From Streptomyces sp. NBC_01262 (lineage in GTDB: Bacteria > Actinomycetota > Actinomycetes > Streptomycetales > Streptomycetaceae): 64,000 nt of DNA. The stretch's first letter is position 1. Each line of letters begins with the position of its first letter. The notes under the pieces were generated by a model. It had not been told where the DNA came from and did not search any database. It was given only the letters and a program-made list of their open reading frames with translations. Positions 1 to 64,000 of this stretch are shown here, one piece after another. A program made the position numbers and the translations under genes. The stretch covers positions 8,414,001-8,478,000 of the forward strand of contig NZ_CP108462.1 in assembly GCF_036226365.1 (NCBI RefSeq), written 5' to 3'.

Positions 1-777
<777 letters not shown>

Positions 778-781
<4 letters not shown>

Positions 782-1929
782 GCGTCACCGCAGCCAAGGG
801 ATTCACGGCGGCAGGAATCGCCGCCGGGATCAAAGAGAACGGCAACCCGGACCTGGCCCTCGTGGTCAACAACGGGCCGCGCCTGGCCGCCGCCGGTGTC
901 TTCACCTCCAACCGCGTCAAGGCCGCACCGGTCGTGTGGTCCGAGCAGGTCGTCAAGGGCGGCGTCGTGAGCGCGGTCGTCCTCAACTCCGGCGGCGCCA
1001 ACGCCTGCACCGGCCCGCTGGGCTTCCAGGACACCCACGCCACGGCCGAGAGGACGGCCGAGGCCACTGGGGGCAGCGCGAGCGAGGTCGCGGTGGCGTC
1101 GACCGGGCTGATCGGCATCCGGCTCCCGATGGACAAGCTGCTGCCGGGAATCGACAAGGCCGCCACCGAACTCTCCCCGTACGGCGGTGAGAAGGCCGCC
1201 ATCGCCATCAAGACCACCGACTCCGTCCACAAGACCGCCGTCGCCGAGGGCGCGGGCTGGACCGTCGGCGGCATGGCCAAGGGCGCGGGCATGCTCGCCC
1301 CCGGCCTGGCCACCATGCTGGTCGTCCTCACCACCGACGCCGACCTGGACGCGGCCACCCTGGACAAGGCGCTGCGCGCCGCGACCCGTACGACCTTCGA
1401 CCGGGCGGACTCCGACGGCTGCATGTCGACCAACGACACCGTGCTGCTGCTCGCCTCCGGCGCGTCCGAGGTCACCCCCGCCTACGACGACTTCGCCGCC
1501 GCCGTCGAGAAGGTCTGCGCCGACCTGGCCCGCCAGCTCATCGGCGACGCCGAAGGCGCGTCCAAGGACATCAGGATCGAGGTGGTGGGCGCGGCGAGCG
1601 AGGACGACGCGGTCGAGGTCGGCCGTTCCATCGCCCGCAACAACCTCCTCAAGTGCGCCCTGCACGGCGAGGACCCCAACTGGGGCCGGGTGCTGTCCGC
1701 GATCGGCACGACCGCCGCGGCCTTCGAGCCCGACCGGCTGAACGTGGCCATCAACGGGGTGTGGGTCTGCAAGAACGGCTCGGTCGGCGAGGACCGCGAC
1801 CTGGTCGACATGCGCTACCGCGAGGTGCACATCACCGCCGACCTGGCGGCGGGCACGGACACCGCCACCATCTGGACCAACGACCTGACGGCGGAGTACG
1901 TCCACGAGAACAGCGCGTACTCGTCATGA
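778..1929 (+). CDS. argJ: Bifunctional ornithine acetyltransferase / N-acetylglutamate synthase
   Basis: ArgJ recycles the acetyl group from N-acetylornithine to glutamate, closing the cyclic arginine pathway. The 383-residue product has the normal length. The precursor is expected to cut itself between Ala178 and Thr179 within LAPGLATML, the threonine becoming the catalytic N-terminal nucleophile of the beta chain. The motifs MAKGAGM and the C-terminal ENSAYSS are typical. The GTG start follows GAAGGAG at good spacing. The stop overlaps the argB ATG by four bases, so translation is probably coupled. Confidence 0.95.
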
Positions 1930-2855
1930 GCACTACGCGCAAGCACACCGCCCTGCCCAAGGCCGAGATCCTCATCGAAGCGCTGCCCTGGCTCACCCGC
2001 CACAACGGCAAGATCGTCGTCATCAAGTTCGGCGGCAACGCCATGATCGACGAGGAGCTGAAGGCCGCCTTCGCGCAGGACGTGGTCTTCCTGCGGCAGG
2101 CCGGTCTCAAGCCGGTCGTCGTCCACGGCGGCGGCCCGCAGATCAACGCCCAGCTCGACCGGCACGGCCTGGTCAGCGAGTTCAAGGCGGGCCTGCGGGT
2201 CACCACGCCCGAGGCGATGGACGTCGTACGGATGGTGCTGGCCGGGCAGGTGCAGCGCGAGCTCGTCGGCCTGCTCAACCAGCACGGGCCGCTCGCGGTC
2301 GGCATGACCGGCGAGGACGCCCACACGATCACCGCGACGCAGCACTTCCCGCAGATCGACGGGGAGTCCGTGGACATCGGCCGGGTCGGCGAGATCACCG
2401 CGATCGACACCGGCGCGATCGAGGCGCTGCTGGAGAACGGCCGGATCCCGGTCGTCTCCTCGATCGCCCGCAGCGCCGAGGACAACCACGTCTACAACGT
2501 CAACGCCGACACCGCCGCCGCCGCGCTGGCCGCCGCGCTGGGCGCCGAGACGCTGATGGTCCTCACCGATGTCGAGGGCCTCTACGAGGACTGGCCCAAC
2601 AGCGACGAGGTGATCAGCCGGCTCACCGCCGCCGAGTTGGAGAAGCTGCTGCCCGAGCTGTCCAGCGGCATGGTCCCGAAGATGGAGGGCTGCCTGCACG
2701 CCGTGCGCAACGGGGTCAACACCGCCCGCGTCATCGACGGCCGGGTCGCGCACTCGATCCTTCTTGAGATCTTCACGAACGACGGCATCGGCACGATGGT
2801 CGTGCCCGACGAGCCGAGCGACCAGCCGAACGGAACCGAAGGGGGACGGTCATGA
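1926..2855 (+). CDS. argB: Acetylglutamate kinase
   Basis: ArgB phosphorylates N-acetylglutamate on its gamma carboxyl, the second and usually feedback-controlled step of arginine synthesis. The 309-residue protein shows the nucleotide-binding VIKFGGNAM near residue 34, the substrate-binding [10 protein letters not shown] near residue 70 and a late [12 protein letters not shown] segment, all hallmarks of the amino-acid kinase fold. The N-terminal helix ahead of the kinase core fits the hexameric arginine-inhibited type, which is an inference. ATGA overlaps join it to argJ upstream and argD downstream. Confidence 0.95.
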
Positions 2856-4054
2856 CCAACCAGGAGTTCGCACAGCGGTGGCAGGGCTCGCTGATGAACA
2901 ACTACGGCACCCCGCGGCTGCCCCTGGTACGCGGCGAGGGCGCCAGGTTCTGGGACGCCGACGGCAACGAGTACCTGGACTTCCTCGGAGGCATCGCGGT
3001 CAACGCGCTGGGCACCGGGCACCCGGCGGTCGTGGAGGCGGTCTCCCGGCAGATCGCGACGCTGGGCCATGTCTCCAACTTCTTCATCGCCGAGCCCACC
3101 CTCGCGGTGGCCGAGCGGCTGCTCCAGCTCGCCGGCCGGCCCGGCCGCGTACTGTTCTGCAACTCCGGCGCCGAGGCCAACGAGGCCGCCTTCAAGATCG
3201 GCCGGCTCACCGGGCGTACGCACATGGTGGCCACCACCGGCGCCTTCCACGGCCGGACCATGGGCTCCCTCGCCCTGACCGGCCAGCCCGGCAAGCAGGA
3301 CGGCTTCCACCCGCTGCCCGGCGAGGTCACGCATGTGCCCTTCGGGGACGCCGAGGCGCTGCGGGCGGCGGTCACCGAGCGGACGGCCATGGTCATCATC
3401 GAGCCGATCCAGGGCGAGAACGGCGTGGTCGTGCCGCCCACCGGCTATCTGCGGGCGGCCCGCGAGATCACCCGGGCGACCGGCACCCTGCTGGTGGTCG
3501 ACGAGGTGCAGACCGGCATCGGCCGGACCGGCCACTGGTTCGAGCACCAGACGCAGGGCGTCGAGCCCGATGTCGTCACGCTGGCCAAGGGGCTGGGCGG
3601 CGGGCTGCCGATCGGCGCGACGCTGGCCTTCGGCGACGCGGCGGAGCTGCTGACGCCCGGCAAACACGGCACGACCTTCGGCGGCAACCCGGTCGCCTGC
3701 GCCGCCGCGCTGGCGGTCCTGGACACCATCGAGGCCGACGGGATCCTGGACAACGTCAAGCACCAGGGCGAGAAGCTGCGGGAGGGGATCGAGTCGCTGG
3801 ACCACCCGTTGGTCGATCATGTGCGCGGCGCGGGCCTGTTGCTGGGTATCGTGCTCACCGAGCCCCTCTCCTCCCAGGTGCAGCAGGCGGCTCAGGAAGC
3901 CGGGCTTCTGGTGAACGCCGCCGTGCCGGATGTGGTGCGGCTCGCGCCTCCGCTGATCGTGGGGGACGCGGAGACGGACGCGTTCCTCCGGGCCCTGCCC
4001 GGTATTCTGGATTCTGTATACGATGTACACAGTGAAAAGCGAGCCGGAGAATGA
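2852..4054 (+). CDS. argD: Acetylornithine aminotransferase
   Basis: This PLP-dependent class-III aminotransferase converts N-acetylglutamate semialdehyde to N-acetylornithine. The 400-residue protein has the full family length. Visible motifs are [12 protein letters not shown] (phosphate binding), [20 protein letters not shown] (cofactor aspartate) and [12 protein letters not shown], in which Lys246 should form the Schiff base. It overlaps argB by four bases and ends seven bases before the preferred argR start, completing the operon. ArgD enzymes sometimes also act in lysine synthesis, which cannot be judged here. Confidence 0.95.
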
Positions 4055-4061
4055 CACGACG

Positions 4062-4604
4062 ATGAGCGAGGCCCAGGCGCAGCAAAGCGGCGGGGGCGGC
4101 CAGTCCGTACCGCAGACCCGCACGGCCCGCCACCGCCGGATCGTGGACATCCTCAACCGGCAGGCCGTGCGGTCGCAGAGCCAGCTCGCCAAACTGCTCG
4201 CCGACGACGGGCTGAGCGTCACCCAGGCGACGCTCTCACGTGACCTCGACGAGCTGGGCGCGGTCAAGATCCGCACCAACAACGGCGAGCTGATCTACGC
4301 CGTGCCCAGCGAGGGCGGCTACCGCACCCCGCAGGCCCCCCTCGGCGAGTCCGTCAAGGAGGAGCGGATGAGCAGGCTGGCCGGCGAACTGCTCATCTCC
4401 GCCGAGGCGTCGGCGAACCTGGTCGTCGTCCGCACCCCGCCCGGCGCCGCCCAGTTCTTCGCCTCCGCGATCGACCAGGCCGAGGTCTACGACATCCTCG
4501 GCACCATCGCCGGCGACGACACCGTCATGCTCATCAGCCGCAGCCCCAGCGGCGGCCAGGCCCTCGCCGACCACCTGCTGCGGCTGGCGGCCGGCGAGCG
4601 CTGA
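4062..4604 (+). CDS. argR: Arginine repressor ArgR
   Basis: ArgR is the hexameric repressor that binds ARG boxes when arginine is abundant. The winged helix-turn-helix is at about residues 20-85 ([12 protein letters not shown], then [18 protein letters not shown]), and the arginine-binding oligomerisation domain ends with a [12 protein letters not shown] motif. I chose the ATG at 4062, preceded by GGAGA. An in-frame ATG at 4023 inside argD would add 13 residues but has no ribosome-binding site. The AT-rich stretch before it (about 4010-4035) could hold an autoregulatory ARG box, but I see no clean palindrome. Confidence 0.93.
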
Positions 4605-4619
4605 CCGCGACCTCGGTAA

Positions 4620-5399
4620 TCACACCACCGGGCTCAGCCCGCCGTCGAAGTTGATGCCGGTGCCGGTGATGTACGCCGCCCGGGCGGACAGCAGGAAGAC
4701 GACCAGGTCGGCGAACTCCTCCGCCAGGCCGACCCGGCCGAGCGGGATGTCGGAGTTGGCGGCCAGGGAGGTGTAGAACTCCTCGACGGGGACGCCGAGT
4801 CCGGCGGACTGGCGGACCCACTGGCCGCTCTCGACCAGGCCGACGAGGACGGCGTTGACCCGGATGTTGTCGGGGCCCAGTTCCTTGGACAGGCCCTTGG
4901 TCAGGGCGAGCCCCGCGGCGCGGGAGACGGAGCTGGGCATCGAGCCGGCACCGGGGGCCTTGGCGGCGATGGCGAGGGTGTTGACGACGCTGCCGCCACC
5001 GGCGGCGCGCAGGTGGGGGAGGGCGAGGCGGGTCAGGCGGACCGCGGCGTGCAGCTTGAGCTGCAGGTCGTCCTCCCACACGGAGTCGTCGTGCGCCTCG
5101 AAAAGCCCCGGAGCGCTGCGGCCGGCGTTGTTGACCACGGCGTCGATGTGGCCCCAGCGGCCCTCCGCCGCCGACAGGAAGCGCTCCAGGTCCTCCTGAC
5201 GGGTGACATCCGCGGGGACGCCGAGCACGTCGGCGCCGTTCTCGCCCAGTTCCTTGACCAGCCGGCCGACGCGCTCCGGGTCGCGTCCGCACAGCGCGAC
5301 ACGGGCACCCTCGGCGACCAGCCGCCGCACCAGGGCAGCGCCGAGGCCGTCCGAGCCACCGGTGACCAGAACGACCTTGTCGTTGAGTTCCAGATCCAT
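4620..5399 (-). CDS. SDR-family oxidoreductase with non-classical active site
   Basis: A 259-residue short-chain dehydrogenase/reductase. The Rossmann nucleotide motif is TGGSDGLG near residue 14 and the NNAG motif is present, so the fold is secure. Where classical members carry YxxxK, this one reads SSVSRAAGLALTK, so Tyr becomes Ser and Lys becomes Arg. Either another residue does the chemistry or the activity is not a standard dehydrogenase. The start is the ATG of MDLELNDK; in-frame starts 9 and 21 bases upstream are alternatives. It is convergent with argR, with only 15 bases between the stops. Confidence 0.85.
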   Translation of the reverse strand: MDLELNDKVVLVTGGSDGLGAALVRRLVAEGARVALCGRDPERVGRLVKELGENGADVLGVPADVTRQEDLERFLSAAEGRWGHIDAVVNNAGRSAPGLFEAHDDSVWEDDLQLKLHAAVRLTRLALPHLRAAGGGSVVNTLAIAAKAPGAGSMPSSVSRAAGLALTKGLSKELGPDNIRVNAVLVGLVESGQWVRQSAGLGVPVEEFYTSLAANSDIPLGRVGLAEEFADLVVFLLSARAAYITGTGINFDGGLSPVV

Positions 5400-5434
5400 G
5401 AGGCGCATTCTCGCGGTCATCGGGTGCCGTACGT

Positions 5435-5450
5435 CAAGCTTTGCAAACTA
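5435..5450. promoter_or_regulatory. Possible operator before the SDR gene
   Basis: The short gap between the ApbE stop and the SDR start contains a near-palindrome built on TTTGCAAA (AG-N-TTTGCAAA-type) on an otherwise GC-rich background. Such isolated AT-rich palindromes just before a gene are often repressor sites, but no cognate regulator is adjacent. This is weak evidence. Confidence 0.25.
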
Positions 5451-5457
5451 CGTCGCG

Positions 5458-6279
5458 CTAAGCCGTATAGCGCCCGAATCCGCTCGTCTGCCAGGCGCCG
5501 CCGTCCGAGGTGACCGCGAAGCCCTCCGCGCCGGGCAGTTGCTCCAGCCAGACGCGGGCGCGGTCGCCGCCCATGGCGTACGCGGCCGTGGCCCACGCGT
5601 CGGCGTCGGTGAGGCCGGAGCAGACGACGGTGACCGAGGCCAGGTCGGTGACCGGGGGCTCGCCGGTGTTGGGGTCGAGGATGTGGCAGCCGCGCTCGGC
5701 GGGGCCGGAGGTGGCCACGGCCAGTTCGTCATGGGCCTGGACGATGGCGGCCAGCCCGCCGGGGTGGTGCGGGTCGGAGATGCCGATCCGCCAGGGGCCG
5801 CCGTGCAGCTGGATGTCGCCGCCGCCGTTGAGGCAGACCGACTCCGCGCCCGCCGACACCAGCATCCGGGCCGCCCGCTCCACCGCCCAGCCCTTCACCA
5901 GGCCGGTCGGGTCGAAGGCGCTGCCGCCGTCGTTCTCCATGTCGTAGCGCGCGCTGAACCAGCCGTCGCTGAGCCGCTCGGCCTCCTCGCACAGCCGCAG
6001 CACCTCCCACACGTCCGGGTCGCAGCGCGACAGTGCGAGCTCGTCGCGGGCCAGCCGGCTGATCTGGCTGTCGGGCAGGAAGGTGGAGAACACCTCGTCC
6101 ACCCGGTGCAGCCAGCACACGGCGGCGTCGAGTGCCGCCCGTGTCCTGGCCGCCCCGGCCCCGGACCCGGCCCCGCGCACGTCGAAGGAGAACACCGTGC
6201 CCATGGCGTGCTCGACGTGGCGGAGCCGGGAGTCCTCGGGGGCGGAGGCGGAGGTGGAGGTGCTGGATTTCTGAGTCAT
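5458..6279 (-). CDS. apbE: FAD:protein FMN transferase (ApbE family)
   Basis: ApbE enzymes take FMN from FAD and attach it covalently to a Ser/Thr of FMN-binding domains outside the membrane. The 273-residue protein shows the opening motif HAMGTVFSFDV, the central NGGGDIQ (metal/FAD site) and HILDPNTGEPP followed by DAWATAAYAMG, in the usual family order. There is no obvious signal peptide or lipobox, unlike many ApbE proteins; a Ser/Thr-rich head precedes the domain. It starts five bases after the stop of an FMN-binding protein gene, so its substrates are very probably the two FMN-binding proteins of this cluster. Confidence 0.9.
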   Translation of the reverse strand: MTQKSSTSTSASAPEDSRLRHVEHAMGTVFSFDVRGAGSGAGAARTRAALDAAVCWLHRVDEVFSTFLPDSQISRLARDELALSRCDPDVWEVLRLCEEAERLSDGWFSARYDMENDGGSAFDPTGLVKGWAVERAARMLVSAGAESVCLNGGGDIQLHGGPWRIGISDPHHPGGLAAIVQAHDELAVATSGPAERGCHILDPNTGEPPVTDLASVTVVCSGLTDADAWATAAYAMGGDRARVWLEQLPGAEGFAVTSDGGAWQTSGFGRYTA

Positions 6280-6283
6280 GACG

Positions 6284-6838
6284 TCAAAGTCCCGCCTTGT
6301 CGATCGCGCTCTGCAAGGACTTCTTGTAGGCCTCGCTGGTGTAGCTCGCCCCGGAGACGGCGTCGACGTTCGCGCTCTGCGCGGTGACCACCTCCTGGTT
6401 GAGCTTGGGAACGGCGTCGCCGCCCGGACCGGTGGTGGGTGCCTGCAGGGTCTCCGCCTTGGTGATCTTGCCGCCGCTGACCGTGAGCTTCACCTGGACG
6501 GCGCCGTACTGGGCGTCCACGGAGTCTCCGGTGACGGCCTTCGTGGCAGTCGAAGTCCCGGAAGACCCGGAAGTCCCGGAAGTCCCGGAGGACCCCGCGG
6601 CGGACTTCGTCGGCAGGGGACCCGAGGACGGCTCGTCCTGCTGGGCGCCCTCGCCGCCCTGGGCGTCCTGGGCGTTCTGCGAGGCCGTCGCCGACGCCGC
6701 CCCGGTGCCCGCCGGGGCCTGCGTGGCGGCGCTGGCCGAGCTGTCGGCCGGCTGCTTGAGGGCCAGCAGCAGGACGACGCCGGAGACGGTGGCCGCTGTG
6801 CTGAGCAGGATCCGGCGCAGCGGGTGCTTCTTCTTCAC
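6284..6838 (-). CDS. Membrane-anchored FMN-binding domain protein (copy B)
   Basis: A 184-residue protein with a basic start (MKKKHPLRR), one membrane segment at about residues 10-27, a Ser/Ala/Gly-rich linker to about residue 85, and a C-terminal FMN-binding domain. The flavinylation motif reads DAVSGASYTS near the end; FMN should attach to the Ser after SGA, where Thr is more usual. The GTG start follows GAGGTGAG. It lies between reductase B and apbE in one transcription unit. It should carry electrons on the outer face of the membrane; the final acceptor is unknown. Confidence 0.85.
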   Translation of the reverse strand: MKKKHPLRRILLSTAATVSGVVLLLALKQPADSSASAATQAPAGTGAASATASQNAQDAQGGEGAQQDEPSSGPLPTKSAAGSSGTSGTSGSSGTSTATKAVTGDSVDAQYGAVQVKLTVSGGKITKAETLQAPTTGPGGDAVPKLNQEVVTAQSANVDAVSGASYTSEAYKKSLQSAIDKAGL

Positions 6839-6888
6839 TGACTCTCACCTCGTGAGGTTGCTTTCACGGCTTCACAGCTTTCACGGCC

Positions 6889-8253
6889 TCAGAACTCGAA
6901 GGACTCGTGGTGGATACGGCGTTCCGGGACACCGGCCTCACGGAGTGTGTGGAACCACTCCGTCGTCAGCCCCGGAGGGCCGCACAGAAAGACGTCGTGC
7001 CGGTCGAGGTCCGGCAGCCGCGCCTTGAGCCCCTCCGCGGTGAACTCCGGCCGGGATCCGTCCGGGGCGTTGACGGCGTACATCAGCCGCGCCCCGCGGT
7101 CCTTGGCGATGCCCTTCAGCTCGCCCCACAGCGCCAGGTCGTCCGTCGACTTGGCCCGGTACAGCAGCGTCAGGTCGCCGGGCGCCGCGGGCAGCGTCTC
7201 GAACAGCGCCCGCATCGGGGTGATGCCCGCGCCGGCGGCCAGCAGCAGCACCTTGCCCCGGGTGCGGCGGGCGGCGGTCAGGGCGCCGTACGGGCCCTCG
7301 GCCCACACCCTGGTGCCCGGCTTCAGGCTCGCCAGCGCCGCGCTGTGCCCGCCGACCGCCTTCACCGTGATCCGCATCAGACCGGGCCGGGGCGGGGCCG
7401 ACAGGGAGTACGGATTGGCGCTCCAGCGCAGCCCCGGGGTGAGGAACCGCCACCGGAAGAACTGCCCGGCCTCGGCGCCGAGCCGGTGCAGCTTGCGGCC
7501 GCCGATGAGTACGGACACGATGCCGGGCGCCTCCTCGACCGTCACCACGACCTTCATCCGGTGCCGGAGGTTCAGCCGGACCGGGGTGAGGACGCGGTAC
7601 CAGATCACCAGCGCCGTGACCGTGAGGTAGAGCGCGTACCAGGCGGTGCGCGCGACGGTGCCACCGGCGAACTCCGCGCCGGTGGACAGCTGGTGCCAGA
7701 AGGTGAGGAAGACCGCCGCGTAGGTGAGGAGATGGACGTAGTACCAGGTCTCGTAGCGCATTCTTCTGCGCGCGGCGTTCGCCGAGACGAAGCCGATCAG
7801 CAGCAGCAACAGAGTGCCCGCGAACGCCTTGATCATGTCCGGGTAGTCGGTGACCACGGTCACGGCCTCGGACACGACACCGGTGTTGGCCAGCTCCGAG
7901 TAGCCGTAGATGGTCAGTACGACATGGGCGACGACCAGGCTGATCGCGTAGCGGCCGCTCATCGCGTGCCAGCGCGCGACCCGGTCGGAGCCGACACGTT
8001 TCTCCAGGGCGGGCACGCGGGCCATCTGGGCGACGACCAGCGCGATCGTGTACGCCCCGAGCAGCCCGGTGATCCGGCCGGCGGCGATCAGCTGGTTGGC
8101 GGTGCCGACGACGTTGGGGGTGTTCTCCCACCACATCCACAGCACCAACGCCGCGCCGGCCCAGGCCAGCGCGACCAGCGGCACAGCGGGCGAGCGCTGC
8201 GGACGGATCCGGCGCATCGCGAGCCGTCGGCCGGCCCGGCTGTTCTGAATCAT
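6889..8253 (-). CDS. Transmembrane ferric-reductase-like flavocytochrome (copy B)
   Basis: A predicted electron-transfer protein of about 454 residues. Residues 20-230 hold about six membrane helices of the ferric-reductase type, with histidines in RWHAMSGR, VAHVVL, YYVHLLTY and FWHQL suited to bind haem. The C-terminal half is an NAD(P)H:flavin reductase module: NPYSLSAPP (flavin), LLLAAGAGITPMRALF (nucleotide) and VFLCGPPG, ending in HHESFEF. It should move electrons from cytosolic NAD(P)H across the membrane, probably to FMN-binding protein B next door. An upstream GTG at 8307 is possible, but the ATG at 8253 follows AAGGGGA. Confidence 0.85.
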   Translation of the reverse strand: MIQNSRAGRRLAMRRIRPQRSPAVPLVALAWAGAALVLWMWWENTPNVVGTANQLIAAGRITGLLGAYTIALVVAQMARVPALEKRVGSDRVARWHAMSGRYAISLVVAHVVLTIYGYSELANTGVVSEAVTVVTDYPDMIKAFAGTLLLLLIGFVSANAARRRMRYETWYYVHLLTYAAVFLTFWHQLSTGAEFAGGTVARTAWYALYLTVTALVIWYRVLTPVRLNLRHRMKVVVTVEEAPGIVSVLIGGRKLHRLGAEAGQFFRWRFLTPGLRWSANPYSLSAPPRPGLMRITVKAVGGHSAALASLKPGTRVWAEGPYGALTAARRTRGKVLLLAAGAGITPMRALFETLPAAPGDLTLLYRAKSTDDLALWGELKGIAKDRGARLMYAVNAPDGSRPEFTAEGLKARLPDLDRHDVFLCGPPGLTTEWFHTLREAGVPERRIHHESFEF

Positions 8254-8337
8254 CGTCAACGGCCTGATCCCCTTCCCGCACAGCTGCCCGGAGCGCCTCT
8301 CCGGCACCCGTCCGTACGCGCGCGATGGCGGAGTGAC

Positions 8338-8862
8338 TCAATTCCCCGATTTATCCAATGCGCTTTGCAGGGATCTGGTATAGCCGTCGCTGGTGTAGGT
8401 CGCACCGGAAACGCTGTCGATGCTCGCGCTCTGCGCGGTCAGCGCCTCCTGCTTCAGCACGGGCACCGCGTAGTCGTTGATCTGCTGGTCCTTGGGGTTG
8501 TCCTCGGGGACCTGGAGCACGTCGACGGCGGTCAGCTTGCCTCCGGTCAGCGTGATCTGGACCTGCACCGGGCCGTAGCGGGTCTGGATCGCGTCACCGG
8601 TGATCTTCTTCGTGACTGCCGCCGCGCCGGACGAAGCGGACGCGGACGCCGAGGCAGAGGCCGAGGAGGACGGCTCCGCCGTGCCGGGCGTGGCCGACGG
8701 TGTCGCCGGCTGCGCGGCCGCCTGGGGCGTCACCGTCGTCTGGGTGTGCGGCTTCAGCGCCAGCAGCGCCGACACACCCGACACGGTCGCGACGGTGCCG
8801 ATCAGGACGCGGCGCAGCGGACGGGTACGGAAGGGATTCATCGCGGGCCTCATGGGCTTCAT
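8338..8862 (-). CDS. Membrane-anchored FMN-binding domain protein (copy A)
   Basis: A 174-residue paralogue of copy B: a basic N-terminus, one membrane segment (about residues 20-36), a low-complexity Ala/Ser linker with a run of SA dipeptides, and an FMN-binding domain. The flavinylation site reads DSVSGATYTS, the standard form with Thr as FMN acceptor. The gene starts ten bases after the stop of reductase A, so the pair should be cotranscribed. Like copy B it should sit on the outside of the membrane and accept electrons from the neighbouring flavocytochrome after ApbE has loaded FMN. Confidence 0.87.
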   Translation of the reverse strand: MKPMRPAMNPFRTRPLRRVLIGTVATVSGVSALLALKPHTQTTVTPQAAAQPATPSATPGTAEPSSSASASASASASSGAAAVTKKITGDAIQTRYGPVQVQITLTGGKLTAVDVLQVPEDNPKDQQINDYAVPVLKQEALTAQSASIDSVSGATYTSDGYTRSLQSALDKSGN

Positions 8863-8872
8863 GACGGGCGGC

Positions 8873-10246
8873 TCACAGCTCGAAGGACTCGTGGTGGATG
8901 TGACGGGCCGGCACCCCGGCCGCGATCAGCGCGTCGTACGCCGCCTCGGCCATCCCGGACGGCCCGCACAGATACACGTCGTGCGCGGCGACGTCCGGCA
9001 GTACGTCCCGCAGCCCGGCCGCCGTGATCGGGACCCGGGCGCCGTCGGGACCGTTGACCGCGTAGAACAGCCGTGCGCCGCGCGCCGCCGCTATCGTCTC
9101 CAGCTCGGTGCGCAGGGCCAGGTCCTGAGCGGTGCGGGCCCGGTACAGCAGCGTCAGGTCGCCGGGCGCGGCCGGCAGCGACTCGAACAGCGCGCGCAGC
9201 GGCGTGATGCCGACCCCGCCCGCCAGCAGCAGCACCTTGGCCCTGCTGCGGCGCCCGGCGGTCAGCGCCCCGTAAGGCCCCTCGGCCCACACGCGAGTGC
9301 CGGGGCGCAGGGTGGCGACGGCGGCGCTGTGGCCGCCGAGCGCCTTGACCGTGATGCGCAGGGCGTCCGGCCGGGGCGCCGCCGACAGGGAGTACGGCGA
9401 CGAGGTCCAGCACAGCCCCGGGGCCAGGAACCGCCAGCGCAGGAACTGCCCGGACTCGGCGGCCAGTTCGCCCAGCCGCCGGCCCTGCACGACCACCGAG
9501 AAGACCCCGGGCGCCTCCGGGATGACGGCCGCCACGAGCAGGCGGTGCCGCAGGTTGAGCCGTACGGGAGCGAGCACCCGGAACCACAGCACCAGGGCGG
9601 CGACGCCGAGATACAGCGTGTACCAGGCGGCCTGCGCAAGCGTGTTTCCGACGAACTCGCTGCCCAGGGAGAGCTGGTGGAAGAAGGCGAGGAAGAGCGC
9701 GGCGTACGTGAGCAGATGCAGGTAGTACCAGGTCTCGTGGCGGACCCGCCTGCGCACGGCGCGCGCGGAGACGATGCCGACGGTGAACAGGATCAGGGTG
9801 CCGAAGGTGGCCTTGAGCATGTCGGGGTAGTCGAAGACGATGCTCACCGTCTCCTCCCACACCGAGGAGTGGCCCTGGACCGCGTAGCCCCACACGATGA
9901 GCACGACATGCGCGACGAGCAGGCAGACCGTCCAGCGGCCGGCCATGGCATGCCAGCGCGCCACCCGGTCGCTGCCGACCCCGCGCTCCAGGACGGGCAC
10001 GCGGGCCATCAGGGCGACCAGCACCGCGCAGGCGTAGCCGCTGAGCAGTCCGGCGATCCGGCCGCCGTCGGTCAGCCAGTCGGCCTGGCTCACGACCGAG
10101 GGCGTGTCCTGCCACCACAGGGCGAGCACGGCGGCGGCCCCGGCCCAGATCAGGGCGAGCACGAGGGGAGCGGGTGAGCGGCGGGGCCGCGCCGGGGCGG
10201 GCGCGGCGGGGCGCCGGGTCCGTGGGGGTTCGTGGACGGTGGCCAA
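8873..10246 (-). CDS. Transmembrane ferric-reductase-like flavocytochrome (copy A)
   Basis: About 457 residues, closely similar to copy B along its whole length: RVGSD-type RWHAMAGR, AHVVLIVWGY, YYLHLLTY and FFHQLSLG in the haem-binding helices, then SSPYSLSAAP (flavin), LLLAGGVGITPLRALF (nucleotide) and VYLCGPSG, ending in HHESFEL. Same inferred role as copy B. It is the first gene of the reverse unit that ends with apbE. I favour a TTG start at 10246, seven bases after GGAAGG; a GTG at 10285 would add 13 residues. Its upstream region faces a response regulator across a repeat-rich gap. Confidence 0.85.
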   Translation of the reverse strand: MATVHEPPRTRRPAAPAPARPRRSPAPLVLALIWAGAAAVLALWWQDTPSVVSQADWLTDGGRIAGLLSGYACAVLVALMARVPVLERGVGSDRVARWHAMAGRWTVCLLVAHVVLIVWGYAVQGHSSVWEETVSIVFDYPDMLKATFGTLILFTVGIVSARAVRRRVRHETWYYLHLLTYAALFLAFFHQLSLGSEFVGNTLAQAAWYTLYLGVAALVLWFRVLAPVRLNLRHRLLVAAVIPEAPGVFSVVVQGRRLGELAAESGQFLRWRFLAPGLCWTSSPYSLSAAPRPDALRITVKALGGHSAAVATLRPGTRVWAEGPYGALTAGRRSRAKVLLLAGGVGITPLRALFESLPAAPGDLTLLYRARTAQDLALRTELETIAAARGARLFYAVNGPDGARVPITAAGLRDVLPDVAAHDVYLCGPSGMAEAAYDALIAAGVPARHIHHESFEL

Positions 10247-10290
10247 GGTGTGTCCTTCCGTGTCCTTCCGCCCCACTGTGGACACGCAAC

Positions 10291-10346
10291 CTCTGAGGTA
10301 GCTCTGAGAGAGAAAAAACCCGACCCCATTCAGAGCGAACTCAGAG
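10291..10346. promoter_or_regulatory. Paired direct repeats between the flavin module and the two-component system
   Basis: CTCTGAG occurs at 10291 and again at 10302; its inverse TCAGAG occurs at 10330 and 10341, the second as CTCAGAG. Within each pair the repeats are exactly 11 bases apart, one helical turn, as OmpR-class regulators prefer. The two pairs face opposite directions, so one regulator dimer could control each divergent promoter. The downstream pair lies where a -35 would be for a transcript starting close to the regulator ATG, with TAGACC at 10355 as a possible -10. Confidence 0.7.
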
Positions 10347-10371
10347 AAATCTGATAGACCCTGTACTGACC

Positions 10372-11127
10372 ATGGAAATCCGACGAGCGGCCTCCGCCCG
10401 CATCCTCCCCGCGCTCACCCGTCCGGACGGCACACCCGTCCGGATCCTTGTCGTGGACGACGAGCCGGACCTGACCGAGGTGCTGTGCGGCACGCTCCGG
10501 TACGAGGGCTGGCTGGTGTGCGGCGCGACCGACGGCGCGTCCGCCGTCGCCGCCGCCCGCGACTTCGAGCCCGACGCGGTGATCCTCGACGTCATGCTCC
10601 CGGACTTCGACGGCCTGACCGTCCTGCGCAAGCTGCGCGCCGAGCGCCCGCACGTCTGTGTGCTCTTTCTCACCGCCCGCGACTCCGTCGAGGACCGCAT
10701 CGCCGGGATCACGGCGGGCGGCGACGACTACGTCACCAAGCCTTTCAGCCTGGAGGAGGTGCTCGCCCGGCTGCGGGGCCTGCTGCGCAGGGCGGGTATG
10801 AGCCGGGAGGTCTCCGACGACTCGCTGCTGACCGTCGGCGACCTGGCCATGGACGAGGAGGCCCGCGAGGTCACCCGGGACGGCGAGGTCATCGACCTGT
10901 CGCCGACCGAGTTCGAGCTGCTGCGCTTCCTCATGCGCAATCCGCGCCGGGTGCTCAGCAAGGCGCAGATCCTCGACCGCGTCTGGTCGTACGACTTCGG
11001 CGGGCAGGCGCATGTCGTCGAGCTCTACATCAGCTACCTGCGCAAGAAGATCGACGCCGGGCGGCAGCCGATGATCCACACCGTGCGCGGCGCGGGCTAC
11101 ATCCTCAAGCCGGTGCCTGTCCCGTGA
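10372..11127 (+). CDS. OmpR-family response regulator
   Basis: A 251-residue DNA-binding regulator. The receiver domain (about residues 22-135) has the acidic pair in VVDDEPD, the phosphoacceptor Asp73 in VILDVMLPDFDG and the conserved Lys123 in TKPF. The C-terminal winged helix follows (LSPTEFELLRFLM and VVELYISYLRKKID). The ATG has no ribosome-binding site and may begin a leaderless transcript. It overlaps the kinase start by four bases. The repeats just upstream, placed between it and the flavin reductase operon, suggest that it controls itself and that operon. Confidence 0.92.
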   Translation: MEIRRAASARILPALTRPDGTPVRILVVDDEPDLTEVLCGTLRYEGWLVCGATDGASAVAAARDFEPDAVILDVMLPDFDGLTVLRKLRAERPHVCVLFLTARDSVEDRIAGITAGGDDYVTKPFSLEEVLARLRGLLRRAGMSREVSDDSLLTVGDLAMDEEAREVTRDGEVIDLSPTEFELLRFLMRNPRRVLSKAQILDRVWSYDFGGQAHVVELYISYLRKKIDAGRQPMIHTVRGAGYILKPVPVP

Positions 11128-12614
11128 TACGCCGCGCCGCCGCCGGGCTGCGCCCGCACACACTGCGCTCCCGGCTGACCCTGGGGCTGGTCGTGCTGCT
11201 CGCGGTGAGCTGCGCGGCGGTCGGTGTGGCGGCGGTGATCGCGCTGCGCGGCTTCCTCACCGACCGGGTCGACCAGCAGATCAGCGAGGCCGGCAGCCGC
11301 TTCCCGATCAGCCTTGAGCGCGGTACGGCCGTGTTCGACGACCGCGATGGCGGCGACCACGACGGCGACGAGTACGCCGACACCCGCAGCCAGGCCACCG
11401 GCACCTTCGGCGCGCGGCTGAAGAACGGCACGGTCACCGATCAGGCCGTGGTGCGCTCCGGCACCGACACGACGGTGGCGCTGACCGCCGCCGACAAGCG
11501 GGTGCTGGCCGCCCTGCCGGTCGACAACCGCCCGCGCAACATCGAGCTGTCGGCGCTCGGCGACTACCGTGCCGTGTCCTGCGAGGGCAAGGACGGCGAT
11601 GTCCTGATCACCGGTCTTCCGATGGAAGGGGTCGAGCAGACCGTCCACGAGCTGGAGCTCGTCCTCGTGGCCGTCTTCGGCGGCGCCCTCCTCGTGGTGG
11701 GCGTGGCCGGGGCGCTGTGGGTGCGCTGGTCGCTGCGGCCGCTGCGGGAGGTGGCCGCCGCAGCGGTGGCCGTCACCGAGGTGCCGCTCGACAGCGGCGA
11801 GGTGGCGCTGTCCGCCCGGGCCCCGGCGACCGACCCGCGCGGCGAGGTCGGCCAGGTCGCCGCCGCGCTCAACCTCATGCTCGGCCACGTCGAGGATGCC
11901 CTGTCCAAGCGCCATCGCAGCGAGCAGCGCCTGCGCAGCTTCGCCGCCGACGCCAGCCACGAACTGCGCACGCCCGTCGCCACGATCCGGGGCCACGCCG
12001 AACTGGCCATGCGGCACCCCGGCCCGGTGCCGCCCGAGGTCGCCCGGGCCCTGGAGCGGGTCGCCGCGGAGTCCGGGCGGATGGGCGAGATGGTCGACGA
12101 CCTGCTGCTGCTCGCCCGCCTGGACGCGGGCCGCCCGCTGGAGAGCGTGCCCGTCGATCTCACCCGGCTCGTCCTGGACGGGGTCGACGACGCCCGCGCC
12201 GCGGGGCCGGACCATCGCTGGACCCTCGACCTGCCTGAGGAGCCGGTCACCGTGTCCGGCGACGCCCACCGCCTCCAGCAGGTCGTCGCCAACCTGCTCG
12301 CCAACGCCCGCCTGCACACCCCGGCCGGCACCAAGGTGTCCGTAAGCCTCACGGAAGAGCCCGGCACCATCGCCCTTCGGGTCGCCGACGACGGCCCCGG
12401 CGTCCCCGACGACGTACGGCCCACCGTCTTCGAGCGCTTCACCCACGCCGACCGCCGCCGCCCCGGCGCAGGCAGCGGCGCCGGCCTCGGGCTGGCCATC
12501 GTCGCCGCCGTCATCGACGCGCACGGCGGCACCGTGGAACTGGACAGCCGCCCCGGGGCGACCGCGTTCACGGTGCGGCTAGGGTCTGTCCGGCGGATCG
12601 CGGCCCCGGCCTAG
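11124..12614 (+). CDS. Sensor histidine kinase
   Basis: A 496-residue partner of the upstream regulator. Two membrane segments (about residues 17-38 and 180-200) flank an extracytoplasmic sensor of roughly 140 residues rich in Asp/Gly (DDRDGGDHDGDEYAD), which could bind metal; that is an inference from composition. A HAMP linker leads to the dimerisation motif DASHELRTP with His279, and the ATPase domain has NLLANARLHT, DDGPGVP and GSGAGLGLAI. The last dozen codons lie inside a perfect 20-bp inverted repeat, so the natural C-terminus may have been altered. Confidence 0.92.
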   Translation: MIRRAAAGLRPHTLRSRLTLGLVVLLAVSCAAVGVAAVIALRGFLTDRVDQQISEAGSRFPISLERGTAVFDDRDGGDHDGDEYADTRSQATGTFGARLKNGTVTDQAVVRSGTDTTVALTAADKRVLAALPVDNRPRNIELSALGDYRAVSCEGKDGDVLITGLPMEGVEQTVHELELVLVAVFGGALLVVGVAGALWVRWSLRPLREVAAAAVAVTEVPLDSGEVALSARAPATDPRGEVGQVAAALNLMLGHVEDALSKRHRSEQRLRSFAADASHELRTPVATIRGHAELAMRHPGPVPPEVARALERVAAESGRMGEMVDDLLLLARLDAGRPLESVPVDLTRLVLDGVDDARAAGPDHRWTLDLPEEPVTVSGDAHRLQQVVANLLANARLHTPAGTKVSVSLTEEPGTIALRVADDGPGVPDDVRPTVFERFTHADRRRPGAGSGAGLGLAIVAAVIDAHGGTVELDSRPGATAFTVRLGSVRRIAAPA

Positions 12615-12633
12615 ATCCGCCGGACAGACCCTA
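12580..12633. terminator. Perfect 20-bp hairpin shared by two convergent genes
   Basis: Arms 12580-12599 and 12614-12633 are exact inverted complements around a 14-base loop. The stop codon of the kinase (12612-12614) and that of the convergent gene (12631-12633) both fall in it. It can act as a bidirectional terminator. Its arms look like a mobile or repeated genomic element rather than a coding sequence, but copy number cannot be tested here. Confidence 0.75.
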
Positions 12634-13146
12634 AGACGGTGGCGGGAGCCGGCGTAACCCGAGCTCGGCGTGTATCGCCCTGCCGGAGGTCGCCTTCGCC
12701 CGGGCGGCCAGATCCTCGAAGTAGGCCATGGTCAGGGTGTCGTGCTCGGCGCGCTCGCTGTACACGTAAGGGCCCAGGAACTCCCACATCCGCTGGACGT
12801 TGCGGTGGTACGTCCCGAGCACGAGCCGCTCGTCCACGACGCCGTGCGCGACGAGCCGGCCCAGGTCGTCGTAGAACATCCCGACGCGGCGTATGTGCTC
12901 CCTGGGCTCCTCCGGCAGGTGCCGGTATCCGTTGTCGTGGGGATGGCCGGGCAGCTCCGCGCGGATGTACTCGACGGACCGCAGGAACTCGGGGCTGCGG
13001 GTCTCCTTGAACATGTCGATGATGACCGGCAGCAGATTGGAGTTGTCCGCCAGCCGCAACTGCCTGAGGGACACCCCGAACGACGTCGCCAGGGCGCCGG
13101 CGGACACGAAGAGAGCCAGCAGGTTCAGTGCCGTTGATCCATCCAT
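12631..13146 (-). CDS. Hypothetical single-pass membrane protein
   Basis: 171 residues that I cannot assign to a named family with confidence. The N-terminal segment (about residues 6-24, NLLALFVSAGALATSFGV) is a membrane helix. The rest looks soluble and helical, with many charged and aromatic residues (MFYDDLGRLVAHGVVDE, RMWEFLGPYVY). It resembles the common actinobacterial proteins of N-terminal anchor plus helical cytosolic domain. It ends inside the shared hairpin, converging on the kinase. Its start is back to back with the argH promoter region. Confidence 0.7.
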   Translation of the reverse strand: MDGSTALNLLALFVSAGALATSFGVSLRQLRLADNSNLLPVIIDMFKETRSPEFLRSVEYIRAELPGHPHDNGYRHLPEEPREHIRRVGMFYDDLGRLVAHGVVDERLVLGTYHRNVQRMWEFLGPYVYSERAEHDTLTMAYFEDLAARAKATSGRAIHAELGLRRLPPPS

Positions 13147-13159
13147 GACAGGAGGCTAG

Positions 13160-14719
<1,560 letters not shown>

Positions 14720-14758
14720 CTCCGCCGCCGGGGGCGCCGCGCTTCGCCGGGACAGGGC

Positions 14759-15772
14759 CTAGCGGGGCGCGCCCGTGCTGGCGCGCCGCACCAGCCGCGG
14801 CGGGACCAGCGAAGCCGTGCCCGCCGCGCTGCGCCCCGTCGCGATCTGGTCGAGCAGCAGCGCGACGCACTGCCGCCCGACCTCCTCGAAGTCCTGCTGG
14901 ACCGTGGTGAGCGGCGGCCAGAAGCAGGCGGCCTCGGCGACGTCGTCGAAGCCGACGACGCTCACGTCGCCCGGAACGGACCGCCCCGCCTCGTGCAGGG
15001 CGCGCAACAGCCCGAGCGCCATGTGGTCGTTGGCGGCGAAAACCGCCGTCACGTCGTCGCGCAGGGCCAGTTCCTGCCCGAGCCGGTAGCCGGAGGCGGC
15101 CGTCCAGTCGCCGATCCGCAGCGGCGGAACGACGGCGCCGGCCTCCTTGAGCGTGGCGTGCCAGGCCATCGCGCGCCGCCGCGCGGAGTAGGAGTCCTGG
15201 GGGCCGGCGACATGCCAGACCGTGCCATGGCCCAGCCCGAGCAGATGCTCGGTCGCGGCCCGGGCGCCCGCCGCCTGGTTGTTGTCGACGGAGGCGAAGC
15301 GCTGCTCGGGGTCGCCGTCGGCGATGACGACGGGGACGCCGGGCGGCGGGTGGAGGCCGGGGCGGTCGAGGATCTGGGCCTCGATGAGGACGATGCCGTC
15401 GACGGCCTGGCCGGTGAGCTGGGAGAAGGCCTGGCGGACGGCGCCCTCGGTCTGCGCCTGGGCGCTGGCCACGTTGACGGAGTAGCCGGCGGCGGAGGCG
15501 GCCCGGGAGATGGCTTCCAGGGTCCGTGCGTTGCCGTGGGCGCTGAGGTCGAAGGTGATGACGCCGAGCATGTGGAAGTGGCCGGTGGCCAGGGCGCGCG
15601 CGGCGCTGTTGCGCTGGTAGCCGAGGATGCGCATGGCGGAGATGACCCGGTCGCGGGTGTCGCGGTCGACGTTGGGCCGCTCGTTGGCCACGCGCGACAC
15701 CGTCTGGGTTGATACACCGGCCAGGGCCGCCACGTCCGCCTGGGACGGCGGCCGGATCCGGGCAGTGGTCAT
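14759..15772 (-). CDS. LacI-family transcriptional regulator
   Basis: A 337-residue repressor with an N-terminal helix-turn-helix (SQADVAALAGVSTQTVSRV, then NVDRDTRDRV and LGYQRNSAARAL) and a periplasmic-binding-protein-like sugar domain. It is divergent from a secreted GH43-like enzyme across a 221-base gap with two matching operator palindromes, so it probably represses itself and that gene until a pentose-containing sugar binds. It converges with argH. Confidence 0.9.
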   Translation of the reverse strand: MTTARIRPPSQADVAALAGVSTQTVSRVANERPNVDRDTRDRVISAMRILGYQRNSAARALATGHFHMLGVITFDLSAHGNARTLEAISRAASAAGYSVNVASAQAQTEGAVRQAFSQLTGQAVDGIVLIEAQILDRPGLHPPPGVPVVIADGDPEQRFASVDNNQAAGARAATEHLLGLGHGTVWHVAGPQDSYSARRRAMAWHATLKEAGAVVPPLRIGDWTAASGYRLGQELALRDDVTAVFAANDHMALGLLRALHEAGRSVPGDVSVVGFDDVAEAACFWPPLTTVQQDFEEVGRQCVALLLDQIATGRSAAGTASLVPPRLVRRASTGAPR

Positions 15773-15793
15773 GGCGGTGAGCCCCCCTCACTC

Positions 15794-15809
15794 GTGTTGA
15801 CGCAAACAC
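15794..15809. promoter_or_regulatory. LacI-type operator, regulator-proximal
   Basis: GTGTT-N6-AACAC, centred on CG as LacI-family sites usually are. It lies 22 bases before the LacI regulator start, so it suits autorepression. The same arrangement recurs at 15938. Confidence 0.65.
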
Positions 15810-15892
15810 TCTAACGTGCGACGGGTCGAACAATCACCATTTCAAACGTGTTACGCACAGCCCGCCTTTGTTTCGGAAATCGCAACAACCCC

Positions 15893-15953
15893 TTGACTCA
15901 GATGAGTTGGCGGCATGACACTTCCGCCCAGCCTGACATGTTCGCGCTAACAC
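15893..15953 (+). promoter_or_regulatory. Promoter and LacI-type operator before the GH43-like gene
   Basis: TTGACT at 15893 could be a -35 element with a weak -10 (TGACAC, 15916) about 17 bases on. The palindrome ATGTT-N6-AACAC at 15938-15953 follows, where a bound repressor would block transcription. It shares arms and spacing with the site at 15794. Confidence 0.6.
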
Positions 15954-15993
15954 TCCCCAATGTCGATCCGCCAACGCAGCCGGAGCGTCTCTG

Positions 15994-17409
15994 ATGAGCG
16001 AGCAGTTCCCCCATGCCGTCCCCCACGCCTTGCCCCGTGCCTTCTCCCGTCGCGGCCTCCTGCGCGCCGCCGCCGCGCTTCCCCTCTCCGCCCTGGCGCT
16101 GACCGAACTGCCCGGCCTGCTCGGCTCCGCCGAGGCCGCCGCCCCGGCCACCGGCTACGCCGACCGGTACACGATCGTCGCGTTCACCAACAGCAGCGAC
16201 TACACCGTCAACGTCTACCAGGCCGAGGACGCGACCTCCTTCACCCTCCTCCAGGCCTCCGCGTACACCCCGCCCAGCAATCGCATCCGGGACGCGAGCG
16301 TCTTCAAGCACACCAACGGCTACTACTACCTGACCTACACCACGCACACCTGGGAGGACACCAGCACCACCATCGGCTTCGCCCGCAGCACCGACCGCGT
16401 CAACTGGACCTTCCTGTACGACTACACGGTCCCGATCACCAACCTCTCCCGCGCCTGGGCGCCGGAGTGGTTCGTCGACAGCAGCGGCAGCGTCAACGTC
16501 ATCGTGTCCTGCTCGACCACCGACGACGAGTGGATCTTCACCCCGTACGTCCTCACCGCCACCAACACCGCGCTGACCGCCTGGACCGCCCCCACCGCGC
16601 TCTCCGGCATCGGCAGCAACCACATCGACACCTTCATCGTCAAGATCGGCAGCACGTACCACGCGTTCACCAAGAACGAGACGACGAAGTACATCGAGTA
16701 CGCCACCGCCTCCAGCCTCACCGGCACCTGGACCATCCAGAAGACCGGCGACTGGGCCGGCTGGGGCAGCTACCGCGAGGGCCCTTCGCTCGTCCAGCTC
16801 GACAACGGCGGCTGGCGGCTGTTCTTCGACGGCTACGGCGACGGGACGTACCTCTTCAGCGACAGCTACGACACCTTCGCCACCTGGACCACACCCACGG
16901 TGCTGCCCGGCATCTCCGGCACCGCCCGCCACTTCACGGCGGTCAAGGAGACCGTCTCCGGCGGCGCGAGCCTCACCACCGGCATCACCCGCTCCTTCCA
17001 GTCGGCCAACTACCCGACCCGCTACTGGAGCGAGGCGACCGGCGCGGTCAACCTCTCCGTCATCGCCTCCGCCAGCACCACCGCCGCCAAGACGGCCGCC
17101 ACCTTCACCGTCGTGGCGGGCCTGGCGGATTCCAACGGCTACTCCTTCCGCGACTCGGCCGGCAACTACCTGCGCCACTACAACTACGTCGGCCGCTTCG
17201 ACGCCAACGACGGCACCACCGCCTTCGCCAAGGACGCCACCTTCGTCGCCCGCACCAGCCCCACCAGCGGCGCGGTCCGCCTGGAGTCCTACAACTACCC
17301 GGGCTACTACCTCCGGCACTACAACTACGTGCTGCGCCTGGACCTCGACGCGAACACCACCCTGTTCCGCGCCGACAGCTCCTTCGCCGCCGTGAGCCCC
17401 TGGGGCTGA
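15994..17409 (+). CDS. Secreted GH43-like glycosidase with AbfB arabinose-binding domain
   Basis: 471 residues with a Tat signal (SRRGLLRAAAALPLSALAL, cleavage expected near residue 49). Residues 55-320 look like a five-bladed propeller of the GH43 clan: an acidic residue in IRDASVF, another in SNHIDTF and a Glu in YREGPSL match the three catalytic positions. The C-terminal 130 residues contain two repeats around YLRHYNYVGRFD and YYLRHYNYVLRLD, the AbfB arabinofuranose-binding fold. The likely substrate is arabinan or arabinoxylan side chains. The divergent LacI regulator supports sugar-induced expression. Confidence 0.85.
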   Translation: MSEQFPHAVPHALPRAFSRRGLLRAAAALPLSALALTELPGLLGSAEAAAPATGYADRYTIVAFTNSSDYTVNVYQAEDATSFTLLQASAYTPPSNRIRDASVFKHTNGYYYLTYTTHTWEDTSTTIGFARSTDRVNWTFLYDYTVPITNLSRAWAPEWFVDSSGSVNVIVSCSTTDDEWIFTPYVLTATNTALTAWTAPTALSGIGSNHIDTFIVKIGSTYHAFTKNETTKYIEYATASSLTGTWTIQKTGDWAGWGSYREGPSLVQLDNGGWRLFFDGYGDGTYLFSDSYDTFATWTTPTVLPGISGTARHFTAVKETVSGGASLTTGITRSFQSANYPTRYWSEATGAVNLSVIASASTTAAKTAATFTVVAGLADSNGYSFRDSAGNYLRHYNYVGRFDANDGTTAFAKDATFVARTSPTSGAVRLESYNYPGYYLRHYNYVLRLDLDANTTLFRADSSFAAVSPWG

Positions 17410-17417
17410 GAGCAAAA

Positions 17418-17457
17418 ATGAGACAATGATGTCTCATATGGATTAGTCTTGTCTCAT
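17418..17457. promoter_or_regulatory. TetR operator overlapping the tetR start
   Basis: ATGAGAC-N6-GTCTCAT (17418-17437) is a perfect inverted repeat, and a third half site GTCTCAT lies at 17451-17457 against the ATG of the TetR gene. The position suits autorepression of the tetR-exporter pair. Confidence 0.7.
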
Positions 17458-18004
17458 GAGCTTCGATCGTGAGCAGGTGCTCCAGGACGCGGCGGCCCTC
17501 CTCGCCCGGCGGGCCACCGCGTCCATGGACGAGATCGCCAAGGCGGCCGGCGTCAGCCGCGCCACCCTGCACCGGCACTTCCCCCGGCGGGACGTCCTGG
17601 TCAGGGCGCTGGGCGCGCTCGGCATCGAGCAGGTCGAGGAATGCCTGAACGCCGCCCGCATCGAGGAGGGCGACCCGGTCGCCGCCGTACGCCGCCTCAT
17701 CGACGAGGCGATGCCCGTGGCCACCTTCCTCGGCTTCCTCTACGGCGAGAACCAGCTCTACGACCTGCCCGAGACCGAAGCCGGCTGGACCCGCATCGGC
17801 GCCCGCGTCGAGGAGCTCTTCTCCCGGGGCCAGGAACAGGGCCTCTTCCGCTACGACCTCAGCCCCGCCTGGCTCGGCGAGGCCCTCTACGCGCTGGTCG
17901 CCGCCTCCGGCTGGTCCGTCCAGGACGGCCGCATCGCCGCGCGCGACGCCGGCCGGATGGTGTCCGAGCTGCTGCTCGGCGGGATGCTGCGGAGCACGTC
18001 ATGA
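17456..18004 (+). CDS. TetR-family repressor
   Basis: 182 residues with a short N-terminal helix-turn-helix (MDEIAKAAGVSRATLHRHFPRRDVL, split over residues 24-47) and an all-helical ligand domain. It overlaps the downstream exporter gene by four bases, the standard arrangement for a repressor that senses an exported compound. The palindrome upstream supports autoregulation. The ligand is unknown. Confidence 0.9.
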   Translation: MSFDREQVLQDAAALLARRATASMDEIAKAAGVSRATLHRHFPRRDVLVRALGALGIEQVEECLNAARIEEGDPVAAVRRLIDEAMPVATFLGFLYGENQLYDLPETEAGWTRIGARVEELFSRGQEQGLFRYDLSPAWLGEALYALVAASGWSVQDGRIAARDAGRMVSELLLGGMLRSTS

Positions 18005-19407
18005 GCAGCGGCACCACCGAGACCACCAAACGCACCCTCGCGCCCACGGTCACGCCCTCCGGCCACCCCGCGCGCTGGATCGCGCTCGGCGTCCTTACCC
18101 TCGCCCTGCTCGTGGTCACCGTCGACGCCACGGTGCTCGGCCTGGCCATCCCCTTCCTCACCGCCGACCTGCACCCCTCTTCCATCCAGTTGCTGTGGAT
18201 CGGCGACGCCTACTCCTTCGTCATCGCCGGCCTCCTCGTCTCCATGGGCAGCCTCGGCGACCGCGTCGGCCGCAAGAAGCTGCTCCTCACCGGCGCCGCC
18301 GCCTTCGGCGCGCTCTCGCTGCTCGCCGCGTACGCCACCAGCCCCGGCATGCTGATCGCCGCCCGCGCCCTCATGGGCGTCGCCGGGGCGACGCTGATGC
18401 CCTCCACGCTCGCCCTGATACGCAACCTGTTCACCGACCCGCGCGAGCGCAGCTTCGCCATCGGCGTCTGGGGCGCGGTGTCCACGGCCGGCGCCGCCCT
18501 CGGCCCGGTCGTCGGCGGCATCCTGCTGGAGCACTTCTGGTGGGGATCGGTCTTCCTGATCAACCTGCCCGTGATGGCGGTCCTGATCGTCGTCGGCGCC
18601 AGGCTGCTCCCCGAGTCCCGCGATCCCGCCCGCGGCCCGTGGGACCCCGCGAGCGTCCTGCTCTCCCTGGCCGGCATGGGCGGTGTCGTCTACGCGATCA
18701 AGGATCTCGCCGCGCACGGTTTCAGCCCGGCGGCCCTGGCGGCCGGCGCGGCGGGCGCGCTGTGCCTGGCGGGCTTCGTACGCCGCCAGCTCACGCTGCC
18801 CGTGCCGCTGCTGGACATGCGGCTCTTCCGCAACCGCGGCTTCTCCGCCTCCGTACTGGCCGACCTCATGACGGTCTTCGGCCTCGCCGGGATGGTCTTC
18901 TTCCTCTCCCAGTTCCTCCAGCTCGTCCAGCACCGCTCGCCGCTGGAGGCCGCCCTCGCCGAACTCCCCGCCGCCCTCGGCGCCGTCGGCACCGGCCTCG
19001 TCGCCGGTGCCACCGCCCGCCGCCTGTCGGTGCGCACCGTCGTCTCCGGCGGCCTCGCCGCCACCGCGCTGGCCCTCTGCGCGCTGGCCACCCTGCGCCC
19101 CGACTCCGGCTACGCGCTGCTGGGCGCCTCGCTGTTCGTCGTGGGCGCCGGCGCGGGCTTCTCCTTCACGGTCACCGCGGACGTCATCCTCTCCAGCGTC
19201 CCGCCCGCCCGGGCCGGCGCGGCCTCGGCGGTCTCCGAGACCGCGTACGAGCTTGGCGCGGCGCTGGGCATCGCAGTGCTCGGGTCGATCGTCATGGGCG
19301 GCCACGACTTCACCGCCGGCCTGCGCGCGGCGTCGGCGGTCGGTGCGGTCGTGCTGCTGTGCGGCGTGGCGGTGGCCTGGCGATTCCTGCGCGGGCAGAA
19401 GCTGTAG
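18001..19407 (+). CDS. MFS drug exporter, DHA2 (14-helix) family
   Basis: A 468-residue proton-driven exporter. Hallmarks are the opening motif VVTVDATVLGLAIPFL, the loop motif GSLGDRVGRKK between helices 2 and 3, and GPVVGGILLEHFWWGSVFLINLP after helix 5, a QacA/SmvA-like pattern. Hydrophobic segments fit 14 membrane helices. The upstream TetR gene overlaps its start (ATGA), so it is probably induced by its own substrate; the compound cannot be told from sequence. Confidence 0.9.
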   Translation: MSSGTTETTKRTLAPTVTPSGHPARWIALGVLTLALLVVTVDATVLGLAIPFLTADLHPSSIQLLWIGDAYSFVIAGLLVSMGSLGDRVGRKKLLLTGAAAFGALSLLAAYATSPGMLIAARALMGVAGATLMPSTLALIRNLFTDPRERSFAIGVWGAVSTAGAALGPVVGGILLEHFWWGSVFLINLPVMAVLIVVGARLLPESRDPARGPWDPASVLLSLAGMGGVVYAIKDLAAHGFSPAALAAGAAGALCLAGFVRRQLTLPVPLLDMRLFRNRGFSASVLADLMTVFGLAGMVFFLSQFLQLVQHRSPLEAALAELPAALGAVGTGLVAGATARRLSVRTVVSGGLAATALALCALATLRPDSGYALLGASLFVVGAGAGFSFTVTADVILSSVPPARAGAASAVSETAYELGAALGIAVLGSIVMGGHDFTAGLRAASAVGAVVLLCGVAVAWRFLRGQKL

Positions 19408-19427
19408 GGCCAGGCCTAGGGCTGCTG

Positions 19428-20120
19428 CTACGCGGCCTTCGCGTGGCCGACGCCGGCGGCCTTGGCCTTCGTGGCGTAGATGTCGACGTACTCCTGGCCG
19501 GACAGCCGCATGACGTCGCTCATGATCTCGTCGGTCACGGCGCGCAGCACATAGCGGTCGCGGTCCATGCCCTCGTAGCGCGAGAACTCCAGCGCCTCAC
19601 CGAAGCGCACCGTGAAGCGGTGCACGCGCGGCACGCCCGCGCCGCCCGGCTGGATCTTGTCGGTGCCGACCATGGCGAAGGGGACGACGGGTGCGCCGGT
19701 CATGAGGGCGAGGCGGGAGACGCCGGTGCGGCCGCGGTAGAGGCGGCCGTCGGGGGAGCGGGTGCCTTCGGGGTAGATCCCGAAGACCTTGCCCTCGTCG
19801 AGGAGGCGGCGGCCGGTCATGAGCGCGGCGACTCCGCCGTGGCCGCCGTCGCGGTCGACGGGGATCATGCCCATGGCGGTGAACCACTTGGCCATGAACC
19901 AGCCCTTGATGCCCGGGGTGGTGACGTACTCGTCCTTGCCGATGAAGTAGACCTGCCGCTTCACCACCAGGCCGAGGAACATCGAGTCGATGAAGGTGAC
20001 GTGGTTTCCGGCGAGGATCACCGGGCCGTCGCCCGGGATGTGCTCCGCTCCCTCGACCTGTGGGCGGAACAGGACGCGCATGACGAGCCCGAGAATCGCC
20101 TTGAGGATGATGCGGGACAA
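19428..20120 (-). CDS. 1-acyl-glycerol-3-phosphate acyltransferase (PlsC family)
   Basis: A 230-residue membrane-associated acyltransferase that probably makes phosphatidic acid. The catalytic HX4D motif is NHVTFID near residue 39, and the glycerophosphate-binding motif is YPEGTRSPDG near residue 117. An N-terminal hydrophobic stretch could anchor it. The TTG start is well supported by GGAGGA five bases upstream. It is divergent from a glycerophosphodiesterase gene, so two glycerophospholipid enzymes share one intergenic region. Confidence 0.88.
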   Translation of the reverse strand: MSRIILKAILGLVMRVLFRPQVEGAEHIPGDGPVILAGNHVTFIDSMFLGLVVKRQVYFIGKDEYVTTPGIKGWFMAKWFTAMGMIPVDRDGGHGGVAALMTGRRLLDEGKVFGIYPEGTRSPDGRLYRGRTGVSRLALMTGAPVVPFAMVGTDKIQPGGAGVPRVHRFTVRFGEALEFSRYEGMDRDRYVLRAVTDEIMSDVMRLSGQEYVDIYATKAKAAGVGHAKAA

Positions 20121-20193
20121 CGGGTCCTCCGGTCGTGAAACGTAGAGCTGCCTTGTCGACGATACTTCCGCCGAGGGGTCGAACGCACACCGG

Positions 20194-20226
20194 GTTCACG
20201 CGACCGGTACGCATTGTTGACGTGCG
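20194..20226 (+). promoter_or_regulatory. Possible PHO box before the glycerophosphodiesterase gene
   Basis: GTTCACGCGAC at 20194 and GTTGACGTGCG at 20216 are two similar 11-base units exactly 22 bases apart, with a degenerate third unit (CGGTACGCATT) between. Streptomyces PhoP binds runs of 11-base direct repeats resembling GTTCACC, and glycerophosphodiesterases are typical targets. This is a motif judgement only. Confidence 0.4.
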
Positions 20227-20328
20227 TTTCCGCCATGTTCCAACCGATGCCTCCCGCACGAAAGAGGCGTGAGCCTACGATGCGCGCGTCGCTTGTCAGG
20301 GCCATGGGCACATCGAAGGAGCCGTTTC

Positions 20329-21483
20329 ATGACGCAGGATCAGCAGCAGGACCGCCGTCAGGGCCCTGGCCGCAGAAGCCTTATCGCGGGTGCGGCCGCC
20401 CTCGGCGTGGTCGCGCTGCCGGGCACGGCGAGCGCGCACGAGAACGGGAAGGCGCCCGTGCGCAAGCTGCCCGTGCCGGCCGTCATCGGCCACCGGGGCT
20501 CCAGCGGCTACCGCCCGGAGCACACCTTCGGCTCGTACCAGTTCGCGCTGGACATCGGCGCGGATGTCGTGGAGCAGGATCTCGTCCCGACGAAGGACGG
20601 CCATCTGGTCGTACGCCACGAGCCGGAGATCGGCGGCACGACGGATGTGGCGAGCCACCCGGAGTTCGCCGGCCGCAAGACCACCAAGACCATCGACGGC
20701 ATCGCCACCACCGGCTGGTTCACCGAGGACTTCACCCTCGCCGAGCTGAAGACGCTGCGCGCGGTCGAGCGGCTGCCCGCCGTCCGGCAGCGCAACACCA
20801 TCTACGACGGCCGCTGGGAGATCCCCACCTTCGAAGAGGTCCTCAAGTGGGCCGACGAGCAGGGCCGCAAGCGCGGCAAGGCGGTCTGGCTGCACACCGA
20901 GACCAAGCACCCCACCTACTTCCGCTCCATCGGCCTCGGCCTGGAGGAGCCGCTGTACAAGCTGCTGCGCAAGTACGGCCGCCACACCGCGCACGCCCCG
21001 CAGTTCCTGCAGTCCTTCGAGCCCAGCAGCCTGCAGAGGCTCAAGAAGCTCGGCGTGGCCGCGCCCAAGGTTGCGCTGCTGGACGCGGCGACCACCCGTC
21101 CGTACGACTTCGTGGCGGCCGGCGACCCCCGCACCGTCGCCGACCTCGTCACCCCGGCCGGCCTGAAGTGGCTCGCGGGCTTCGCCCAGGGCATCGGCCC
21201 GACGCTGCTGCTGATCATCCCGCGCGACGCGGCCGGCAAGCTCACCACGCCCACCACCCTGGTGGCCGACGCGCACGCCGCCGGGCTGATCCTGCACCCG
21301 TACACCATGCGCAACGAGAACCAGTTCCTGCCCGCGGACTTCCGCACCGGCACCGACCCCAACGCCTACGGCGACGCCTTCGGGGCCTTCAAGGTCTACT
21401 TCGAGCAGGGCATCGACGGCATCTTCTCCGACAACGCGGACACCGCCGTCCTCGCCCGCGAGGACTTCGTCAACGGGCGATGA
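20329..21483 (+). CDS. Tat-exported glycerophosphodiester phosphodiesterase
   Basis: 384 residues that release glycerol 3-phosphate from glycerophosphodiesters outside the cell. The Tat signal reads GRRSLIAGAAALGVVAL with cleavage after ASA (near residue 37). The catalytic motifs are IGHRGSSGYRPEHT near residue 47 and EQDLVPTKDGHLVV, the metal-binding and acid-base positions of GDPD TIM barrels, with HTETKHP further on. The ATG follows AAGGAG at seven bases; the upstream in-frame start at 20269 is unlikely. The long form resembles GlpQ. Confidence 0.9.
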   Translation: MTQDQQQDRRQGPGRRSLIAGAAALGVVALPGTASAHENGKAPVRKLPVPAVIGHRGSSGYRPEHTFGSYQFALDIGADVVEQDLVPTKDGHLVVRHEPEIGGTTDVASHPEFAGRKTTKTIDGIATTGWFTEDFTLAELKTLRAVERLPAVRQRNTIYDGRWEIPTFEEVLKWADEQGRKRGKAVWLHTETKHPTYFRSIGLGLEEPLYKLLRKYGRHTAHAPQFLQSFEPSSLQRLKKLGVAAPKVALLDAATTRPYDFVAAGDPRTVADLVTPAGLKWLAGFAQGIGPTLLLIIPRDAAGKLTTPTTLVADAHAAGLILHPYTMRNENQFLPADFRTGTDPNAYGDAFGAFKVYFEQGIDGIFSDNADTAVLAREDFVNGR

Positions 21484-21555
21484 CGGCACCCCGCGTCCGG
21501 GTGGTTGCCGCTCCGTAGGGCAACCACCCGGCGCGGCGGCCGTGTCCCGTACGGC

Positions 21556-22074
21556 ATGACGCCCATCACGCCCAGGACGCCCGAAATCGACCTCGCCCGC
21601 CTGCGCCCGCTCCTCGCCGCCGAGGCCGCCGCCGAAGCCGTCCCCGGCGGCATCGAGGCCGCCGACCTCGAACAGGGCGTCTGGCTGCGGCTCCTGGAAC
21701 TGCCCGAGCCCCCGGCCGATCCCGCGCGCTGGCTGCGCAGCGCGGTCCGGGCCGAGGCGCGGCCCGCCCTGCGCAGGCTGCGCCGCGAGACCCATACGCT
21801 TCCTGCGCATGCCGCGCCGACCGCCGAGCAGGAACTGATCGACGCCGAGCAGCGCAACACCCTGCGCGCCGCCGCGGCCCGGCTGCCCGGCCGCTGCCCC
21901 GAGCTGGTGTCCGCCCTCATCTCCCGGGCCGATCCCACCTATCCGGAGATCGCCCGCGAGTTGGGTATCTCACAGGGAAGCCTGGGTCCGCTCCGTTCCC
22001 GCTGCCTGGGCTGCCTGCGTACGATCCTGAACACCCGGGTTCGAACCAGTGCGGGCACGGGTAAGGCACCGTAA
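21556..22074 (+). CDS. Small sigma-factor-like protein
   Basis: About 172 residues arranged like a short ECF sigma factor: an N-terminal helical region (DLEQGVWLRLLELPEPPADPARWLRSAV, split) that could be a reduced region 2, then a C-terminal helix-turn-helix resembling region 4 (YPEIARELGISQGSLGPLR). No anti-sigma gene is adjacent. The key core-polymerase-binding residues of region 2 are not clear, so it may regulate rather than replace a sigma factor. The start is uncertain: ATG 21556 has no clear ribosome-binding site and an earlier start at 21505 is open. Confidence 0.65.
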   Translation: MTPITPRTPEIDLARLRPLLAAEAAAEAVPGGIEAADLEQGVWLRLLELPEPPADPARWLRSAVRAEARPALRRLRRETHTLPAHAAPTAEQELIDAEQRNTLRAAAARLPGRCPELVSALISRADPTYPEIARELGISQGSLGPLRSRCLGCLRTILNTRVRTSAGTGKAP

Positions 22075-22090
22075 ACAACCGGCGCCACGG

Positions 22091-22114
22091 AGCCGGCGCG
22101 CACCCGCGCCGGCT
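22091..22114 (+). terminator. Intrinsic terminator after the sigma-like gene
   Basis: A 10-bp GC-rich stem (AGCCGGCGCG with its complement) closes on the four-base loop CACC and is followed by a pyrimidine-rich tail. It separates the sigma-like gene from the GNAT gene. Confidence 0.65.
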
Positions 22115-22190
22115 TCATTCAGGGCACACGTTCCGGGCGCAACCCTCACCCTCCCGCGTCCGGGCGGACTCGAAGGGGAGGCCTGCGCAC

Positions 22191-22697
22191 ATGGGCATGA
22201 GCGTGACCATCTCTACGGCGGTCGACGGCGACGCCGAGAACATCCTCAAACTCCAGTACCTCGCCTACCAGAGCGAGGCGGAGCTCTACGGGGACTACAG
22301 CATCGAACCGCTCACCCAGACCCTCGACGCGCTGCGTGCGGAGCTCGCCGAGGGCACCGTGCTGGTGGCCAGACTGGGCGAGGAGGTCGTCGGCTCCGTA
22401 CGCGGCGTCGTCGACGACGACGGCACCGCGCGGATCGCGAAACTGATCGTTCACCCGCGCATGCAGCGCCACGGCCTCGGCGGCCGTCTGCTGCGCGCGA
22501 TCGAGGAGCGCCTCGCCGCGGGCTGCGAGGCCAAGCGATATCGGCTCTTCACCGGCCACCGCAGCGAGTTCAACCTGCGGCTCTACCGCAAGCTCGGCTA
22601 CGCGCAGATCGGCGCCACCGAGCAGGTCACCCGCCGGCTGAGCCTGGTCCACATGGAAAAGCCCGCGATAGCGGAGACCTACGCCGCGAGTGCGTGA
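22191..22697 (+). CDS. GNAT N-acetyltransferase
   Basis: A 168-residue acetyltransferase. The acetyl-CoA motif is RMQRHGLGGRLLRAIEE preceded by the strand IAKLIVHP, and the C-terminal motif B contains LRLYRKLGYAQIG. The ATG follows GGGGAGG. The substrate is unknown; single-domain enzymes of this type acetylate small amines or protein N-termini. It converges with a pair of small membrane protein genes. Confidence 0.85.
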   Translation: MGMSVTISTAVDGDAENILKLQYLAYQSEAELYGDYSIEPLTQTLDALRAELAEGTVLVARLGEEVVGSVRGVVDDDGTARIAKLIVHPRMQRHGLGGRLLRAIEERLAAGCEAKRYRLFTGHRSEFNLRLYRKLGYAQIGATEQVTRRLSLVHMEKPAIAETYAASA

Positions 22698-23120
22698 TCA
22701 GGCTTCTTCGTGCTGTGGCTGCGCCGACCGGCGCAGCCACAGCAGGCCGGTGACCGGGACGATCACCGGCAGGAAGAGATAGCCGATCCCGTAGTCCGAC
22801 CACACCGTCTGGTCGGGGAAGGCGGCTGAGTCCAGGACGGTCAGCGTCCCGACGGCGAGCACGCCGATCAGCTCCACCGTGCAGCTCACCAGCGCCACCC
22901 GGCGCGCGGTCTCGCCGCCGCGCCACAGGGCGACCGTGATCACGGTGTAGAGGATTCCCGCCAGCAGCGACAGGACGTACGCCAGCGGCGCCTCGTCGAA
23001 CTGCATGCTGATCTGCACGATCGCCCGCGACAGGGCGGCCACCGTGAACACCCCGTAGAGCGACAGCAGCAGCCGCCCGGGCCCCCGGCCGATGCCCGTG
23101 TCAGAGCGCGTGTCAGACAC
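22698..23120 (-). CDS. Hypothetical four-helix membrane protein
   Basis: 140 residues with about four hydrophobic segments (LLLSLYGVFTVAAL, LAYVLSLLAGILYTV, VALVSCTVELIGVLAV and YLFLPVIVPVTGLLWL). The short tail is charged. It overlaps the gene upstream by eight bases, so the two are probably co-translated. I recognise no catalytic motif. Small paired membrane proteins of this type are common in Streptomyces. Confidence 0.7.
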   Translation of the reverse strand: MSDTRSDTGIGRGPGRLLLSLYGVFTVAALSRAIVQISMQFDEAPLAYVLSLLAGILYTVITVALWRGGETARRVALVSCTVELIGVLAVGTLTVLDSAAFPDQTVWSDYGIGYLFLPVIVPVTGLLWLRRSAQPQHEEA

Positions 23121-23481
23121 TGATGCCTCCCCAGATGTCGTACAGCCGCACTTCCAGTACGGCCAGGATCACGCCGCCCGCCGCGACGATCGCCGAGCCC
23201 CAGCGGGTGCGCTCGGTCAGCGACATGAAGCCCGCCGCCGGGATCGTGGAGACCGCCCCGAGCAGATACGCGACGAAGATCACAGTCCCGTCGTCCGGCT
23301 TCTCGCCGCCTGCGAGCTTGACCACGCCCACCACGAGCTGGACCAGGGCCAGAACCGACACGACCGCCATGCCGATGAAGTGCCAGTCCTTGGTGGACTG
23401 GTCCCGGAAGGCGGCGAAACCGCACCAGGCGGCCAGCAGCAGCGCCGCGACCGAGACGGTGAGGGTGAGCGCGTCGAGCAT
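23113..23481 (-). CDS. Hypothetical small membrane protein
   Basis: 122 residues with about four membrane segments (LTVSVAALLLAAWCGFA, FIGMAVVSVLALVQLVVGV, IFVAYLLGAVSTIPAAG and AIVAAGGVILAVLEV). It overlaps the next gene by eight bases and probably works with it. No function can be inferred. Its upstream side borders the TnpB remnant. Confidence 0.7.
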   Translation of the reverse strand: MLDALTLTVSVAALLLAAWCGFAAFRDQSTKDWHFIGMAVVSVLALVQLVVGVVKLAGGEKPDDGTVIFVAYLLGAVSTIPAAGFMSLTERTRWGSAIVAAGGVILAVLEVRLYDIWGGISV

Positions 23482-23535
23482 GCGGCGACTCTAATACGGG
23501 CGGGAGCCCGCGAAGCGCGCGGGAGGGCGTCCGGA

Positions 23536-23676
23536 ATGCGGACGGGGGAGATCGGCCGGTTCGAGCCGACTCCCCAGATGTGCTCCGTGTGCGGCGTCAA
23601 GGACGGGCCCAAACCCTGCACGTCGGGGCGGATCGGCGTCCACGCGATATGCATCGATCACAAGCCGACGTGGTAG
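23536..23676 (+). pseudogene. Remnant of a TnpB C-terminus
   Basis: The short frame contains EIGRFEPTPQMCSVCGVKDG followed by PKP, which matches the first half of the zinc-ribbon end of another TnpB type, and then breaks off. The missing continuation would hold the second CxxC and the last catalytic Asp. The break lies where the left side of the intact TnpB element begins (about 23615), so the intact element appears to have inserted into an older one. Confidence 0.6.
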
Positions 23677-23686
23677 TTTGTGAACT

Positions 23687-24895
23687 ATGGCCACCCAGGT
23701 GAAGCGGGCGTTCAAGTACCGCTTCTATCCCGACGACGCGCAGGCAGCTGAGCTGTCGCGCACTTTCGGGTGCGTGCGGAAGGTCTACAACCTGGCCCTC
23801 GAAGCCCGTACCGCCGCGTGGTACCAGCGGCAGGAGCGGGTCAACTACAACGCCACCTCGGCGATGCTCACGGCCTGGAAGAAGACCGAGGAGCTGGCCT
23901 TCTTGTCCGAGGTGTCCTCGGTGCCGTTGCAGCAGTGCCTGAGGCACCTGCAAGGCGCGTTCACCAGCTTCTTCGACGGCCGCGCGAAGTACCCGCGGTT
24001 CAAGTCGCGGAAGAAGTCCCGCCGCTCCGCCGAGTACACCAGCTCGGCGTTCCGCTACCGGGACGGCAGGCTCACGCTCGCCAAGATGCGCGAGCCCCTG
24101 GACATCGTGTGGTCCCGGCCGCTGCCGGAAGGCGCCGTACCGTCGACGGTGACCGTGTCCCAGGACGCGGCCGGTCGCTGGTTCGTGTCCCTGCTCTGCG
24201 ACGACGCGATCACCCCGGCCCCGGCCACCACGGCCGCCGTCGGGATCGACGCGGGGATCACCTCGTTGATGACCCTGTCCACCGGGGAGAAGGTCACCAA
24301 CCCCCGGCACGAGCGCCGCGACCGGGCCCGCCTGGCCAGGGCCCAGCGGGCGCTGTCCCGCAAGGAAAAGGGCTCCGCCAACCGGGACAAGGCCCGGGTG
24401 AAGATCGCCCGAGTCCACGCCAGGATCACCGACCGCCGCCGTGACTTCCTGCACAAACTGACCACTCGTCTCGTCCGTGAGAACCAAACGGTCGTGATCG
24501 AGGACCTCAGCGTCCGCAACATGGTCAAGAACCACACCCTGGCCCGAGCCATCTCGGACGCGGCATGGACCGACATGCGGTCGATGCTGGAGTACAAGGC
24601 CCAGTGGTACGGGCGTGAACTCGTCGTGATCGACCGCTGGTTCCCCAGCTCAAAACTGTGCGGGGCCTGTGGGGCGATCCGGGAGAAGCTGCCGCTGAAC
24701 GTCCGAGAGTGGACGTGCGAGTGCGGCGCGGTGCATGACCGCGATGTGAACGCGGCGAAGAACATTCTCGCGGCCGGGCTGGCCGTGTCTGCCTGTGGAG
24801 ACGGTGTAAGACCTCAACGGGAGTCCTCCCGGACGGGGCAGTCGTCGGTGAAGCAGGAACCCCAGCGGGCGACCGCTCGAATCCCCCGCCCTTAG
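23687..24895 (+). CDS. tnpB: RNA-guided nuclease TnpB
   Basis: 402 residues, complete. TnpB proteins are RNA-guided DNA nucleases related to Cas12 and help their insertion sequence persist. The RuvC residues are all present: Asp188 in VGIDAG, Glu272 in VIEDLSV and Asp353 in HDRDVNAAKN. The zinc ribbon has CGAC and CEC cysteines at 325, 328, 344 and 346. The N-terminus (KRAFKYRFYP) is typical. The last 40 codons overlap the probable omega RNA. It looks fully active. Confidence 0.92.
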   Translation: MATQVKRAFKYRFYPDDAQAAELSRTFGCVRKVYNLALEARTAAWYQRQERVNYNATSAMLTAWKKTEELAFLSEVSSVPLQQCLRHLQGAFTSFFDGRAKYPRFKSRKKSRRSAEYTSSAFRYRDGRLTLAKMREPLDIVWSRPLPEGAVPSTVTVSQDAAGRWFVSLLCDDAITPAPATTAAVGIDAGITSLMTLSTGEKVTNPRHERRDRARLARAQRALSRKEKGSANRDKARVKIARVHARITDRRRDFLHKLTTRLVRENQTVVIEDLSVRNMVKNHTLARAISDAAWTDMRSMLEYKAQWYGRELVVIDRWFPSSKLCGACGAIREKLPLNVREWTCECGAVHDRDVNAAKNILAAGLAVSACGDGVRPQRESSRTGQSSVKQEPQRATARIPRP

Positions 24896-24912
24896 GCGGG
24901 AGAGGAAGTCAA
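24780..24912 (+). ncRNA. Probable omega RNA (reRNA) at the element right end
   Basis: TnpB guides are made from the right end of the element. Here the sequence after the RuvC-coding part contains a 5-bp stem AGCGG/CCGCT with loop GCGA (24864-24877) and a 6-bp stem CCCGCC/GGCGGG with loop CTTA (24885-24900), followed by AGAGGAAGTCAA, which matches the usual 3' scaffold layout. The guide would be the flanking bases after about 24912. The 5' limit is a guess. Confidence 0.6.
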
Positions 24913-25301
24913 TCCGTCGTTCTGACCGAGGCGCCGCCCGCGGCGCCCGGCCAGTCCAGCTTGAGCTGCTGTGCCCGGGGCAGCCGCGACACGATCAGGT
25001 CGTAGGAGTCCTCGATCAGCTCGCGGACCAGGCCGCCGGGCAGCGAGCCGTCGAGGGTGACCGTGTTCCAGTGCCGCTTGTTCAGGTGGTAGCCGGGCAT
25101 GATCGCCGGGTGCGCCGCCCGCAGCCGTACGGCGAGATCGGGGTCGCACTTGAGGCTGACCTTCAGCGGGAGGCCGTCCAGCGCGCTGATCGCGAAGATC
25201 TTGCCGCCGACCTTGAAGACCGAGGTCTCGGGGCCGAACGGGAATTCCTCGGCGGCGCCGTTGAGACCGAGGCAGGCGGCCTTGAGTTCGATGGGGTCCA
25301 C
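24909..25301 (-). CDS. MmcQ/YjbR-family protein
   Basis: About 130 residues of the small MmcQ/YjbR fold, a DNA-binding-like alpha/beta domain of unknown role. Typical motifs are EEFPFGPETSVFKVGGKIFA (20 residues), LKCDPD and MPGYHLNKRHWNTV. Its stop codon lies within the right end of the TnpB element, so insertion may have replaced the last codons; the family core is complete. The GTG at 25301 gives the expected N-terminus. Confidence 0.8.
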   Translation of the reverse strand: MDPIELKAACLGLNGAAEEFPFGPETSVFKVGGKIFAISALDGLPLKVSLKCDPDLAVRLRAAHPAIMPGYHLNKRHWNTVTLDGSLPGGLVRELIEDSYDLIVSRLPRAQQLKLDWPGAAGGASVRTTD

Positions 25302-25326
25302 GACCCCATTCAACCGTGAACCGCGA

Positions 25327-26094
25327 TCAGCCGCGCCGTACCCAGTACACATCCGTCGTGTACGGCATCTCGATGCTGCCCGGCTGCCGGGTCGCCTTGT
25401 GCGAGCCGAGGACCGTGAGGACCTCGGCCCGTACGCGCTCCTGCTCCGCCGGGCTCATCACCGCGACATGGCTGGAGGACATCATCCGCTCCACCACGTC
25501 GGTGACCGTCGTCGTGTGGGGGTTCGCCCAGTGCCGCTCCTGTATCCGCGACCAGCCCCGCCGTCCCGCGAAGGCCCCGCGCCAGCCGTCGTCCAGCGGG
25601 CTGGGCAGATCGCGGGGGGCGAGCCGGAAGTAGATGTCCTGGAAGTCGCGGACCCAGGGCACGGAGGTGTCGTACGTGTTCCACACCAGCGCCAGCGCGC
25701 CGCCGGGCCGCAGCAGCCGCTCGACCTCGGCGAGCGCGTCCGCCTCCTGGAACCAGTGCCAGGACTGGGCGGCGACCACCGCGTCCGCGCAGCCGTCCGG
25801 CAGCCCGGTGGCCTCGGCGGTGCCCGCGGTGACCGTTACCCCCGGCAGCAGCTCGGACAGCCGGGCGCGCATCTCGGCGACCGGCTCCACCGCGAGGACG
25901 TGGGCGCCGGTCAGCGCCAGCAGCCGGGTGAACTTGCCCGTGCCGGCCCCGAGGTCGACGACCGTGCGTCCGGCCTGAAGGGGCAGCGCGTCCGCCAGCT
26001 CGGCGAGCGCCGCCATGGGGTACGAGGGGCGGGACCGCTCGTACACACCCGCGGACCGCTGATATCCGACTCCTGCTGCGTGGTGCACCGTCAC
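25327..26094 (-). CDS. Class I SAM-dependent methyltransferase
   Basis: About 255 residues. The SAM-binding motif I is VVDLGAGTGKFTRLL with VLAVEPVAEMR after it and VVAAQSWHWFQE as motif II, typical of the UbiE/Methyltransf_11 group. The longer open frame upstream (to 26385) lacks typical composition and is not included; GTG at 26094 or 26088 is the likely start. It ends 26 bases before the MmcQ-like gene on the same strand. The substrate is unknown. Confidence 0.82.
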   Translation of the reverse strand: MTVHHAAGVGYQRSAGVYERSRPSYPMAALAELADALPLQAGRTVVDLGAGTGKFTRLLALTGAHVLAVEPVAEMRARLSELLPGVTVTAGTAEATGLPDGCADAVVAAQSWHWFQEADALAEVERLLRPGGALALVWNTYDTSVPWVRDFQDIYFRLAPRDLPSPLDDGWRGAFAGRRGWSRIQERHWANPHTTTVTDVVERMMSSSHVAVMSPAEQERVRAEVLTVLGSHKATRQPGSIEMPYTTDVYWVRRG

Positions 26095-26314
26095 GCGGGC
26101 TGACGGTAGCAGGACCGTATGACAGGAGTGGTACCGGACCTGCGCAAAGAGCCGGGGAACAGCGCGCCAACTCCGCACGGTGAAGGAACGGTTGGCCGTA
26201 CTCTTGAACGACGGCCACGGCGAGCCCCCATGACCCTGCCCTGCGCATGACCCGGCCGATGTTGCATGCTGTGCTCTTCCATCCGGCACACGTGCCCTGG
26301 CTACGGAGCGGCGA

Positions 26315-26950
26315 ATGACCTCCTTTCCGGACATCTCCATCAGTACGGAGCGGCTGGTGCTGCGCTCCTTCGAGGAGACGGACATCCCCGCCCTCGCCGA
26401 GATGATGAACGACGAACTCGTGACGGCCTGGACCTCGGTGCCCTGGCCCTACTCCGAGGCGATCGCCCGGGACTGGGCCACGGTGAGCTCGCACGCCGTG
26501 CGCACCGAGGGACGCGGCATCGTCTTCGCCGTCACCGAGTTCCTCACCCAGCGCCTCGTCGGCATCTGCCACCTGGACAACACCGACTGGCGCACGCGAA
26601 GCAGCGAGGTCGGCTACATGATCGCGCCCTGGGCGCGCGGCGAGGGCTACGCGGCCGAGGCGGTGACGGCCGCCGCCCAGTGGCTCTTCGACGACCAGAA
26701 GTTCGAGCGGCTGGAGCTGAGGACGGCCGCCGACAACACCGCGTCGCAGCAGGTCGCGCAGAAGATCGGCTGCATCAGCGAAGGCGTCCTGCGCAACGCG
26801 GGAATCGTCCGCAGCCAGACGGAGGACGGGCGCTGGGCCGAGATCCGCACCGACCTCATCGTGTGGAGCCTGCTCCCGGAGGACCTCGACGGCGCCGACG
26901 AGCAGTCCGCCGACGGCAGGGACTACGCGTCCTTCGCCGACTGGCACTGA
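26315..26950 (+). CDS. GNAT acetyltransferase, RimJ/RimL type
   Basis: A 211-residue acetyltransferase of the ribosomal-protein/spermidine class. It opens with ISTERLVLRSFEETDIPAL, has YMIAPWARGEGYAAEAV as the acetyl-CoA loop, and NTASQQVAQKIGCISEG as the C-terminal motif. The ATG follows ACGGAG. The tail (residues 190-211) is acidic. It precedes the cobalamin genes but is probably unrelated to them. Confidence 0.85.
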   Translation: MTSFPDISISTERLVLRSFEETDIPALAEMMNDELVTAWTSVPWPYSEAIARDWATVSSHAVRTEGRGIVFAVTEFLTQRLVGICHLDNTDWRTRSSEVGYMIAPWARGEGYAAEAVTAAAQWLFDDQKFERLELRTAADNTASQQVAQKIGCISEGVLRNAGIVRSQTEDGRWAEIRTDLIVWSLLPEDLDGADEQSADGRDYASFADWH

Positions 26951-27089
26951 ACCGGCTGAGAACCCGGCGCCGGGAACCGCCGCCGAGAACCGGCACCGAA
27001 CCGGTACTCGGGCGGACTCATCGCCAAGATCCCGCCGGGGTAGTGTGCGGTGACAGCCCGCACGCGACGCGCCCAGGAGGCAGACCACA

Positions 27090-28328
27090 ATGGCCGACCG
27101 GGTCACGGTGATCGGGTGGGACGGCTCGCCTCCGACCGAGGCCGCGCGGTCCGCCCTCGGCGCGGCCACCCTCGTGGCCGGCACCCGCAACCACCTCGCC
27201 CTGCCGTTCGTCCCGCGGGACGCCGAACGGATCGTCCTGGGCAGCATCGACCTGGCCGCCCGCCGCATCGCCGGCCACCGGGGCACCGCCGTGGTCCTCG
27301 CCGACGGCGACCCGGGCTTCTTCGGCGTCGTACGCGCCCTGCGCGCGCCGGAATACGGCCTGGAAGTCGAGGTCGTGCCCGGAGTGTCATCCGTCGCTCA
27401 GGCTTTCGCACGCGCCGGGATGGCCTGGGACGACGCCCGCGTCGTCGTCGCCCACGAGCGCACCCTGCGCAGGGCGGTCAACGTCTGCCGCGCCTACCCC
27501 AAGGTCGCCGTCCTCACCGCCCCCGGCGCCGGACCGGCCGAACTGGCCCTGCTGCTCGGCGGAGTGCACCGCACCTTCGTCATCTGCGAGGCGCTCGGCA
27601 CCGAGCAGGAGCAGGTGACCGTTCTCACCTCGGACAAGGTCGCCGACCACACCTGGCGCGACCCGAACGTGGTGCTCGTCGTCGGCGGCATCACCTCGTC
27701 CGCGCCCGCCGTCGCCGGACGCAGCGGGTGGATCGCCGGCCGCGACCCCGGTTTCCCCGGTCCCGTACGCGGCTGGGCGCTGCCCGTCGAGGAGTACGCG
27801 ATGGGGCCCGTGCGGGACGTCCCGGAAGGCGGCGACTCCGCGTCCCTGCGGGCCCTCCAGCTCGCCCACCTCGGCCCGCGCACCGGCGACCTCGTCTGGG
27901 ATGTCGGCGCCGGCGCGGCCGGAGGCGCGGCCGCCGTCGAGGCCGCGCGCTTCGGGGCCGCGGTCATCGCGGTCGACCGGGACGCGGACGCCTGCGCCCG
28001 GATCGAGGCCAGCGCACGGAAGTTCGGCGTCCCCGTCCACATCCTGCACGGCACCGCCCCCCAGGCCCTGGAGGACCTTCCGGAACCGGACGTCGTCCGG
28101 CTGGGCGGCGGTTGCGGCGCCGACGTGGTCGCCGCGTGCGTCTCCCGCCGCCCCGAGCGGATCGCGGCCAGCGCGGTCAACCGGGACGAGGCCGAGGCCG
28201 TCAGCCAGGCGCTGGAGGACGGCGGATACACCGTGGGACGTGTCCTGTTGCAGGCCGTCGAGCTCGGTTCCGACTGGACCGAGCGCGAGCGCGCCGTGGT
28301 CTTCGCGCTGTGCGGTCATCGCAGGTGA
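27090..28328 (+). CDS. cobL: Precorrin-6Y C5,15-methyltransferase (decarboxylating)
   Basis: CobL methylates the corrin ring at C5 and C15 and removes the acetate at C12 in aerobic cobalamin synthesis. The 412-residue protein is the usual two-domain fusion. The N-terminal CbiE-like part (residues 1-200) has GDPGFFGVV and VVPGVSSVAQAFARAG, and the C-terminal CbiT-like SAM domain (about 245-412) has LVWDVGAGAAGGAAAVEAAR and VRLGGGCGADV. The gene stands alone upstream of the BluB-CobT fusion and may be terminated by the hairpin at 28331. Confidence 0.92.
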   Translation: MADRVTVIGWDGSPPTEAARSALGAATLVAGTRNHLALPFVPRDAERIVLGSIDLAARRIAGHRGTAVVLADGDPGFFGVVRALRAPEYGLEVEVVPGVSSVAQAFARAGMAWDDARVVVAHERTLRRAVNVCRAYPKVAVLTAPGAGPAELALLLGGVHRTFVICEALGTEQEQVTVLTSDKVADHTWRDPNVVLVVGGITSSAPAVAGRSGWIAGRDPGFPGPVRGWALPVEEYAMGPVRDVPEGGDSASLRALQLAHLGPRTGDLVWDVGAGAAGGAAAVEAARFGAAVIAVDRDADACARIEASARKFGVPVHILHGTAPQALEDLPEPDVVRLGGGCGADVVAACVSRRPERIAASAVNRDEAEAVSQALEDGGYTVGRVLLQAVELGSDWTERERAVVFALCGHRR

Positions 28329-28330
28329 AA

Positions 28331-28353
28331 GCCCGTACGGACCCCGTGCGGGC
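28331..28353 (+). terminator. Hairpin after cobL
   Basis: GCCCGTACGG and CCGTGCGGGC pair with one G-T wobble around ACC. It immediately follows the cobL stop and probably ends that transcript. The remaining 250 bases before the next gene hold no recognisable cobalamin riboswitch core; possible promoter elements are TTGACG near 28459 and TAGGCT near 28425. Confidence 0.55.
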
Positions 28354-28607
28354 CGGTGGCTTCCGGGCGTTGCGTCCGGATTGCGCCGCACCCCCTCGGG
28401 AGTACGCGGACGTGTGCGCACGGTAGGCTGGCGGCTCGTTGTACCGGTCGTCGTGGTTGACGGATGGTCTGAGCGGCTGTCAGTGCGGACAGTGCTTCTC
28501 ACCCTTCGCCGACGGTGCCGCTGACGGGGAACGCTCGTTGTTCCTGTGGGCGGCAGTGCGCGCGGTGCGGCGTTGGAAGGAGCGAAACCGATGGGCGAGG
28601 GGCACGC

Positions 28608-31600
28608 ATGACTGACACCGGCCAGGTCCCGGGCGAGGGACTGCCGGGGAACGCAGGCGAAGAAGCGGTTCTGCACCCGCAGCACCACGCCGACCTCCCA
28701 GGCAACGCCGAACTCCAGGGCATCGCCGCGCCGCAGCAGCCGATGGGCGCCCCGACCTGGGACTCCGATCCGCTGACCGCGCCGGTCCCGCCCGCGTACA
28801 CGTTCCTTGAGCAGCCGGACGGCTCCGGGCCCGTGCCGGTGCCGATCGGTGCCGACGAGGACGAGGATCTGCTGATCATGCCGGGCCCCCAGGCGTCCTG
28901 GGGCGACCCGCAGCCGGTGCCGCTGCCCACGCAGTCGACCATGTCCGTTCCGGTGCCGACGCCGGTGCCCGTGCCCGCGCCGGTCCAGCCGCTGCTCGCG
29001 GCGCCGGAGCCCGTCGAACCGGTGGCGTTCCAGCCGGTGGTGGCCGAACTCGTCCCGCCGGAAGCGCTCGCCGCCGAGCCCGTCGCCGCCCAGCCCGTCG
29101 AGCCCCCGCCGATAGCGGACCCGTCGGTGCTCCAGGCCGAGCCCGCGCCGGAGCCGCACGAGGAGGACGGCCGTGACTCCGGCTCGGTCGACTTCGCGGC
29201 CGTACGGGCCATGGCCCCGGAGCCCGTTCAGCCGACGCAGACGCCGACGCCGGTGCCCGCGCGGCGGCCCCTGCACATGGGCCCCCCGATGCCCGACCCC
29301 GCGACGGGCGGCGTGGTGCGCTCGCTCGCCGACCGCGGCCCCGCGACGCAGGTGCAGATGCAGGTGCCCGCCCCCGCGACTCCCGCGGCCCCGGTGCCGC
29401 TACGGCAGCCCGGGCCGCCGACCACGGGTCCCGAATACCTCGACGTGCCGCGCGACGAACCCGCGGCCGTGCCCACCGTCGCGCCGGTGGCCGCGCCCGC
29501 GCCCGTGCCTGCTCCCGTTCCCGTTCCCGCCACGGACCCCGTCCCGCAGGTGACCCCGGTTGCCGGCACCGCCTGGCCCGCCCCGGTTCCCGTCGAAGCG
29601 CCGGAGCCGGAGCCCGAGCCGGTCCTTGAGCCGGTCTTCGAGGCGGAGGCCGTCGAGCCGCCCGTGGACGACGTCACGCCGCTGCCCTTCGGGCTCGAAC
29701 CGGCGGACGCCCCGCAGGAGTCCGCTGCGGAGCCGGTGCCGGTGGCAGAGCCGGTTGCGGTGCTGGAGCCCCAGCCCGTCCCCGAGCCCGAGCCCGTGGT
29801 GGAGGCCGTTCCCGAGCCGGAGCCCGAGCCGGAGCCCGTCGTCGTGGCCGTGTCCGGGGCCGCGGATGTTCTGGCAGAGCCGGAGTTGGAGCCGGAGCCG
29901 GTGGCGGAACCCGAGCCGGTCGAAGAGCCCGCCGCGGTGGTCCCCGAAGTACCCCCGGCCCAGGCCGTGACCGTAGTGGCGGAGCCGGAGCCGGAAGCCG
30001 TCGAGGAGCTGGTGATCGAGGCCTCCGCCCCGGAGGTCGAAGCCGAACCCGAAGCCGTGGAGCAGACTGTGGAGGAGGCCGTGGAGGCCCCCGCCCCCGC
30101 CCCCGCCCCCGCCCCCGGCGCCCCCGCTGCCGAGGGCTACGACGTCGCCGTGCGCGACGCCGTGCACCGCGTCATCCGCGAGCGCCGCGACATCCGCAAC
30201 GGCTTCCGCAGCGACCCGATCCCGCACGAGGTGCTGATCCGGGTCCTGGAGGCCGCCCACACCGCCCCCAGCGTCGGCCACTCCCAGCCCTGGGACTTCG
30301 TGGTCATCCGTTCCGCCAAGACGCGTGAGCGCATGCACGAACTCGCGATGCACCAGCGGGAGGCGTACGCCAAGTCGCTCCCGAAGGGCCGCGCCAAGCA
30401 GTTCCGCGAGCTCAAGATCGAGGCCATCCTCGACACCCCGGTCAACATCGTCGTCACCGCCGACCCGACCCGCGGCGGCCGCCACACCCTCGGCCGCTAC
30501 ACCCAGCCGCAGATGGCGCCCTATTCGTCGGCCCTCGCGGTCGAGAACCTGTGGCTCGCGGCCCGCGCCGAAGGCCTCGGCGTGGGCTGGGTGAGCTTCT
30601 TCGACGAGCGCGAGATGGTGCGCGAACTCGGGCTTCCCGAGCACCTGGAGGTCGTCGCCTACCTCTGCGTCGGATACGTCGACGAGTTCCCCGAGGACCC
30701 CGAGCTGGTCCAGGCGGGCTGGTCCAAGCGCCGGCCGCTGGCCTGGGTCGTCCACGAGGAGGAGTACGGCAACCGCGCCCTGCCCGGCGAGGCTCCGCAC
30801 GACCTCCTCGAAGAGACCCTGCGCGGCATCCGCCCCCTGGACGCCAAGGCGCTCGGCGAGGCCTGGGAGCGCCAGAAGCGGATGACCAAGCCCGCCGGCG
30901 CCCTCGGCATGCTGGAGATCATCTCCGCCCAGCTCAGCGGTCTGTCCCGGCAGTGCCCGCCGCCCATCCCCGAGCCCGCCGCCGTCGCGATCTTCGCCGG
31001 TGACCACGGCGTCCACGCCCAGGGCGTCACCGCCTGGCCGCAGGAGGTCACCGCCCAGATGGTGGCCAACTTCCTCGGTGGCGGCGCCGTCTGCAACGCC
31101 TTCGCCAACCAGGTCGGCGCCGAGGTCTGCGTCGTCGACGTCGGCGTCGCCTCCGAACTGCCCAACACGCCCGGCCTGCTCCCGCGCAAGGTCCGCTACG
31201 GCACCTCCGACTTCACCGTCGGCCCCGCGATGTCCCGCGAGGAGGCCCTGCGCGCCATCGAGGTCGGCATCGAGACCGCCCGCGACCTCGTCGCCGCGGG
31301 CAACCGTGCCCTCCTGACCGGCGAGATGGGCGTCGCCAACACCACGGTCTCCGCCGCCCTGATCTCCGTCTACACCGGAGTCGACCCGGCCGAGATCACC
31401 GGCCGCGGCACCGGCATCAACGACGAGATGCACGCCCGCAAGGTGGACGTCGTCCGCCGCGCCCTCGAACTCCACCGCCCCGACCCCGCCGATCCCATCG
31501 AGGTCCTCGCCGCGATCGGCGGCCTGGAGCACGCCGCCATGGTCGGTCTGCTGCTCGGCGCCGCCTCGCTGCGTACGCCGGTCATCCTCGACGGCGTCAG

Positions 31601-31856
31601 CGCCGGCGCGGCCGCGCTTGTGGCCCGCGCCATCGCCCCCGAGGTGCTCGCCGCCTGCATCGCCGGTCACCGCAGCGCGGAGCCCGGCCACCGCGCGGCC
31701 CTCACCAAGCTCGGCCTGCGCCCCCTGGTCGACCTCGACCTGCGCCTCGGCGAGGGCACGGGAGCGCTGCTCGCGCTCCCGCTCGTGCAGAGCGCCGCGC
31801 GCGCGATGCACGAGGTCGCGACCTTCGACTCGGCCGGAGTCACCGAAAAGGCCTGA
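28608..31856 (+). CDS. BluB-CobT fusion with long Pro/Glu-rich N-terminal region
   Basis: 1082 residues in three parts. Residues 1-505 are low complexity, rich in Pro, Glu, Val and Ala with many PVP and EPEP repeats, probably disordered. Residues about 510-725 are BluB-like ([31 protein letters not shown]), which breaks up reduced FMN to make 5,6-dimethylbenzimidazole. Residues about 730-1080 are CobT ([35 protein letters not shown] with the catalytic Glu), which activates that base with nicotinate mononucleotide. The fusion would pass the base directly to its next enzyme. The ATG at 28608 follows GAGGGG. Confidence 0.92.
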
Positions 31857-31991
31857 CCCGGACCGTCCGGCGAGGACGCTCCGCCACCGGGGCCCGGGGC
31901 AGGGCCCCGGTTTCGGGCTGCCCACCCACCGCAACCACCCCATATCGTTGCCGTGAACGGCAAACCGCACGACCGAGGAGCCGCAACCGCC

Positions 31992-33215
31992 ATGGACCGT
32001 AACGACGCGCCCGCGTACCCCGTCGGACTGCGCCTGTCCGGACGGCGCGTCGTCGTCCTGGGCGGCGGCCAGGTCGCCCAGCGGCGGCTGCCGCCGCTGG
32101 TGGCGGCGGGGGCGGACATCGTGGTGGTCTCACCCTCGGCCACCCCTTCCGTGGAGGCGATGGCGGACGCGGGCGAGCTGCGCTGGGAGCGCCGGGCCTA
32201 CCGCGAGGGCGACCTCGCGGAAGCCTGGTACGTACTGATCGCCACGAAGGACACGCAGGCCAACGCCGCCGCCTCCGCCGAGGCCGAGGCCCGCCGCGTG
32301 TGGTGCGTGCGCAGCGACGACGCGGACGCGGCCACCGCCTGGACCCCGGCGACGGGCCGCAGCGAGGGCGTCACCGTCGCCGTGCTGACCGGCCGGGATC
32401 CGCGCCGTTCCGCCGCCGTGCGGGACGCGATCGTGGAGGGCCTGCGCGACGGCACGCTCGCCGCCCCCCACCACCGCACCCGCACCGCCGGCGTGGCGCT
32501 GGTCGGGGGCGGTCCGGGCGACCCGGACCTGATCACCGTGCGGGGCCGCAGGCTGCTGGCGGAGGCGGACGTGGTGATCGCGGACCGCCTCGGGCCGCGC
32601 GACCTGCTGGACGAGCTGGCGCCCCACGTGGAGGTCATCGACGCGGCCAAGATCCCGTACGGGCGGGCCATGGCGCAGGAGGCCATCAACAACGCGCTGA
32701 TCGAGCACGCGAGGGCGGGCAAGGCCGTCGTACGGCTCAAGGGCGGCGACCCGTTCGTGTTCGGCCGCGGCATGGAGGAGGCCGAGGCGCTGGCGGAGGC
32801 CGGGATCCCGTGCACCGTCGTCCCCGGCATCTCCAGCTCGATCAGCGTGCCGGGCGCGGCCGGCATCCCGGTGACCCACCGGGGCGTGGCCCATGAGTTC
32901 ACCGTGGTCAGCGGGCATGTGGCCCCGGAGGATCCGCGTTCGCTGGTGGACTGGACGGCACTGGCCAAGCTGCGCGGCACGCTGGTGCTGCTGATGGCGG
33001 TCGAGCGGATCGGCGCGATCGCGGCCACCCTGATCGAGCACGGCCGTGCGCCCGGTACCCCGGTCGCGGTCATCCAGGAGGGCACGACCGCCGCCCAGCG
33101 CCGGGTCGACGGCACGCTCGCCACCGTGGCCCAGGTGGTCGCGGACGAGGGCATCCGGCCGCCCGCGGTGATCGTGATCGGCGAAGTGGTCACCGTCGGT
33201 ACGAACAGGGCCTAA
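31992..33215 (+). CDS. CysG-like uroporphyrinogen-III C-methyltransferase with precorrin-2 dehydrogenase domain
   Basis: 407 residues with two domains. Residues 1-165 are a Met8/CysG-type NAD domain (VVVLGGGQVAQRRLPPL) that would oxidise precorrin-2. Residues 175-407 are a SUMT methyltransferase with LVGGGPGDPDLITVRG, ADVVIADRLG, LKGGDPFVFGRGMEE and VPGISSSISVPG. It makes precorrin-2/sirohydrochlorin, the branch point to cobalamin and sirohaem. The first domain is short, so the ferrochelatase step of full CysG is doubtful. The ATG at 31992 is preferred. Confidence 0.9.
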   Translation: MDRNDAPAYPVGLRLSGRRVVVLGGGQVAQRRLPPLVAAGADIVVVSPSATPSVEAMADAGELRWERRAYREGDLAEAWYVLIATKDTQANAAASAEAEARRVWCVRSDDADAATAWTPATGRSEGVTVAVLTGRDPRRSAAVRDAIVEGLRDGTLAAPHHRTRTAGVALVGGGPGDPDLITVRGRRLLAEADVVIADRLGPRDLLDELAPHVEVIDAAKIPYGRAMAQEAINNALIEHARAGKAVVRLKGGDPFVFGRGMEEAEALAEAGIPCTVVPGISSSISVPGAAGIPVTHRGVAHEFTVVSGHVAPEDPRSLVDWTALAKLRGTLVLLMAVERIGAIAATLIEHGRAPGTPVAVIQEGTTAAQRRVDGTLATVAQVVADEGIRPPAVIVIGEVVTVGTNRA

Positions 33216-33278
33216 CCGCCGGTAACTTCCGGTGTCCCCGGCATTGGCACCGTACTTCGGACAAGGCAGTATCACTCT

Positions 33279-34124
33279 GTGGCTGAGCTCATCACGATCG
33301 ACGATCCCGACGACCCGCGTCTGCACGACTACACCTCGCTGACCGACGTGGAGCTGCGGCGCAGACGCGAACCGGCGGAAGGACTGTTCATCGCCGAGGG
33401 CGAGAAGGTGATCCGGCGCGCCCGGCACGCCGGTTACCGCATGCGCTCGATGCTGCTGTCGGCCAAGTGGGTCGATCTGATGCGCGATGTCATCGACGAG
33501 GTCCCCGCGCCGGTCTACGCGGTCACCCCGGAGCTCGCCGAGCGCGTCACCGGCTATCACGTGCACCGGGGCGCCCTGGCGTCCATGCAGCGGCGGCCGC
33601 TGCCGTCCGCCGACGAACTTCTGGCCGGCCCGGTGCCGCCGCCGGATCCGCAAAAGCGTCCCGGCCAACGCCGTATCGTGATCTTCGAGGACATCGTCGA
33701 CCACGCCAACCTCGGCGCGGCCTTCCGCAACGCGGCGGCTCTGGGAGTGGACGCCGTGTTCCTCACCCCGCGCTGCGCCGACCCGCTCTACAGGCGGGCG
33801 GTCAAGGTGTCCATGGGTGCGGTCTTCGCCGTCCCGTACGCTCGGTTCGACTCCTGGCCGCGTGACGCCGATGTCGTGCGCAAGCACGGCTTCGTGCTCG
33901 CGGCCTTCTGCCTGGAGGCGCGGTCCATCACCCTCGACGAGCTCGCCGACCGCCACTACGACAAGCTGGCCCTGATGCTGGGCACCGAGGGCGACGGGCT
34001 GTCCGCCGGAGCGCTGCGGGCCGCCGACGAGCATGTACGCATCCCGATGGACGCGGGCGTCGACTCGCTGAACGTGGCCGCTGCCTCAGCCGTCGCCTTC
34101 TACGCCACCCGGCCGCGGCCCTGA
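33279..34124 (+). CDS. SPOUT (TrmH/SpoU) RNA methyltransferase
   Basis: 281 residues. The N-terminal part (residues 1-115) is the substrate-binding domain common in rRNA and tRNA 2'-O-ribose methyltransferases. The knotted catalytic domain has all three SPOUT motifs: EDIVDHANLGAAFRNAAALG with the key Asn and Arg, LMLGTEGDGL, and IPMDAGVDSLNVAAASAV. The target nucleotide cannot be told. The GTG start at 33279 is reasonable, 63 bases after the CysG-like gene. Confidence 0.9.
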   Translation: MAELITIDDPDDPRLHDYTSLTDVELRRRREPAEGLFIAEGEKVIRRARHAGYRMRSMLLSAKWVDLMRDVIDEVPAPVYAVTPELAERVTGYHVHRGALASMQRRPLPSADELLAGPVPPPDPQKRPGQRRIVIFEDIVDHANLGAAFRNAAALGVDAVFLTPRCADPLYRRAVKVSMGAVFAVPYARFDSWPRDADVVRKHGFVLAAFCLEARSITLDELADRHYDKLALMLGTEGDGLSAGALRAADEHVRIPMDAGVDSLNVAAASAVAFYATRPRP

Positions 34125-34127
34125 CCG

Positions 34128-36533
34128 CTACGGCACGTCCGCGATGAGGCCGAGAAGTTCCGTCACCACGGCGTCGTAGGCCGGATCCGCGTAGTAGGAG
34201 CTGTGCCCGCGCAGCGGCGACACGGGCGTGTCCGGGGCGGCGGTGACCTGGGCCGGGTCGCGGAGCTGGATCTCCGGGCCGAGGCGGCGCAGCCAGTAAC
34301 CCTCGCCCGTGACGGGGGTGGAGGTGGGGACCGGGGCGCCGTCGATGACCTGCCACGGGGTGTCCTGCGGCAGCACGGGGCCCACGGGGCCGGTCGTGGG
34401 CGCGGCGAGGACGGGGCCGCCGAGGGGGTCGGTCCAGCGGTGGAGGTTGCGCCAGCGGCCGTCCAGCCCGGCTTCGTAGAGCTCACGGAGCCGGGCATGT
34501 CCGGCGTACGCCGGGAAGAGCCTCGGGTACGCCCACATCAGCTGCGAGCCGTGCGTCAGCAGCGCGAGGCGGGGGAGCGGCGAGGGGGTGTCCCGGCGCA
34601 GCAGCATGGCGGTGGCCGCGCAGATCAGGCTGCCCTGGCTGTGCCCCGACAGCACGACCTTGCCGCCGTCCTGGGTCTTGTCGCGGACCCGCTGGGCGAG
34701 CGCCAGCACCGCGCGGCCGCCGTACGGGGGCGGGACGATCGGGTGCGCCAGGCGCGGCCAGAAGGCCAGCAGGTCCCACAGGATGCCGGTGCGGCGCCGC
34801 CACTGCGGGCTGCGGAAGGCGCGGACGCCCAGGAACGCCAGCCCGGCGGCCAGCCCGGTCAGGGCCCAGGCGCCGATGTCGTCGGCCACGCCGAAGAAGC
34901 GGTACCGGTACAGGTGGTTCTGGATCCAGCCGTAGCTCAGGTCCGGGCCGGGCAGCACCGCGTACCAGCCCAGGCCGCCCTGGACGACGGCGGCGAGGAA
35001 GCCGGCGGTGCCCAGCCAGGCCAGTTTCGACGGGAGCCGGTACTTGAGCGCCGCCCCGTGCCAGGCACCCGCGATGCGCCCGGTCGTGCGGTCGCCCGGT
35101 TCCCCGGGGGCGTAGTCCTGGTGGATGCGCGCGGTGTAGTCGAGCCTCAGCTCCGGGCGGAAGCGGCGCCACGTCACGGCCGCGGCCAGCAGCACCGCCG
35201 CCGCGACCACGGCGGCCCACAGCAGCGCGGTCACATGGATGAGATCGGGCAGGACGAGGGGGACGGTCCTGTCCCCGCGCACGTGTTCCGCGGGCTCCAC
35301 GAGGCGGCCCAGCAGCCGCGCCGTCTGCAGCGCGAAGCCCGAGGTGAAACCGGTCGCCAGCAGCACCGCGAAGCCCGCGATCGCGGGGCAGGCCAGCCCT
35401 CCCCACAGGGCGCGGAAAGGCGCCGGGACCTCGTCGGCGGGCGGGAGCGTCGCGCGCAGCAGCACGGTGGCCCCGAACAGCACCAGCAGCAGCACGGCGC
35501 TGCTCGCGTACAGCGCCTCGAAGGCCCAGTCGAAGCCGTTCAGATGGACCGGCGGACGCGATGCGCCCGGCAGGCCGGAATCGGGCCCGCACACCGCCGC
35601 GATCACGACGGTGGCCAGGAGCATCGCCCAGGCGAGGCGGCGCTGCCACAGGCACCAGGGCGGAATGGCGATGGCGTCGCGGCCGGTCGGATCCCACTGC
35701 GGCCTGCTGGGGTGATGGCCGGTCAGGGTGAGGACCGCGCAGGCCAGGGCGATGAGCGCGGCGGCGAGGAAGAACACCCACAGGGCGTTGTCCGCCCAGC
35801 CCTGCGGCTTCTCGGGATCGGTCGCCGGACGGATGGTCAGATGCGCGACCAGCATCACGACCACGGACGTGGCGGCCGTCGTGTGGAACACCCGGAGCAT
35901 GGGCGCGCGCGGTGACGTCGACCAGAAGGCCTCCTGGTCGAGCGCCCCGACCGGGTCCGGCCACGGCTCGGGAGCCGCGGCCCCCGGCGGCGGATACAGG
36001 TAGACCTGGCGGCCGAACCAGGTCAGCAGCGCGATCAGCAGCGCCGGCCCGGCCGCGCCCAGCGGCAGCCGCCACGCCCACGTGGTGCGGCCGGAGAACG
36101 GCAGCCAGCCGTTCGCGCCGGCGCAGCGGGCACTGCCGCCGCACTGCCACGCGACGAGGTCGATGGCGACGAAGGCGACGGCCGTGGTGAGCAGCACCGT
36201 CAGCACCAGGCCGAGCAGCCGCAGCGCGGCGTCGGCGGTGCGGCGTGCCGCCCTGTGCGAGGCGTCGCCCGGCGCCATCGGCAGCGTGTACCGCGCGAGA
36301 TTGAGCACCCCGAACGGCGCGAGCAGCAGCCACAGCGCCTTCGACACCGACCCGGAGGTCATCGACCCCCAGTGGAACGCCTCCCGCACCGGCGGTTCCT
36401 GCGGCGCCTGGGAGCGCCGCAGGAAGCGGGCGGTGTCATCGCCGTCGACCTGCCGCAGCGGCTGGATCTGCAGCAGGTCCTCCGGCGGCGTACCGCTGAC
36501 GCCGTGTACGCGAATCTCGGTCACATCCGGCAT
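34128..36533 (-). CDS. Large membrane protein with alpha/beta-hydrolase motif
   Basis: About 801 residues. A short conserved head (TEIRVHGVSGTPPEDLL) is followed by about nine membrane segments to residue 580, then a soluble C-terminal domain with the nucleophile elbow VVLSGHSQGSLI, whose Ser could be a lipase/esterase catalytic residue. The downstream text (LALLTHGSQLMWAYPRLF, then SPLRGHSSYY with a late Asp/His candidate) suits such a fold. I recognise the layout from actinobacterial proteins but no named family. The start is uncertain; ATG 36533 or 36569. It converges with the SPOUT gene. Confidence 0.75.
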   Translation of the reverse strand: MPDVTEIRVHGVSGTPPEDLLQIQPLRQVDGDDTARFLRRSQAPQEPPVREAFHWGSMTSGSVSKALWLLLAPFGVLNLARYTLPMAPGDASHRAARRTADAALRLLGLVLTVLLTTAVAFVAIDLVAWQCGGSARCAGANGWLPFSGRTTWAWRLPLGAAGPALLIALLTWFGRQVYLYPPPGAAAPEPWPDPVGALDQEAFWSTSPRAPMLRVFHTTAATSVVVMLVAHLTIRPATDPEKPQGWADNALWVFFLAAALIALACAVLTLTGHHPSRPQWDPTGRDAIAIPPWCLWQRRLAWAMLLATVVIAAVCGPDSGLPGASRPPVHLNGFDWAFEALYASSAVLLLVLFGATVLLRATLPPADEVPAPFRALWGGLACPAIAGFAVLLATGFTSGFALQTARLLGRLVEPAEHVRGDRTVPLVLPDLIHVTALLWAAVVAAAVLLAAAVTWRRFRPELRLDYTARIHQDYAPGEPGDRTTGRIAGAWHGAALKYRLPSKLAWLGTAGFLAAVVQGGLGWYAVLPGPDLSYGWIQNHLYRYRFFGVADDIGAWALTGLAAGLAFLGVRAFRSPQWRRRTGILWDLLAFWPRLAHPIVPPPYGGRAVLALAQRVRDKTQDGGKVVLSGHSQGSLICAATAMLLRRDTPSPLPRLALLTHGSQLMWAYPRLFPAYAGHARLRELYEAGLDGRWRNLHRWTDPLGGPVLAAPTTGPVGPVLPQDTPWQVIDGAPVPTSTPVTGEGYWLRRLGPEIQLRDPAQVTAAPDTPVSPLRGHSSYYADPAYDAVVTELLGLIADVP

Positions 36534-36610
36534 GCCCTCAGCATTCGGGCCCGGGAGCTCCGATGCCATACGCCGAACGGGCGACAGCCGGGTCGGCCCG
36601 ATCGGCCGGA

Positions 36611-37741
36611 TCAGCCGGCCGGCGGCAGATCCACCAGCCCGGCCAGCGCCGCCCGGTGGCGGCCCGGGGTGCCCAGCGCGATCTCGTCGGCCTTGGCGCG
36701 CTTGAGGTACAGGTGGGCCGGGTGCTCCCAGGTCATGCCGATGCCGGCGTGCAGCTGGACGGCCTCTTCGGCCGCGTGCACCGCGACCGACGAGCAGTAG
36801 GCCTGGGCTACGGCGACCGCGATGGGCGCGTCCGGGGTGTTCGTGGCGAGCGCGTCGGCGGCGTTGCGGGCGGCGGCGCGGGCGGAGACGACCTCCAGCC
36901 AGAGGTCGGCCAGCCGGTGCTTGATGGCCTGGAAGGAGCCGACGACGCGCCCGAACTGGTGCCGCTCGCCCAGGTAGCGCACCGTCTCGTCCAGGCACCA
37001 CTGGGCCACGCCGAGCTGCTCCGACGCCAGCAGTCCCGCGCCGGTGAGCAGCGCCCGGTTCAGGGCGAGCGCCGCGCTGGTGGGGCCGGCGAGGGGACGG
37101 GCGGCCGCCGAGAACAGCTCGATGTCGGCGACCGGGCGGGTGAGGTCCAGCGACACGGGGACGGAGAGCCGTACGCCGGGGGCGTCGGCGGCGACCTCGT
37201 ACAGGCCGGGCTGCCCGTCCGGGCCGACGGCCGGCACGACGAGCACACCGGCGGCCAGGGCGTCCGCGACGCTGGTCACGCGGCCGGTCAGGGTGCCGTC
37301 CGCCTCCACCCGTACGCCGCCCGGGAAGGCCGCGCCGGGGGCGGACGGCAGGGGCACGGCCAGCGTGGCGACGGCCTCGCCCGAGGCCAGCCGGGCCACG
37401 AGCGCGTCCGCGGCCTCGGTGCCCGCCGCCAGCAGGGCCGAGGTCGCGAGCACCGCGCTGCCCAGGAACGGCACCGGCGCCACGGCCGCCCCCAGCTCCT
37501 CCAGCACCACGGCCACCTCGCGCGCCGAGGCGTCCTGCCCGCCCAGCTTCCCGGGCACCAGCAGCCCGGCCAGGCCGAGCTCCTGGGCCAGCGTCCGCCA
37601 CAGCGCCGGATCGTACGGGGTGTCGCTCTCGATCCGGGCCAGCACGGCGGAGTGCGGACAGCGGTCGGCCAGCAGGGAGCGGACGGCGGAGCGGAGGTCG
37701 TCCTCGACCTCGGTGTACAGCAGATCGGCGGTCGAGGTCAT
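36611..37741 (-). CDS. Acyl-CoA dehydrogenase (second of a pair)
   Basis: 376 residues of the FAD-dependent acyl-CoA dehydrogenase fold. The N-terminal helices (LWRTLAQELGLAGLLVPGKLGG) and the C-terminal FAD-binding bundle (YLGERHQFGRVVGSFQAIKH, AVQLHAGIGMTWEHPAHLYL) are clear. The usual catalytic Glu region is less conserved, as in the small subunits of two-component FadE pairs. Its ATG overlaps the stop of the other dehydrogenase (ATGA). Such unequal pairs form heterotetramers that oxidise sterol or branched side chains in Actinobacteria; the substrate here is unknown. Confidence 0.87.
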   Translation of the reverse strand: MTSTADLLYTEVEDDLRSAVRSLLADRCPHSAVLARIESDTPYDPALWRTLAQELGLAGLLVPGKLGGQDASAREVAVVLEELGAAVAPVPFLGSAVLATSALLAAGTEAADALVARLASGEAVATLAVPLPSAPGAAFPGGVRVEADGTLTGRVTSVADALAAGVLVVPAVGPDGQPGLYEVAADAPGVRLSVPVSLDLTRPVADIELFSAAARPLAGPTSAALALNRALLTGAGLLASEQLGVAQWCLDETVRYLGERHQFGRVVGSFQAIKHRLADLWLEVVSARAAARNAADALATNTPDAPIAVAVAQAYCSSVAVHAAEEAVQLHAGIGMTWEHPAHLYLKRAKADEIALGTPGRHRAALAGLVDLPPAG

Positions 37742-38919
37742 CGGGGCAGGTCCTTCCAGGCGACGTCCTTGTCGGTGCGGGGCTCCGAGGGCAGGCCGAG
37801 CACCCGCTCGGCGACGATGTTGCGGAGGATCTCCGACGTACCGCCCTCGATCGAGTTGCCCTTGGCCCGCAGATAGCGGTAGCCCGCGTCCCGTCCGTAG
37901 AAGTCGACGATCTCGGGGCGGGTCATCGTCCAGTCGCTGTAGCGCAGCCCGTCCTCGCCGAGCAGCTCCACCTCCAGCCCGCTGAGCTGCTGGTTCAGCC
38001 GCGCGAAGGACAGCTTGAGGCCCGCGCCCTCGGGGCCGGGCGTTCCCACGGCGAGTTGCTGCCGCAGCCGCTCGGCGGTGAGCCGGGCCACCTCGGAGTC
38101 CACCCACAGGCGCAGCAGCCGGTCGTGCGCGTCCGGGGTGCGCAGCTCGGGGCGCGAGCGCCAGGTCGCCGCGACATTGCCGATCATGCCGCCCTCGCGG
38201 GGGATCGACTGGCCGCCGATCGCGACCCGCTCGTTGTTCAGCGTCGTCTGCGCGACCCGCCAGCCGTCGCCGACCTCGCCGAGGCGGTGCGCGTCCGGGA
38301 TGCGCACGCCGGTGAGGAACACCTCGTTGAACTCGGCCTCGCCGGTGATCTGCCGCAGCGGCCGCACCTCGACGCCGGGGTCGGTCATGTCGCACACGAA
38401 GTAGGTGATGCCCTGGTGCTTCGGCACGTCGGGATCGGTGCGGGCGATCAGGATGGCCCAGCGCGCGTTGTGCGCGTTGGACGTCCAGACCTTCTGGCCG
38501 GTGACGATCCAGTCGTCGCCGTCGCGTACGGCCCTGGTGCGCAGCCCCGCCAGGTCGGAGCCGGCGCCCGGCTCACTGAAGAGCTGGCACCAGACCTCCT
38601 CCCCGGTCCACAGGGGCCGCAGCCAGCGGGCCTTCTGCTCGTCCGTCCCGAACCGCAGGACGGTCGGCGCGGCCATGCCCAGCCCGATCCCGATCCGCCG
38701 CGGGTCGTTGTCCGGCGCCCCGGCCGCCGCCAGCTCCGCCTCCACGACGTCCTGCAGCCCGCGCGGCGCGCCCAGCCCTCCGAGGCCCTGCGGGTAGTGC
38801 ACCCAGGCCAGCCCCGCGTCGAACCTCGCCCGCAGGAACTCCAGCCGTCCCGTCGTCCCCGGGTCGTGCGCCGCGACCAGCGTCCGCACCCCGTCGCGCA
38901 ACTCTTCCGCCGTCGTCAT
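37738..38919 (-). CDS. Acyl-CoA dehydrogenase (first of a pair)
   Basis: 393 residues with the full family motifs: WCQLFSEPGAGSDLAGLRTRA (split across the FAD-binding strands), VTGQKVWTSNAHNARW, and the C-terminal NSIEGGTSEILRNIVAERVLGLP. It is the catalytic-type partner of the gene that overlaps it downstream. The ATG follows AAGGAAGG. A palindromic site immediately upstream suggests control by a TetR-type regulator, possibly one answering to acyl-CoA. Confidence 0.9.
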   Translation of the reverse strand: MTTAEELRDGVRTLVAAHDPGTTGRLEFLRARFDAGLAWVHYPQGLGGLGAPRGLQDVVEAELAAAGAPDNDPRRIGIGLGMAAPTVLRFGTDEQKARWLRPLWTGEEVWCQLFSEPGAGSDLAGLRTRAVRDGDDWIVTGQKVWTSNAHNARWAILIARTDPDVPKHQGITYFVCDMTDPGVEVRPLRQITGEAEFNEVFLTGVRIPDAHRLGEVGDGWRVAQTTLNNERVAIGGQSIPREGGMIGNVAATWRSRPELRTPDAHDRLLRLWVDSEVARLTAERLRQQLAVGTPGPEGAGLKLSFARLNQQLSGLEVELLGEDGLRYSDWTMTRPEIVDFYGRDAGYRYLRAKGNSIEGGTSEILRNIVAERVLGLPSEPRTDKDVAWKDLPR

Positions 38920-38942
38920 ACGCCGCGCCTTCCTTGTCCCGT

Positions 38943-38958
38943 CTAAGCAAGCGCTTAG
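38943..38958. promoter_or_regulatory. Palindromic operator before the acyl-CoA dehydrogenase pair
   Basis: CTAAGC-N4-GCTTAG, a perfect 16-base inverted repeat 24 bases upstream of the first dehydrogenase ATG. Sites of the AAGC-GCTT kind are typical for TetR-family regulators of fatty-acid and sterol genes in Actinobacteria. No regulator gene is adjacent. Confidence 0.65.
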
Positions 38959-39028
38959 TAACGTACCCGCCGCTGAGCCTGCGGACAAGCCGCACGGCCT
39001 GTCCGGCGTTTGCGCAGGCCCTGAGTCG

Positions 39029-40243
39029 TCAGCGCTGGGGCGGAGCCGCGATGCGGCCGAGGCCGCGCGGAGGCCCCTGGCACCCCTGCGCCGCGGCGAT
39101 GCCGAGCGCGACCAGAAGGGTCACCACGACGAACACGATGAGCCGCTGCCGCAGCAGCCGGTCGCCCCTCGGCGGCGCCGGGCGCCGTCCCGACGGGGTC
39201 CGCGGGGGCGGCACCGGCGTACGGCCCGTACCGGCGCCGGTGCCCGTCGCCCGCACCGTCGGCCGCGGCGTGTGCCGCGCGGTGGGACCGGCCCCCGCCT
39301 GGGAGGACGTGCCGTCCGGCGCCGTACGCCGCTCCGTGCGCTGCTCCACGTACGCCTGGGCCCGGGCCCCGGTCGGCCGCTCCGGGCCCCGCGCGGCGGG
39401 CGGCGTGCTCAGCCCGCGGGCCTCCCGGGCCGCGATCTCCGAGAGCCGCTCGGACAGTTGGACCGTGCTGGGCCGGTCCCCGGGATCCTTCGCCAGACAC
39501 GCGTAGACCAGCGGCGCCAGCGAATCCGGCACCCCGCTCAGATCCGGCTCCTCGTGCACGACGCGGTAGAGCATCACCTCGGAACTGCCCTGCCCGAACG
39601 GCGAGTCCGCGGTCGCCGCGTACGCCAGCGTCGCCCCGAAGGCGAAGACATCGGTGGCCGGGGTGACCGCCGCGCCCCGCACCTGCTCGGGCGCGAGGAA
39701 GCCGGGCGAGCCGACGGCGGTGCCGACATGGGTGAGCGTGCTCGCGCCCGTCGACCAGGCGATGCCGAAGTCGATGATCCGGGGGCCCTTGGGCGACAGC
39801 AGGATGTTCGACGGCTTCAGGTCCCGGTGCACGACGCCCGCCTCATGGACCGCCACCAGACCCTCCGCCAGGGCCGCGCCGATCGAGGCGACTTCGGCCG
39901 CGCTCAGCGTGCCCTGCTGTCCGACCTTGTCGTGCAGCGAGGGCCCGGGCACGTACTGCGTGGCGAACCACGGCCGGTCCGCGTCCAGATCCGCCGCCAC
40001 CAGCCGGGCCGTACAGCCGCCCCGGATCCGCCGCGCCGCCGACACCTCGCGGGCGAACCGGGACCGGAACTCCTGGTCCTCGGCCAGCTCGGGGCGGATC
40101 ACCTTCAGGGCCACCCGCTGCCCGCGCTTGTCCGCGCCGAGGTAGACCACGCCCATGCCGCCGGCGCCCAGCCGCCTGTGCAGCCGGAACGAGCCGACGA
40201 CACGCGGATCCTCGCGCCGGAGCCGCATCATCGTCATGTCCAT
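39029..40243 (-). CDS. Membrane-anchored serine/threonine protein kinase
   Basis: 404 residues. The kinase domain (about residues 15-270) carries GAGGMGVVYLG, the ATP-binding Lys in VALKVIRPE, HRDLKPSNILL, IIDFGIAW and FLAPEQV. A Pro/Arg/Thr-rich linker of about 80 residues leads to one membrane helix (IVFVVVTLLVALGIAA) and a short outside tail. No PASTA repeats are present. It is a PknB-like Hanks kinase with a minimal sensor part. The ATG at 40243 is preferred over the longer frame. Confidence 0.9.
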   Translation of the reverse strand: MDMTMMRLRREDPRVVGSFRLHRRLGAGGMGVVYLGADKRGQRVALKVIRPELAEDQEFRSRFAREVSAARRIRGGCTARLVAADLDADRPWFATQYVPGPSLHDKVGQQGTLSAAEVASIGAALAEGLVAVHEAGVVHRDLKPSNILLSPKGPRIIDFGIAWSTGASTLTHVGTAVGSPGFLAPEQVRGAAVTPATDVFAFGATLAYAATADSPFGQGSSEVMLYRVVHEEPDLSGVPDSLAPLVYACLAKDPGDRPSTVQLSERLSEIAAREARGLSTPPAARGPERPTGARAQAYVEQRTERRTAPDGTSSQAGAGPTARHTPRPTVRATGTGAGTGRTPVPPPRTPSGRRPAPPRGDRLLRQRLIVFVVVTLLVALGIAAAQGCQGPPRGLGRIAAPPQR

Positions 40244-40443
40244 CCCCGCTGCCTGGCTGCCCAGTTCTGACGCCCACAGCTTACGGATAGACCGCCCGGT
40301 GTGCTGATAGGCCGCGCATGCGCCGGACGGGGGATTGTCAGTGCCGGGTGAGATCCTGGTCGTACGGGAAAAGGTCCGCCGGCCGCGGCCGTAGGACCGG
40401 ATTCTCACCATCAACGGGCTGTCGTGCTAGGGGGATTGACGCC

Positions 40444-40686
40444 GTGAAAGGTGATCGTGTGGAGATAGTCGTGGACGCCGGGGACACCACCCGGACCTAT
40501 GAGGTGATCGCCACCAGGGCAGGCCGCCGGGTCGAGACGGCGGTCCGCCGCGGGGTCGTCGAAGTGAGCGAGGTCACTCGCAGCGGCTCCGTCGTGCGCA
40601 CCGCCCGCTTCATGGCCACCCGCGTACTGGCCCTCGTCGAGCAGCCCGTCCCCAGGGACCAGCCGGACGAAAGCCCCCCGGCGTGA
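40444..40686 (+). CDS. Small conserved-looking protein, probably a beta-rich domain
   Basis: 80 residues (MKGDRVEIVVDAGDTTRTYE...). The pattern of alternating hydrophobic and charged residues suggests a small all-beta domain, and a Pro/Glu-rich tail follows. The GTG start follows TAGGGGGATT. It is divergent from the kinase. I do not recognise a named family, but the codon pattern looks genuine and similar small proteins are common in Streptomyces. Confidence 0.65.
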   Translation: MKGDRVEIVVDAGDTTRTYEVIATRAGRRVETAVRRGVVEVSEVTRSGSVVRTARFMATRVLALVEQPVPRDQPDESPPA

Positions 40687-40932
40687 CCCGGCCCGCCGGG
40701 CCGTGATCGGGGTGGCTACTACGACCGTCAGGGGTGGCCAGGGGATCGCCTCCACCCAGGGGAGTACGTGTGACCTCCCTGAGTCATCCTCATGGAGGCC
40801 CGGGAATCGGTACGACGGCATGACGACCGGGGCGGCGCGCGTCCCTAGTGTTGAGGTCAAGCGGCGGGCGGAGTGCTCGTCCCCCGAGGTCAACGCCCGC
40901 CGCCCCCGACCACCAGTGAGCAGGAGAGGGCC
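40687..40932. other. Intergenic region with no clear gene
   Basis: 246 bases between two small genes. A short GGCCC/GGGCC hairpin follows the upstream gene (about 40690-40702). The rest contains CCTCC/GGAGG-type inverted segments (around 40740-40800), but no promoter or open frame I would support. Confidence 0.4.
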
Positions 40933-41136
40933 ATGGCGAACACGGTGATCCGTACGGTGCGTCCGACCCGCGGCAGCAGGATCGCCGCGATCGGGATACG
41001 CCCGTCGGGCACCCGGCATCCGCTGGTGGCGGTGGCCATGGTGCTGCCGCTCGCGGTGCTGCTCGTCGTGGTCTTCGGCGGCTGGCAGGCGGTGGTCACC
41101 CAGGCGTCGTCCGTGGCCGGTCTTATGGGGCGCTGA
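40933..41136 (+). CDS. Small single-pass membrane protein
   Basis: 67 residues. A basic head (MANTVIRTVRPTRGSRIAA) is followed by a single membrane segment (LVAVAMVLPLAVLLVVVFGG) and a short tail. The ATG follows GGAGAGGG. I recognise no family. Its downstream side is closed by a strong hairpin at 41225. Confidence 0.65.
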   Translation: MANTVIRTVRPTRGSRIAAIGIRPSGTRHPLVAVAMVLPLAVLLVVVFGGWQAVVTQASSVAGLMGR

Positions 41137-41224
41137 CAGATCGCCCCAGACCCGGAAGAGCGGTCCGGGTCGGGGACACCGGTGACGAAACCCCGTGGGG
41201 ACGGGGGTCCGGCGGACGGCATGT

Positions 41225-41262
41225 GATGCCCAGGTACCCAGCGAAACGGGTACCTGGGCATC
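41225..41262. terminator. Strong 15-bp hairpin
   Basis: GATGCCCAGGTACCC pairs perfectly with its complement around an eight-base loop AGCGAAAC. It ends the small-protein gene and insulates the next gene. Confidence 0.7.
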
Positions 41263-41326
41263 GCCGGTTCGCGGGTCCGCTGCGGGTTCGCGGCGTGTTT
41301 GACTTGCGGGGGAGGGACGAAGACGT

Positions 41327-42247
41327 ATGCGGGAGCGAACAGTGGGCGTGGACCGGGCCCTGCGCGGGCTGGTGACCGGCATGACGCAGGACATCGAGGT
41401 CCTGGCCGAGCGCAGCGACAGCACCGTCGTCCGCTTCGGCGACACCGTGTTCAAGGCGCACGCCCCCGGCACCGACCACGAGGCCCTGGCCCAGCGCGTC
41501 GGCGTGGCCGCTCACCCGTCGCTGGCCGGGATCCTGCTCGCCCCGCTGCCCCTGTCGCTGAACGCGGTCGCGGACGGCAGGCCCGTGACGGCCTGGCCGT
41601 ACGGAGAGCCGGTCGACCGGGACACCGACCCCGACGCCGCGCCGTGGGAGGAGGCCGCCGTGCTCCTCGCCCGGCTGCACGCGATACCGCCCGCCGTTCC
41701 GGCCGGGGGCCGGGCCCTGCCGCCGATGCGCGGCCCGGCGAAGGCGGCCGCGGCCCTGGCGAGGATGCGCGCGGCAGGCCGCCCCGACCCCGCCGTGCTG
41801 CGCGCCTGGGCCGCCCTGCCGGTCTGGGCCCGCCACGAGGCCCCGCCGCCGGACACGCCCCGCACCCGCACCCTCTGCCATGGCGACCTGCACCTCGGCC
41901 AACTCGTCCGGCACCCTGCGCCGTACGGCCCCTGGCGGCTGATCGATGTGGACGACCTCGGCGTGGGCGACCCCGCCTGGGATCTGGCCCGCCCGGCGAT
42001 GTGGTTCGCCGCCGGGGTGCTGGCGCCCGAGGTCTGGGCCCGTTTCCTGGGCGCCTACCGGGCCGCGGGCGGGTCCGCCGTGCCGGCGGACGATGACCCC
42101 TGGCCGTATCTCGATGTGCCGGCCCGCGCGTTGGCCGCGCAGACCGCGGCGATCGCGGTGGCCAAGTGCGCGGAGGAAGGCCGCGTACTCGACGAAACAG
42201 AACAAGCCGTCCTCGATACCTGCCGCCGCATCGCGGAAGTATCGTGA
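41327..42247 (+). CDS. Aminoglycoside-phosphotransferase-family protein
   Basis: 306 residues of the APH/choline-kinase fold. The catalytic loop is TLCHGDLHLGQL and the metal-binding motif is IDVDDLGVGDPAWDLARP. The N-lobe (TVVRFGDTVFKAHAP) is present, with Lys as the likely ATP-binding residue. Most chromosomal members phosphorylate small metabolites and do not confer drug resistance. It precedes a zinc-ribbon gene, with possible coupling through a GTGA. Confidence 0.85.
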   Translation: MRERTVGVDRALRGLVTGMTQDIEVLAERSDSTVVRFGDTVFKAHAPGTDHEALAQRVGVAAHPSLAGILLAPLPLSLNAVADGRPVTAWPYGEPVDRDTDPDAAPWEEAAVLLARLHAIPPAVPAGGRALPPMRGPAKAAAALARMRAAGRPDPAVLRAWAALPVWARHEAPPPDTPRTRTLCHGDLHLGQLVRHPAPYGPWRLIDVDDLGVGDPAWDLARPAMWFAAGVLAPEVWARFLGAYRAAGGSAVPADDDPWPYLDVPARALAAQTAAIAVAKCAEEGRVLDETEQAVLDTCRRIAEVS

Positions 42248-42285
42248 ACCGACCGACCCAGCATGAGCAAGGAGTTGAGCCGACG

Positions 42286-42597
42286 ATGCACTGTCCCAAG
42301 TGTCATGGCCCGATGCAGACGTTCAACCGCAACGGCGTCCAGATCGAGCAGTGCGGCAACTGCCGGGGAATCTTCCTGGACTACGGCGAGCTGGAGGCGC
42401 TGACCCGCATCGAGGGCCAGTACGCCGCCCAGCCCGCCCCGCCGCCGCAGGCCTACCCGGCCGCCCCGCCGCAGGCGTACCCCCAGCAGCACGCTCCCGC
42501 CTGGGGCGCCCCGCAGCACGGCGGGCACGGTGGCCACGGCGGCCACTACGGCCACCAGAAGCACCGCAGCCTGGGGCACATGCTCTTCTCGTCCTGA
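42286..42597 (+). CDS. Zinc-ribbon protein (TFIIB type) with Gly/His-rich tail
   Basis: 103 residues. The head MHCPKCHGPM and QCGNCRGIFLD provide four cysteines of a TFIIB-type zinc ribbon. A Pro/Ala/Gln-rich middle follows and a tail with GGHGGHGGHYGH could bind metal. The ATG follows AAGGAG; an in-frame GTG at 42244 that overlaps the previous stop would add 14 residues. The role is unknown; this domain is often found in small transcription- or metal-linked proteins. Confidence 0.82.
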   Translation: MHCPKCHGPMQTFNRNGVQIEQCGNCRGIFLDYGELEALTRIEGQYAAQPAPPPQAYPAAPPQAYPQQHAPAWGAPQHGGHGGHGGHYGHQKHRSLGHMLFSS

Positions 42598-42670
42598 TCC
42601 GTGCCGTCGGCACGGATGAGACGCTGTCGAAAGTCCTTCAACGACCTTCTCCGAGAGAAGGGCCGAGGCC

Positions 42671-43070
42671 ATGACGACACGCAGTCTCATCCGTGCCGCG
42701 GTGGTGGTGCCGGCAGGCGCTCACAACGGGCCCCACAACAGGCCCGGCGGATCCGGCTAGATCGCCAGGGTGGCCGCCGCGACCGCGAAGTACCACAACG
42801 TCGCCAACGCCATCCGTAAGGGCTATGTCCCCACCAACACCTGCGCGGAACTGCCGGGCACCGGCGGCATGGGCTACCACTACGCCAACCCCCGCCTGTC
42901 GTCCGACAACCGGCTCGACCCGCTGCACCCCGAGGTCCTGGTCTACGCACCCGGCCCGCACGGCAGCCGCCAACTGGCCGCGCTGGAGTACTTCAAGGCC
43001 GACGACGACCAGAAACTGTCCACCGACAAGGACCGCCATGTGGAACCCGCGCGTCCACTGCCCGAAGTGA
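42671..43070 (+). pseudogene. Decayed secreted-protein gene
   Basis: The remains of a gene whose middle reads RVAAATAKYHNVANAIRKG, GGMGYHYANPRL, EVLVYAPGPHGSRQLA and LEYFKADDDQ. An in-frame TAG interrupts it near 42758 after a signal-like start (MTTRSLIRAAVVV). Near 43035 the frame switches to MWNPRVHCPK and a stop, which looks like the true C-terminus, so a central part has been lost with a frameshift. The family is a small exported protein of unknown function found in many actinomycetes. Confidence 0.65.
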
Positions 43071-43088
43071 GCGAAGCGGAAAAAGCAG

Positions 43089-43125
43089 GATCCCCAGGCC
43101 TGCCGTGAAGGCTGACCTGGGGATC
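43089..43125 (-). terminator. Terminator of the tRNA cluster
   Basis: GATCCCCAGG and CCTGGGGATC form a 10-bp stem just beyond the last tRNA-Val on the reverse strand. Confidence 0.6.
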
Positions 43126-43130
43126 GGCTG

Positions 43131-43202
43131 TGGACGATACTGGGATTGAACCAGTGACCTCTTCCGTGTCAGGGAAGCGCTCTCCCGCTGAGCTAATCGT
43201 CC
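43131..43202 (-). tRNA. tRNA-Val (anticodon GAC), copy 1
   Basis: A 72-nt cloverleaf on the reverse strand. The acceptor stem is GGACGAT/ATCGTCC with discriminator A, and the anticodon loop CTGACAC sits between CTTCC and GGAAG, giving anticodon GAC. No CCA is encoded. It is the last of five tRNAs in the array. Confidence 0.95.
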
Positions 43203-43241
43203 TCGGTGCTGCGTGGTGCATCGTGCGTGGTACGTGCGGCG

Positions 43242-43313
43242 TGCGCGATACTGGGATTGAACCAGTGACCTCTTCCGTGTCAGGGAAGCGCTCTCCCGCT
43301 GAGCTAATCGCGC
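43242..43313 (-). tRNA. tRNA-Val (anticodon GAC), copy 2
   Basis: 72 nt, the same body as copy 1 but with acceptor stem GCGCGAT/ATCGCGC. The difference in the stem with compensating changes on both sides shows it is folded and functional. Confidence 0.95.
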
Positions 43314-43344
43314 GGGGATAAAGCAAGGGCCCTTGCGGGCCCAG

Positions 43345-43416
43345 TGGACGATACTGGGATTGAACCAGTGACCTCTTCCGTGTCAGGGAAGCGCTCTCCC
43401 GCTGAGCTAATCGTCC
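43345..43416 (-). tRNA. tRNA-Val (anticodon GAC), copy 3
   Basis: 72 nt, apparently identical to copy 1, with acceptor stem GGACGAT/ATCGTCC and anticodon GAC. Confidence 0.95.
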
Positions 43417-43420
43417 GTAG

Positions 43421-43491
43421 AGGTGGAGACGGGATTTGAACCCGTGTAGACGGCTTTGCAGGCCGTTGCCTCGCCTCTCGGCCACTCCACC
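43421..43491 (-). tRNA. tRNA-Cys (anticodon GCA)
   Basis: 71 nt with acceptor stem GGTGGAG/CTCCACC and discriminator U, as usual for Cys. The anticodon loop CTGCAAA between ACGGC and GCCGT gives GCA. Confidence 0.95.
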
Positions 43492-43524
43492 AACGCAGGG
43501 GCTCGGGAAAAATCCCCCACTCCG

Positions 43525-43597
43525 AGCGGACGACCAGGTTCGAACTGGCGACCTCAACCTTGGCAAGGTTGCGCTCTACCAACTGAGCTACGTCCGC
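43525..43597 (-). tRNA. tRNA-Gly (anticodon GCC)
   Basis: 73 nt with acceptor stem GCGGACG/CGTCCGC and discriminator U. The anticodon loop TTGCCAA between ACC- and GGT-type stems gives GCC. It is first in the reverse-strand array. Confidence 0.95.
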
Positions 43598-43773
43598 AGG
43601 TGCCGTTTGCCCGGGGCGCTTCCGCGTCCCGGCGACGTGTTGAACTCTAGCGGATTCCCGCGCCGCCTCCAAAACGCGTTTCCGCAGCGTGCCGGGCAGG
43701 TGACCAGGGCATCTGCTCGTCCGCCCCGGCTCTACACTCGCAGCAGACCCTCCCGACCGATTCAGGAACCCCC

Positions 43774-44853
43774 GTGCCCGACCTCGCTCCCATGGCCAGG
43801 TTCGGCGGCTTTGTCGCCTCCGACCTGCGCGATGTCACCACCGACCCCGCCGCTCTGGACTCCGCCGGCTTCTGGGCGGTGGCCGCCGGTTTCGAGGGGC
43901 GGACGGTGTGCGCGCGCTTCGGGGATGTACGTCCGGAACCGGCCGCGAAGCAGCCCGCGCGGGCCCGCTGGCGCGGGCCGGCCCCGGCCGACTGGACCTC
44001 CTCGCTCGACCGGGAGGCGTACATCGCGGGCGTACGCCGCATACGCGAGTACATCGCGGCCGGCGAGGTCTACCAGGCCAACCTGTGCCGGGTGCTGTCG
44101 GCCCCGATCGCGCCCGGCGCGGATGTGGACGCCCTCACCGCGCTGCTGGCGCACGGCAACCCCGCCCCGTACGCGGGAACGATCCGGCTGCCCGGGCACG
44201 GGGTCGAGATCGCCACGGCCTCTCCCGAGCTGTTCCTGCGCCGTCGGGGCTCCGGCATCGAGTCCGGGCCCATCAAGGGCACCGGGCGGACGGAGGCGGA
44301 CCTGCTGCCCAAGGACCATGCCGAGAACGTGATGATCGTCGACCTGGTCCGCAACGACCTCGGCCGGGTGTGCGTCACCGGCAGTGTCACCGTCCCCGAC
44401 CTGTGCGTGGTGGAGAAGCACCCGGGGCTGGTCCACCTGGTGTCCACCGTGCGAGGCGAGCTGCGCGAGGGCGCCGGCTGGGCGGAGCTGTTCGCCGCGG
44501 CCTTCCCGCCCGGCTCGGTGACCGGCGCCCCCAAGTCCAGCGCCCTGCGCATCATCGAGGAGCTGGAGACCGCCCCGCGCGGCCCCTACTGCGGCGGCAT
44601 CGGCTGGGTCGACGCCGACCGGGGGACCGGCGAGCTGGCGGTGGGCATCCGTACCTTCTGGATCGACCGTACGCAGCCCGGCGAACCGTTTCTGCGGTTC
44701 GGAACCGGAGCAGGCATCACCTGGGGCTCGGACCCGGAGCGGGAGTGGGACGAGACCGAGCTGAAGGCGGCCCGGCTGCTGGCGGTAGCGTCGGGGGAGT
44801 ACCGGGGGCAGTACCGGGCGCCGTACGAGACGACTTACGAGGAGACGCAGTGA
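43774..44853 (+). CDS. Chorismate-binding enzyme, aminodeoxychorismate synthase component I-like
   Basis: 359 residues, the chorismate-utilising fold (PabB/TrpE group). Motifs are SPELFLRRRG, SGPIKGTGRT with the Lys seen in PabB-type enzymes, DLVRNDLGRVC, LVHLVSTVRGEL, FPPGSVTGAPK and GPYCGGIGW. It lacks part of the N-terminal domain of longer PabB proteins. It overlaps a class-IV aminotransferase gene by four bases, the standard pabB-pabC layout for folate 4-aminobenzoate. No glutaminase partner (PabA) is adjacent. Confidence 0.87.
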   Translation: MPDLAPMARFGGFVASDLRDVTTDPAALDSAGFWAVAAGFEGRTVCARFGDVRPEPAAKQPARARWRGPAPADWTSSLDREAYIAGVRRIREYIAAGEVYQANLCRVLSAPIAPGADVDALTALLAHGNPAPYAGTIRLPGHGVEIATASPELFLRRRGSGIESGPIKGTGRTEADLLPKDHAENVMIVDLVRNDLGRVCVTGSVTVPDLCVVEKHPGLVHLVSTVRGELREGAGWAELFAAAFPPGSVTGAPKSSALRIIEELETAPRGPYCGGIGWVDADRGTGELAVGIRTFWIDRTQPGEPFLRFGTGAGITWGSDPEREWDETELKAARLLAVASGEYRGQYRAPYETTYEETQ

Positions 44854-45677
44854 GCAGCAGCATCTGGGTCGGCGGGGGGCTCCGGGAGGCGGACGCGGCC
44901 ACCGTGTCCGTCATGGACCACGGGCTGACCGTCGGCGACGGCGTCTTCGAGACGCTCAAGGCCGTGCACGGCACCGCCTTCGCCGTCGACCGCCACCTGC
45001 GGCGCCTCGCCCGCTCCGCGCGCGGCCTCGGGCTGCCCGAGCCCGACCTCGAAGAGGTCCGCCACGCCTGCGCCGCGGTCCTGGCGGCCAACCCCATGCC
45101 GCTCGGCCGGCTCCGCGTCACCTACACCGGCGGCACCTCCCCGCTCGGCTCCGAGCGCGGCGACACCGGCCCGACACTGGTGGTGGCCCTCGGCACCGCC
45201 GCCGCGCGGCCCGACACCACCGCCGTCGTCACCGTGCCCTGGACCCGCAACGAGAAGGGCGCCCTGGCCGGTCTCAAGACCACCTCGTACGGCGAGAACG
45301 TCGTCGCCCTCGCCCAGGCGCACCGGCACGGCGCCTCCGAGGCCGTCTTCGCCAACACCCGGGGGCGGCTCTGCGAGGGCACCGGCTCCAACGTCTTCGT
45401 CGTCATCGGCGGCAAGCTCCTCACTCCGCCGCTCGCCTCCGGCTGCCTGGCCGGCATCACCCGCGAGCTGGTCGCCGAGTGGAGCGGCGCCGAGGAGGCC
45501 GACCTCCCGCTGGACGCGCTGGCGCAGGCCGAGGAGATCTTCCTGACCTCCTCCCTGCGCGACGTCCAGGGCGTGCACACCCTCGACGGCCGCCCCGTCG
45601 CCGCCGCCCCGGGCCCGGTCACCGCCAAGGCGATGCGCATCTTCGCCGAGCGCGCCGCCGCCGACGTGAACCCATGA
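44850..45677 (+). CDS. Class-IV aminotransferase, aminodeoxychorismate lyase-like
   Basis: 275 residues of the PLP fold-type-IV group. The PLP Lys should be in LAGLKTTSYGENV, with GRLCEGTGSNVFVV and the Glu in EEIFLTSS further on. Placed directly after the chorismate-binding gene, it is most likely the lyase that makes 4-aminobenzoate, though D-amino-acid aminotransferases look similar. It overlaps the next gene by four bases as well, so a three-gene operon is likely. Confidence 0.85.
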   Translation: MSSSIWVGGGLREADAATVSVMDHGLTVGDGVFETLKAVHGTAFAVDRHLRRLARSARGLGLPEPDLEEVRHACAAVLAANPMPLGRLRVTYTGGTSPLGSERGDTGPTLVVALGTAAARPDTTAVVTVPWTRNEKGALAGLKTTSYGENVVALAQAHRHGASEAVFANTRGRLCEGTGSNVFVVIGGKLLTPPLASGCLAGITRELVAEWSGAEEADLPLDALAQAEEIFLTSSLRDVQGVHTLDGRPVAAAPGPVTAKAMRIFAERAAADVNP

Positions 45678-46504
45678 CCACGACGCTGCGCCCCGCCGAG
45701 CCGGAGCGGCGGGGCGCCGACGGAGTGCGCTCCCGCCGTTTCACCGTGTGCGTCAACAGCCGCCCGGTCGGTGGGATCACCCTCTGCACCGACGCCCGCT
45801 TCGGCCCCGAGGTCGGCCGGCTCGACGCCCTGGGCATCGAGCCCGCCGACCGGCGGCGCGGCCGGGGCACGGTGGCCGCCCTCGCCGCCGAGGAGGTCCT
45901 GCGCGGCTGGGGCTGCCGCCGGATCGACGTCGCAGTCCCCGCCGACGCCCCGGACGCCCCCGTCGCGCTCCGGCTCGCCGCCGCACTCGGCTACGTCGAG
46001 CGCAACCGGGCCATGGCCAAGCCGGTGCCGGCCTCACCTGCGGGCCTTCCGGAGGGCAGCGCCGTCCGCCCGATGAACGGGGCCGAATACGCCGCCTGGG
46101 ACGAGCGCGAGCGCCCCGACTACGTCCAGAGCTGGATCGACCTGGGCCTGACCCCGGCCCGGGCCGCCGTGCTCGCCGCCGCCGACTACCGCGCCGCCCT
46201 GCCCGACGGCCCCGCCACCCCCGACACTGCCCTGCGCGTCCTGTCCCACCACGGCACCGACGTCGGCCACCTCTGGCTCCGACTCGCGGCCCCCGCCTGG
46301 GTCTTCCTCATCACCATCGACCCCGCCCACCGGGGCCACGGCCACGGCCGCTCCCTCATGCTCGCCGCCGAACGCGAATGCGCCGCCGCCGGCGTCCCCA
46401 CCCTCGGCCTCAACGTCTACACCGCCAACACGCCCGCCGTGCGGCTCTACGACTCCCTGGGCTACCGGCCGACGGTGCACCACTTCAGCAAACCGCTGCT
46501 CTGA
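45674..46504 (+). CDS. Tandem GNAT acetyltransferase
   Basis: 276 residues with two GNAT domains. The first (about 1-110) has ADRRRGRGTVAALAAEEV; the second (about 125-276) has ITIDPAHRGHGHGRSLMLAA and TANTPAVRLYDSLGYRPT, the fuller motif A. The first domain is shorter and may be inactive. It overlaps the aminotransferase stop by four bases. The substrate is unknown. Confidence 0.85.
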   Translation: MTTTLRPAEPERRGADGVRSRRFTVCVNSRPVGGITLCTDARFGPEVGRLDALGIEPADRRRGRGTVAALAAEEVLRGWGCRRIDVAVPADAPDAPVALRLAAALGYVERNRAMAKPVPASPAGLPEGSAVRPMNGAEYAAWDERERPDYVQSWIDLGLTPARAAVLAAADYRAALPDGPATPDTALRVLSHHGTDVGHLWLRLAAPAWVFLITIDPAHRGHGHGRSLMLAAERECAAAGVPTLGLNVYTANTPAVRLYDSLGYRPTVHHFSKPLL

Positions 46505-46521
46505 GGCCGAGGCCTTCCCCG

Positions 46522-47025
46522 TCAGCCGCGGGCCAGCAGGCGGTCGGCGATGGCCTCGATGCGCAGGCGCAGGCCGTCCTGGCTCTTGCTGCCGTCGAGC
46601 CGCTCGCCGCCGATGACGTACGTGGGCGTGCCGGCGACGCCGATGGCCTTGCCCTCGGCCTGGTCGGCGTCGACGACGAGCAGGTGGCGGCCGTCGACGA
46701 GCGCGGTGTCGACCTCGTCGGCGTCGAGGCCGACCTCGGCGGCGATCTCGACGAGCAGCTTCTCGCCGCGGGCGCCGAGCTCACCGACGCGGGCGAGGAC
46801 GGCCTCGGTGTAGGCCCAGCCGTTGCCCTGGACGAAGGCCTCCTCGGCGGCCTGGGCGGCGGCGTAGGCGTGCTTGTGCTTCTCCAGGGGGAAGTGGCGG
46901 AGCTGGATGACCAGCGCGTCACGGTATTTGGCCCGCAGCGCGCGCAGGTCGTCCAGGGCTGCGGCGCAGTCGGGGCACTGCAGTTCGCACCAGTATTCGA
47001 GCACGGGGGCCGAAGCGTCGTTCAT
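46522..47025 (-). CDS. DsbA-family thioredoxin-fold protein
   Basis: 167 residues with the redox motif CPDC at residues 17-20 and the cis-proline motif GVAGTPTYV. A helical insert lies between, as in DsbA. There is no signal peptide, so it acts in the cytoplasm. The charged CPDC suggests a reductase or isomerase role. It converges with the double GNAT gene. Confidence 0.88.
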   Translation of the reverse strand: MNDASAPVLEYWCELQCPDCAAALDDLRALRAKYRDALVIQLRHFPLEKHKHAYAAAQAAEEAFVQGNGWAYTEAVLARVGELGARGEKLLVEIAAEVGLDADEVDTALVDGRHLLVVDADQAEGKAIGVAGTPTYVIGGERLDGSKSQDGLRLRIEAIADRLLARG

Positions 47026-47126
47026 GACGGACAGTCTCCCACTCGGGGAGGAGGCGCCCCGGAGATGACCCTGATCCCGCTACGGGGCCGTGGCCGGGAC
47101 GGCGGGGCCGGGTGCACGATGGAGGC

Positions 47127-47567
47127 ATGCTCACTTCGACCGTGTGTGTCGCGCTGTCGGCGGCGGGGCTGGCCATCGCCCTGCTCACCGCTTACCGCAA
47201 GCGCTATCTGGCCGCGGTGCGGACCGCCGCGTTCGCGCTGCTGCCGGTCGGCCTGTACATGACCGGGCTGGTCACGCTGGGCAGCAAGGTGGGGAAGGCG
47301 ATCGGCAGCTGGGCGTCCGACCTGGTGTTCAAGCCGTCCGTGTGGGCGGGCTTCGCGGTGCTGGCGGTGTCGGCGGTGCTCTACGCGGGGAGCCGGTTCG
47401 CGGCCGGCCGCCGTAAGGAGAAGGGCAAGGGCGGGGGACAGGGCCGGGCGGCGGTGGCTCCGGCATCGACCGCCCCCGCGCTGCCGAAGTCGAAGAGGGC
47501 GCAGGCCACGTCCGATCTGTCCGACTTCAGCGATGTCGAAGAAATCCTCAAACGGCGCGGAATCTGA
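47127..47567 (+). CDS. Small membrane protein with basic cytosolic tail
   Basis: 146 residues. Three hydrophobic segments (TVCVALSAAGLAIALLT, VRTAAFALLPVGLYMTGL, VWAGFAVLAVSAVLYAG) are followed by a Lys/Arg/Gly-rich linker and a C-terminal segment SDLSDFSDVEEILKRRGI that may bind a partner. The ATG follows GGAGG. It is divergent from the DsbA-like gene. No family name is certain. Confidence 0.75.
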   Translation: MLTSTVCVALSAAGLAIALLTAYRKRYLAAVRTAAFALLPVGLYMTGLVTLGSKVGKAIGSWASDLVFKPSVWAGFAVLAVSAVLYAGSRFAAGRRKEKGKGGGQGRAAVAPASTAPALPKSKRAQATSDLSDFSDVEEILKRRGI

Positions 47568-47768
47568 ACGGTTCTGAGACTCACCAGTCCACATACTGAG
47601 ATCATCCCTGAGGGTGCGCGTGTTGGTCGCGCGCCCGCACCGCGCTGCGCGATCATCGCCGTGGCGACCTCAACTGCCGCCCCCTGAGCGGTATTTGGCA
47701 TGCCCAGGGGCGTACTGCTGTGCGAGTCCGCCTCCCCCGCCGAGCGACTCACGATCATCCCTGGGGCC

Positions 47769-47906
47769 ATGGAAGCAGAAGCAGAGAACAACGAGCCCCG
47801 GGGTTGCCTTTTCGCCCTGTCGCAGCCGCCGCTGATGCTGTTCCTGACCGTGATCGGCGGGCTCATCGGCATCGGGGCGCTGTGCGACATCCGGCCGTTC
47901 TTCTGA
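47769..47906 (+). CDS. Possible 45-residue membrane peptide
   Basis: MEAEAENNEPRGCLFALSQP followed by one membrane segment (LMLFLTVIGGLIGIGAL) and CDIRPFF. The composition differs from a shadow frame, and small proteins of this kind are common in Streptomyces, but the ribosome-binding site is weak. A start at 47700 is possible. The 200 bases before it hold a repeated ACTGAGATCATCC-like motif but no clear gene. Confidence 0.45.
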   Translation: MEAEAENNEPRGCLFALSQPPLMLFLTVIGGLIGIGALCDIRPFF

Positions 47907-47919
47907 GCTCCGGGCGGCC

Positions 47920-48483
47920 TCAGCTCGCCGTTTCCGCCTCGCGCCGCCGGGCCCGGTACGCCGCCACGTGGAGCCGGTTGCCGCAGGTGCGGCTGTCGCA
48001 GTAGCGGCGGGAGCGGTTGCGGGACAGGTCGACGAAGGCGCGGCGGCAGTCCGGTGCGTCGCAGCGTCGCAGGCGCTCGCGCTCGTCGCCGACGAGGAGG
48101 AAGGCGAGCGCCATGCCGCCGTCGGCGGCGAGGTGGTCGGCGAGGGAGGCGCCGGGGGCGAAGTAGTGGACGTGCCAGTCGTAGCCGTCGTGGTCGGTGA
48201 GCTGGGGGGTGGTGCCCGCCTCGGCGACCAGGGTGTTGATCAGTGCGGCGGCCTCGGGGGTGGTGGTGGCCGCGAAGACCTGGGCGAAGCGGTCGCGCAC
48301 CTCCCGTACCGCCTTCAGGTCCGGCTCGCAGAGCGGGCCGACCTCGCTGACGTCGTTGCGCTCGACGAAGTCCTGGAGCGCCAGGACGTCCGGCAGGCCC
48401 TCGTGGCCGTCGTACTCGGGGCCGGTGTTGATCAGATCCACGACGGAGTCGAGGGCGCACTTGGTGTCATGGTTGATCAGCAC
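47920..48483 (-). CDS. CGNR zinc-finger regulator
   Basis: 187 residues. The N-terminal part (1-130) is the ABATE ligand-binding-like domain seen in this family, with VVDLINT near the start. The C-terminal zinc finger has RRCDAPDCRRAF, DLSRNRSRRYCD and SRTCGNRLHVAAYRAR, the CGNR signature. It is a stress- or metabolite-linked transcription factor of unknown target. The GTG start follows GGGAG. Confidence 0.88.
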   Translation of the reverse strand: MLINHDTKCALDSVVDLINTGPEYDGHEGLPDVLALQDFVERNDVSEVGPLCEPDLKAVREVRDRFAQVFAATTTPEAAALINTLVAEAGTTPQLTDHDGYDWHVHYFAPGASLADHLAADGGMALAFLLVGDERERLRRCDAPDCRRAFVDLSRNRSRRYCDSRTCGNRLHVAAYRARRREAETAS

Positions 48484-48652
48484 GGAATCGCTCCCTGGCC
48501 GGAAAAGGCGGGCGTTCCGGTGACTTTAGCGCGAGAGCCGCTGCCTCGGAGGTGTGCTCCGGAACAGCGGCTCTCGCGCTTGTGCTCGTGCTCGGGCTCG
48601 TGTCCGCGCCGTACCCCCGAGATCAGTACGGCCCGGACGGGCGGGTGGAACC

Positions 48653-49066
48653 TCAGCTCTCCGCGAGGATGTGGGAGAGCTCCGTGTCCAGGTCGAAGTG
48701 ACGGTGCTCGGTGCCGGGTGGCACGGCGGCGTCGGTCCGCTTCAGGAACGACTCCAGGGCCCGCGCGGGGGCTTCGAGCAGGGCCTCCCCCTCGGGGGAG
48801 CTCAGGGCGATGCACACGACGCCCTGGCCGTGACTGCGGGACGGCCAGACTCGGACGTCTCCGGTGCCGGTGGGCCTGTGCAGCCCCTCGGCGAGCAGGT
48901 CGCGGGCGAATACCCATTCGACCGTTTCCTCGGCACCGGTGTGGAAGGTGGCGTGCACGGCATACGGATCGGCCGTGTCGTACCGCAGGCCCGCCGGGAC
49001 GGGCAGTGACGATTCGCTCGACACAACGAGGCGCAGGTGCAGCTCGCAGCTGACCGTGGTGTTCAT
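48653..49066 (-). CDS. ssgB: Sporulation-specific cell-division activator SsgB
   Basis: 137 residues of the SsgA-like family, found only in morphologically complex actinomycetes. SsgB marks the places where FtsZ rings assemble in aerial hyphae and recruits FtsZ to them. MNTTVSCELHLRLVVSSE, then YAVHATFHTG, EWVFARDLLAEGL and HFDLDTELSHILAES are characteristic and extremely conserved. A sigma-H-type promoter motif is found 60-85 bases upstream. Its presence identifies the host as Streptomyces or a very near relative. Confidence 0.97.
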   Translation of the reverse strand: MNTTVSCELHLRLVVSSESSLPVPAGLRYDTADPYAVHATFHTGAEETVEWVFARDLLAEGLHRPTGTGDVRVWPSRSHGQGVVCIALSSPEGEALLEAPARALESFLKRTDAAVPPGTEHRHFDLDTELSHILAES

Positions 49067-49125
49067 AAGCGCCAGGGCCTTTCGCTCAGTGTGCGCTCGG
49101 GGATTCGCACGTCGGCGAAATCGAC

Positions 49126-49151
49126 ATGCCACCAGCGGGGACGTTGTAAAC
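49126..49151 (-). promoter_or_regulatory. Sigma-H-type promoter of ssgB
   Basis: On the reverse strand GTTTAC is followed after 15 bases by GGCAT, matching the GTTT-N15-GGGTA/GGCAT pattern of SigB/SigH-type promoters that control sporulation genes. The expected start of transcription lies about 55 bases upstream of the ATG. Confidence 0.5.
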
Positions 49152-49256
49152 CCCTCTGACTGGTTTGTGAGGCTTCTGGTACCTCATCCGGCGGAGTTCC
49201 GATATCGCCCGGAAGGCCATTCCGGTGATCGTCGTGAGTCGGGTACGTTTGACCGT

Positions 49257-49700
49257 ATGACTGCGGAGAGTGACGAGCGCGAGGTGGCTGTGGGTAACGA
49301 TGAGGGCGAACCCGAGGGTGAGGGCTCCGGACGGCCCCTGGGTTCGAGGGCGCCGCACTTCATCAGGCGGTCGAGGGCGCTGCATCTGAGCTGGCAGGTC
49401 GTGGTGTTCCTGGTCGGCCTGGCGGTGGTGGCCCTCGGGGTGGTGCTGCTGCCGCTGCCGGGGCCGGGCTGGGTGGTGATCTTCGCCGGCATGGCGATCT
49501 GGGCGACCGAGTTCGTGTGGGCGCAGCTCGTGCTGCGCTGGACCCGGCGCAAGGTGACCGAGGCCGCGCAGCGGGCGCTGGACCCGGCGGTGCGGCGCCG
49601 GAACATCATCCTGACCACGGTCGGCCTGGTGATCATCGGGGTGCTGGCGGCGGTCTACCTGGAGCGCTACGGCTTCGTCATGCCGTGGAACGCGAACTGA
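49257..49700 (+). CDS. TIGR02611-type transmembrane protein
   Basis: 147 residues with a charged, Glu-rich head (about 40 residues), two central membrane segments around VVFLVGLAVVALGVVLL, the motif PGPGWVVIFAGMAIWATEF, and a last segment IILTTVGLVIIGVLAAVYL. The PGPGW motif is the mark of this actinobacterial family of unknown function. It is divergent from ssgB. GGGTAC lies 12 bases before its ATG. Confidence 0.82.
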   Translation: MTAESDEREVAVGNDEGEPEGEGSGRPLGSRAPHFIRRSRALHLSWQVVVFLVGLAVVALGVVLLPLPGPGWVVIFAGMAIWATEFVWAQLVLRWTRRKVTEAAQRALDPAVRRRNIILTTVGLVIIGVLAAVYLERYGFVMPWNAN

Positions 49701-49763
49701 CTCCGCAGGTGACCGGGGTGGTCGGGGCGGCCGCTGAGGTGCGGTAATGTTGTGCGCGCACCG

Positions 49764-49835
49764 GGGCGATTAGCTCAGCGGGAGAGCACTTCGTTCACAC
49801 CGAAGGGGTCACTGGTTCGATCCCAGTATCGCCCA
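49764..49835 (+). tRNA. tRNA-Val (anticodon CAC), copy 1
   Basis: 72 nt: acceptor stem GGGCGAT/ATCGCCC with discriminator A, anticodon loop TTCACAC between CTTCG and CGAAG. It reads GTG codons. Identical in sequence to the copy at 61051. Confidence 0.95.
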
Positions 49836-49842
49836 CCCCGGT

Positions 49843-49881
49843 CCGAGGGCCCGGAAGCCGAGAAGGCTTCCGGGCCCTCGG
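49843..49881 (+). terminator. Strong terminator after tRNA-Val copy 1
   Basis: A perfect 17-bp stem (CCGAGGGCCCGGAAGCC and its complement) around the loop GAGAA. Confidence 0.8.
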
Positions 49882-49946
49882 CATGTCCGGCCTGCGAGCC
49901 ATCCTGTGCCGTTGTCATGTGCCTGCAAATTCCTGTGTGAGAACCA

Positions 49947-50006
49947 TTGACGTCCTGTGAGCCGCTCTTTAACGTTTCACGGCAAGCGCTTGCCTTAAAC
50001 GTTTCA
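49947..50006 (+). promoter_or_regulatory. Promoter and LacI-type operators of the sugar-uptake operon
   Basis: TTGACG at 49947 and TAACGT at 49970 are spaced by 17 bases, a good vegetative promoter. The perfect 14-base palindrome GGCAAGCGCTTGCC (49981-49994) follows directly, and AACGTT-centred half sites lie at 49971 and 49997 (TTAAACGTTTCAA). CG-centred palindromes of this type are LacI-family targets; the operon ends with its own LacI gene. Confidence 0.7.
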
Positions 50007-50027
50007 ACTGCCCGAAGGGGGCGTGTC

Positions 50028-51308
50028 GTGAACGTTCGACGGAGTGTGCGCGCACTGAGAACGGTGGGGGCCGCAGTCGTCGCTCTCGGGTTGCTGGCGG
50101 TCGGCTGCGGCGGCGGCAGCGGGGGCTCGGCGGACGGGAAGGTGACGATCCGTTACTCATGGTGGGGCGCCGCGGACCGGGCCGAGCTGATCAAGAAGAC
50201 GATCACCCTCTTCGAGAAGAAGCATCCGAACATCACGGTCAAGACGGACTTCCAGGAATACGGTGATTTCTGGACGAAGTTCAACACGCAGGCGGCCGGC
50301 GGAAATGCGCCGGACGTCTTCCAGAACTCCGTCGCATTCTTGCGTAAGTACGGTGAAAAGAATCTTCTGCTGGATCTCAACTCGCAGGTCAAGGCCGGGA
50401 ATCTGAGCCTTGAGGACTTCCGGGCGGGCCTGGAGAAGGCCGGCGACATCGACGGCAAGCTGCTCGGCGTGCCCGTCGGCGGCAACACCTTCGCCCTGGT
50501 CTACAACCCCGCCGAGTTCAAGAAGGTGGGCGTCACGCCCAGGCTCGGCTGGACCTGGGACGAGTACAACACCGCCGTCAAGAAGATCAGCGAGGCCAAG
50601 GACGGCCTCTACGGCGCCAGCGACAACGGCGGCGTGATGTATCTGTACGACCTCTATCTGCGCCAGCACGGCAAGGCCTTCTTCACCGCCGACAAGACGC
50701 TCGGCTTCACCGAGGACGACCTCAGGCAGTGGTGGGGCGACCACCTCGCCGCCAACAAGGCCGGCGACCTGGTCCCGGCGAAGAAGAGCGAGCAGGTCAA
50801 GCCCAAGTCCTCGGTCAGCGCCGACCTGTCGGCGTCGGAGTTCACCTGGGACAACTTCCTGGTCCGCTACGGAGCGGAGACCAAGACCGCGCTGGCGCTG
50901 GCGCCCATCCCGACCACCGACGGGAAGAAGACCGGGCAGTACATCTCCTCGCTGATGCTGAGCGGCTCGGCCCGCACCAAGCACCCCAAGGAGGTCGCCC
51001 AGTTCATCGACTTCATGACCCACGACCCCGGGGTCGGCAAGATCATGGGCTACAACCGCGGTGTCCTGCCGACCAACGCGCAGTTCGACGCGTACACCCC
51101 CACCGGGGTGGACGCCCAGGTCGCCGCGTACGAGAAGGAGGTCGCCGCCGCCGGGGTCATCGAGCCGATCACCCCGCACCCGGCGGGCGCCGATGTCTGC
51201 GAGGCGTCGCTGCTGCGGATCTACGGCGAGATCGCGCAGGGCACCACCTCGGTGGACAAGGGCGTGAGCACCTTCTTCAGCGAGGCGAAGACCGCGCTCG
51301 GGTCCTGA
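50028..51308 (+). CDS. Sugar ABC-transporter binding lipoprotein
   Basis: 426 residues with a lipoprotein signal whose lipobox reads LLAVGC (Cys about residue 27). The family 1 extracellular binding fold follows (VTIRYSWWGAADRAELIKK, NAPDVFQNSVAFLRKYGEK, SLMLSGSARTKHPKEV). The GTG follows GAAGGGGG. It precedes two permeases, a YesL-like protein and a YetA-like enzyme, paralleling the rhamnogalacturonan uptake system of Bacillus, so it likely binds pectin-derived oligosaccharides. Confidence 0.9.
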   Translation: MNVRRSVRALRTVGAAVVALGLLAVGCGGGSGGSADGKVTIRYSWWGAADRAELIKKTITLFEKKHPNITVKTDFQEYGDFWTKFNTQAAGGNAPDVFQNSVAFLRKYGEKNLLLDLNSQVKAGNLSLEDFRAGLEKAGDIDGKLLGVPVGGNTFALVYNPAEFKKVGVTPRLGWTWDEYNTAVKKISEAKDGLYGASDNGGVMYLYDLYLRQHGKAFFTADKTLGFTEDDLRQWWGDHLAANKAGDLVPAKKSEQVKPKSSVSADLSASEFTWDNFLVRYGAETKTALALAPIPTTDGKKTGQYISSLMLSGSARTKHPKEVAQFIDFMTHDPGVGKIMGYNRGVLPTNAQFDAYTPTGVDAQVAAYEKEVAAAGVIEPITPHPAGADVCEASLLRIYGEIAQGTTSVDKGVSTFFSEAKTALGS

Positions 51309-51335
51309 CTGACGGTCCATCCTGAGGGGATCCCC

Positions 51336-52334
51336 GTGTCACACACCCAGACGCCCGCTCGCGCCGTCGCCCCGCGCGATGCCGCGCCCGGCCGCCCCGC
51401 CGCCACCGCGCGGCGGCGGGGCAGCGGCCGGGAAACCCTGGCCGGCTACCTGTTCCTGACCCCGTGGTGCATCGGGATCCTGCTGCTGACGCTGGGTCCG
51501 ATGCTGGTCTCGCTCTACCTGTCCTTCACCTCGTACAACCTCTTCGACTCCCCGAAGTGGGTCGGGCTGCGGAACTTCCAGGACATGTTCGCCGACGAAC
51601 GCTGGTGGAAGTCGGTGCGGGTGACCTCGGTCTTCGTACTGGTCGCCACCCCGCTCAAGCTGGCCGTGGCGCTCGGCGTCGCCCTGCTGCTGGTCAGACC
51701 CCGCAAGGGGCAGGCCTTCTACCGCTCGGCGTTCTACGCCCCCTCGCTGATCGGGGCCAGCGTCAGCGTAGGCATCGTCTGGCGGGCGCTGTTCAGCCAG
51801 GACGCGGTGGTGGACCAGGCGGGCAGGCTGTTCGGCCTGCACACCGACGGCTGGATCGGCGACCCGGACTGGTCGATGCCGACTCTGGTCGCCCTGTCCG
51901 TATGGCAGTTCGGCGCGCCGATGGTGATCTTCCTGGCCGGGCTGAAACAGGTGCCGCGCGAGCTGTACGAGGCGGCGGAAGTGGACGGCGCCAGCGCCTG
52001 GCGGCGGTTCTGTTCCATCACGCTGCCGATGATCTCGCCGGTGCTCTTCTTCAATCTCCTCCTGGAGATCATCCACTCCTTCCAGGTCTTCACCTCCGCC
52101 CTGGTCATCGCCGGCCCCGGCGGCGGCCAGGCGGGCGGTCCGGGCGGCTCGCTGCTCGTCTACACCTGGTACCTCTACGACCAGGGCTTCCAGCAGCTCA
52201 GGATGGGCTACGCCTCCGCCATGGCCTGGATGCTGCTGCTCGGCATCGCCCTGGTGACCGCCGTACTGTTCCGCACCCAGAAGCTGTGGGTGCACTACGA
52301 GGAAGACGCAGCAGAGGGGACGGGGGTCCGATGA
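51336..52334 (+). CDS. Sugar ABC-transporter permease 1
   Basis: 332 residues, about six membrane segments starting near residue 38 (YLFLTPWCIGILLLTLGPML). The EAA loop for ATPase contact is ELYEAAEVDGASAWRRF. The family is the LacF/UgpA/YesP type. It overlaps the second permease by four bases. No ATPase gene is in the operon; a shared ATPase (MsiK in Streptomyces) is presumably used. Confidence 0.92.
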   Translation: MSHTQTPARAVAPRDAAPGRPAATARRRGSGRETLAGYLFLTPWCIGILLLTLGPMLVSLYLSFTSYNLFDSPKWVGLRNFQDMFADERWWKSVRVTSVFVLVATPLKLAVALGVALLLVRPRKGQAFYRSAFYAPSLIGASVSVGIVWRALFSQDAVVDQAGRLFGLHTDGWIGDPDWSMPTLVALSVWQFGAPMVIFLAGLKQVPRELYEAAEVDGASAWRRFCSITLPMISPVLFFNLLLEIIHSFQVFTSALVIAGPGGGQAGGPGGSLLVYTWYLYDQGFQQLRMGYASAMAWMLLLGIALVTAVLFRTQKLWVHYEEDAAEGTGVR

Positions 52335-53191
52335 CCACCACGCTCACCGCTTCCGGCCGCCGCAACGCGCGCTCCGTCGCCTGGCACCTCGGGGCGCTGG
52401 CCCTGCTGGCCGTGGTCCTCTACCCGGTGGTCTGGGTCATCGGCGCCTCGCTCAAGCCCGGCGACCAGATCATCGGCAGCCTGCAACTGCTGCCCGGCCA
52501 CCCGATCGCCGCGAACTACCGGCGGCTCACCGAGGGCATCGCCGACATCCCGATCTACTCGTTCTTCGTGAACTCGCTCTTCGTGGCGCTGGGTTCGGTG
52601 ATCGGGGTGCTCTTCTCCTGCTCCCTGGCGGCGTACGCGTTCGCGCGGATCCGGTTCGCGGGGCGGAATCTGCTGTTCACGCTGATGATCGGCACGCTGC
52701 TGCTGCCGTACCACGTACTGATCATTCCGCAGTACGTGCTGTTCCAGAAGCTGGGGCTGATCAACACCTATGTGCCCCTGTTGCTCGGCAAGTACCTGGC
52801 GGTGGACGCCTTCTTCGTCTTCCTGATGGTGCAGTTCATGCGGAACCTGCCGAGGGAACTGGACGAGGCGGCGCGCCTCGACGGCTGCGGGCATCTGCGG
52901 ATCTACTGGAGCATCGTGCTGCCGCTGTGCCGGCCGGCGCTGATCACCAGTGCGATCTTCACCTTCATCTGGTCGTGGAACGACTTCCTCGGGCCGCTGC
53001 TCTATCTCAACGAGCCGGAGAAATACACCGTCTCGCTGGGCCTGAAGATGTTCATCGACCAGGACAGCATCGCCGACTACGGCGGCATGGTGGCCATGTC
53101 GCTGGCCGCGCTGGTGCCGGTGCTGCTGTTCTTCCTCGCCTTCCAGCGCTATCTGGTCGAGGGCGCGGCGACCTCCGGGCTGAAGGGCTGA
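52331..53191 (+). CDS. Sugar ABC-transporter permease 2
   Basis: 286 residues with six membrane segments. The EAA loop reads ELDEAARLDGCGHLRIYWS and the C-terminal half contains FTFIWSWNDFLGPLLYL, typical of the LacG/UgpE/YesQ type. It is the partner of the preceding permease, with which it overlaps. Confidence 0.92.
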   Translation: MTTTLTASGRRNARSVAWHLGALALLAVVLYPVVWVIGASLKPGDQIIGSLQLLPGHPIAANYRRLTEGIADIPIYSFFVNSLFVALGSVIGVLFSCSLAAYAFARIRFAGRNLLFTLMIGTLLLPYHVLIIPQYVLFQKLGLINTYVPLLLGKYLAVDAFFVFLMVQFMRNLPRELDEAARLDGCGHLRIYWSIVLPLCRPALITSAIFTFIWSWNDFLGPLLYLNEPEKYTVSLGLKMFIDQDSIADYGGMVAMSLAALVPVLLFFLAFQRYLVEGAATSGLKG

Positions 53192-53195
53192 GCCG

Positions 53196-53762
53196 GTGTC
53201 GGTGAGGCAGCGGGTTGTGGGGCAGAGGTACGCGCGCTTCGCGCTCTTCGCCGAGTGCATGCTCACCGGGGCGTGGCTGGTGGTCGCCGCGCTGCCAGTG
53301 GTGACGCTGCTGCCCGCGTTCGCCGCCGCGTGCGGCCATCTGCGGCGGTACCTGGACGGCGAGCGGGCCGGTTGGCGGGAGTTCGCCGCCGGGGTGGTGG
53401 CCGCGACCCGGAGCGGGTGGCGCTGGTCGCTGGCCTGGTGGGCCGGGCTCGGGCTGCTGGCCTTCGACTGGGCGGTGGCGGGGTCCGGACTGCTCCCGGG
53501 CGGGCGGGTGATGGCCGGCCTCAGCGTGGTGGGCGCTCTGGCACTGGTCGTCGTGGGGCTCCGTACGGCGGCCTGCTGGCCGCAGGGCCCGGCGGCGGTC
53601 GCCAGGCGGGCGGTGGCCTCGGACCCGGGGGGCTCGATGCTGCTGCTCGGCGGGCTGGCGGTGGTCGCGGTGGCGGGCTGGATGCTGCTGCCGCTGGCGG
53701 TGCCGGCGCTCGGTTGTCTGGCGGGGGCCGCGGTGGCGGTGGAACGGCGTATCGGCGGCTGA
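53196..53762 (+). CDS. YesL-like (DUF624) membrane protein
   Basis: 188 residues with about five membrane segments and the head pattern of YesL proteins (AECMLTGAWLVVAALPVVTLLP). YesL-type genes are regularly found beside oligosaccharide ABC transporters, but their role is unproven. It starts four bases after the second permease stop. Confidence 0.8.
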   Translation: MSVRQRVVGQRYARFALFAECMLTGAWLVVAALPVVTLLPAFAAACGHLRRYLDGERAGWREFAAGVVAATRSGWRWSLAWWAGLGLLAFDWAVAGSGLLPGGRVMAGLSVVGALALVVVGLRTAACWPQGPAAVARRAVASDPGGSMLLLGGLAVVAVAGWMLLPLAVPALGCLAGAAVAVERRIGG

Positions 53763-53826
53763 GGAGCCGCTCAGTGCATGTCATGCACCTGACCTATCTC
53801 TCACGCAGTCAAGGAAGGGAAGAACC

Positions 53827-56571
53827 ATGTCCCCGATTCCCAGGCGCACCGTGATCAAGGCGGCCGCGATCGCCGGAGCCGCCGCCCAGTTCAGCTGGGC
53901 GCTCGGCGCCAACGCGCCCACCGCGACGGCCGCCGACGACACCCCCGCCGAAGTGGTCTGGCTGGAGGACGGCGGCCTCGGCCAGGCACCCGGCAGCACC
54001 TTCGGCGTCCCGTGGCCCAAGGGCCGGTACGCTGCCGAGACCGCGTTCGCGCTCGCCGCGCAGGACGGCACGGACATCCCCGTACAGACCTGGCCCACCG
54101 CCTACTGGCCCGACGGGACGCTGAAATGGACCGCGCACGCGGTCGGTCCGGACGCCGGGCCGGCGGCGAAGTACACCCTCACGCCCGGGACAGCGGCGGC
54201 GGCGCCCGCCGAGCCGGTCACCGTGGACCGCGCGGGCGGGACCATCGACGTGGACACCGGAGTGGTGGTCACCAGGATCGGCAAGAGCGGCAGCACCCTC
54301 ATCAAGTCCGTGGTCCGCGACGGCACCGAGATCGCCAAGGACGGCAGGCTCGTCCTCATCCGGCAGCCCGAGATCAGCGAGGGCGACCAGGGCGGCGACA
54401 AGTGGGAGCGCTTCGAGAGCGTCATCGGCGAGGTGGCGGTCGAGCAGGACGGCCCGGTCCGAGCCGTCGTCCGCATCGACGGCAAGCACCGCAAGGGCAG
54501 CCGCCAGTGGCTCCCCTTCTCCATCCGGCTGTACTTCTACGCGGGCGCGGACTCCTTCCGCATGGTGCACACCATCACCTACGACGGCACCCAGGAACCC
54601 GGCCGGAACTCCGGGGACTTCATCCGTGGCCTCGGCGTCCGCTTCACCGTCCCCATGCGCGACGCCGCGTACGACCGCCATGTCCGCCTCGCGGGCGAGG
54701 CGATCGGCGGGAAGACCGGCTTCCTCACCGAGGCCGTGCAGGGCATCACGGGACTGCGCCGCGACCCCGGCGCCACCGTCCGCGCCGCCCAGGTCGCGGG
54801 CGAGAAACTGGCCGACCCGGCCACCTGGGACCAACGGGTCACCACCCGGCTCCAGTACATCCCCCAGTGGGGCGACTACACCCTCAGCCAGCTCTCCGCC
54901 GACGGCTTCACCCTGCGCAAGCGCACCACCCCCGGCCACGGCTGGATCGGCGCCGGAGGCGGCGGCCGCGCCACCGGCTTCGGCTACGTCGGCGGGGCGA
55001 GCGGCGGCCTGTCCTTCGGCCTGCGCGACTTCTGGCAGAAGCACCCGGCCCAGCTCGACATCCGCGACGCCCACACCGACGAGGCCGAGGTCACCCTCTG
55101 GCTCTGGTCGCCCGAGGCCCAGCCCATGGATCTGCGCTTCTACCACGACGGCATGGGCCAGGACACGTACGCCGAACAGCTCGAAGGCCTCAACATCACC
55201 TACGAGGACTACGAGCCCGAATTCGGCACCCCCTACGGCATCGCCCGCACCAGCGAGCTGTACTTCTGGGCCAACGCCGCCACCCCCGCCGCCGCCGTGC
55301 TCGCCGAACAGGCCGCCGCAGTCCGCACCCCGGCCCAACTGGCCGCAGCGCCCGCCGTGCTGCACCGCGCCGGGGTCTTCGGCGGCCTCTTCGCCCCCGT
55401 CGACCGCTCCACCGCCGCGAAGGCGGCCATCGAGGACCACCTCGACTTCCTCTTCACGTACTACAAGGACCAGGTCGAACAGCGCCGCTGGTACGGCTTC
55501 TGGGACTACGGCGACATCATGCACACCTACGACCCGTCCCGGCACCAGTGGTGCTACGACGTCGGCGGCTACGCCTGGGACAACTCCGAGCTCTCGCCCG
55601 ACCTCTGGCTCTGGTACGCCTACCTGCGCTCCGGCCGCGCCGACATCTTCCGCTTCGCCGAGGCCATGACCCGCCACACGGGCGAGGTCGACGTCTACCA
55701 CCTCGGCCAGTGGGCGGGCCTGGGCACCCGGCACGGCGTCCAGCACTACGCGGACAGCGCCAAGCAGCAGCGCATCAGCAACACCACCTACCGCCGCTAC
55801 TACTACTTCCTGACGGCGGACGAGCGGGTCGGCGACCTGATGCACGCCAACGTCGACTCCGACGAGACCTTCCTCGTCCTCGACCCCATCCGCAAGATCC
55901 GCACCGAGCCCTACACCCCCGACCGCCACGCCCTCTCCATCGGCTTCGGCACCGACTGGTCCGGCCTCGCCTCCGCCTGGCTCACCGAATGGGAACGGGG
56001 CGGGCCCAAGGCCGAGAAGGCCAAAGCCCGCCTGCTGGGCACCATGGAGACCATCGCCGCCCAGCCCAACGGCTTCGTCCAGGGCAGCGGCCTCTACGAC
56101 CTCGACACCGGCCGCTTCGCGATCGCGACCACGCCCGTGGTCGGCGTCTCCCACCTCTCCGCGGTCTTCGGCCTCGTCGAGATCTGCGCCGAGGTCATCG
56201 ACCTGGTCGAAGTCGACGGCTTCAAGTCCGCCTGGCTCGACTACTGCCGCTACTTCAACGCCACCAAGACCCAGCAGGCCGCCCGCTACGGCTCCAACTT
56301 CGGCACCCTGCTGCTCTTCCAGGGCCACGCGCGGCTCGACGCGTACGCCGCCGTGCAGACCGGGGACGACACGCTGGCGGCCCGCGCCTGGAGCAAGTTC
56401 TACAACAGCGACGGCTACGTCGAGACCGCCACCAGTTGGAAGACCACCGCTCTGACGGGCCCGGACGTGCTCGTCCCCGGCGGCGAGGCGGCCTGGGTCT
56501 CCACCAACAGCACCGCCCAGTACGGCCTGGCGGCGATCCAGAACCTCGCGCTCGTCGGCGACAAGATGTGA
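53827..56571 (+). CDS. Secreted YetA-like / exo-rhamnogalacturonan lyase-family enzyme
   Basis: 914 residues with a Tat signal (PRRTVIKAAAIAGAAAQFSW). The remainder matches the large multi-domain YetA/PcRGLX type (PL26-like): an N-terminal beta domain (VVWLEDGGLG, FGVPWPKG), a middle beta region (RMVHTITYDGTQEPG) and an (alpha/alpha) C-terminal region (WYGFWDYGDIMHTYDP, DVGGYAWDNSELSPDLWLWY). Family members cut rhamnogalacturonan from pectin. The transporter and YesL neighbours support pectin breakdown. I have not identified the catalytic residues with certainty. Confidence 0.8.
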   Translation: MSPIPRRTVIKAAAIAGAAAQFSWALGANAPTATAADDTPAEVVWLEDGGLGQAPGSTFGVPWPKGRYAAETAFALAAQDGTDIPVQTWPTAYWPDGTLKWTAHAVGPDAGPAAKYTLTPGTAAAAPAEPVTVDRAGGTIDVDTGVVVTRIGKSGSTLIKSVVRDGTEIAKDGRLVLIRQPEISEGDQGGDKWERFESVIGEVAVEQDGPVRAVVRIDGKHRKGSRQWLPFSIRLYFYAGADSFRMVHTITYDGTQEPGRNSGDFIRGLGVRFTVPMRDAAYDRHVRLAGEAIGGKTGFLTEAVQGITGLRRDPGATVRAAQVAGEKLADPATWDQRVTTRLQYIPQWGDYTLSQLSADGFTLRKRTTPGHGWIGAGGGGRATGFGYVGGASGGLSFGLRDFWQKHPAQLDIRDAHTDEAEVTLWLWSPEAQPMDLRFYHDGMGQDTYAEQLEGLNITYEDYEPEFGTPYGIARTSELYFWANAATPAAAVLAEQAAAVRTPAQLAAAPAVLHRAGVFGGLFAPVDRSTAAKAAIEDHLDFLFTYYKDQVEQRRWYGFWDYGDIMHTYDPSRHQWCYDVGGYAWDNSELSPDLWLWYAYLRSGRADIFRFAEAMTRHTGEVDVYHLGQWAGLGTRHGVQHYADSAKQQRISNTTYRRYYYFLTADERVGDLMHANVDSDETFLVLDPIRKIRTEPYTPDRHALSIGFGTDWSGLASAWLTEWERGGPKAEKAKARLLGTMETIAAQPNGFVQGSGLYDLDTGRFAIATTPVVGVSHLSAVFGLVEICAEVIDLVEVDGFKSAWLDYCRYFNATKTQQAARYGSNFGTLLLFQGHARLDAYAAVQTGDDTLAARAWSKFYNSDGYVETATSWKTTALTGPDVLVPGGEAAWVSTNSTAQYGLAAIQNLALVGDKM

Positions 56572-57563
56572 GCCCTTCGGGTCCTCCGGGCATGAAGGAC
56601 GTCGCCCACCTCGCGGGCGTGTCCGTGGGAACCGTGTCCAACGTGCTCAACCGGCCCGAGCGCGTGGCCCCCGCCACGCGCTCCCGGGTCCTGGCCGCGA
56701 TCGAGCGGCTCGGCTACGTACGGAGCGAATCGGCCCGGCAACTGCGGGCCGGGCGCAGCCGCATGCTCGCGCTGCTCGTGCTCGACCTGGCCAACCCCTT
56801 CTTCGTCGCCGTCGCCAAGGGCGCCTCGGCGGCGGCGAGGGAGGCGGGGCTCGGCGTCATGGTCTGCCACAGCGCGCAGAGCGCGGCGGAGGAGGCCGAG
56901 TACGTGGGCATGTTCGCCGAACACCGCGTCCGGGGCGTCCTGGTGACCCCGGTCGACGCGACCGGGCACAGCCTCGCCCCGCTGCGGCGCCAGGGCATTC
57001 CCTATGTCTGCGTCGACCGCCTCGCCGGCCCCGGCGAGGCCGCCTGCTCCGTCTCCGTCGACGACCACGCCGGCGCGGCGCTCGCCGTCGGCCACCTCGT
57101 GGCCCGTGGCCACCGACGCGTCGCCTACGTCAACGGCCCCCTGCACCTGACCCAGTGCCGCGACCGCCTCACCGGCGCCCTGTCCGTCGCCCCGCACCTC
57201 CACGTCCTCGACGTCCCCCGCCTCGACGTCGCCGCCGGCCGCGACGCCGGCGCCCGCCTCCTCGGGCTCACGCCCCGCCCCACCGCCGTCTTCTGCGCCA
57301 ACGACCTCATCGCCCTCGGCGTCCTCCAGACCCTCCACACCGCCGGCCTCCGCGTCCCCGACGACCTCGCCCTCGTCGGCTACGACGACATCGAGTTCGC
57401 CGCCGCGGCAGCCGTTCCCCTGACGTCGGTCCGTCAACCCGCCTTCCTGATGGGCCGCCGCGCCGTCCGCCTCCTCCTGTCGGAGGCCGACCCCGGCCAT
57501 GTCCACGAGCGCGTCGTCCTCCCGCCCGAGCTCACGATCCGCCGCAGCAGCAGCCCCGACTGA
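56568..57563 (+). CDS. LacI-family regulator of the pectin operon
   Basis: 331 residues. The helix-turn-helix is MKDVAHLAGVSVGTVSNVLN and the hinge follows with RSESARQLRAGRSRML. The sugar domain contains VFCANDLIALGVLQTL and ALVGYDDIEFAAAA. The GTG overlaps the YetA-like stop by four bases; an ATG at 56592 is the alternative start. It probably binds the palindrome at 49981 and controls the whole operon. Confidence 0.9.
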   Translation: MSPSGPPGMKDVAHLAGVSVGTVSNVLNRPERVAPATRSRVLAAIERLGYVRSESARQLRAGRSRMLALLVLDLANPFFVAVAKGASAAAREAGLGVMVCHSAQSAAEEAEYVGMFAEHRVRGVLVTPVDATGHSLAPLRRQGIPYVCVDRLAGPGEAACSVSVDDHAGAALAVGHLVARGHRRVAYVNGPLHLTQCRDRLTGALSVAPHLHVLDVPRLDVAAGRDAGARLLGLTPRPTAVFCANDLIALGVLQTLHTAGLRVPDDLALVGYDDIEFAAAAAVPLTSVRQPAFLMGRRAVRLLLSEADPGHVHERVVLPPELTIRRSSSPD

Positions 57564-57615
57564 CGGTGTTTCCCCCACCCCGCCCCTTCCCGAAACCGGG
57601 CTCCGCCCGGACCCG

Positions 57616-57658
57616 CCGGGGGCTGCGCCCCCGGGCCCCCTGAACGCCCTTCGGGCGT
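57616..57658 (+). terminator. Terminator after the lacI gene
   Basis: Two hairpins: CCGGGGGC/GCCCCCGG around TGC (57616-57634) and ACGCCC/GGGCGT around TTC (57644-57658). Confidence 0.6.
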
Positions 57659-57661
57659 GTC

Positions 57662-58048
57662 CTCAAGCGCCGGACGGGCTGGGTTGGCCGGTGTGCGCCT
57701 GCTGTTGTCGTGCGGTCGGGGCCGCCTGCCGGGACTGCGTCCTCAGCGCTCGCGACTCTGGTCGGCCTTGTCCGCACCCGGGATCCTCGCTCGTCGCTTC
57801 CGGGCGCATCCCTCCACCGTCCCCTTCGGCCGGTTGGCGGCCACCGGCCAGTGGGGTTGAGGTCCTCAAGCCCGGACGGGCTGAAGTGAACGCTCCCGGC
57901 CGGGAGGGGACATGCCGGGGTTCTCCCGCAGTGCGACGAGCGAGGATCCCGGGCACGAACAAGACCGACCAGAGTCGCGAGCGCCGAGGAGAGATCCCCG
58001 GTGGTGGCCCCGACCCCCAGGCCAACCCAGCCCGTCCGGCGATTGAGG
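57662..58048. repeat. 390-bp imperfect inverted repeat
   Basis: The outer arms are 57662-57690 and 58020-58048, complementary with one mismatch and containing the unit CCTCAAGCGCCGGACGGGCT; a third, slightly shortened unit lies at 57862. Inside, 57746-57797 and 57933-57984 are complementary over 52 bases with about four mismatches. The whole stretch has no supported gene. It looks like a Streptomyces-type dispersed intergenic repeat of palindromic design, and may form a very large cruciform. Confidence 0.75.
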
Positions 58049-58090
58049 ACGGAACCGGCAACCCCGACCGACGGCACCGCAACCGCACCC

Positions 58091-60436
58091 CTACCGCAGG
58101 CGCCCCAGCAGGTCCCGCACTCGCCGCACATCCCGCAACCGCTGCTCGTACGTCGCGCCGACCGCCAGCAGCAGCGCCCCCGCGAGGGCGAGCGGCAGCC
58201 AGCGCGGCAGGGCGCCCACCGCCTGGACGACGAACGGCGCGAGCTCGTGCAGACCGTCGAGAACGAGAGCGGCCCCGCCGAGGATGAGCGGCGCCCGCAG
58301 GCGGTAGCGGGCCCCGTACAGGGTGACGGCGAGGGCGCCGAGGCCAAGCAGCAGGGGCCGGAGCCAGGCCGGGTCGGTCCAGGCGGCGATGAGGCTGGGC
58401 AGGAGCGTGGCGAGGAGGCCGGGGCCGTAGGCGGTCCAGGAGGAGGAGGCGGCGGGGTCGCGGCGGCGCCGGAGGAGGCCGACGGACAGGGCGGCGAGGG
58501 TGACGGGCAGGGTGTAGGCCTCGGGCATCGTGATGTCGGAGGCGGACAGCCGTACCCAGGTGGCGGCCACCATCAGGGCGGCGCCGACATACCCCGCAGC
58601 GGGCCGGCGGTCGGCGCGAAGGGCGACCGCGCCGGCCAGGACGCCGGTGAGGGCGAGGACGAGCGCCAGAGCCGGGAGGCCGCCCTCGGACGCGGCGAGG
58701 ACGACGGCGAGCAGTGCCGTCACGTACCCGGCGCATTCCATGGCCACGGTCCGCACCACGAAGGCGAGCCCGACGGCCGCCGCCGCGACACCGAGCACCG
58801 CGTACGCGGCCCCGTATGAGGGCCCGACCCAGGCGAGGCCCGCCGCGCAGGCGACGGCCGCCGCCCCGCCGACGGCTCGGGCGTCCGCCTCGGGCCCGGC
58901 GGCGGTGCCGGCGAAGGCCACGAGCAGGACGCCGAACACGGCCATGCTCACCGACCAGTCGTCCAGCCCCCAGGCCGCGGCGGTCACGGCAAGCACGACC
59001 GCGCTGCCGAGCGCGGTCCGGCGTATCGCCCGGTCGCCGATGGTCCGGGCGGCCACGAGAAGCAGCGCCACCACGGCCACCCGCAGCAACACCGCCACCA
59101 CGTACGGCAGTCCGGCGGCCAGCGGCAGCACGGCGGCCGCGACCGCCCCCAGGACCACGGCCCCGCAGCGGGCGGCCGTGCGCAGCCGGTCCGGCACCGG
59201 GCCGAAGCCCGCCAGGACGGCCAGCACCGCCGGCACCACGACGGCCGAGGCCGGTCCGTGCGCCGCCGACGGCCCGAACACCCCGGCGGCCAGCGAGGGC
59301 AGCGCCCACAGCAGAGCCAGCCCGTGCACCGCCCCGGCCCCGAGGCCGACGCCCTTGAGGAACAGCCTGGGCACCATCAGCACGACGTACAACACCGCGA
59401 CCGCGCACGCCAGATACCCCGGCACCGCCCAGTCCGCCGCGACCTCCACCCGCACCGCCCCGCCGAACGCGGCCACCGCCGCCAGCCCGGCCACCGCCCC
59501 ACCCGGCGCCCGCAGTCCGGACACCAGGGCGACGCCCGCGCCTGCCAGCAGCAGTGCCGAGGCCTGGGCAGCGTCACCGAGGCCCTGCGCGTCGAGCGAG
59601 AGCACCAGCGCCACGCCCAGACCGGCGAGCCCGGTCACCGAGCCGAGGACCGCGGCCATCACCCGGAGCCTGCCGCGCACCGCCGCGTCGAGCGCCGCCG
59701 TTCCCAGCAGCGCCGCGCCCGTCCAGTACGCCGACCCCGACGCGAGCGCCAGCAGCGGAAGCGGGAGTTGCGCCAGCAGCAGCGCCCCGGGAGCGGGCAG
59801 CAGGAGCCGCCGGGTCAGCGGCAGCCGTCCGTACGCCGCCCAGAGGGCGCAGATCAGGCCGATCGACACCGCCGCGTACCGAAGCCCGTCGGTGTCCGCG
59901 AAGGCGACCCGCCGGACCGCGTACGCGTCGAGCAGCAGCAGGACCAGCCCGAGGCAGCCGACGACCTCGCCGGTGGCGTTGAGCGCCCGCCGCACCAGCA
60001 GCGCCGGGACGGCCACCACGGCGGCGGTCAGCGCGCCCAGCACAAGGGCCCGGCCGCCGATGCCGAGATGCCCCCAGCTGACGAGCGTGAAGGCGACCGC
60101 CGCGACCGCGAGCAGCACGCCGCCCAGCGACAGCAGCAGATTCTGCGCCGCCCGGGGCGAGGCCTCACGCCCCGGCGGACGGGGATCGGCCGGCGCCCCC
60201 CAGGCAGGCAGCGCGGGCGCGGGCCGCAACAGCGCCAGCAACTGCCCCCGCCGGCCCAGCAGCCGTCCGCGCTCGACGTCCAGTGCCAGCAGAGCCCGGT
60301 TGACCTCACGCAGCTCCTCCACCGTCGCACCGGTGAGCGGCAGCGCGCAGCGCGGGCAGATGGCGGGGACCCCGGGGCCGGTCAGGCCCCACCCGCAGAC
60401 GGGGCAGCGATCCGGTGGCGGCGGCATGGTTTCCAT
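58091..60436 (-). CDS. Very large membrane protein with N-terminal zinc ribbon
   Basis: 781 residues. The head has two CxxC pairs (CPVCGWGLTG, CPRCALPLTG) that would bind zinc, then a short coiled segment (VEELREVNRALLALDVERGR, 20 residues), then some 24 or more membrane helices to the end. This layout matches the SCO7613 C-terminal-domain proteins of Streptomyces, whose role is unknown. The 25-bp palindrome at 60479 is directly upstream. Long frames extending to 61018 are shadows. Confidence 0.85.
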   Translation of the reverse strand: METMPPPPDRCPVCGWGLTGPGVPAICPRCALPLTGATVEELREVNRALLALDVERGRLLGRRGQLLALLRPAPALPAWGAPADPRPPGREASPRAAQNLLLSLGGVLLAVAAVAFTLVSWGHLGIGGRALVLGALTAAVVAVPALLVRRALNATGEVVGCLGLVLLLLDAYAVRRVAFADTDGLRYAAVSIGLICALWAAYGRLPLTRRLLLPAPGALLLAQLPLPLLALASGSAYWTGAALLGTAALDAAVRGRLRVMAAVLGSVTGLAGLGVALVLSLDAQGLGDAAQASALLLAGAGVALVSGLRAPGGAVAGLAAVAAFGGAVRVEVAADWAVPGYLACAVAVLYVVLMVPRLFLKGVGLGAGAVHGLALLWALPSLAAGVFGPSAAHGPASAVVVPAVLAVLAGFGPVPDRLRTAARCGAVVLGAVAAAVLPLAAGLPYVVAVLLRVAVVALLLVAARTIGDRAIRRTALGSAVVLAVTAAAWGLDDWSVSMAVFGVLLVAFAGTAAGPEADARAVGGAAAVACAAGLAWVGPSYGAAYAVLGVAAAAVGLAFVVRTVAMECAGYVTALLAVVLAASEGGLPALALVLALTGVLAGAVALRADRRPAAGYVGAALMVAATWVRLSASDITMPEAYTLPVTLAALSVGLLRRRRDPAASSSWTAYGPGLLATLLPSLIAAWTDPAWLRPLLLGLGALAVTLYGARYRLRAPLILGGAALVLDGLHELAPFVVQAVGALPRWLPLALAGALLLAVGATYEQRLRDVRRVRDLLGRLR

Positions 60437-60478
60437 GACCGGAGTGTGGCGCGGGACACGCCGCGTCACATGGGGGCT

Positions 60479-60503
60479 GGTACTCAGATCCCGCCTGAGT
60501 ACC
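60479..60503. promoter_or_regulatory. 25-bp palindrome between divergent genes
   Basis: GGTACTCAG-N7-CTGAGTACC, perfect arms, placed in the 90-base gap between the giant membrane protein gene and the SRPBCC gene. It is likely an operator for a regulator coded elsewhere, controlling both genes. Confidence 0.65.
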
Positions 60504-60526
60504 CGTTTCCGGGTGACACTTGCCCC

Positions 60527-61012
60527 ATGGACTGGTGCCGTTACCGCTTCCGCAGCGCCTGGGATGTCGCGGCCGCGCCCGCCGCCGTCTACCGAGTCCT
60601 TGAGCGCCCGGACGAGTACCCCTCCTGGTGGCCCCAGGTCCGCGAGGTCCGCCGCACCGGCGACACCACCGGCACCCTGCGCTTCCGGTCGGCGCTGCCG
60701 TACGACCTCTACGTCACCGCGCACGCCACCCGCCAGGACCCGCACGCAGGGGTCCTCGAAGTGGCCATGTACGGGGACCTCGAAGGCTGGGTCCGCTGGA
60801 CGATCCGGGAGAACGGCGCCGGGGGCACCCACCTGCTCTTCGAGGAGGACGTGATCGTCAACAAGCCCCTGATGCGCCGCCTGGCCGTCCCCTGCCGTCC
60901 GCTGTTCCGCGCCAACCACGCGCTGATGATGCGCGAGGGGCGGCGCGGGCTGCGGTCCAGGCTCAACGGCTGCGGCGATGGCGGCGGCAACGACGGCGGC
61001 AATGGCGTTTGA
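60527..61012 (+). CDS. SRPBCC (START/polyketide-cyclase-like) protein
   Basis: 161 residues of the helix-grip lipid-binding fold: the head YRFRSAWDVAAAPAAVYRVL with a following WWPQVREV, and a C-terminal helix (FRANHALMMREGRRGLRSRL). A Gly/Asn-rich tail of about 12 residues ends it. Such proteins bind hydrophobic ligands; the ligand is unknown. It is divergent from the giant membrane protein. Confidence 0.85.
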   Translation: MDWCRYRFRSAWDVAAAPAAVYRVLERPDEYPSWWPQVREVRRTGDTTGTLRFRSALPYDLYVTAHATRQDPHAGVLEVAMYGDLEGWVRWTIRENGAGGTHLLFEEDVIVNKPLMRRLAVPCRPLFRANHALMMREGRRGLRSRLNGCGDGGGNDGGNGV

Positions 61013-61050
61013 ACGCACCGCCCCGTGCCCTGTATTGTTCAGGTCGTCCC

Positions 61051-61122
61051 GGGCGATTAGCTCAGCGGGAGAGCACTTCGTTCACACCGAAGGGGTCACT
61101 GGTTCGATCCCAGTATCGCCCA
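61051..61122 (+). tRNA. tRNA-Val (anticodon CAC), copy 2
   Basis: 72 nt, identical to the tRNA at 49764: acceptor GGGCGAT/ATCGCCC, anticodon loop TTCACAC. TATTGT about 20 bases upstream may be its -10. Confidence 0.95.
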
Positions 61123-61127
61123 CAGAT

Positions 61128-61168
61128 CGTGAGAGGCCGGTCCGTCACCGACGGACCGGCCTCTCACG
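61128..61168. terminator. 19-bp hairpin after tRNA-Val copy 2
   Basis: CGTGAGAGGCCGGTCCGTC pairs perfectly with its complement around the loop ACC. It ends the tRNA transcript and may also end the convergent exonuclease gene transcript. Confidence 0.8.
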
Positions 61169-61183
61169 TATGCCCTGCGTGCG

Positions 61184-61930
61184 TCACGCCGCCGGCTCGT
61201 CCGCCACCGGCAGCGCCACCGGCTCCCGCCGCAGCGGCCACGCCGGGTCCACGCTCTCGTCCGTACCGTTGCGCGAGAACCAGGTCTGCAGGCCCCGCGC
61301 CTGGGCGGCGTGCCACACCGCCTGCCGTGTGTGCAGCTCGGCCGGGGGCATCGCGCCCACCCGGCCCTCGAAGCGCAGCCCCACCGCCCGGACCAGGGCC
61401 AGCGAGGCGGCGGCGTCGGCCGCCGCGTCATGGGCGTCGGTGAGCGGCACGCCGTAGTGCGCGCACAGGTCGCTCAGGGTCCGGCGGCCCTTGCGGTAGC
61501 GGTCCAGGTGCTTGTCCAGGACCCGGGGGTCGATGACGTAGAGCGGGGCCCGGACCAGGTGGGCGGCCAGCGTCGTGCCGCGATGGCGCCGCAACTCGCG
61601 GTCGAGGATGGTGAGATCGAAGGGCGCGTTCATGATCACCAGTGGGATCCCGGCCGCCGCCTGTGCCGCCAGCGCCCTGGCCAGCTCCTCCACCACCGGT
61701 CCCGGCCGCCTGCCGTGCTCCCGCAAGTAGGCGTCGGACAGGCCGTGCACGGCGCGGGCGCCGTCGGGGACCGGGACGCCGGGGTCCACCAGCCACCGCT
61801 CGGCGCGCGGTTGGGTTCCGGGGCCGTCCTGAACCACCAGGGCGGCCGAGACTATGCGGTCCGACTCCACGTCAACTCCGGTGGTCTCCGTGTCGAAGGC
61901 GGCCAACGGCCCGTCGTACCAGCGAGGCAT
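61184..61930 (-). CDS. DnaQ-like 3'-5' exonuclease
   Basis: 248 residues with the DEDD exonuclease motifs: AFDTETTG (Exo I), MNAPFDLTILDREL (Exo II) and DAHDAAADAAASLAL (Exo III, His type). The tail (about residues 180-248) is an extra domain. It resembles the epsilon-like nucleases found singly in Actinobacteria, which trim 3' ends; it need not belong to the replisome. The ATG at 61930 follows GGGAG. Confidence 0.9.
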   Translation of the reverse strand: MPRWYDGPLAAFDTETTGVDVESDRIVSAALVVQDGPGTQPRAERWLVDPGVPVPDGARAVHGLSDAYLREHGRRPGPVVEELARALAAQAAAGIPLVIMNAPFDLTILDRELRRHRGTTLAAHLVRAPLYVIDPRVLDKHLDRYRKGRRTLSDLCAHYGVPLTDAHDAAADAAASLALVRAVGLRFEGRVGAMPPAELHTRQAVWHAAQARGLQTWFSRNGTDESVDPAWPLRREPVALPVADEPAA

Positions 61931-62136
61931 GGCGTACTCCCGTACAGGGATAAGGGGATTGAGGGGGCCGGCGGACACCGCCCTGCTCAGTACGTACCCG
62001 TGACATGCCGTCACTGAACCAAAACGGTTTACGCTACACAGCTGACGGGGATGACGCAAGAGACACGGGGAAACAAGAACGCACATTGAGCCACAACGAG
62101 TGCAACGGACCATAAACGGGGAAGGTACGAAGAGCG

Positions 62137-62700
62137 ATGGCGATCACACAGCCCGAGCCGGGCGGGCTGTCTCCCGCGCCTATGCGCGGGGCGCTCGCCA
62201 CCACCAGCTGCATGGAGACACTTCAGGTGGGGTATCTGCATGCTGTGGCGGCCGCAGCGGGCTGCTCGCTCGCCCAGCCCTTCCCGGACTACGGAATCGA
62301 CTGGCACATCAGCCACAGCGCACGCGGCGGCGGACACGCCATCGATGACGAGGTCACCATAAAGGTCCAGCTCAAGTGCACCTACCAGGTGGCCCCGAGA
62401 CCACCGGGACCCACCTTCGCCTTCACCCTCGACAACGAACACCTGGTGAAACTGGCCCGGACACCGGTGTCGGTCCACAAGATCCTGGTCGTGATGCTCG
62501 TGCCCCGCACGCCCGAGGAGTGGCTGCGCGCCAGCCACGACCGCCTCGAACTGCGGCACTGCTGCTACTGGATCAACCTGGCCGGCCACCCGGTGACCGG
62601 CCGGAACAGGACGACCGTGCGGATACCCACCGCGCGGATATTCGACGACCGCGCGCTCTGCGAGATCATGACGCGGGTCGGGGCGGGAGGGAAGCCATGA
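62137..62700 (+). CDS. DUF4365-like protein, possible PD-(D/E)XK nuclease fold
   Basis: 187 residues. The motif DYGIDWHI followed about 20 residues on by TIKVQLKCT resembles the D...(E/Q)xK active site of restriction-like nucleases and the DUF4365 family, found in phage-defence and toxin contexts. The start of the protein (about 1-35) is variable. It overlaps by four bases a gene for an unrecognised protein that ends in a probable OB-like domain. Together they may act on nucleic acids. Confidence 0.7.
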   Translation: MAITQPEPGGLSPAPMRGALATTSCMETLQVGYLHAVAAAAGCSLAQPFPDYGIDWHISHSARGGGHAIDDEVTIKVQLKCTYQVAPRPPGPTFAFTLDNEHLVKLARTPVSVHKILVVMLVPRTPEEWLRASHDRLELRHCCYWINLAGHPVTGRNRTTVRIPTARIFDDRALCEIMTRVGAGGKP

Positions 62701-63896
62701 CGGACCGGCTCAGCCCACTTCACCGGCCGGACCCCTCGGCGGGCGACTTCGCGCTGCCCGACCCGGAGCGGGTCGACCCCGCCGTCCTCACCACGCTGCT
62801 CGCCCGGCACGGCTGGCAGCGACGCGGCGGCGCCCCCGGCCGCTACACCCGGTGGACCCCGCCGGGGGACACGGGCACCAGTCTGCTGGTGCCCGAGCGG
62901 CAGCGGGGCGGCCAGTACGCCGACCACACCGACCTGCTGGCCGAGGCACTCACCGCCCTCGCCCGCAGTGGCGCGCCCTCCGCGCGCGACGTGCTCACCG
63001 CCCTCACCGTCCCCGGCGACGAGATCCGCTGGATCCGCGACATGCCCCGCGTCGCCGACGCCGTCCCCTGGCCCGCCGCCGGCCAGCTCCGTTCCGCCGC
63101 CCGCGCCATGCTCATGGCCGCCGCCCGCGCCGAACGCGGCCCCGCCGGCTACTACGGCGAACGGCACGGCCGCTTCGCCGCCGCCTTCCTGGAGCAGGTC
63201 CTCGTCGGCCCCTCGCCCGGCGGCCACCTCCTCACCGCGTACGCGCCCCTGCACGGCGACCGGGCGGTCGTGACAACGCTGCTGCGCGCGCTGCAGGCGA
63301 CCCGCGACGCCGTGGACTACCAGCGCACGACCGGCGGCATGGAAGCGTTCGACAACGCGGTGGGCCTCGGCGTCTGCCATGAGCTGACCGAGTCCCTGGT
63401 CCGGCTGGTGCGCGGAGCCGAGGGGACGGCCGTCGCCATCGCCTGGTCGCCGGCGGCCGGACCACCGGCCGGGTTCGCGGCCCGGCCCGAGCCCGTCGAG
63501 TTCTCACCTGGCGACCTCCCGGCCCTGGAGGCCGCCAGTCTCCGTTACGTACGCGACGAGCCCTCCGTTCCCGTCCGGGTCACCGGCACCGTGGTCCGCC
63601 TGCGCCGCGCCCGCCCCGCCGGCGGCGGCTCCATCCGGCTGCGGGTCCTGGCCGGCGCCGACGTCCGCCAGGTCCGCGTCCACCTCGACGGCGACGCCTA
63701 CCGCATCGCCGCCCACGCCCACCTCGTGGGCCTGCCCGTCCGTGTCAGCGGCCATCTCGACGCCCGCAGCGGCTTCCGCCGGATCACCCGGCCCACCGCC
63801 ATCACCCCGGTCCACGTCGACGAGGCCGAGCGCGACCGCCTGCTCAAATCCCTCCAGGGCGGCATCGAGACCTTCGAGGACGCCTGCGGCGGCTGA
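62697..63896 (+). CDS. Unrecognised partner protein with OB-like C-terminus
   Basis: 399 residues translationally coupled to the DUF4365-like gene. Residues 1-230 look helical, with no motif I can name (RHGWQRRGGAPGRYTRW, then SLLVPERQRGG). The last 130 residues show a strand-rich pattern (VTGTVVRLRRARP, IRLRVLAGADVRQVRVHLDG, LPVRVSGHLDARSGFRRI) that suggests an OB fold. No catalytic residues are evident. It may bind nucleic acid or protein for its partner. Confidence 0.65.
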   Translation: MTDRLSPLHRPDPSAGDFALPDPERVDPAVLTTLLARHGWQRRGGAPGRYTRWTPPGDTGTSLLVPERQRGGQYADHTDLLAEALTALARSGAPSARDVLTALTVPGDEIRWIRDMPRVADAVPWPAAGQLRSAARAMLMAAARAERGPAGYYGERHGRFAAAFLEQVLVGPSPGGHLLTAYAPLHGDRAVVTTLLRALQATRDAVDYQRTTGGMEAFDNAVGLGVCHELTESLVRLVRGAEGTAVAIAWSPAAGPPAGFAARPEPVEFSPGDLPALEAASLRYVRDEPSVPVRVTGTVVRLRRARPAGGGSIRLRVLAGADVRQVRVHLDGDAYRIAAHAHLVGLPVRVSGHLDARSGFRRITRPTAITPVHVDEAERDRLLKSLQGGIETFEDACGG

Positions 63897-64000
63897 CGGG
63901 CAGTGCCTATCGCTTCGCGTGGCACCGGGCCGGGTCGGTACGATTCAGCCGTGGTGCACCGTCCGGTGCGAACACAGCAGTGCATACGTCAGGAGAGAAC
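63897..64000. other. Probable upstream region of the next gene
   Basis: About 100 bases without a supported gene. The end of the window reads CAGGAGAG, a likely ribosome-binding site for a gene that starts just beyond it; TACGAT near 63939 may be a -10. Confidence 0.4.

Follow-up and report, generated by a model that had tools for sequence, protein, structure and literature searches.

A predicted Streptomyces electron-export operon that joins two apparently old reductase–carrier lineages

In Listeria, the PplA/FmnB system exports electrons from NADH to a surface flavoprotein that is made by a relative of ApbE. MsrQ-like flavinylation-associated gene clusters, of which 1797 have been described, are found mostly in Actinobacteria (Meheust et al. 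2021, PMC8238504). One carrier protein, SaFMN3 from Streptomyces azureus, has been shown experimentally to be flavinylated by ApbE and has a potential of -184 mV; O2 reoxidises its reduced form at 1.2 per s, and the authors assumed that flavin transfer was extracellular (PMC10339131). The usual ApbE is anchored in the membrane on the periplasmic side, cytosolic examples being few, and a 2025 review calls obscure both the supply of FMN to extracytosolic flavoproteins and the route by which FAD reaches ApbE (PMC12052999).

Our analysis of a 64,000-nucleotide stretch of the Streptomyces sp. NBC_01262 chromosome (the window) bears out a five-gene block that had been predicted from the letters of the DNA: all five genes are present on the minus strand with the expected Pfam domains, in the order reductase A, carrier A, reductase B, carrier B and ApbE (Table 1). 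The intergenic gaps are only 31, 84, 50 and 4 bases, so the genes fit one operon, and 125 bases separate it from the divergent regulator and kinase genes (10372-12614). Judged by sequence, the block is a member of the MsrQ-like flavinylated systems already described from Actinobacteria. It has in common with them a six-helix PF01794 protein with two histidine pairs and a C-terminal PF00175 domain (present in most clusters), and an FMN_bind protein with an export signal or anchor and an acceptor motif, adjoining apbE (PMC8238504). The original prediction did not cover the divergent two-component system (TCS) and the associated repeats, the setting among arginine genes, or the lack of an export signal on ApbE, all described below.

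Table 1 Features of the locus, with positions in the window.
Feature	Coordinates	Strand	Description	Pfam match
Reductase A (FRedA)	8873..10246	-	457 aa, TTG start; predicted six-helix bis-haem FRD plus cytosolic FAD/NAD(P)H domain	PF01794 2e-17, PF00175 1e-12
Carrier A (FmnA)	8338..8841	-	PLRR plus hydrophobic helix, Ser/Ala/Pro linker, one FMN_bind domain	PF04205 1.5e-10
Reductase B (FRedB)	6889..8253	-	454 aa; architecture as reductase A	PF01794 4.5e-17
Carrier B (FmnB)	6284..6838	-	PLRR plus hydrophobic helix, long low-complexity linker, one FMN_bind domain	PF04205 1.7e-10
ApbE FAD:protein FMN transferase	5458..6279	-	273 aa, without signal peptide or lipobox	PF02424 2.6e-44
Predicted response-regulator box	10291..10308	+	CTCTGAGGTAGCTCTGAG, direct repeat with 11-base period; perfect match	
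Second predicted box	10329..10357	-	three half-sites with 11-base period: CTCTGAGTTCGCTCTGAA (10346-10329) plus overlapping CTATCAG half-site	
OmpR/PhoB-type response regulator	10372..11127	+	divergent from operon; orthologue divergent at TCS-linked A loci	PF00072 + PF00486
Sensor histidine kinase	11124..12614	+	two helices, extracytosolic domain, HAMP, HisKA, HATPase	

The original prediction described the two large membrane proteins as six-helix haem/FAD/NAD(P)H reductases, and this description holds. Both contain PF01794 and PF00175, with an additional sub-threshold PF08022 match in reductase A. An AlphaFold model of reductase B, whose start is the ATG at 8253 with an in-frame TTG at 8259 as a possible alternative, has six long helices and, after them, an FNR-like domain (pLDDT 85.8, pTM 0.82). 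The putative haem ligands H96/H110 in helix 3 and H174/H187 in helix 5 are present in 100% of relatives (35 A-type and 82 B-type, n=117); loss of haem-binding histidines, one of the observations against which the original prediction had been staked, is ruled out because all four are invariant. The closest solved structures to the model are SpNOX (TM-score 0.71 by query and 0.80 by target, at 16% identity), followed by NOX2, NOX5 and DUOX, and the FRD plus FNR fold with four haem histidines is that of the NOX family.

In each carrier, a short basic N terminus with PLRR leads into one hydrophobic helix, after which come a low-complexity linker and a single PF04205 FMN_bind domain (Pfam). By alignment, the acceptor motif DxxSGA[T/S] is intact in both, as DSVSGAT with Thr (Thr148) in carrier A and DAVSGAS with Ser in carrier B. 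Among relatives, the Thr:Ser ratio is 130:13 in B-type and 32:3 in A-type carriers, and Ser is also used by ApbE, at lower yield (PMC12052999). The SaFMN3 domain structure (PDB 8p2a) matches carrier A with E 5e-25 and carrier B with E 5e-24; its identity reaches 92% with B-type and 66% with A-type relatives. B-type relatives contain 1-4 FMN_bind domains; neither window carrier is a multi-flavinylated chain of the SaFMN3 type, with several such domains. The structure model of carrier A is too poor for use (pLDDT 58.5).

Relatives gathered from named genomes, the genus and 150 genomes of the family fall into three recurring layouts: TCS–A–carrier–ApbE, B–carrier–ApbE without a TCS, and the combined TCS–A–carrier–B–carrier–ApbE of the window. 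The original prediction had proposed a genome search for the five-gene order and for single pairs, and combined, A-only and B-only loci were all found. In the reductase tree, the B copies form a clade with 100/100 support, and the A copies lie across the branch together with older relatives. A constraint that joins the two reductase copies of the window is rejected by the AU test (p-AU 1e-79). Across 14 combined loci, reductases A and B are 61% identical within a locus, versus 76% for A–A and 81% for B–B comparisons between loci, a pattern that the carriers of these loci repeat. On this evidence, A and B are old paralogues of two lineages and did not arise by recent duplication. The earlier label of tandem paralogues is right in that the pairs adjoin and are paralogous (the window reductases are 63% identical), but wrong if taken as local duplication, in light of the AU test and of lineages that also occur singly.

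The two lineages differ in their surroundings. In the family survey, in which copies were assigned to A or B by bit score, a divergent kinase lies within 5 kb of 31 of the 33 A copies, and one of the two exceptions sits at a contig end. The 23 B copies comprise 7 behind an A copy and 16 that stand alone, none of the latter (0/16) with a kinase; the regulator therefore goes with A. A kinase is also found beside 34 of 47 more distant reductase copies, and the linkage of regulator and A is probably ancestral. An all-against-all comparison of neighbouring genes, run with a codon-composition filter, shows that combined and B-only loci share neighbours, whereas those of A-only loci differ: argR/argD and argH flank the module in the window and in most combined or B-only Streptomyces loci, but in 0 of 19 A-only loci. 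Streptomyces sp. NBC_01481 has a tandem of two complete modules, each equipped with an ApbE of its own and neither with a TCS. Either a combined ancestor later lost parts, or A was inserted ahead of B, and the ApbE tree is not strong enough to favour one over the other. Why the block has two copies, a question left by the original prediction, is in part answered: a TCS-linked module A is joined to a module B of a conserved locus. In our reading A and B are not redundant: one is regulator-linked and the other part of a conserved locus, and here they form one operon with a common ApbE and regulator. Two lineages of such age suggest distinct roles.

The gap between A and the regulator contains the repeat CTCTGAG-N4-CTCTGAG, which has 4 matches in the window versus 0.49 expected. 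This motif was derived from the window and then tested on other loci, where, with up to 2 mismatches, it is found at 14/14 combined and 18/19 single TCS-linked loci (32/33 together) versus 1/75 TCS-less loci, and would be expected in essentially none. The A/regulator gap has the sole perfect match, and the best site, of the 9.7 Mb genome; 30 matches were found genome-wide versus 11 for a reversed control, and those outside the locus are scattered, except for a run of CTCTGAT at 7.06 Mb. Direct repeats with an 11-base period are typical for OmpR/PhoB-type regulators, so we predict that the encoded regulator binds here and controls both itself and the operon.

CutRS is ruled out as the regulator: the sensor loop has no cysteine conserved among the 33 kinase orthologues, whereas CutS has two, and the CTCTGAG repeat differs from the CutR site TAWATAAA. 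Residues of the loop give no hint of a ligand. Other described S. coelicolor TCSs were also set aside, as a review of S. coelicolor systems mentions no flavin or ferric genes, and a search for CTCTGAG with Streptomyces regulators returned nothing relevant in titles and abstracts. The TCS and its box offer a first handle on what these widespread electron-export modules respond to.

The ApbE of the window has a PF02424 domain over the cut-off but not the signal peptide or lipobox typical of extracytosolic enzymes; this is not disqualifying, because an extracytosolic location is typical, not universal. By a scan for hydrophobicity and lipoboxes (rather than SignalP), no hydrophobic export segment precedes the ApbE domain in 97 of 97 neighbouring ApbEs, whereas the same measure flags the carriers. 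Export signals are likewise absent from all four ApbE genes of this genome and from 29 of 29 ApbEs sampled across the class. FMN attachment would therefore most likely be cytosolic.

A twin arginine precedes the helix in 113 of 118 carriers and always stands 18 residues ahead of an LK that the search pattern itself required, although Lys outnumbers Arg by 159 to 92 in the seven residues upstream. The arginines stand before a moderately hydrophobic segment that is followed by a basic residue, as in a Tat signal; the carrier motif PLRR[VI]L[IL] fits the full [S/T]RRxFLK consensus in part only. The fixed spacing from RR to LK may instead reflect packing of the helix against the reductase. A Tat route is not universal among the carriers, as the five without RR have RH (four B carriers with no ApbE beside them) or AR (one), and in a distant actinomycete the carrier is an RK lipoprotein and the ApbE is of the cytosolic type. 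Our inference is that the carriers receive their FMN from ApbE while still in the cytosol and then cross the membrane already folded, by means of a Tat-type signal anchor, whereas the textbook ApbE is extracytosolic. Extending this reversed order to actinomycete ApbEs in general is, in our estimate, an even bet; flavinylation before export would make FAD export unnecessary.

Taken together, the best reading of the block is, as originally predicted, electron export: from cytosolic NAD(P)H, by way of haem, to FMN carriers loaded by ApbE. This scheme fits the published MsrQ-like clusters (PMC8238504) and the flavinylation of SaFMN3 (PMC10339131). With moderate confidence, we propose two transmembrane modules under one TCS. 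Each reductase would take electrons from NAD(P)H at its cytosolic FAD domain and conduct them by way of a stacked pair of haems b to the outer face, where the membrane-tethered partner carrier would accept them on its covalent FMN and hand them to an acceptor in the envelope. The single ApbE would serve both carriers, most likely in the cytosol, and the loaded, folded proteins would leave by the Tat-type anchor. As acceptor we would guess at Fe(III) or another oxidant of the envelope, reaction with O2 being secondary.

A rival reading, in which the carriers form an envelope ferric (or cupric) reductase that reduces Fe(III) or ferric siderophores outside the cell for Fe(II) uptake, is possible but doubtful. 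VIT1 iron transporters occur in 153 of the 1797 MsrQ-like clusters (PMC8238504), and a bifidobacterial strain mutated in apbE is impaired when ferrous iron is chelated (PMC5449479). However, genes for iron transport, siderophores or Fur-type proteins do not recur next to the module, where the recurring neighbours are the arginine biosynthesis genes, and neither iron transporters nor methionine sulfoxide reductases are recurrent neighbours among the surveyed loci. The structural matches to SpNOX, NOX2, NOX5 and DUOX, together with the reoxidation of reduced SaFMN3 by O2 (PMC10339131), would suit a bacterial NADPH oxidase in which reductase and carrier deliberately make superoxide or peroxide outside, for signalling, oxidase activity or antagonism. 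We consider this unlikely: NOX enzymes do without a separate FMN carrier, the 1-4 covalently bound flavins of a carrier suggest that electrons are delivered to a different acceptor, and exposed flavins in general react with O2.

The pairs might also work in series or as one complex, so that a single reductase supplies both carriers along a longer wire. The operon, regulator and ApbE common to both pairs and the up to four FMN domains in B carriers of relatives agree with such an arrangement, but either pair is found alone in other genomes and the carriers have co-diverged each with its own reductase, which makes it quite improbable compared with parallel modules. A recent local tandem duplication with only a dosage effect, which the adjacency and identical gene order of the pairs might suggest, has a negligible chance, being refuted for the window lineage by the tree and the AU test. 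Methionine sulfoxide repair by MsrPQ is also rejected, as the block has no MsrP molybdopterin reductase and both reductases carry PF00175, whereas MsrQ is without a FAD/NAD domain.

The machine type is one already known, and what is not described in the papers searched is the paired arrangement with its TCS and box as predicted control site, and the predicted inside-loading step by an actinomycete ApbE without an export signal. Compared with the MsrQ-like clusters, the locus combines two old reductase–carrier pairs with one ApbE, a divergent TCS and a conserved box, and it has an ApbE without an export signal and no VIT1. Its carriers share with SaFMN3 the protein family (B type), the N-terminal helix and the ApbE neighbour (PMC10339131), but have one FMN domain each, with Ser as the acceptor in carrier B. 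The reductases share with SpNOX and the NOX family six helices, two bis-His haems and a FAD/NAD(P)H domain, here assigned from sequence and the model, but are accompanied by an FMN carrier. Listeria uses Ndh2, a quinone and an extracytosolic FmnB, whereas the window has a predicted haem–FAD reductase and an ApbE without a signal. The cytosolic ApbE of Klebsiella pneumoniae has no signal peptide and acts inside the cell (PMC12052999), as is predicted for the window ApbE, but its target, a soluble fumarate reductase, stays in the cytosol, whereas the window carriers are predicted to be exported. ApbEs without signals and carriers with Tat-like anchors make the question of FMN and FAD supply directly testable in Streptomyces.

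Arginine biosynthesis genes lie on both sides of the window's flavin module, and the comparison of locus neighbours finds this setting again at many Streptomyces loci of the B or combined (two-component system-A-carrier-B-carrier-ApbE) type; the association is possibly only positional.

Among the relatives compared, A-type carriers always have one FMN domain. B-type carriers have three or four per chain at L041, L034, L037, L043 and L054, and at L013, L020, L022 and L030 their twin arginine is replaced by RH, with no ApbE adjoining at the locus. Streptomyces sp. NBC_01481 encodes two complete modules in tandem, each with its own ApbE, and this locus has neither the two-component system nor the CTCTGAG box (the predicted response-regulator repeat); the tandem is a possible intermediate.

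Locations of the features discussed.
Feature	Window or locus position	Window's chromosome
argC(partial)-argJ-...-argD-argR + argH	window 3-4601 and 13160-14716	
NBC_01481 tandem modules	L024 2499-9800	
Third module	L114	4534765-4537307
NuoF/SLBB-like locus	L127 3282-6283	about 1.129-1.132 Mb
OmpR-type locus	L128	about 4.450-4.454 Mb
Weak CTCTGAG-like repeat	L128	4454468
Half-site run	L139 4020-4059	7064020-7064059
Secreted-protein gene	L139 4321+	

Elsewhere in the window's genome, four CTCTGA[T/G] half-sites with an 11-base period lie upstream of a secreted-protein gene and may form the operator of a related regulator. A third complete reductase-carrier-ApbE module lacks a two-component system. 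One more ApbE is accompanied by a membrane protein of the ferric-reductase type and by a regulator of the OmpR type, at a locus that also has a weak CTCTGAG-like repeat. The ApbE at L127, which like the other ApbEs examined has no export signal, adjoins a short membrane protein of the ferric-reductase type and another that appears NuoF/SLBB-like; this gene set is similar to the NuoF variant seen among MsrQ-like clusters.
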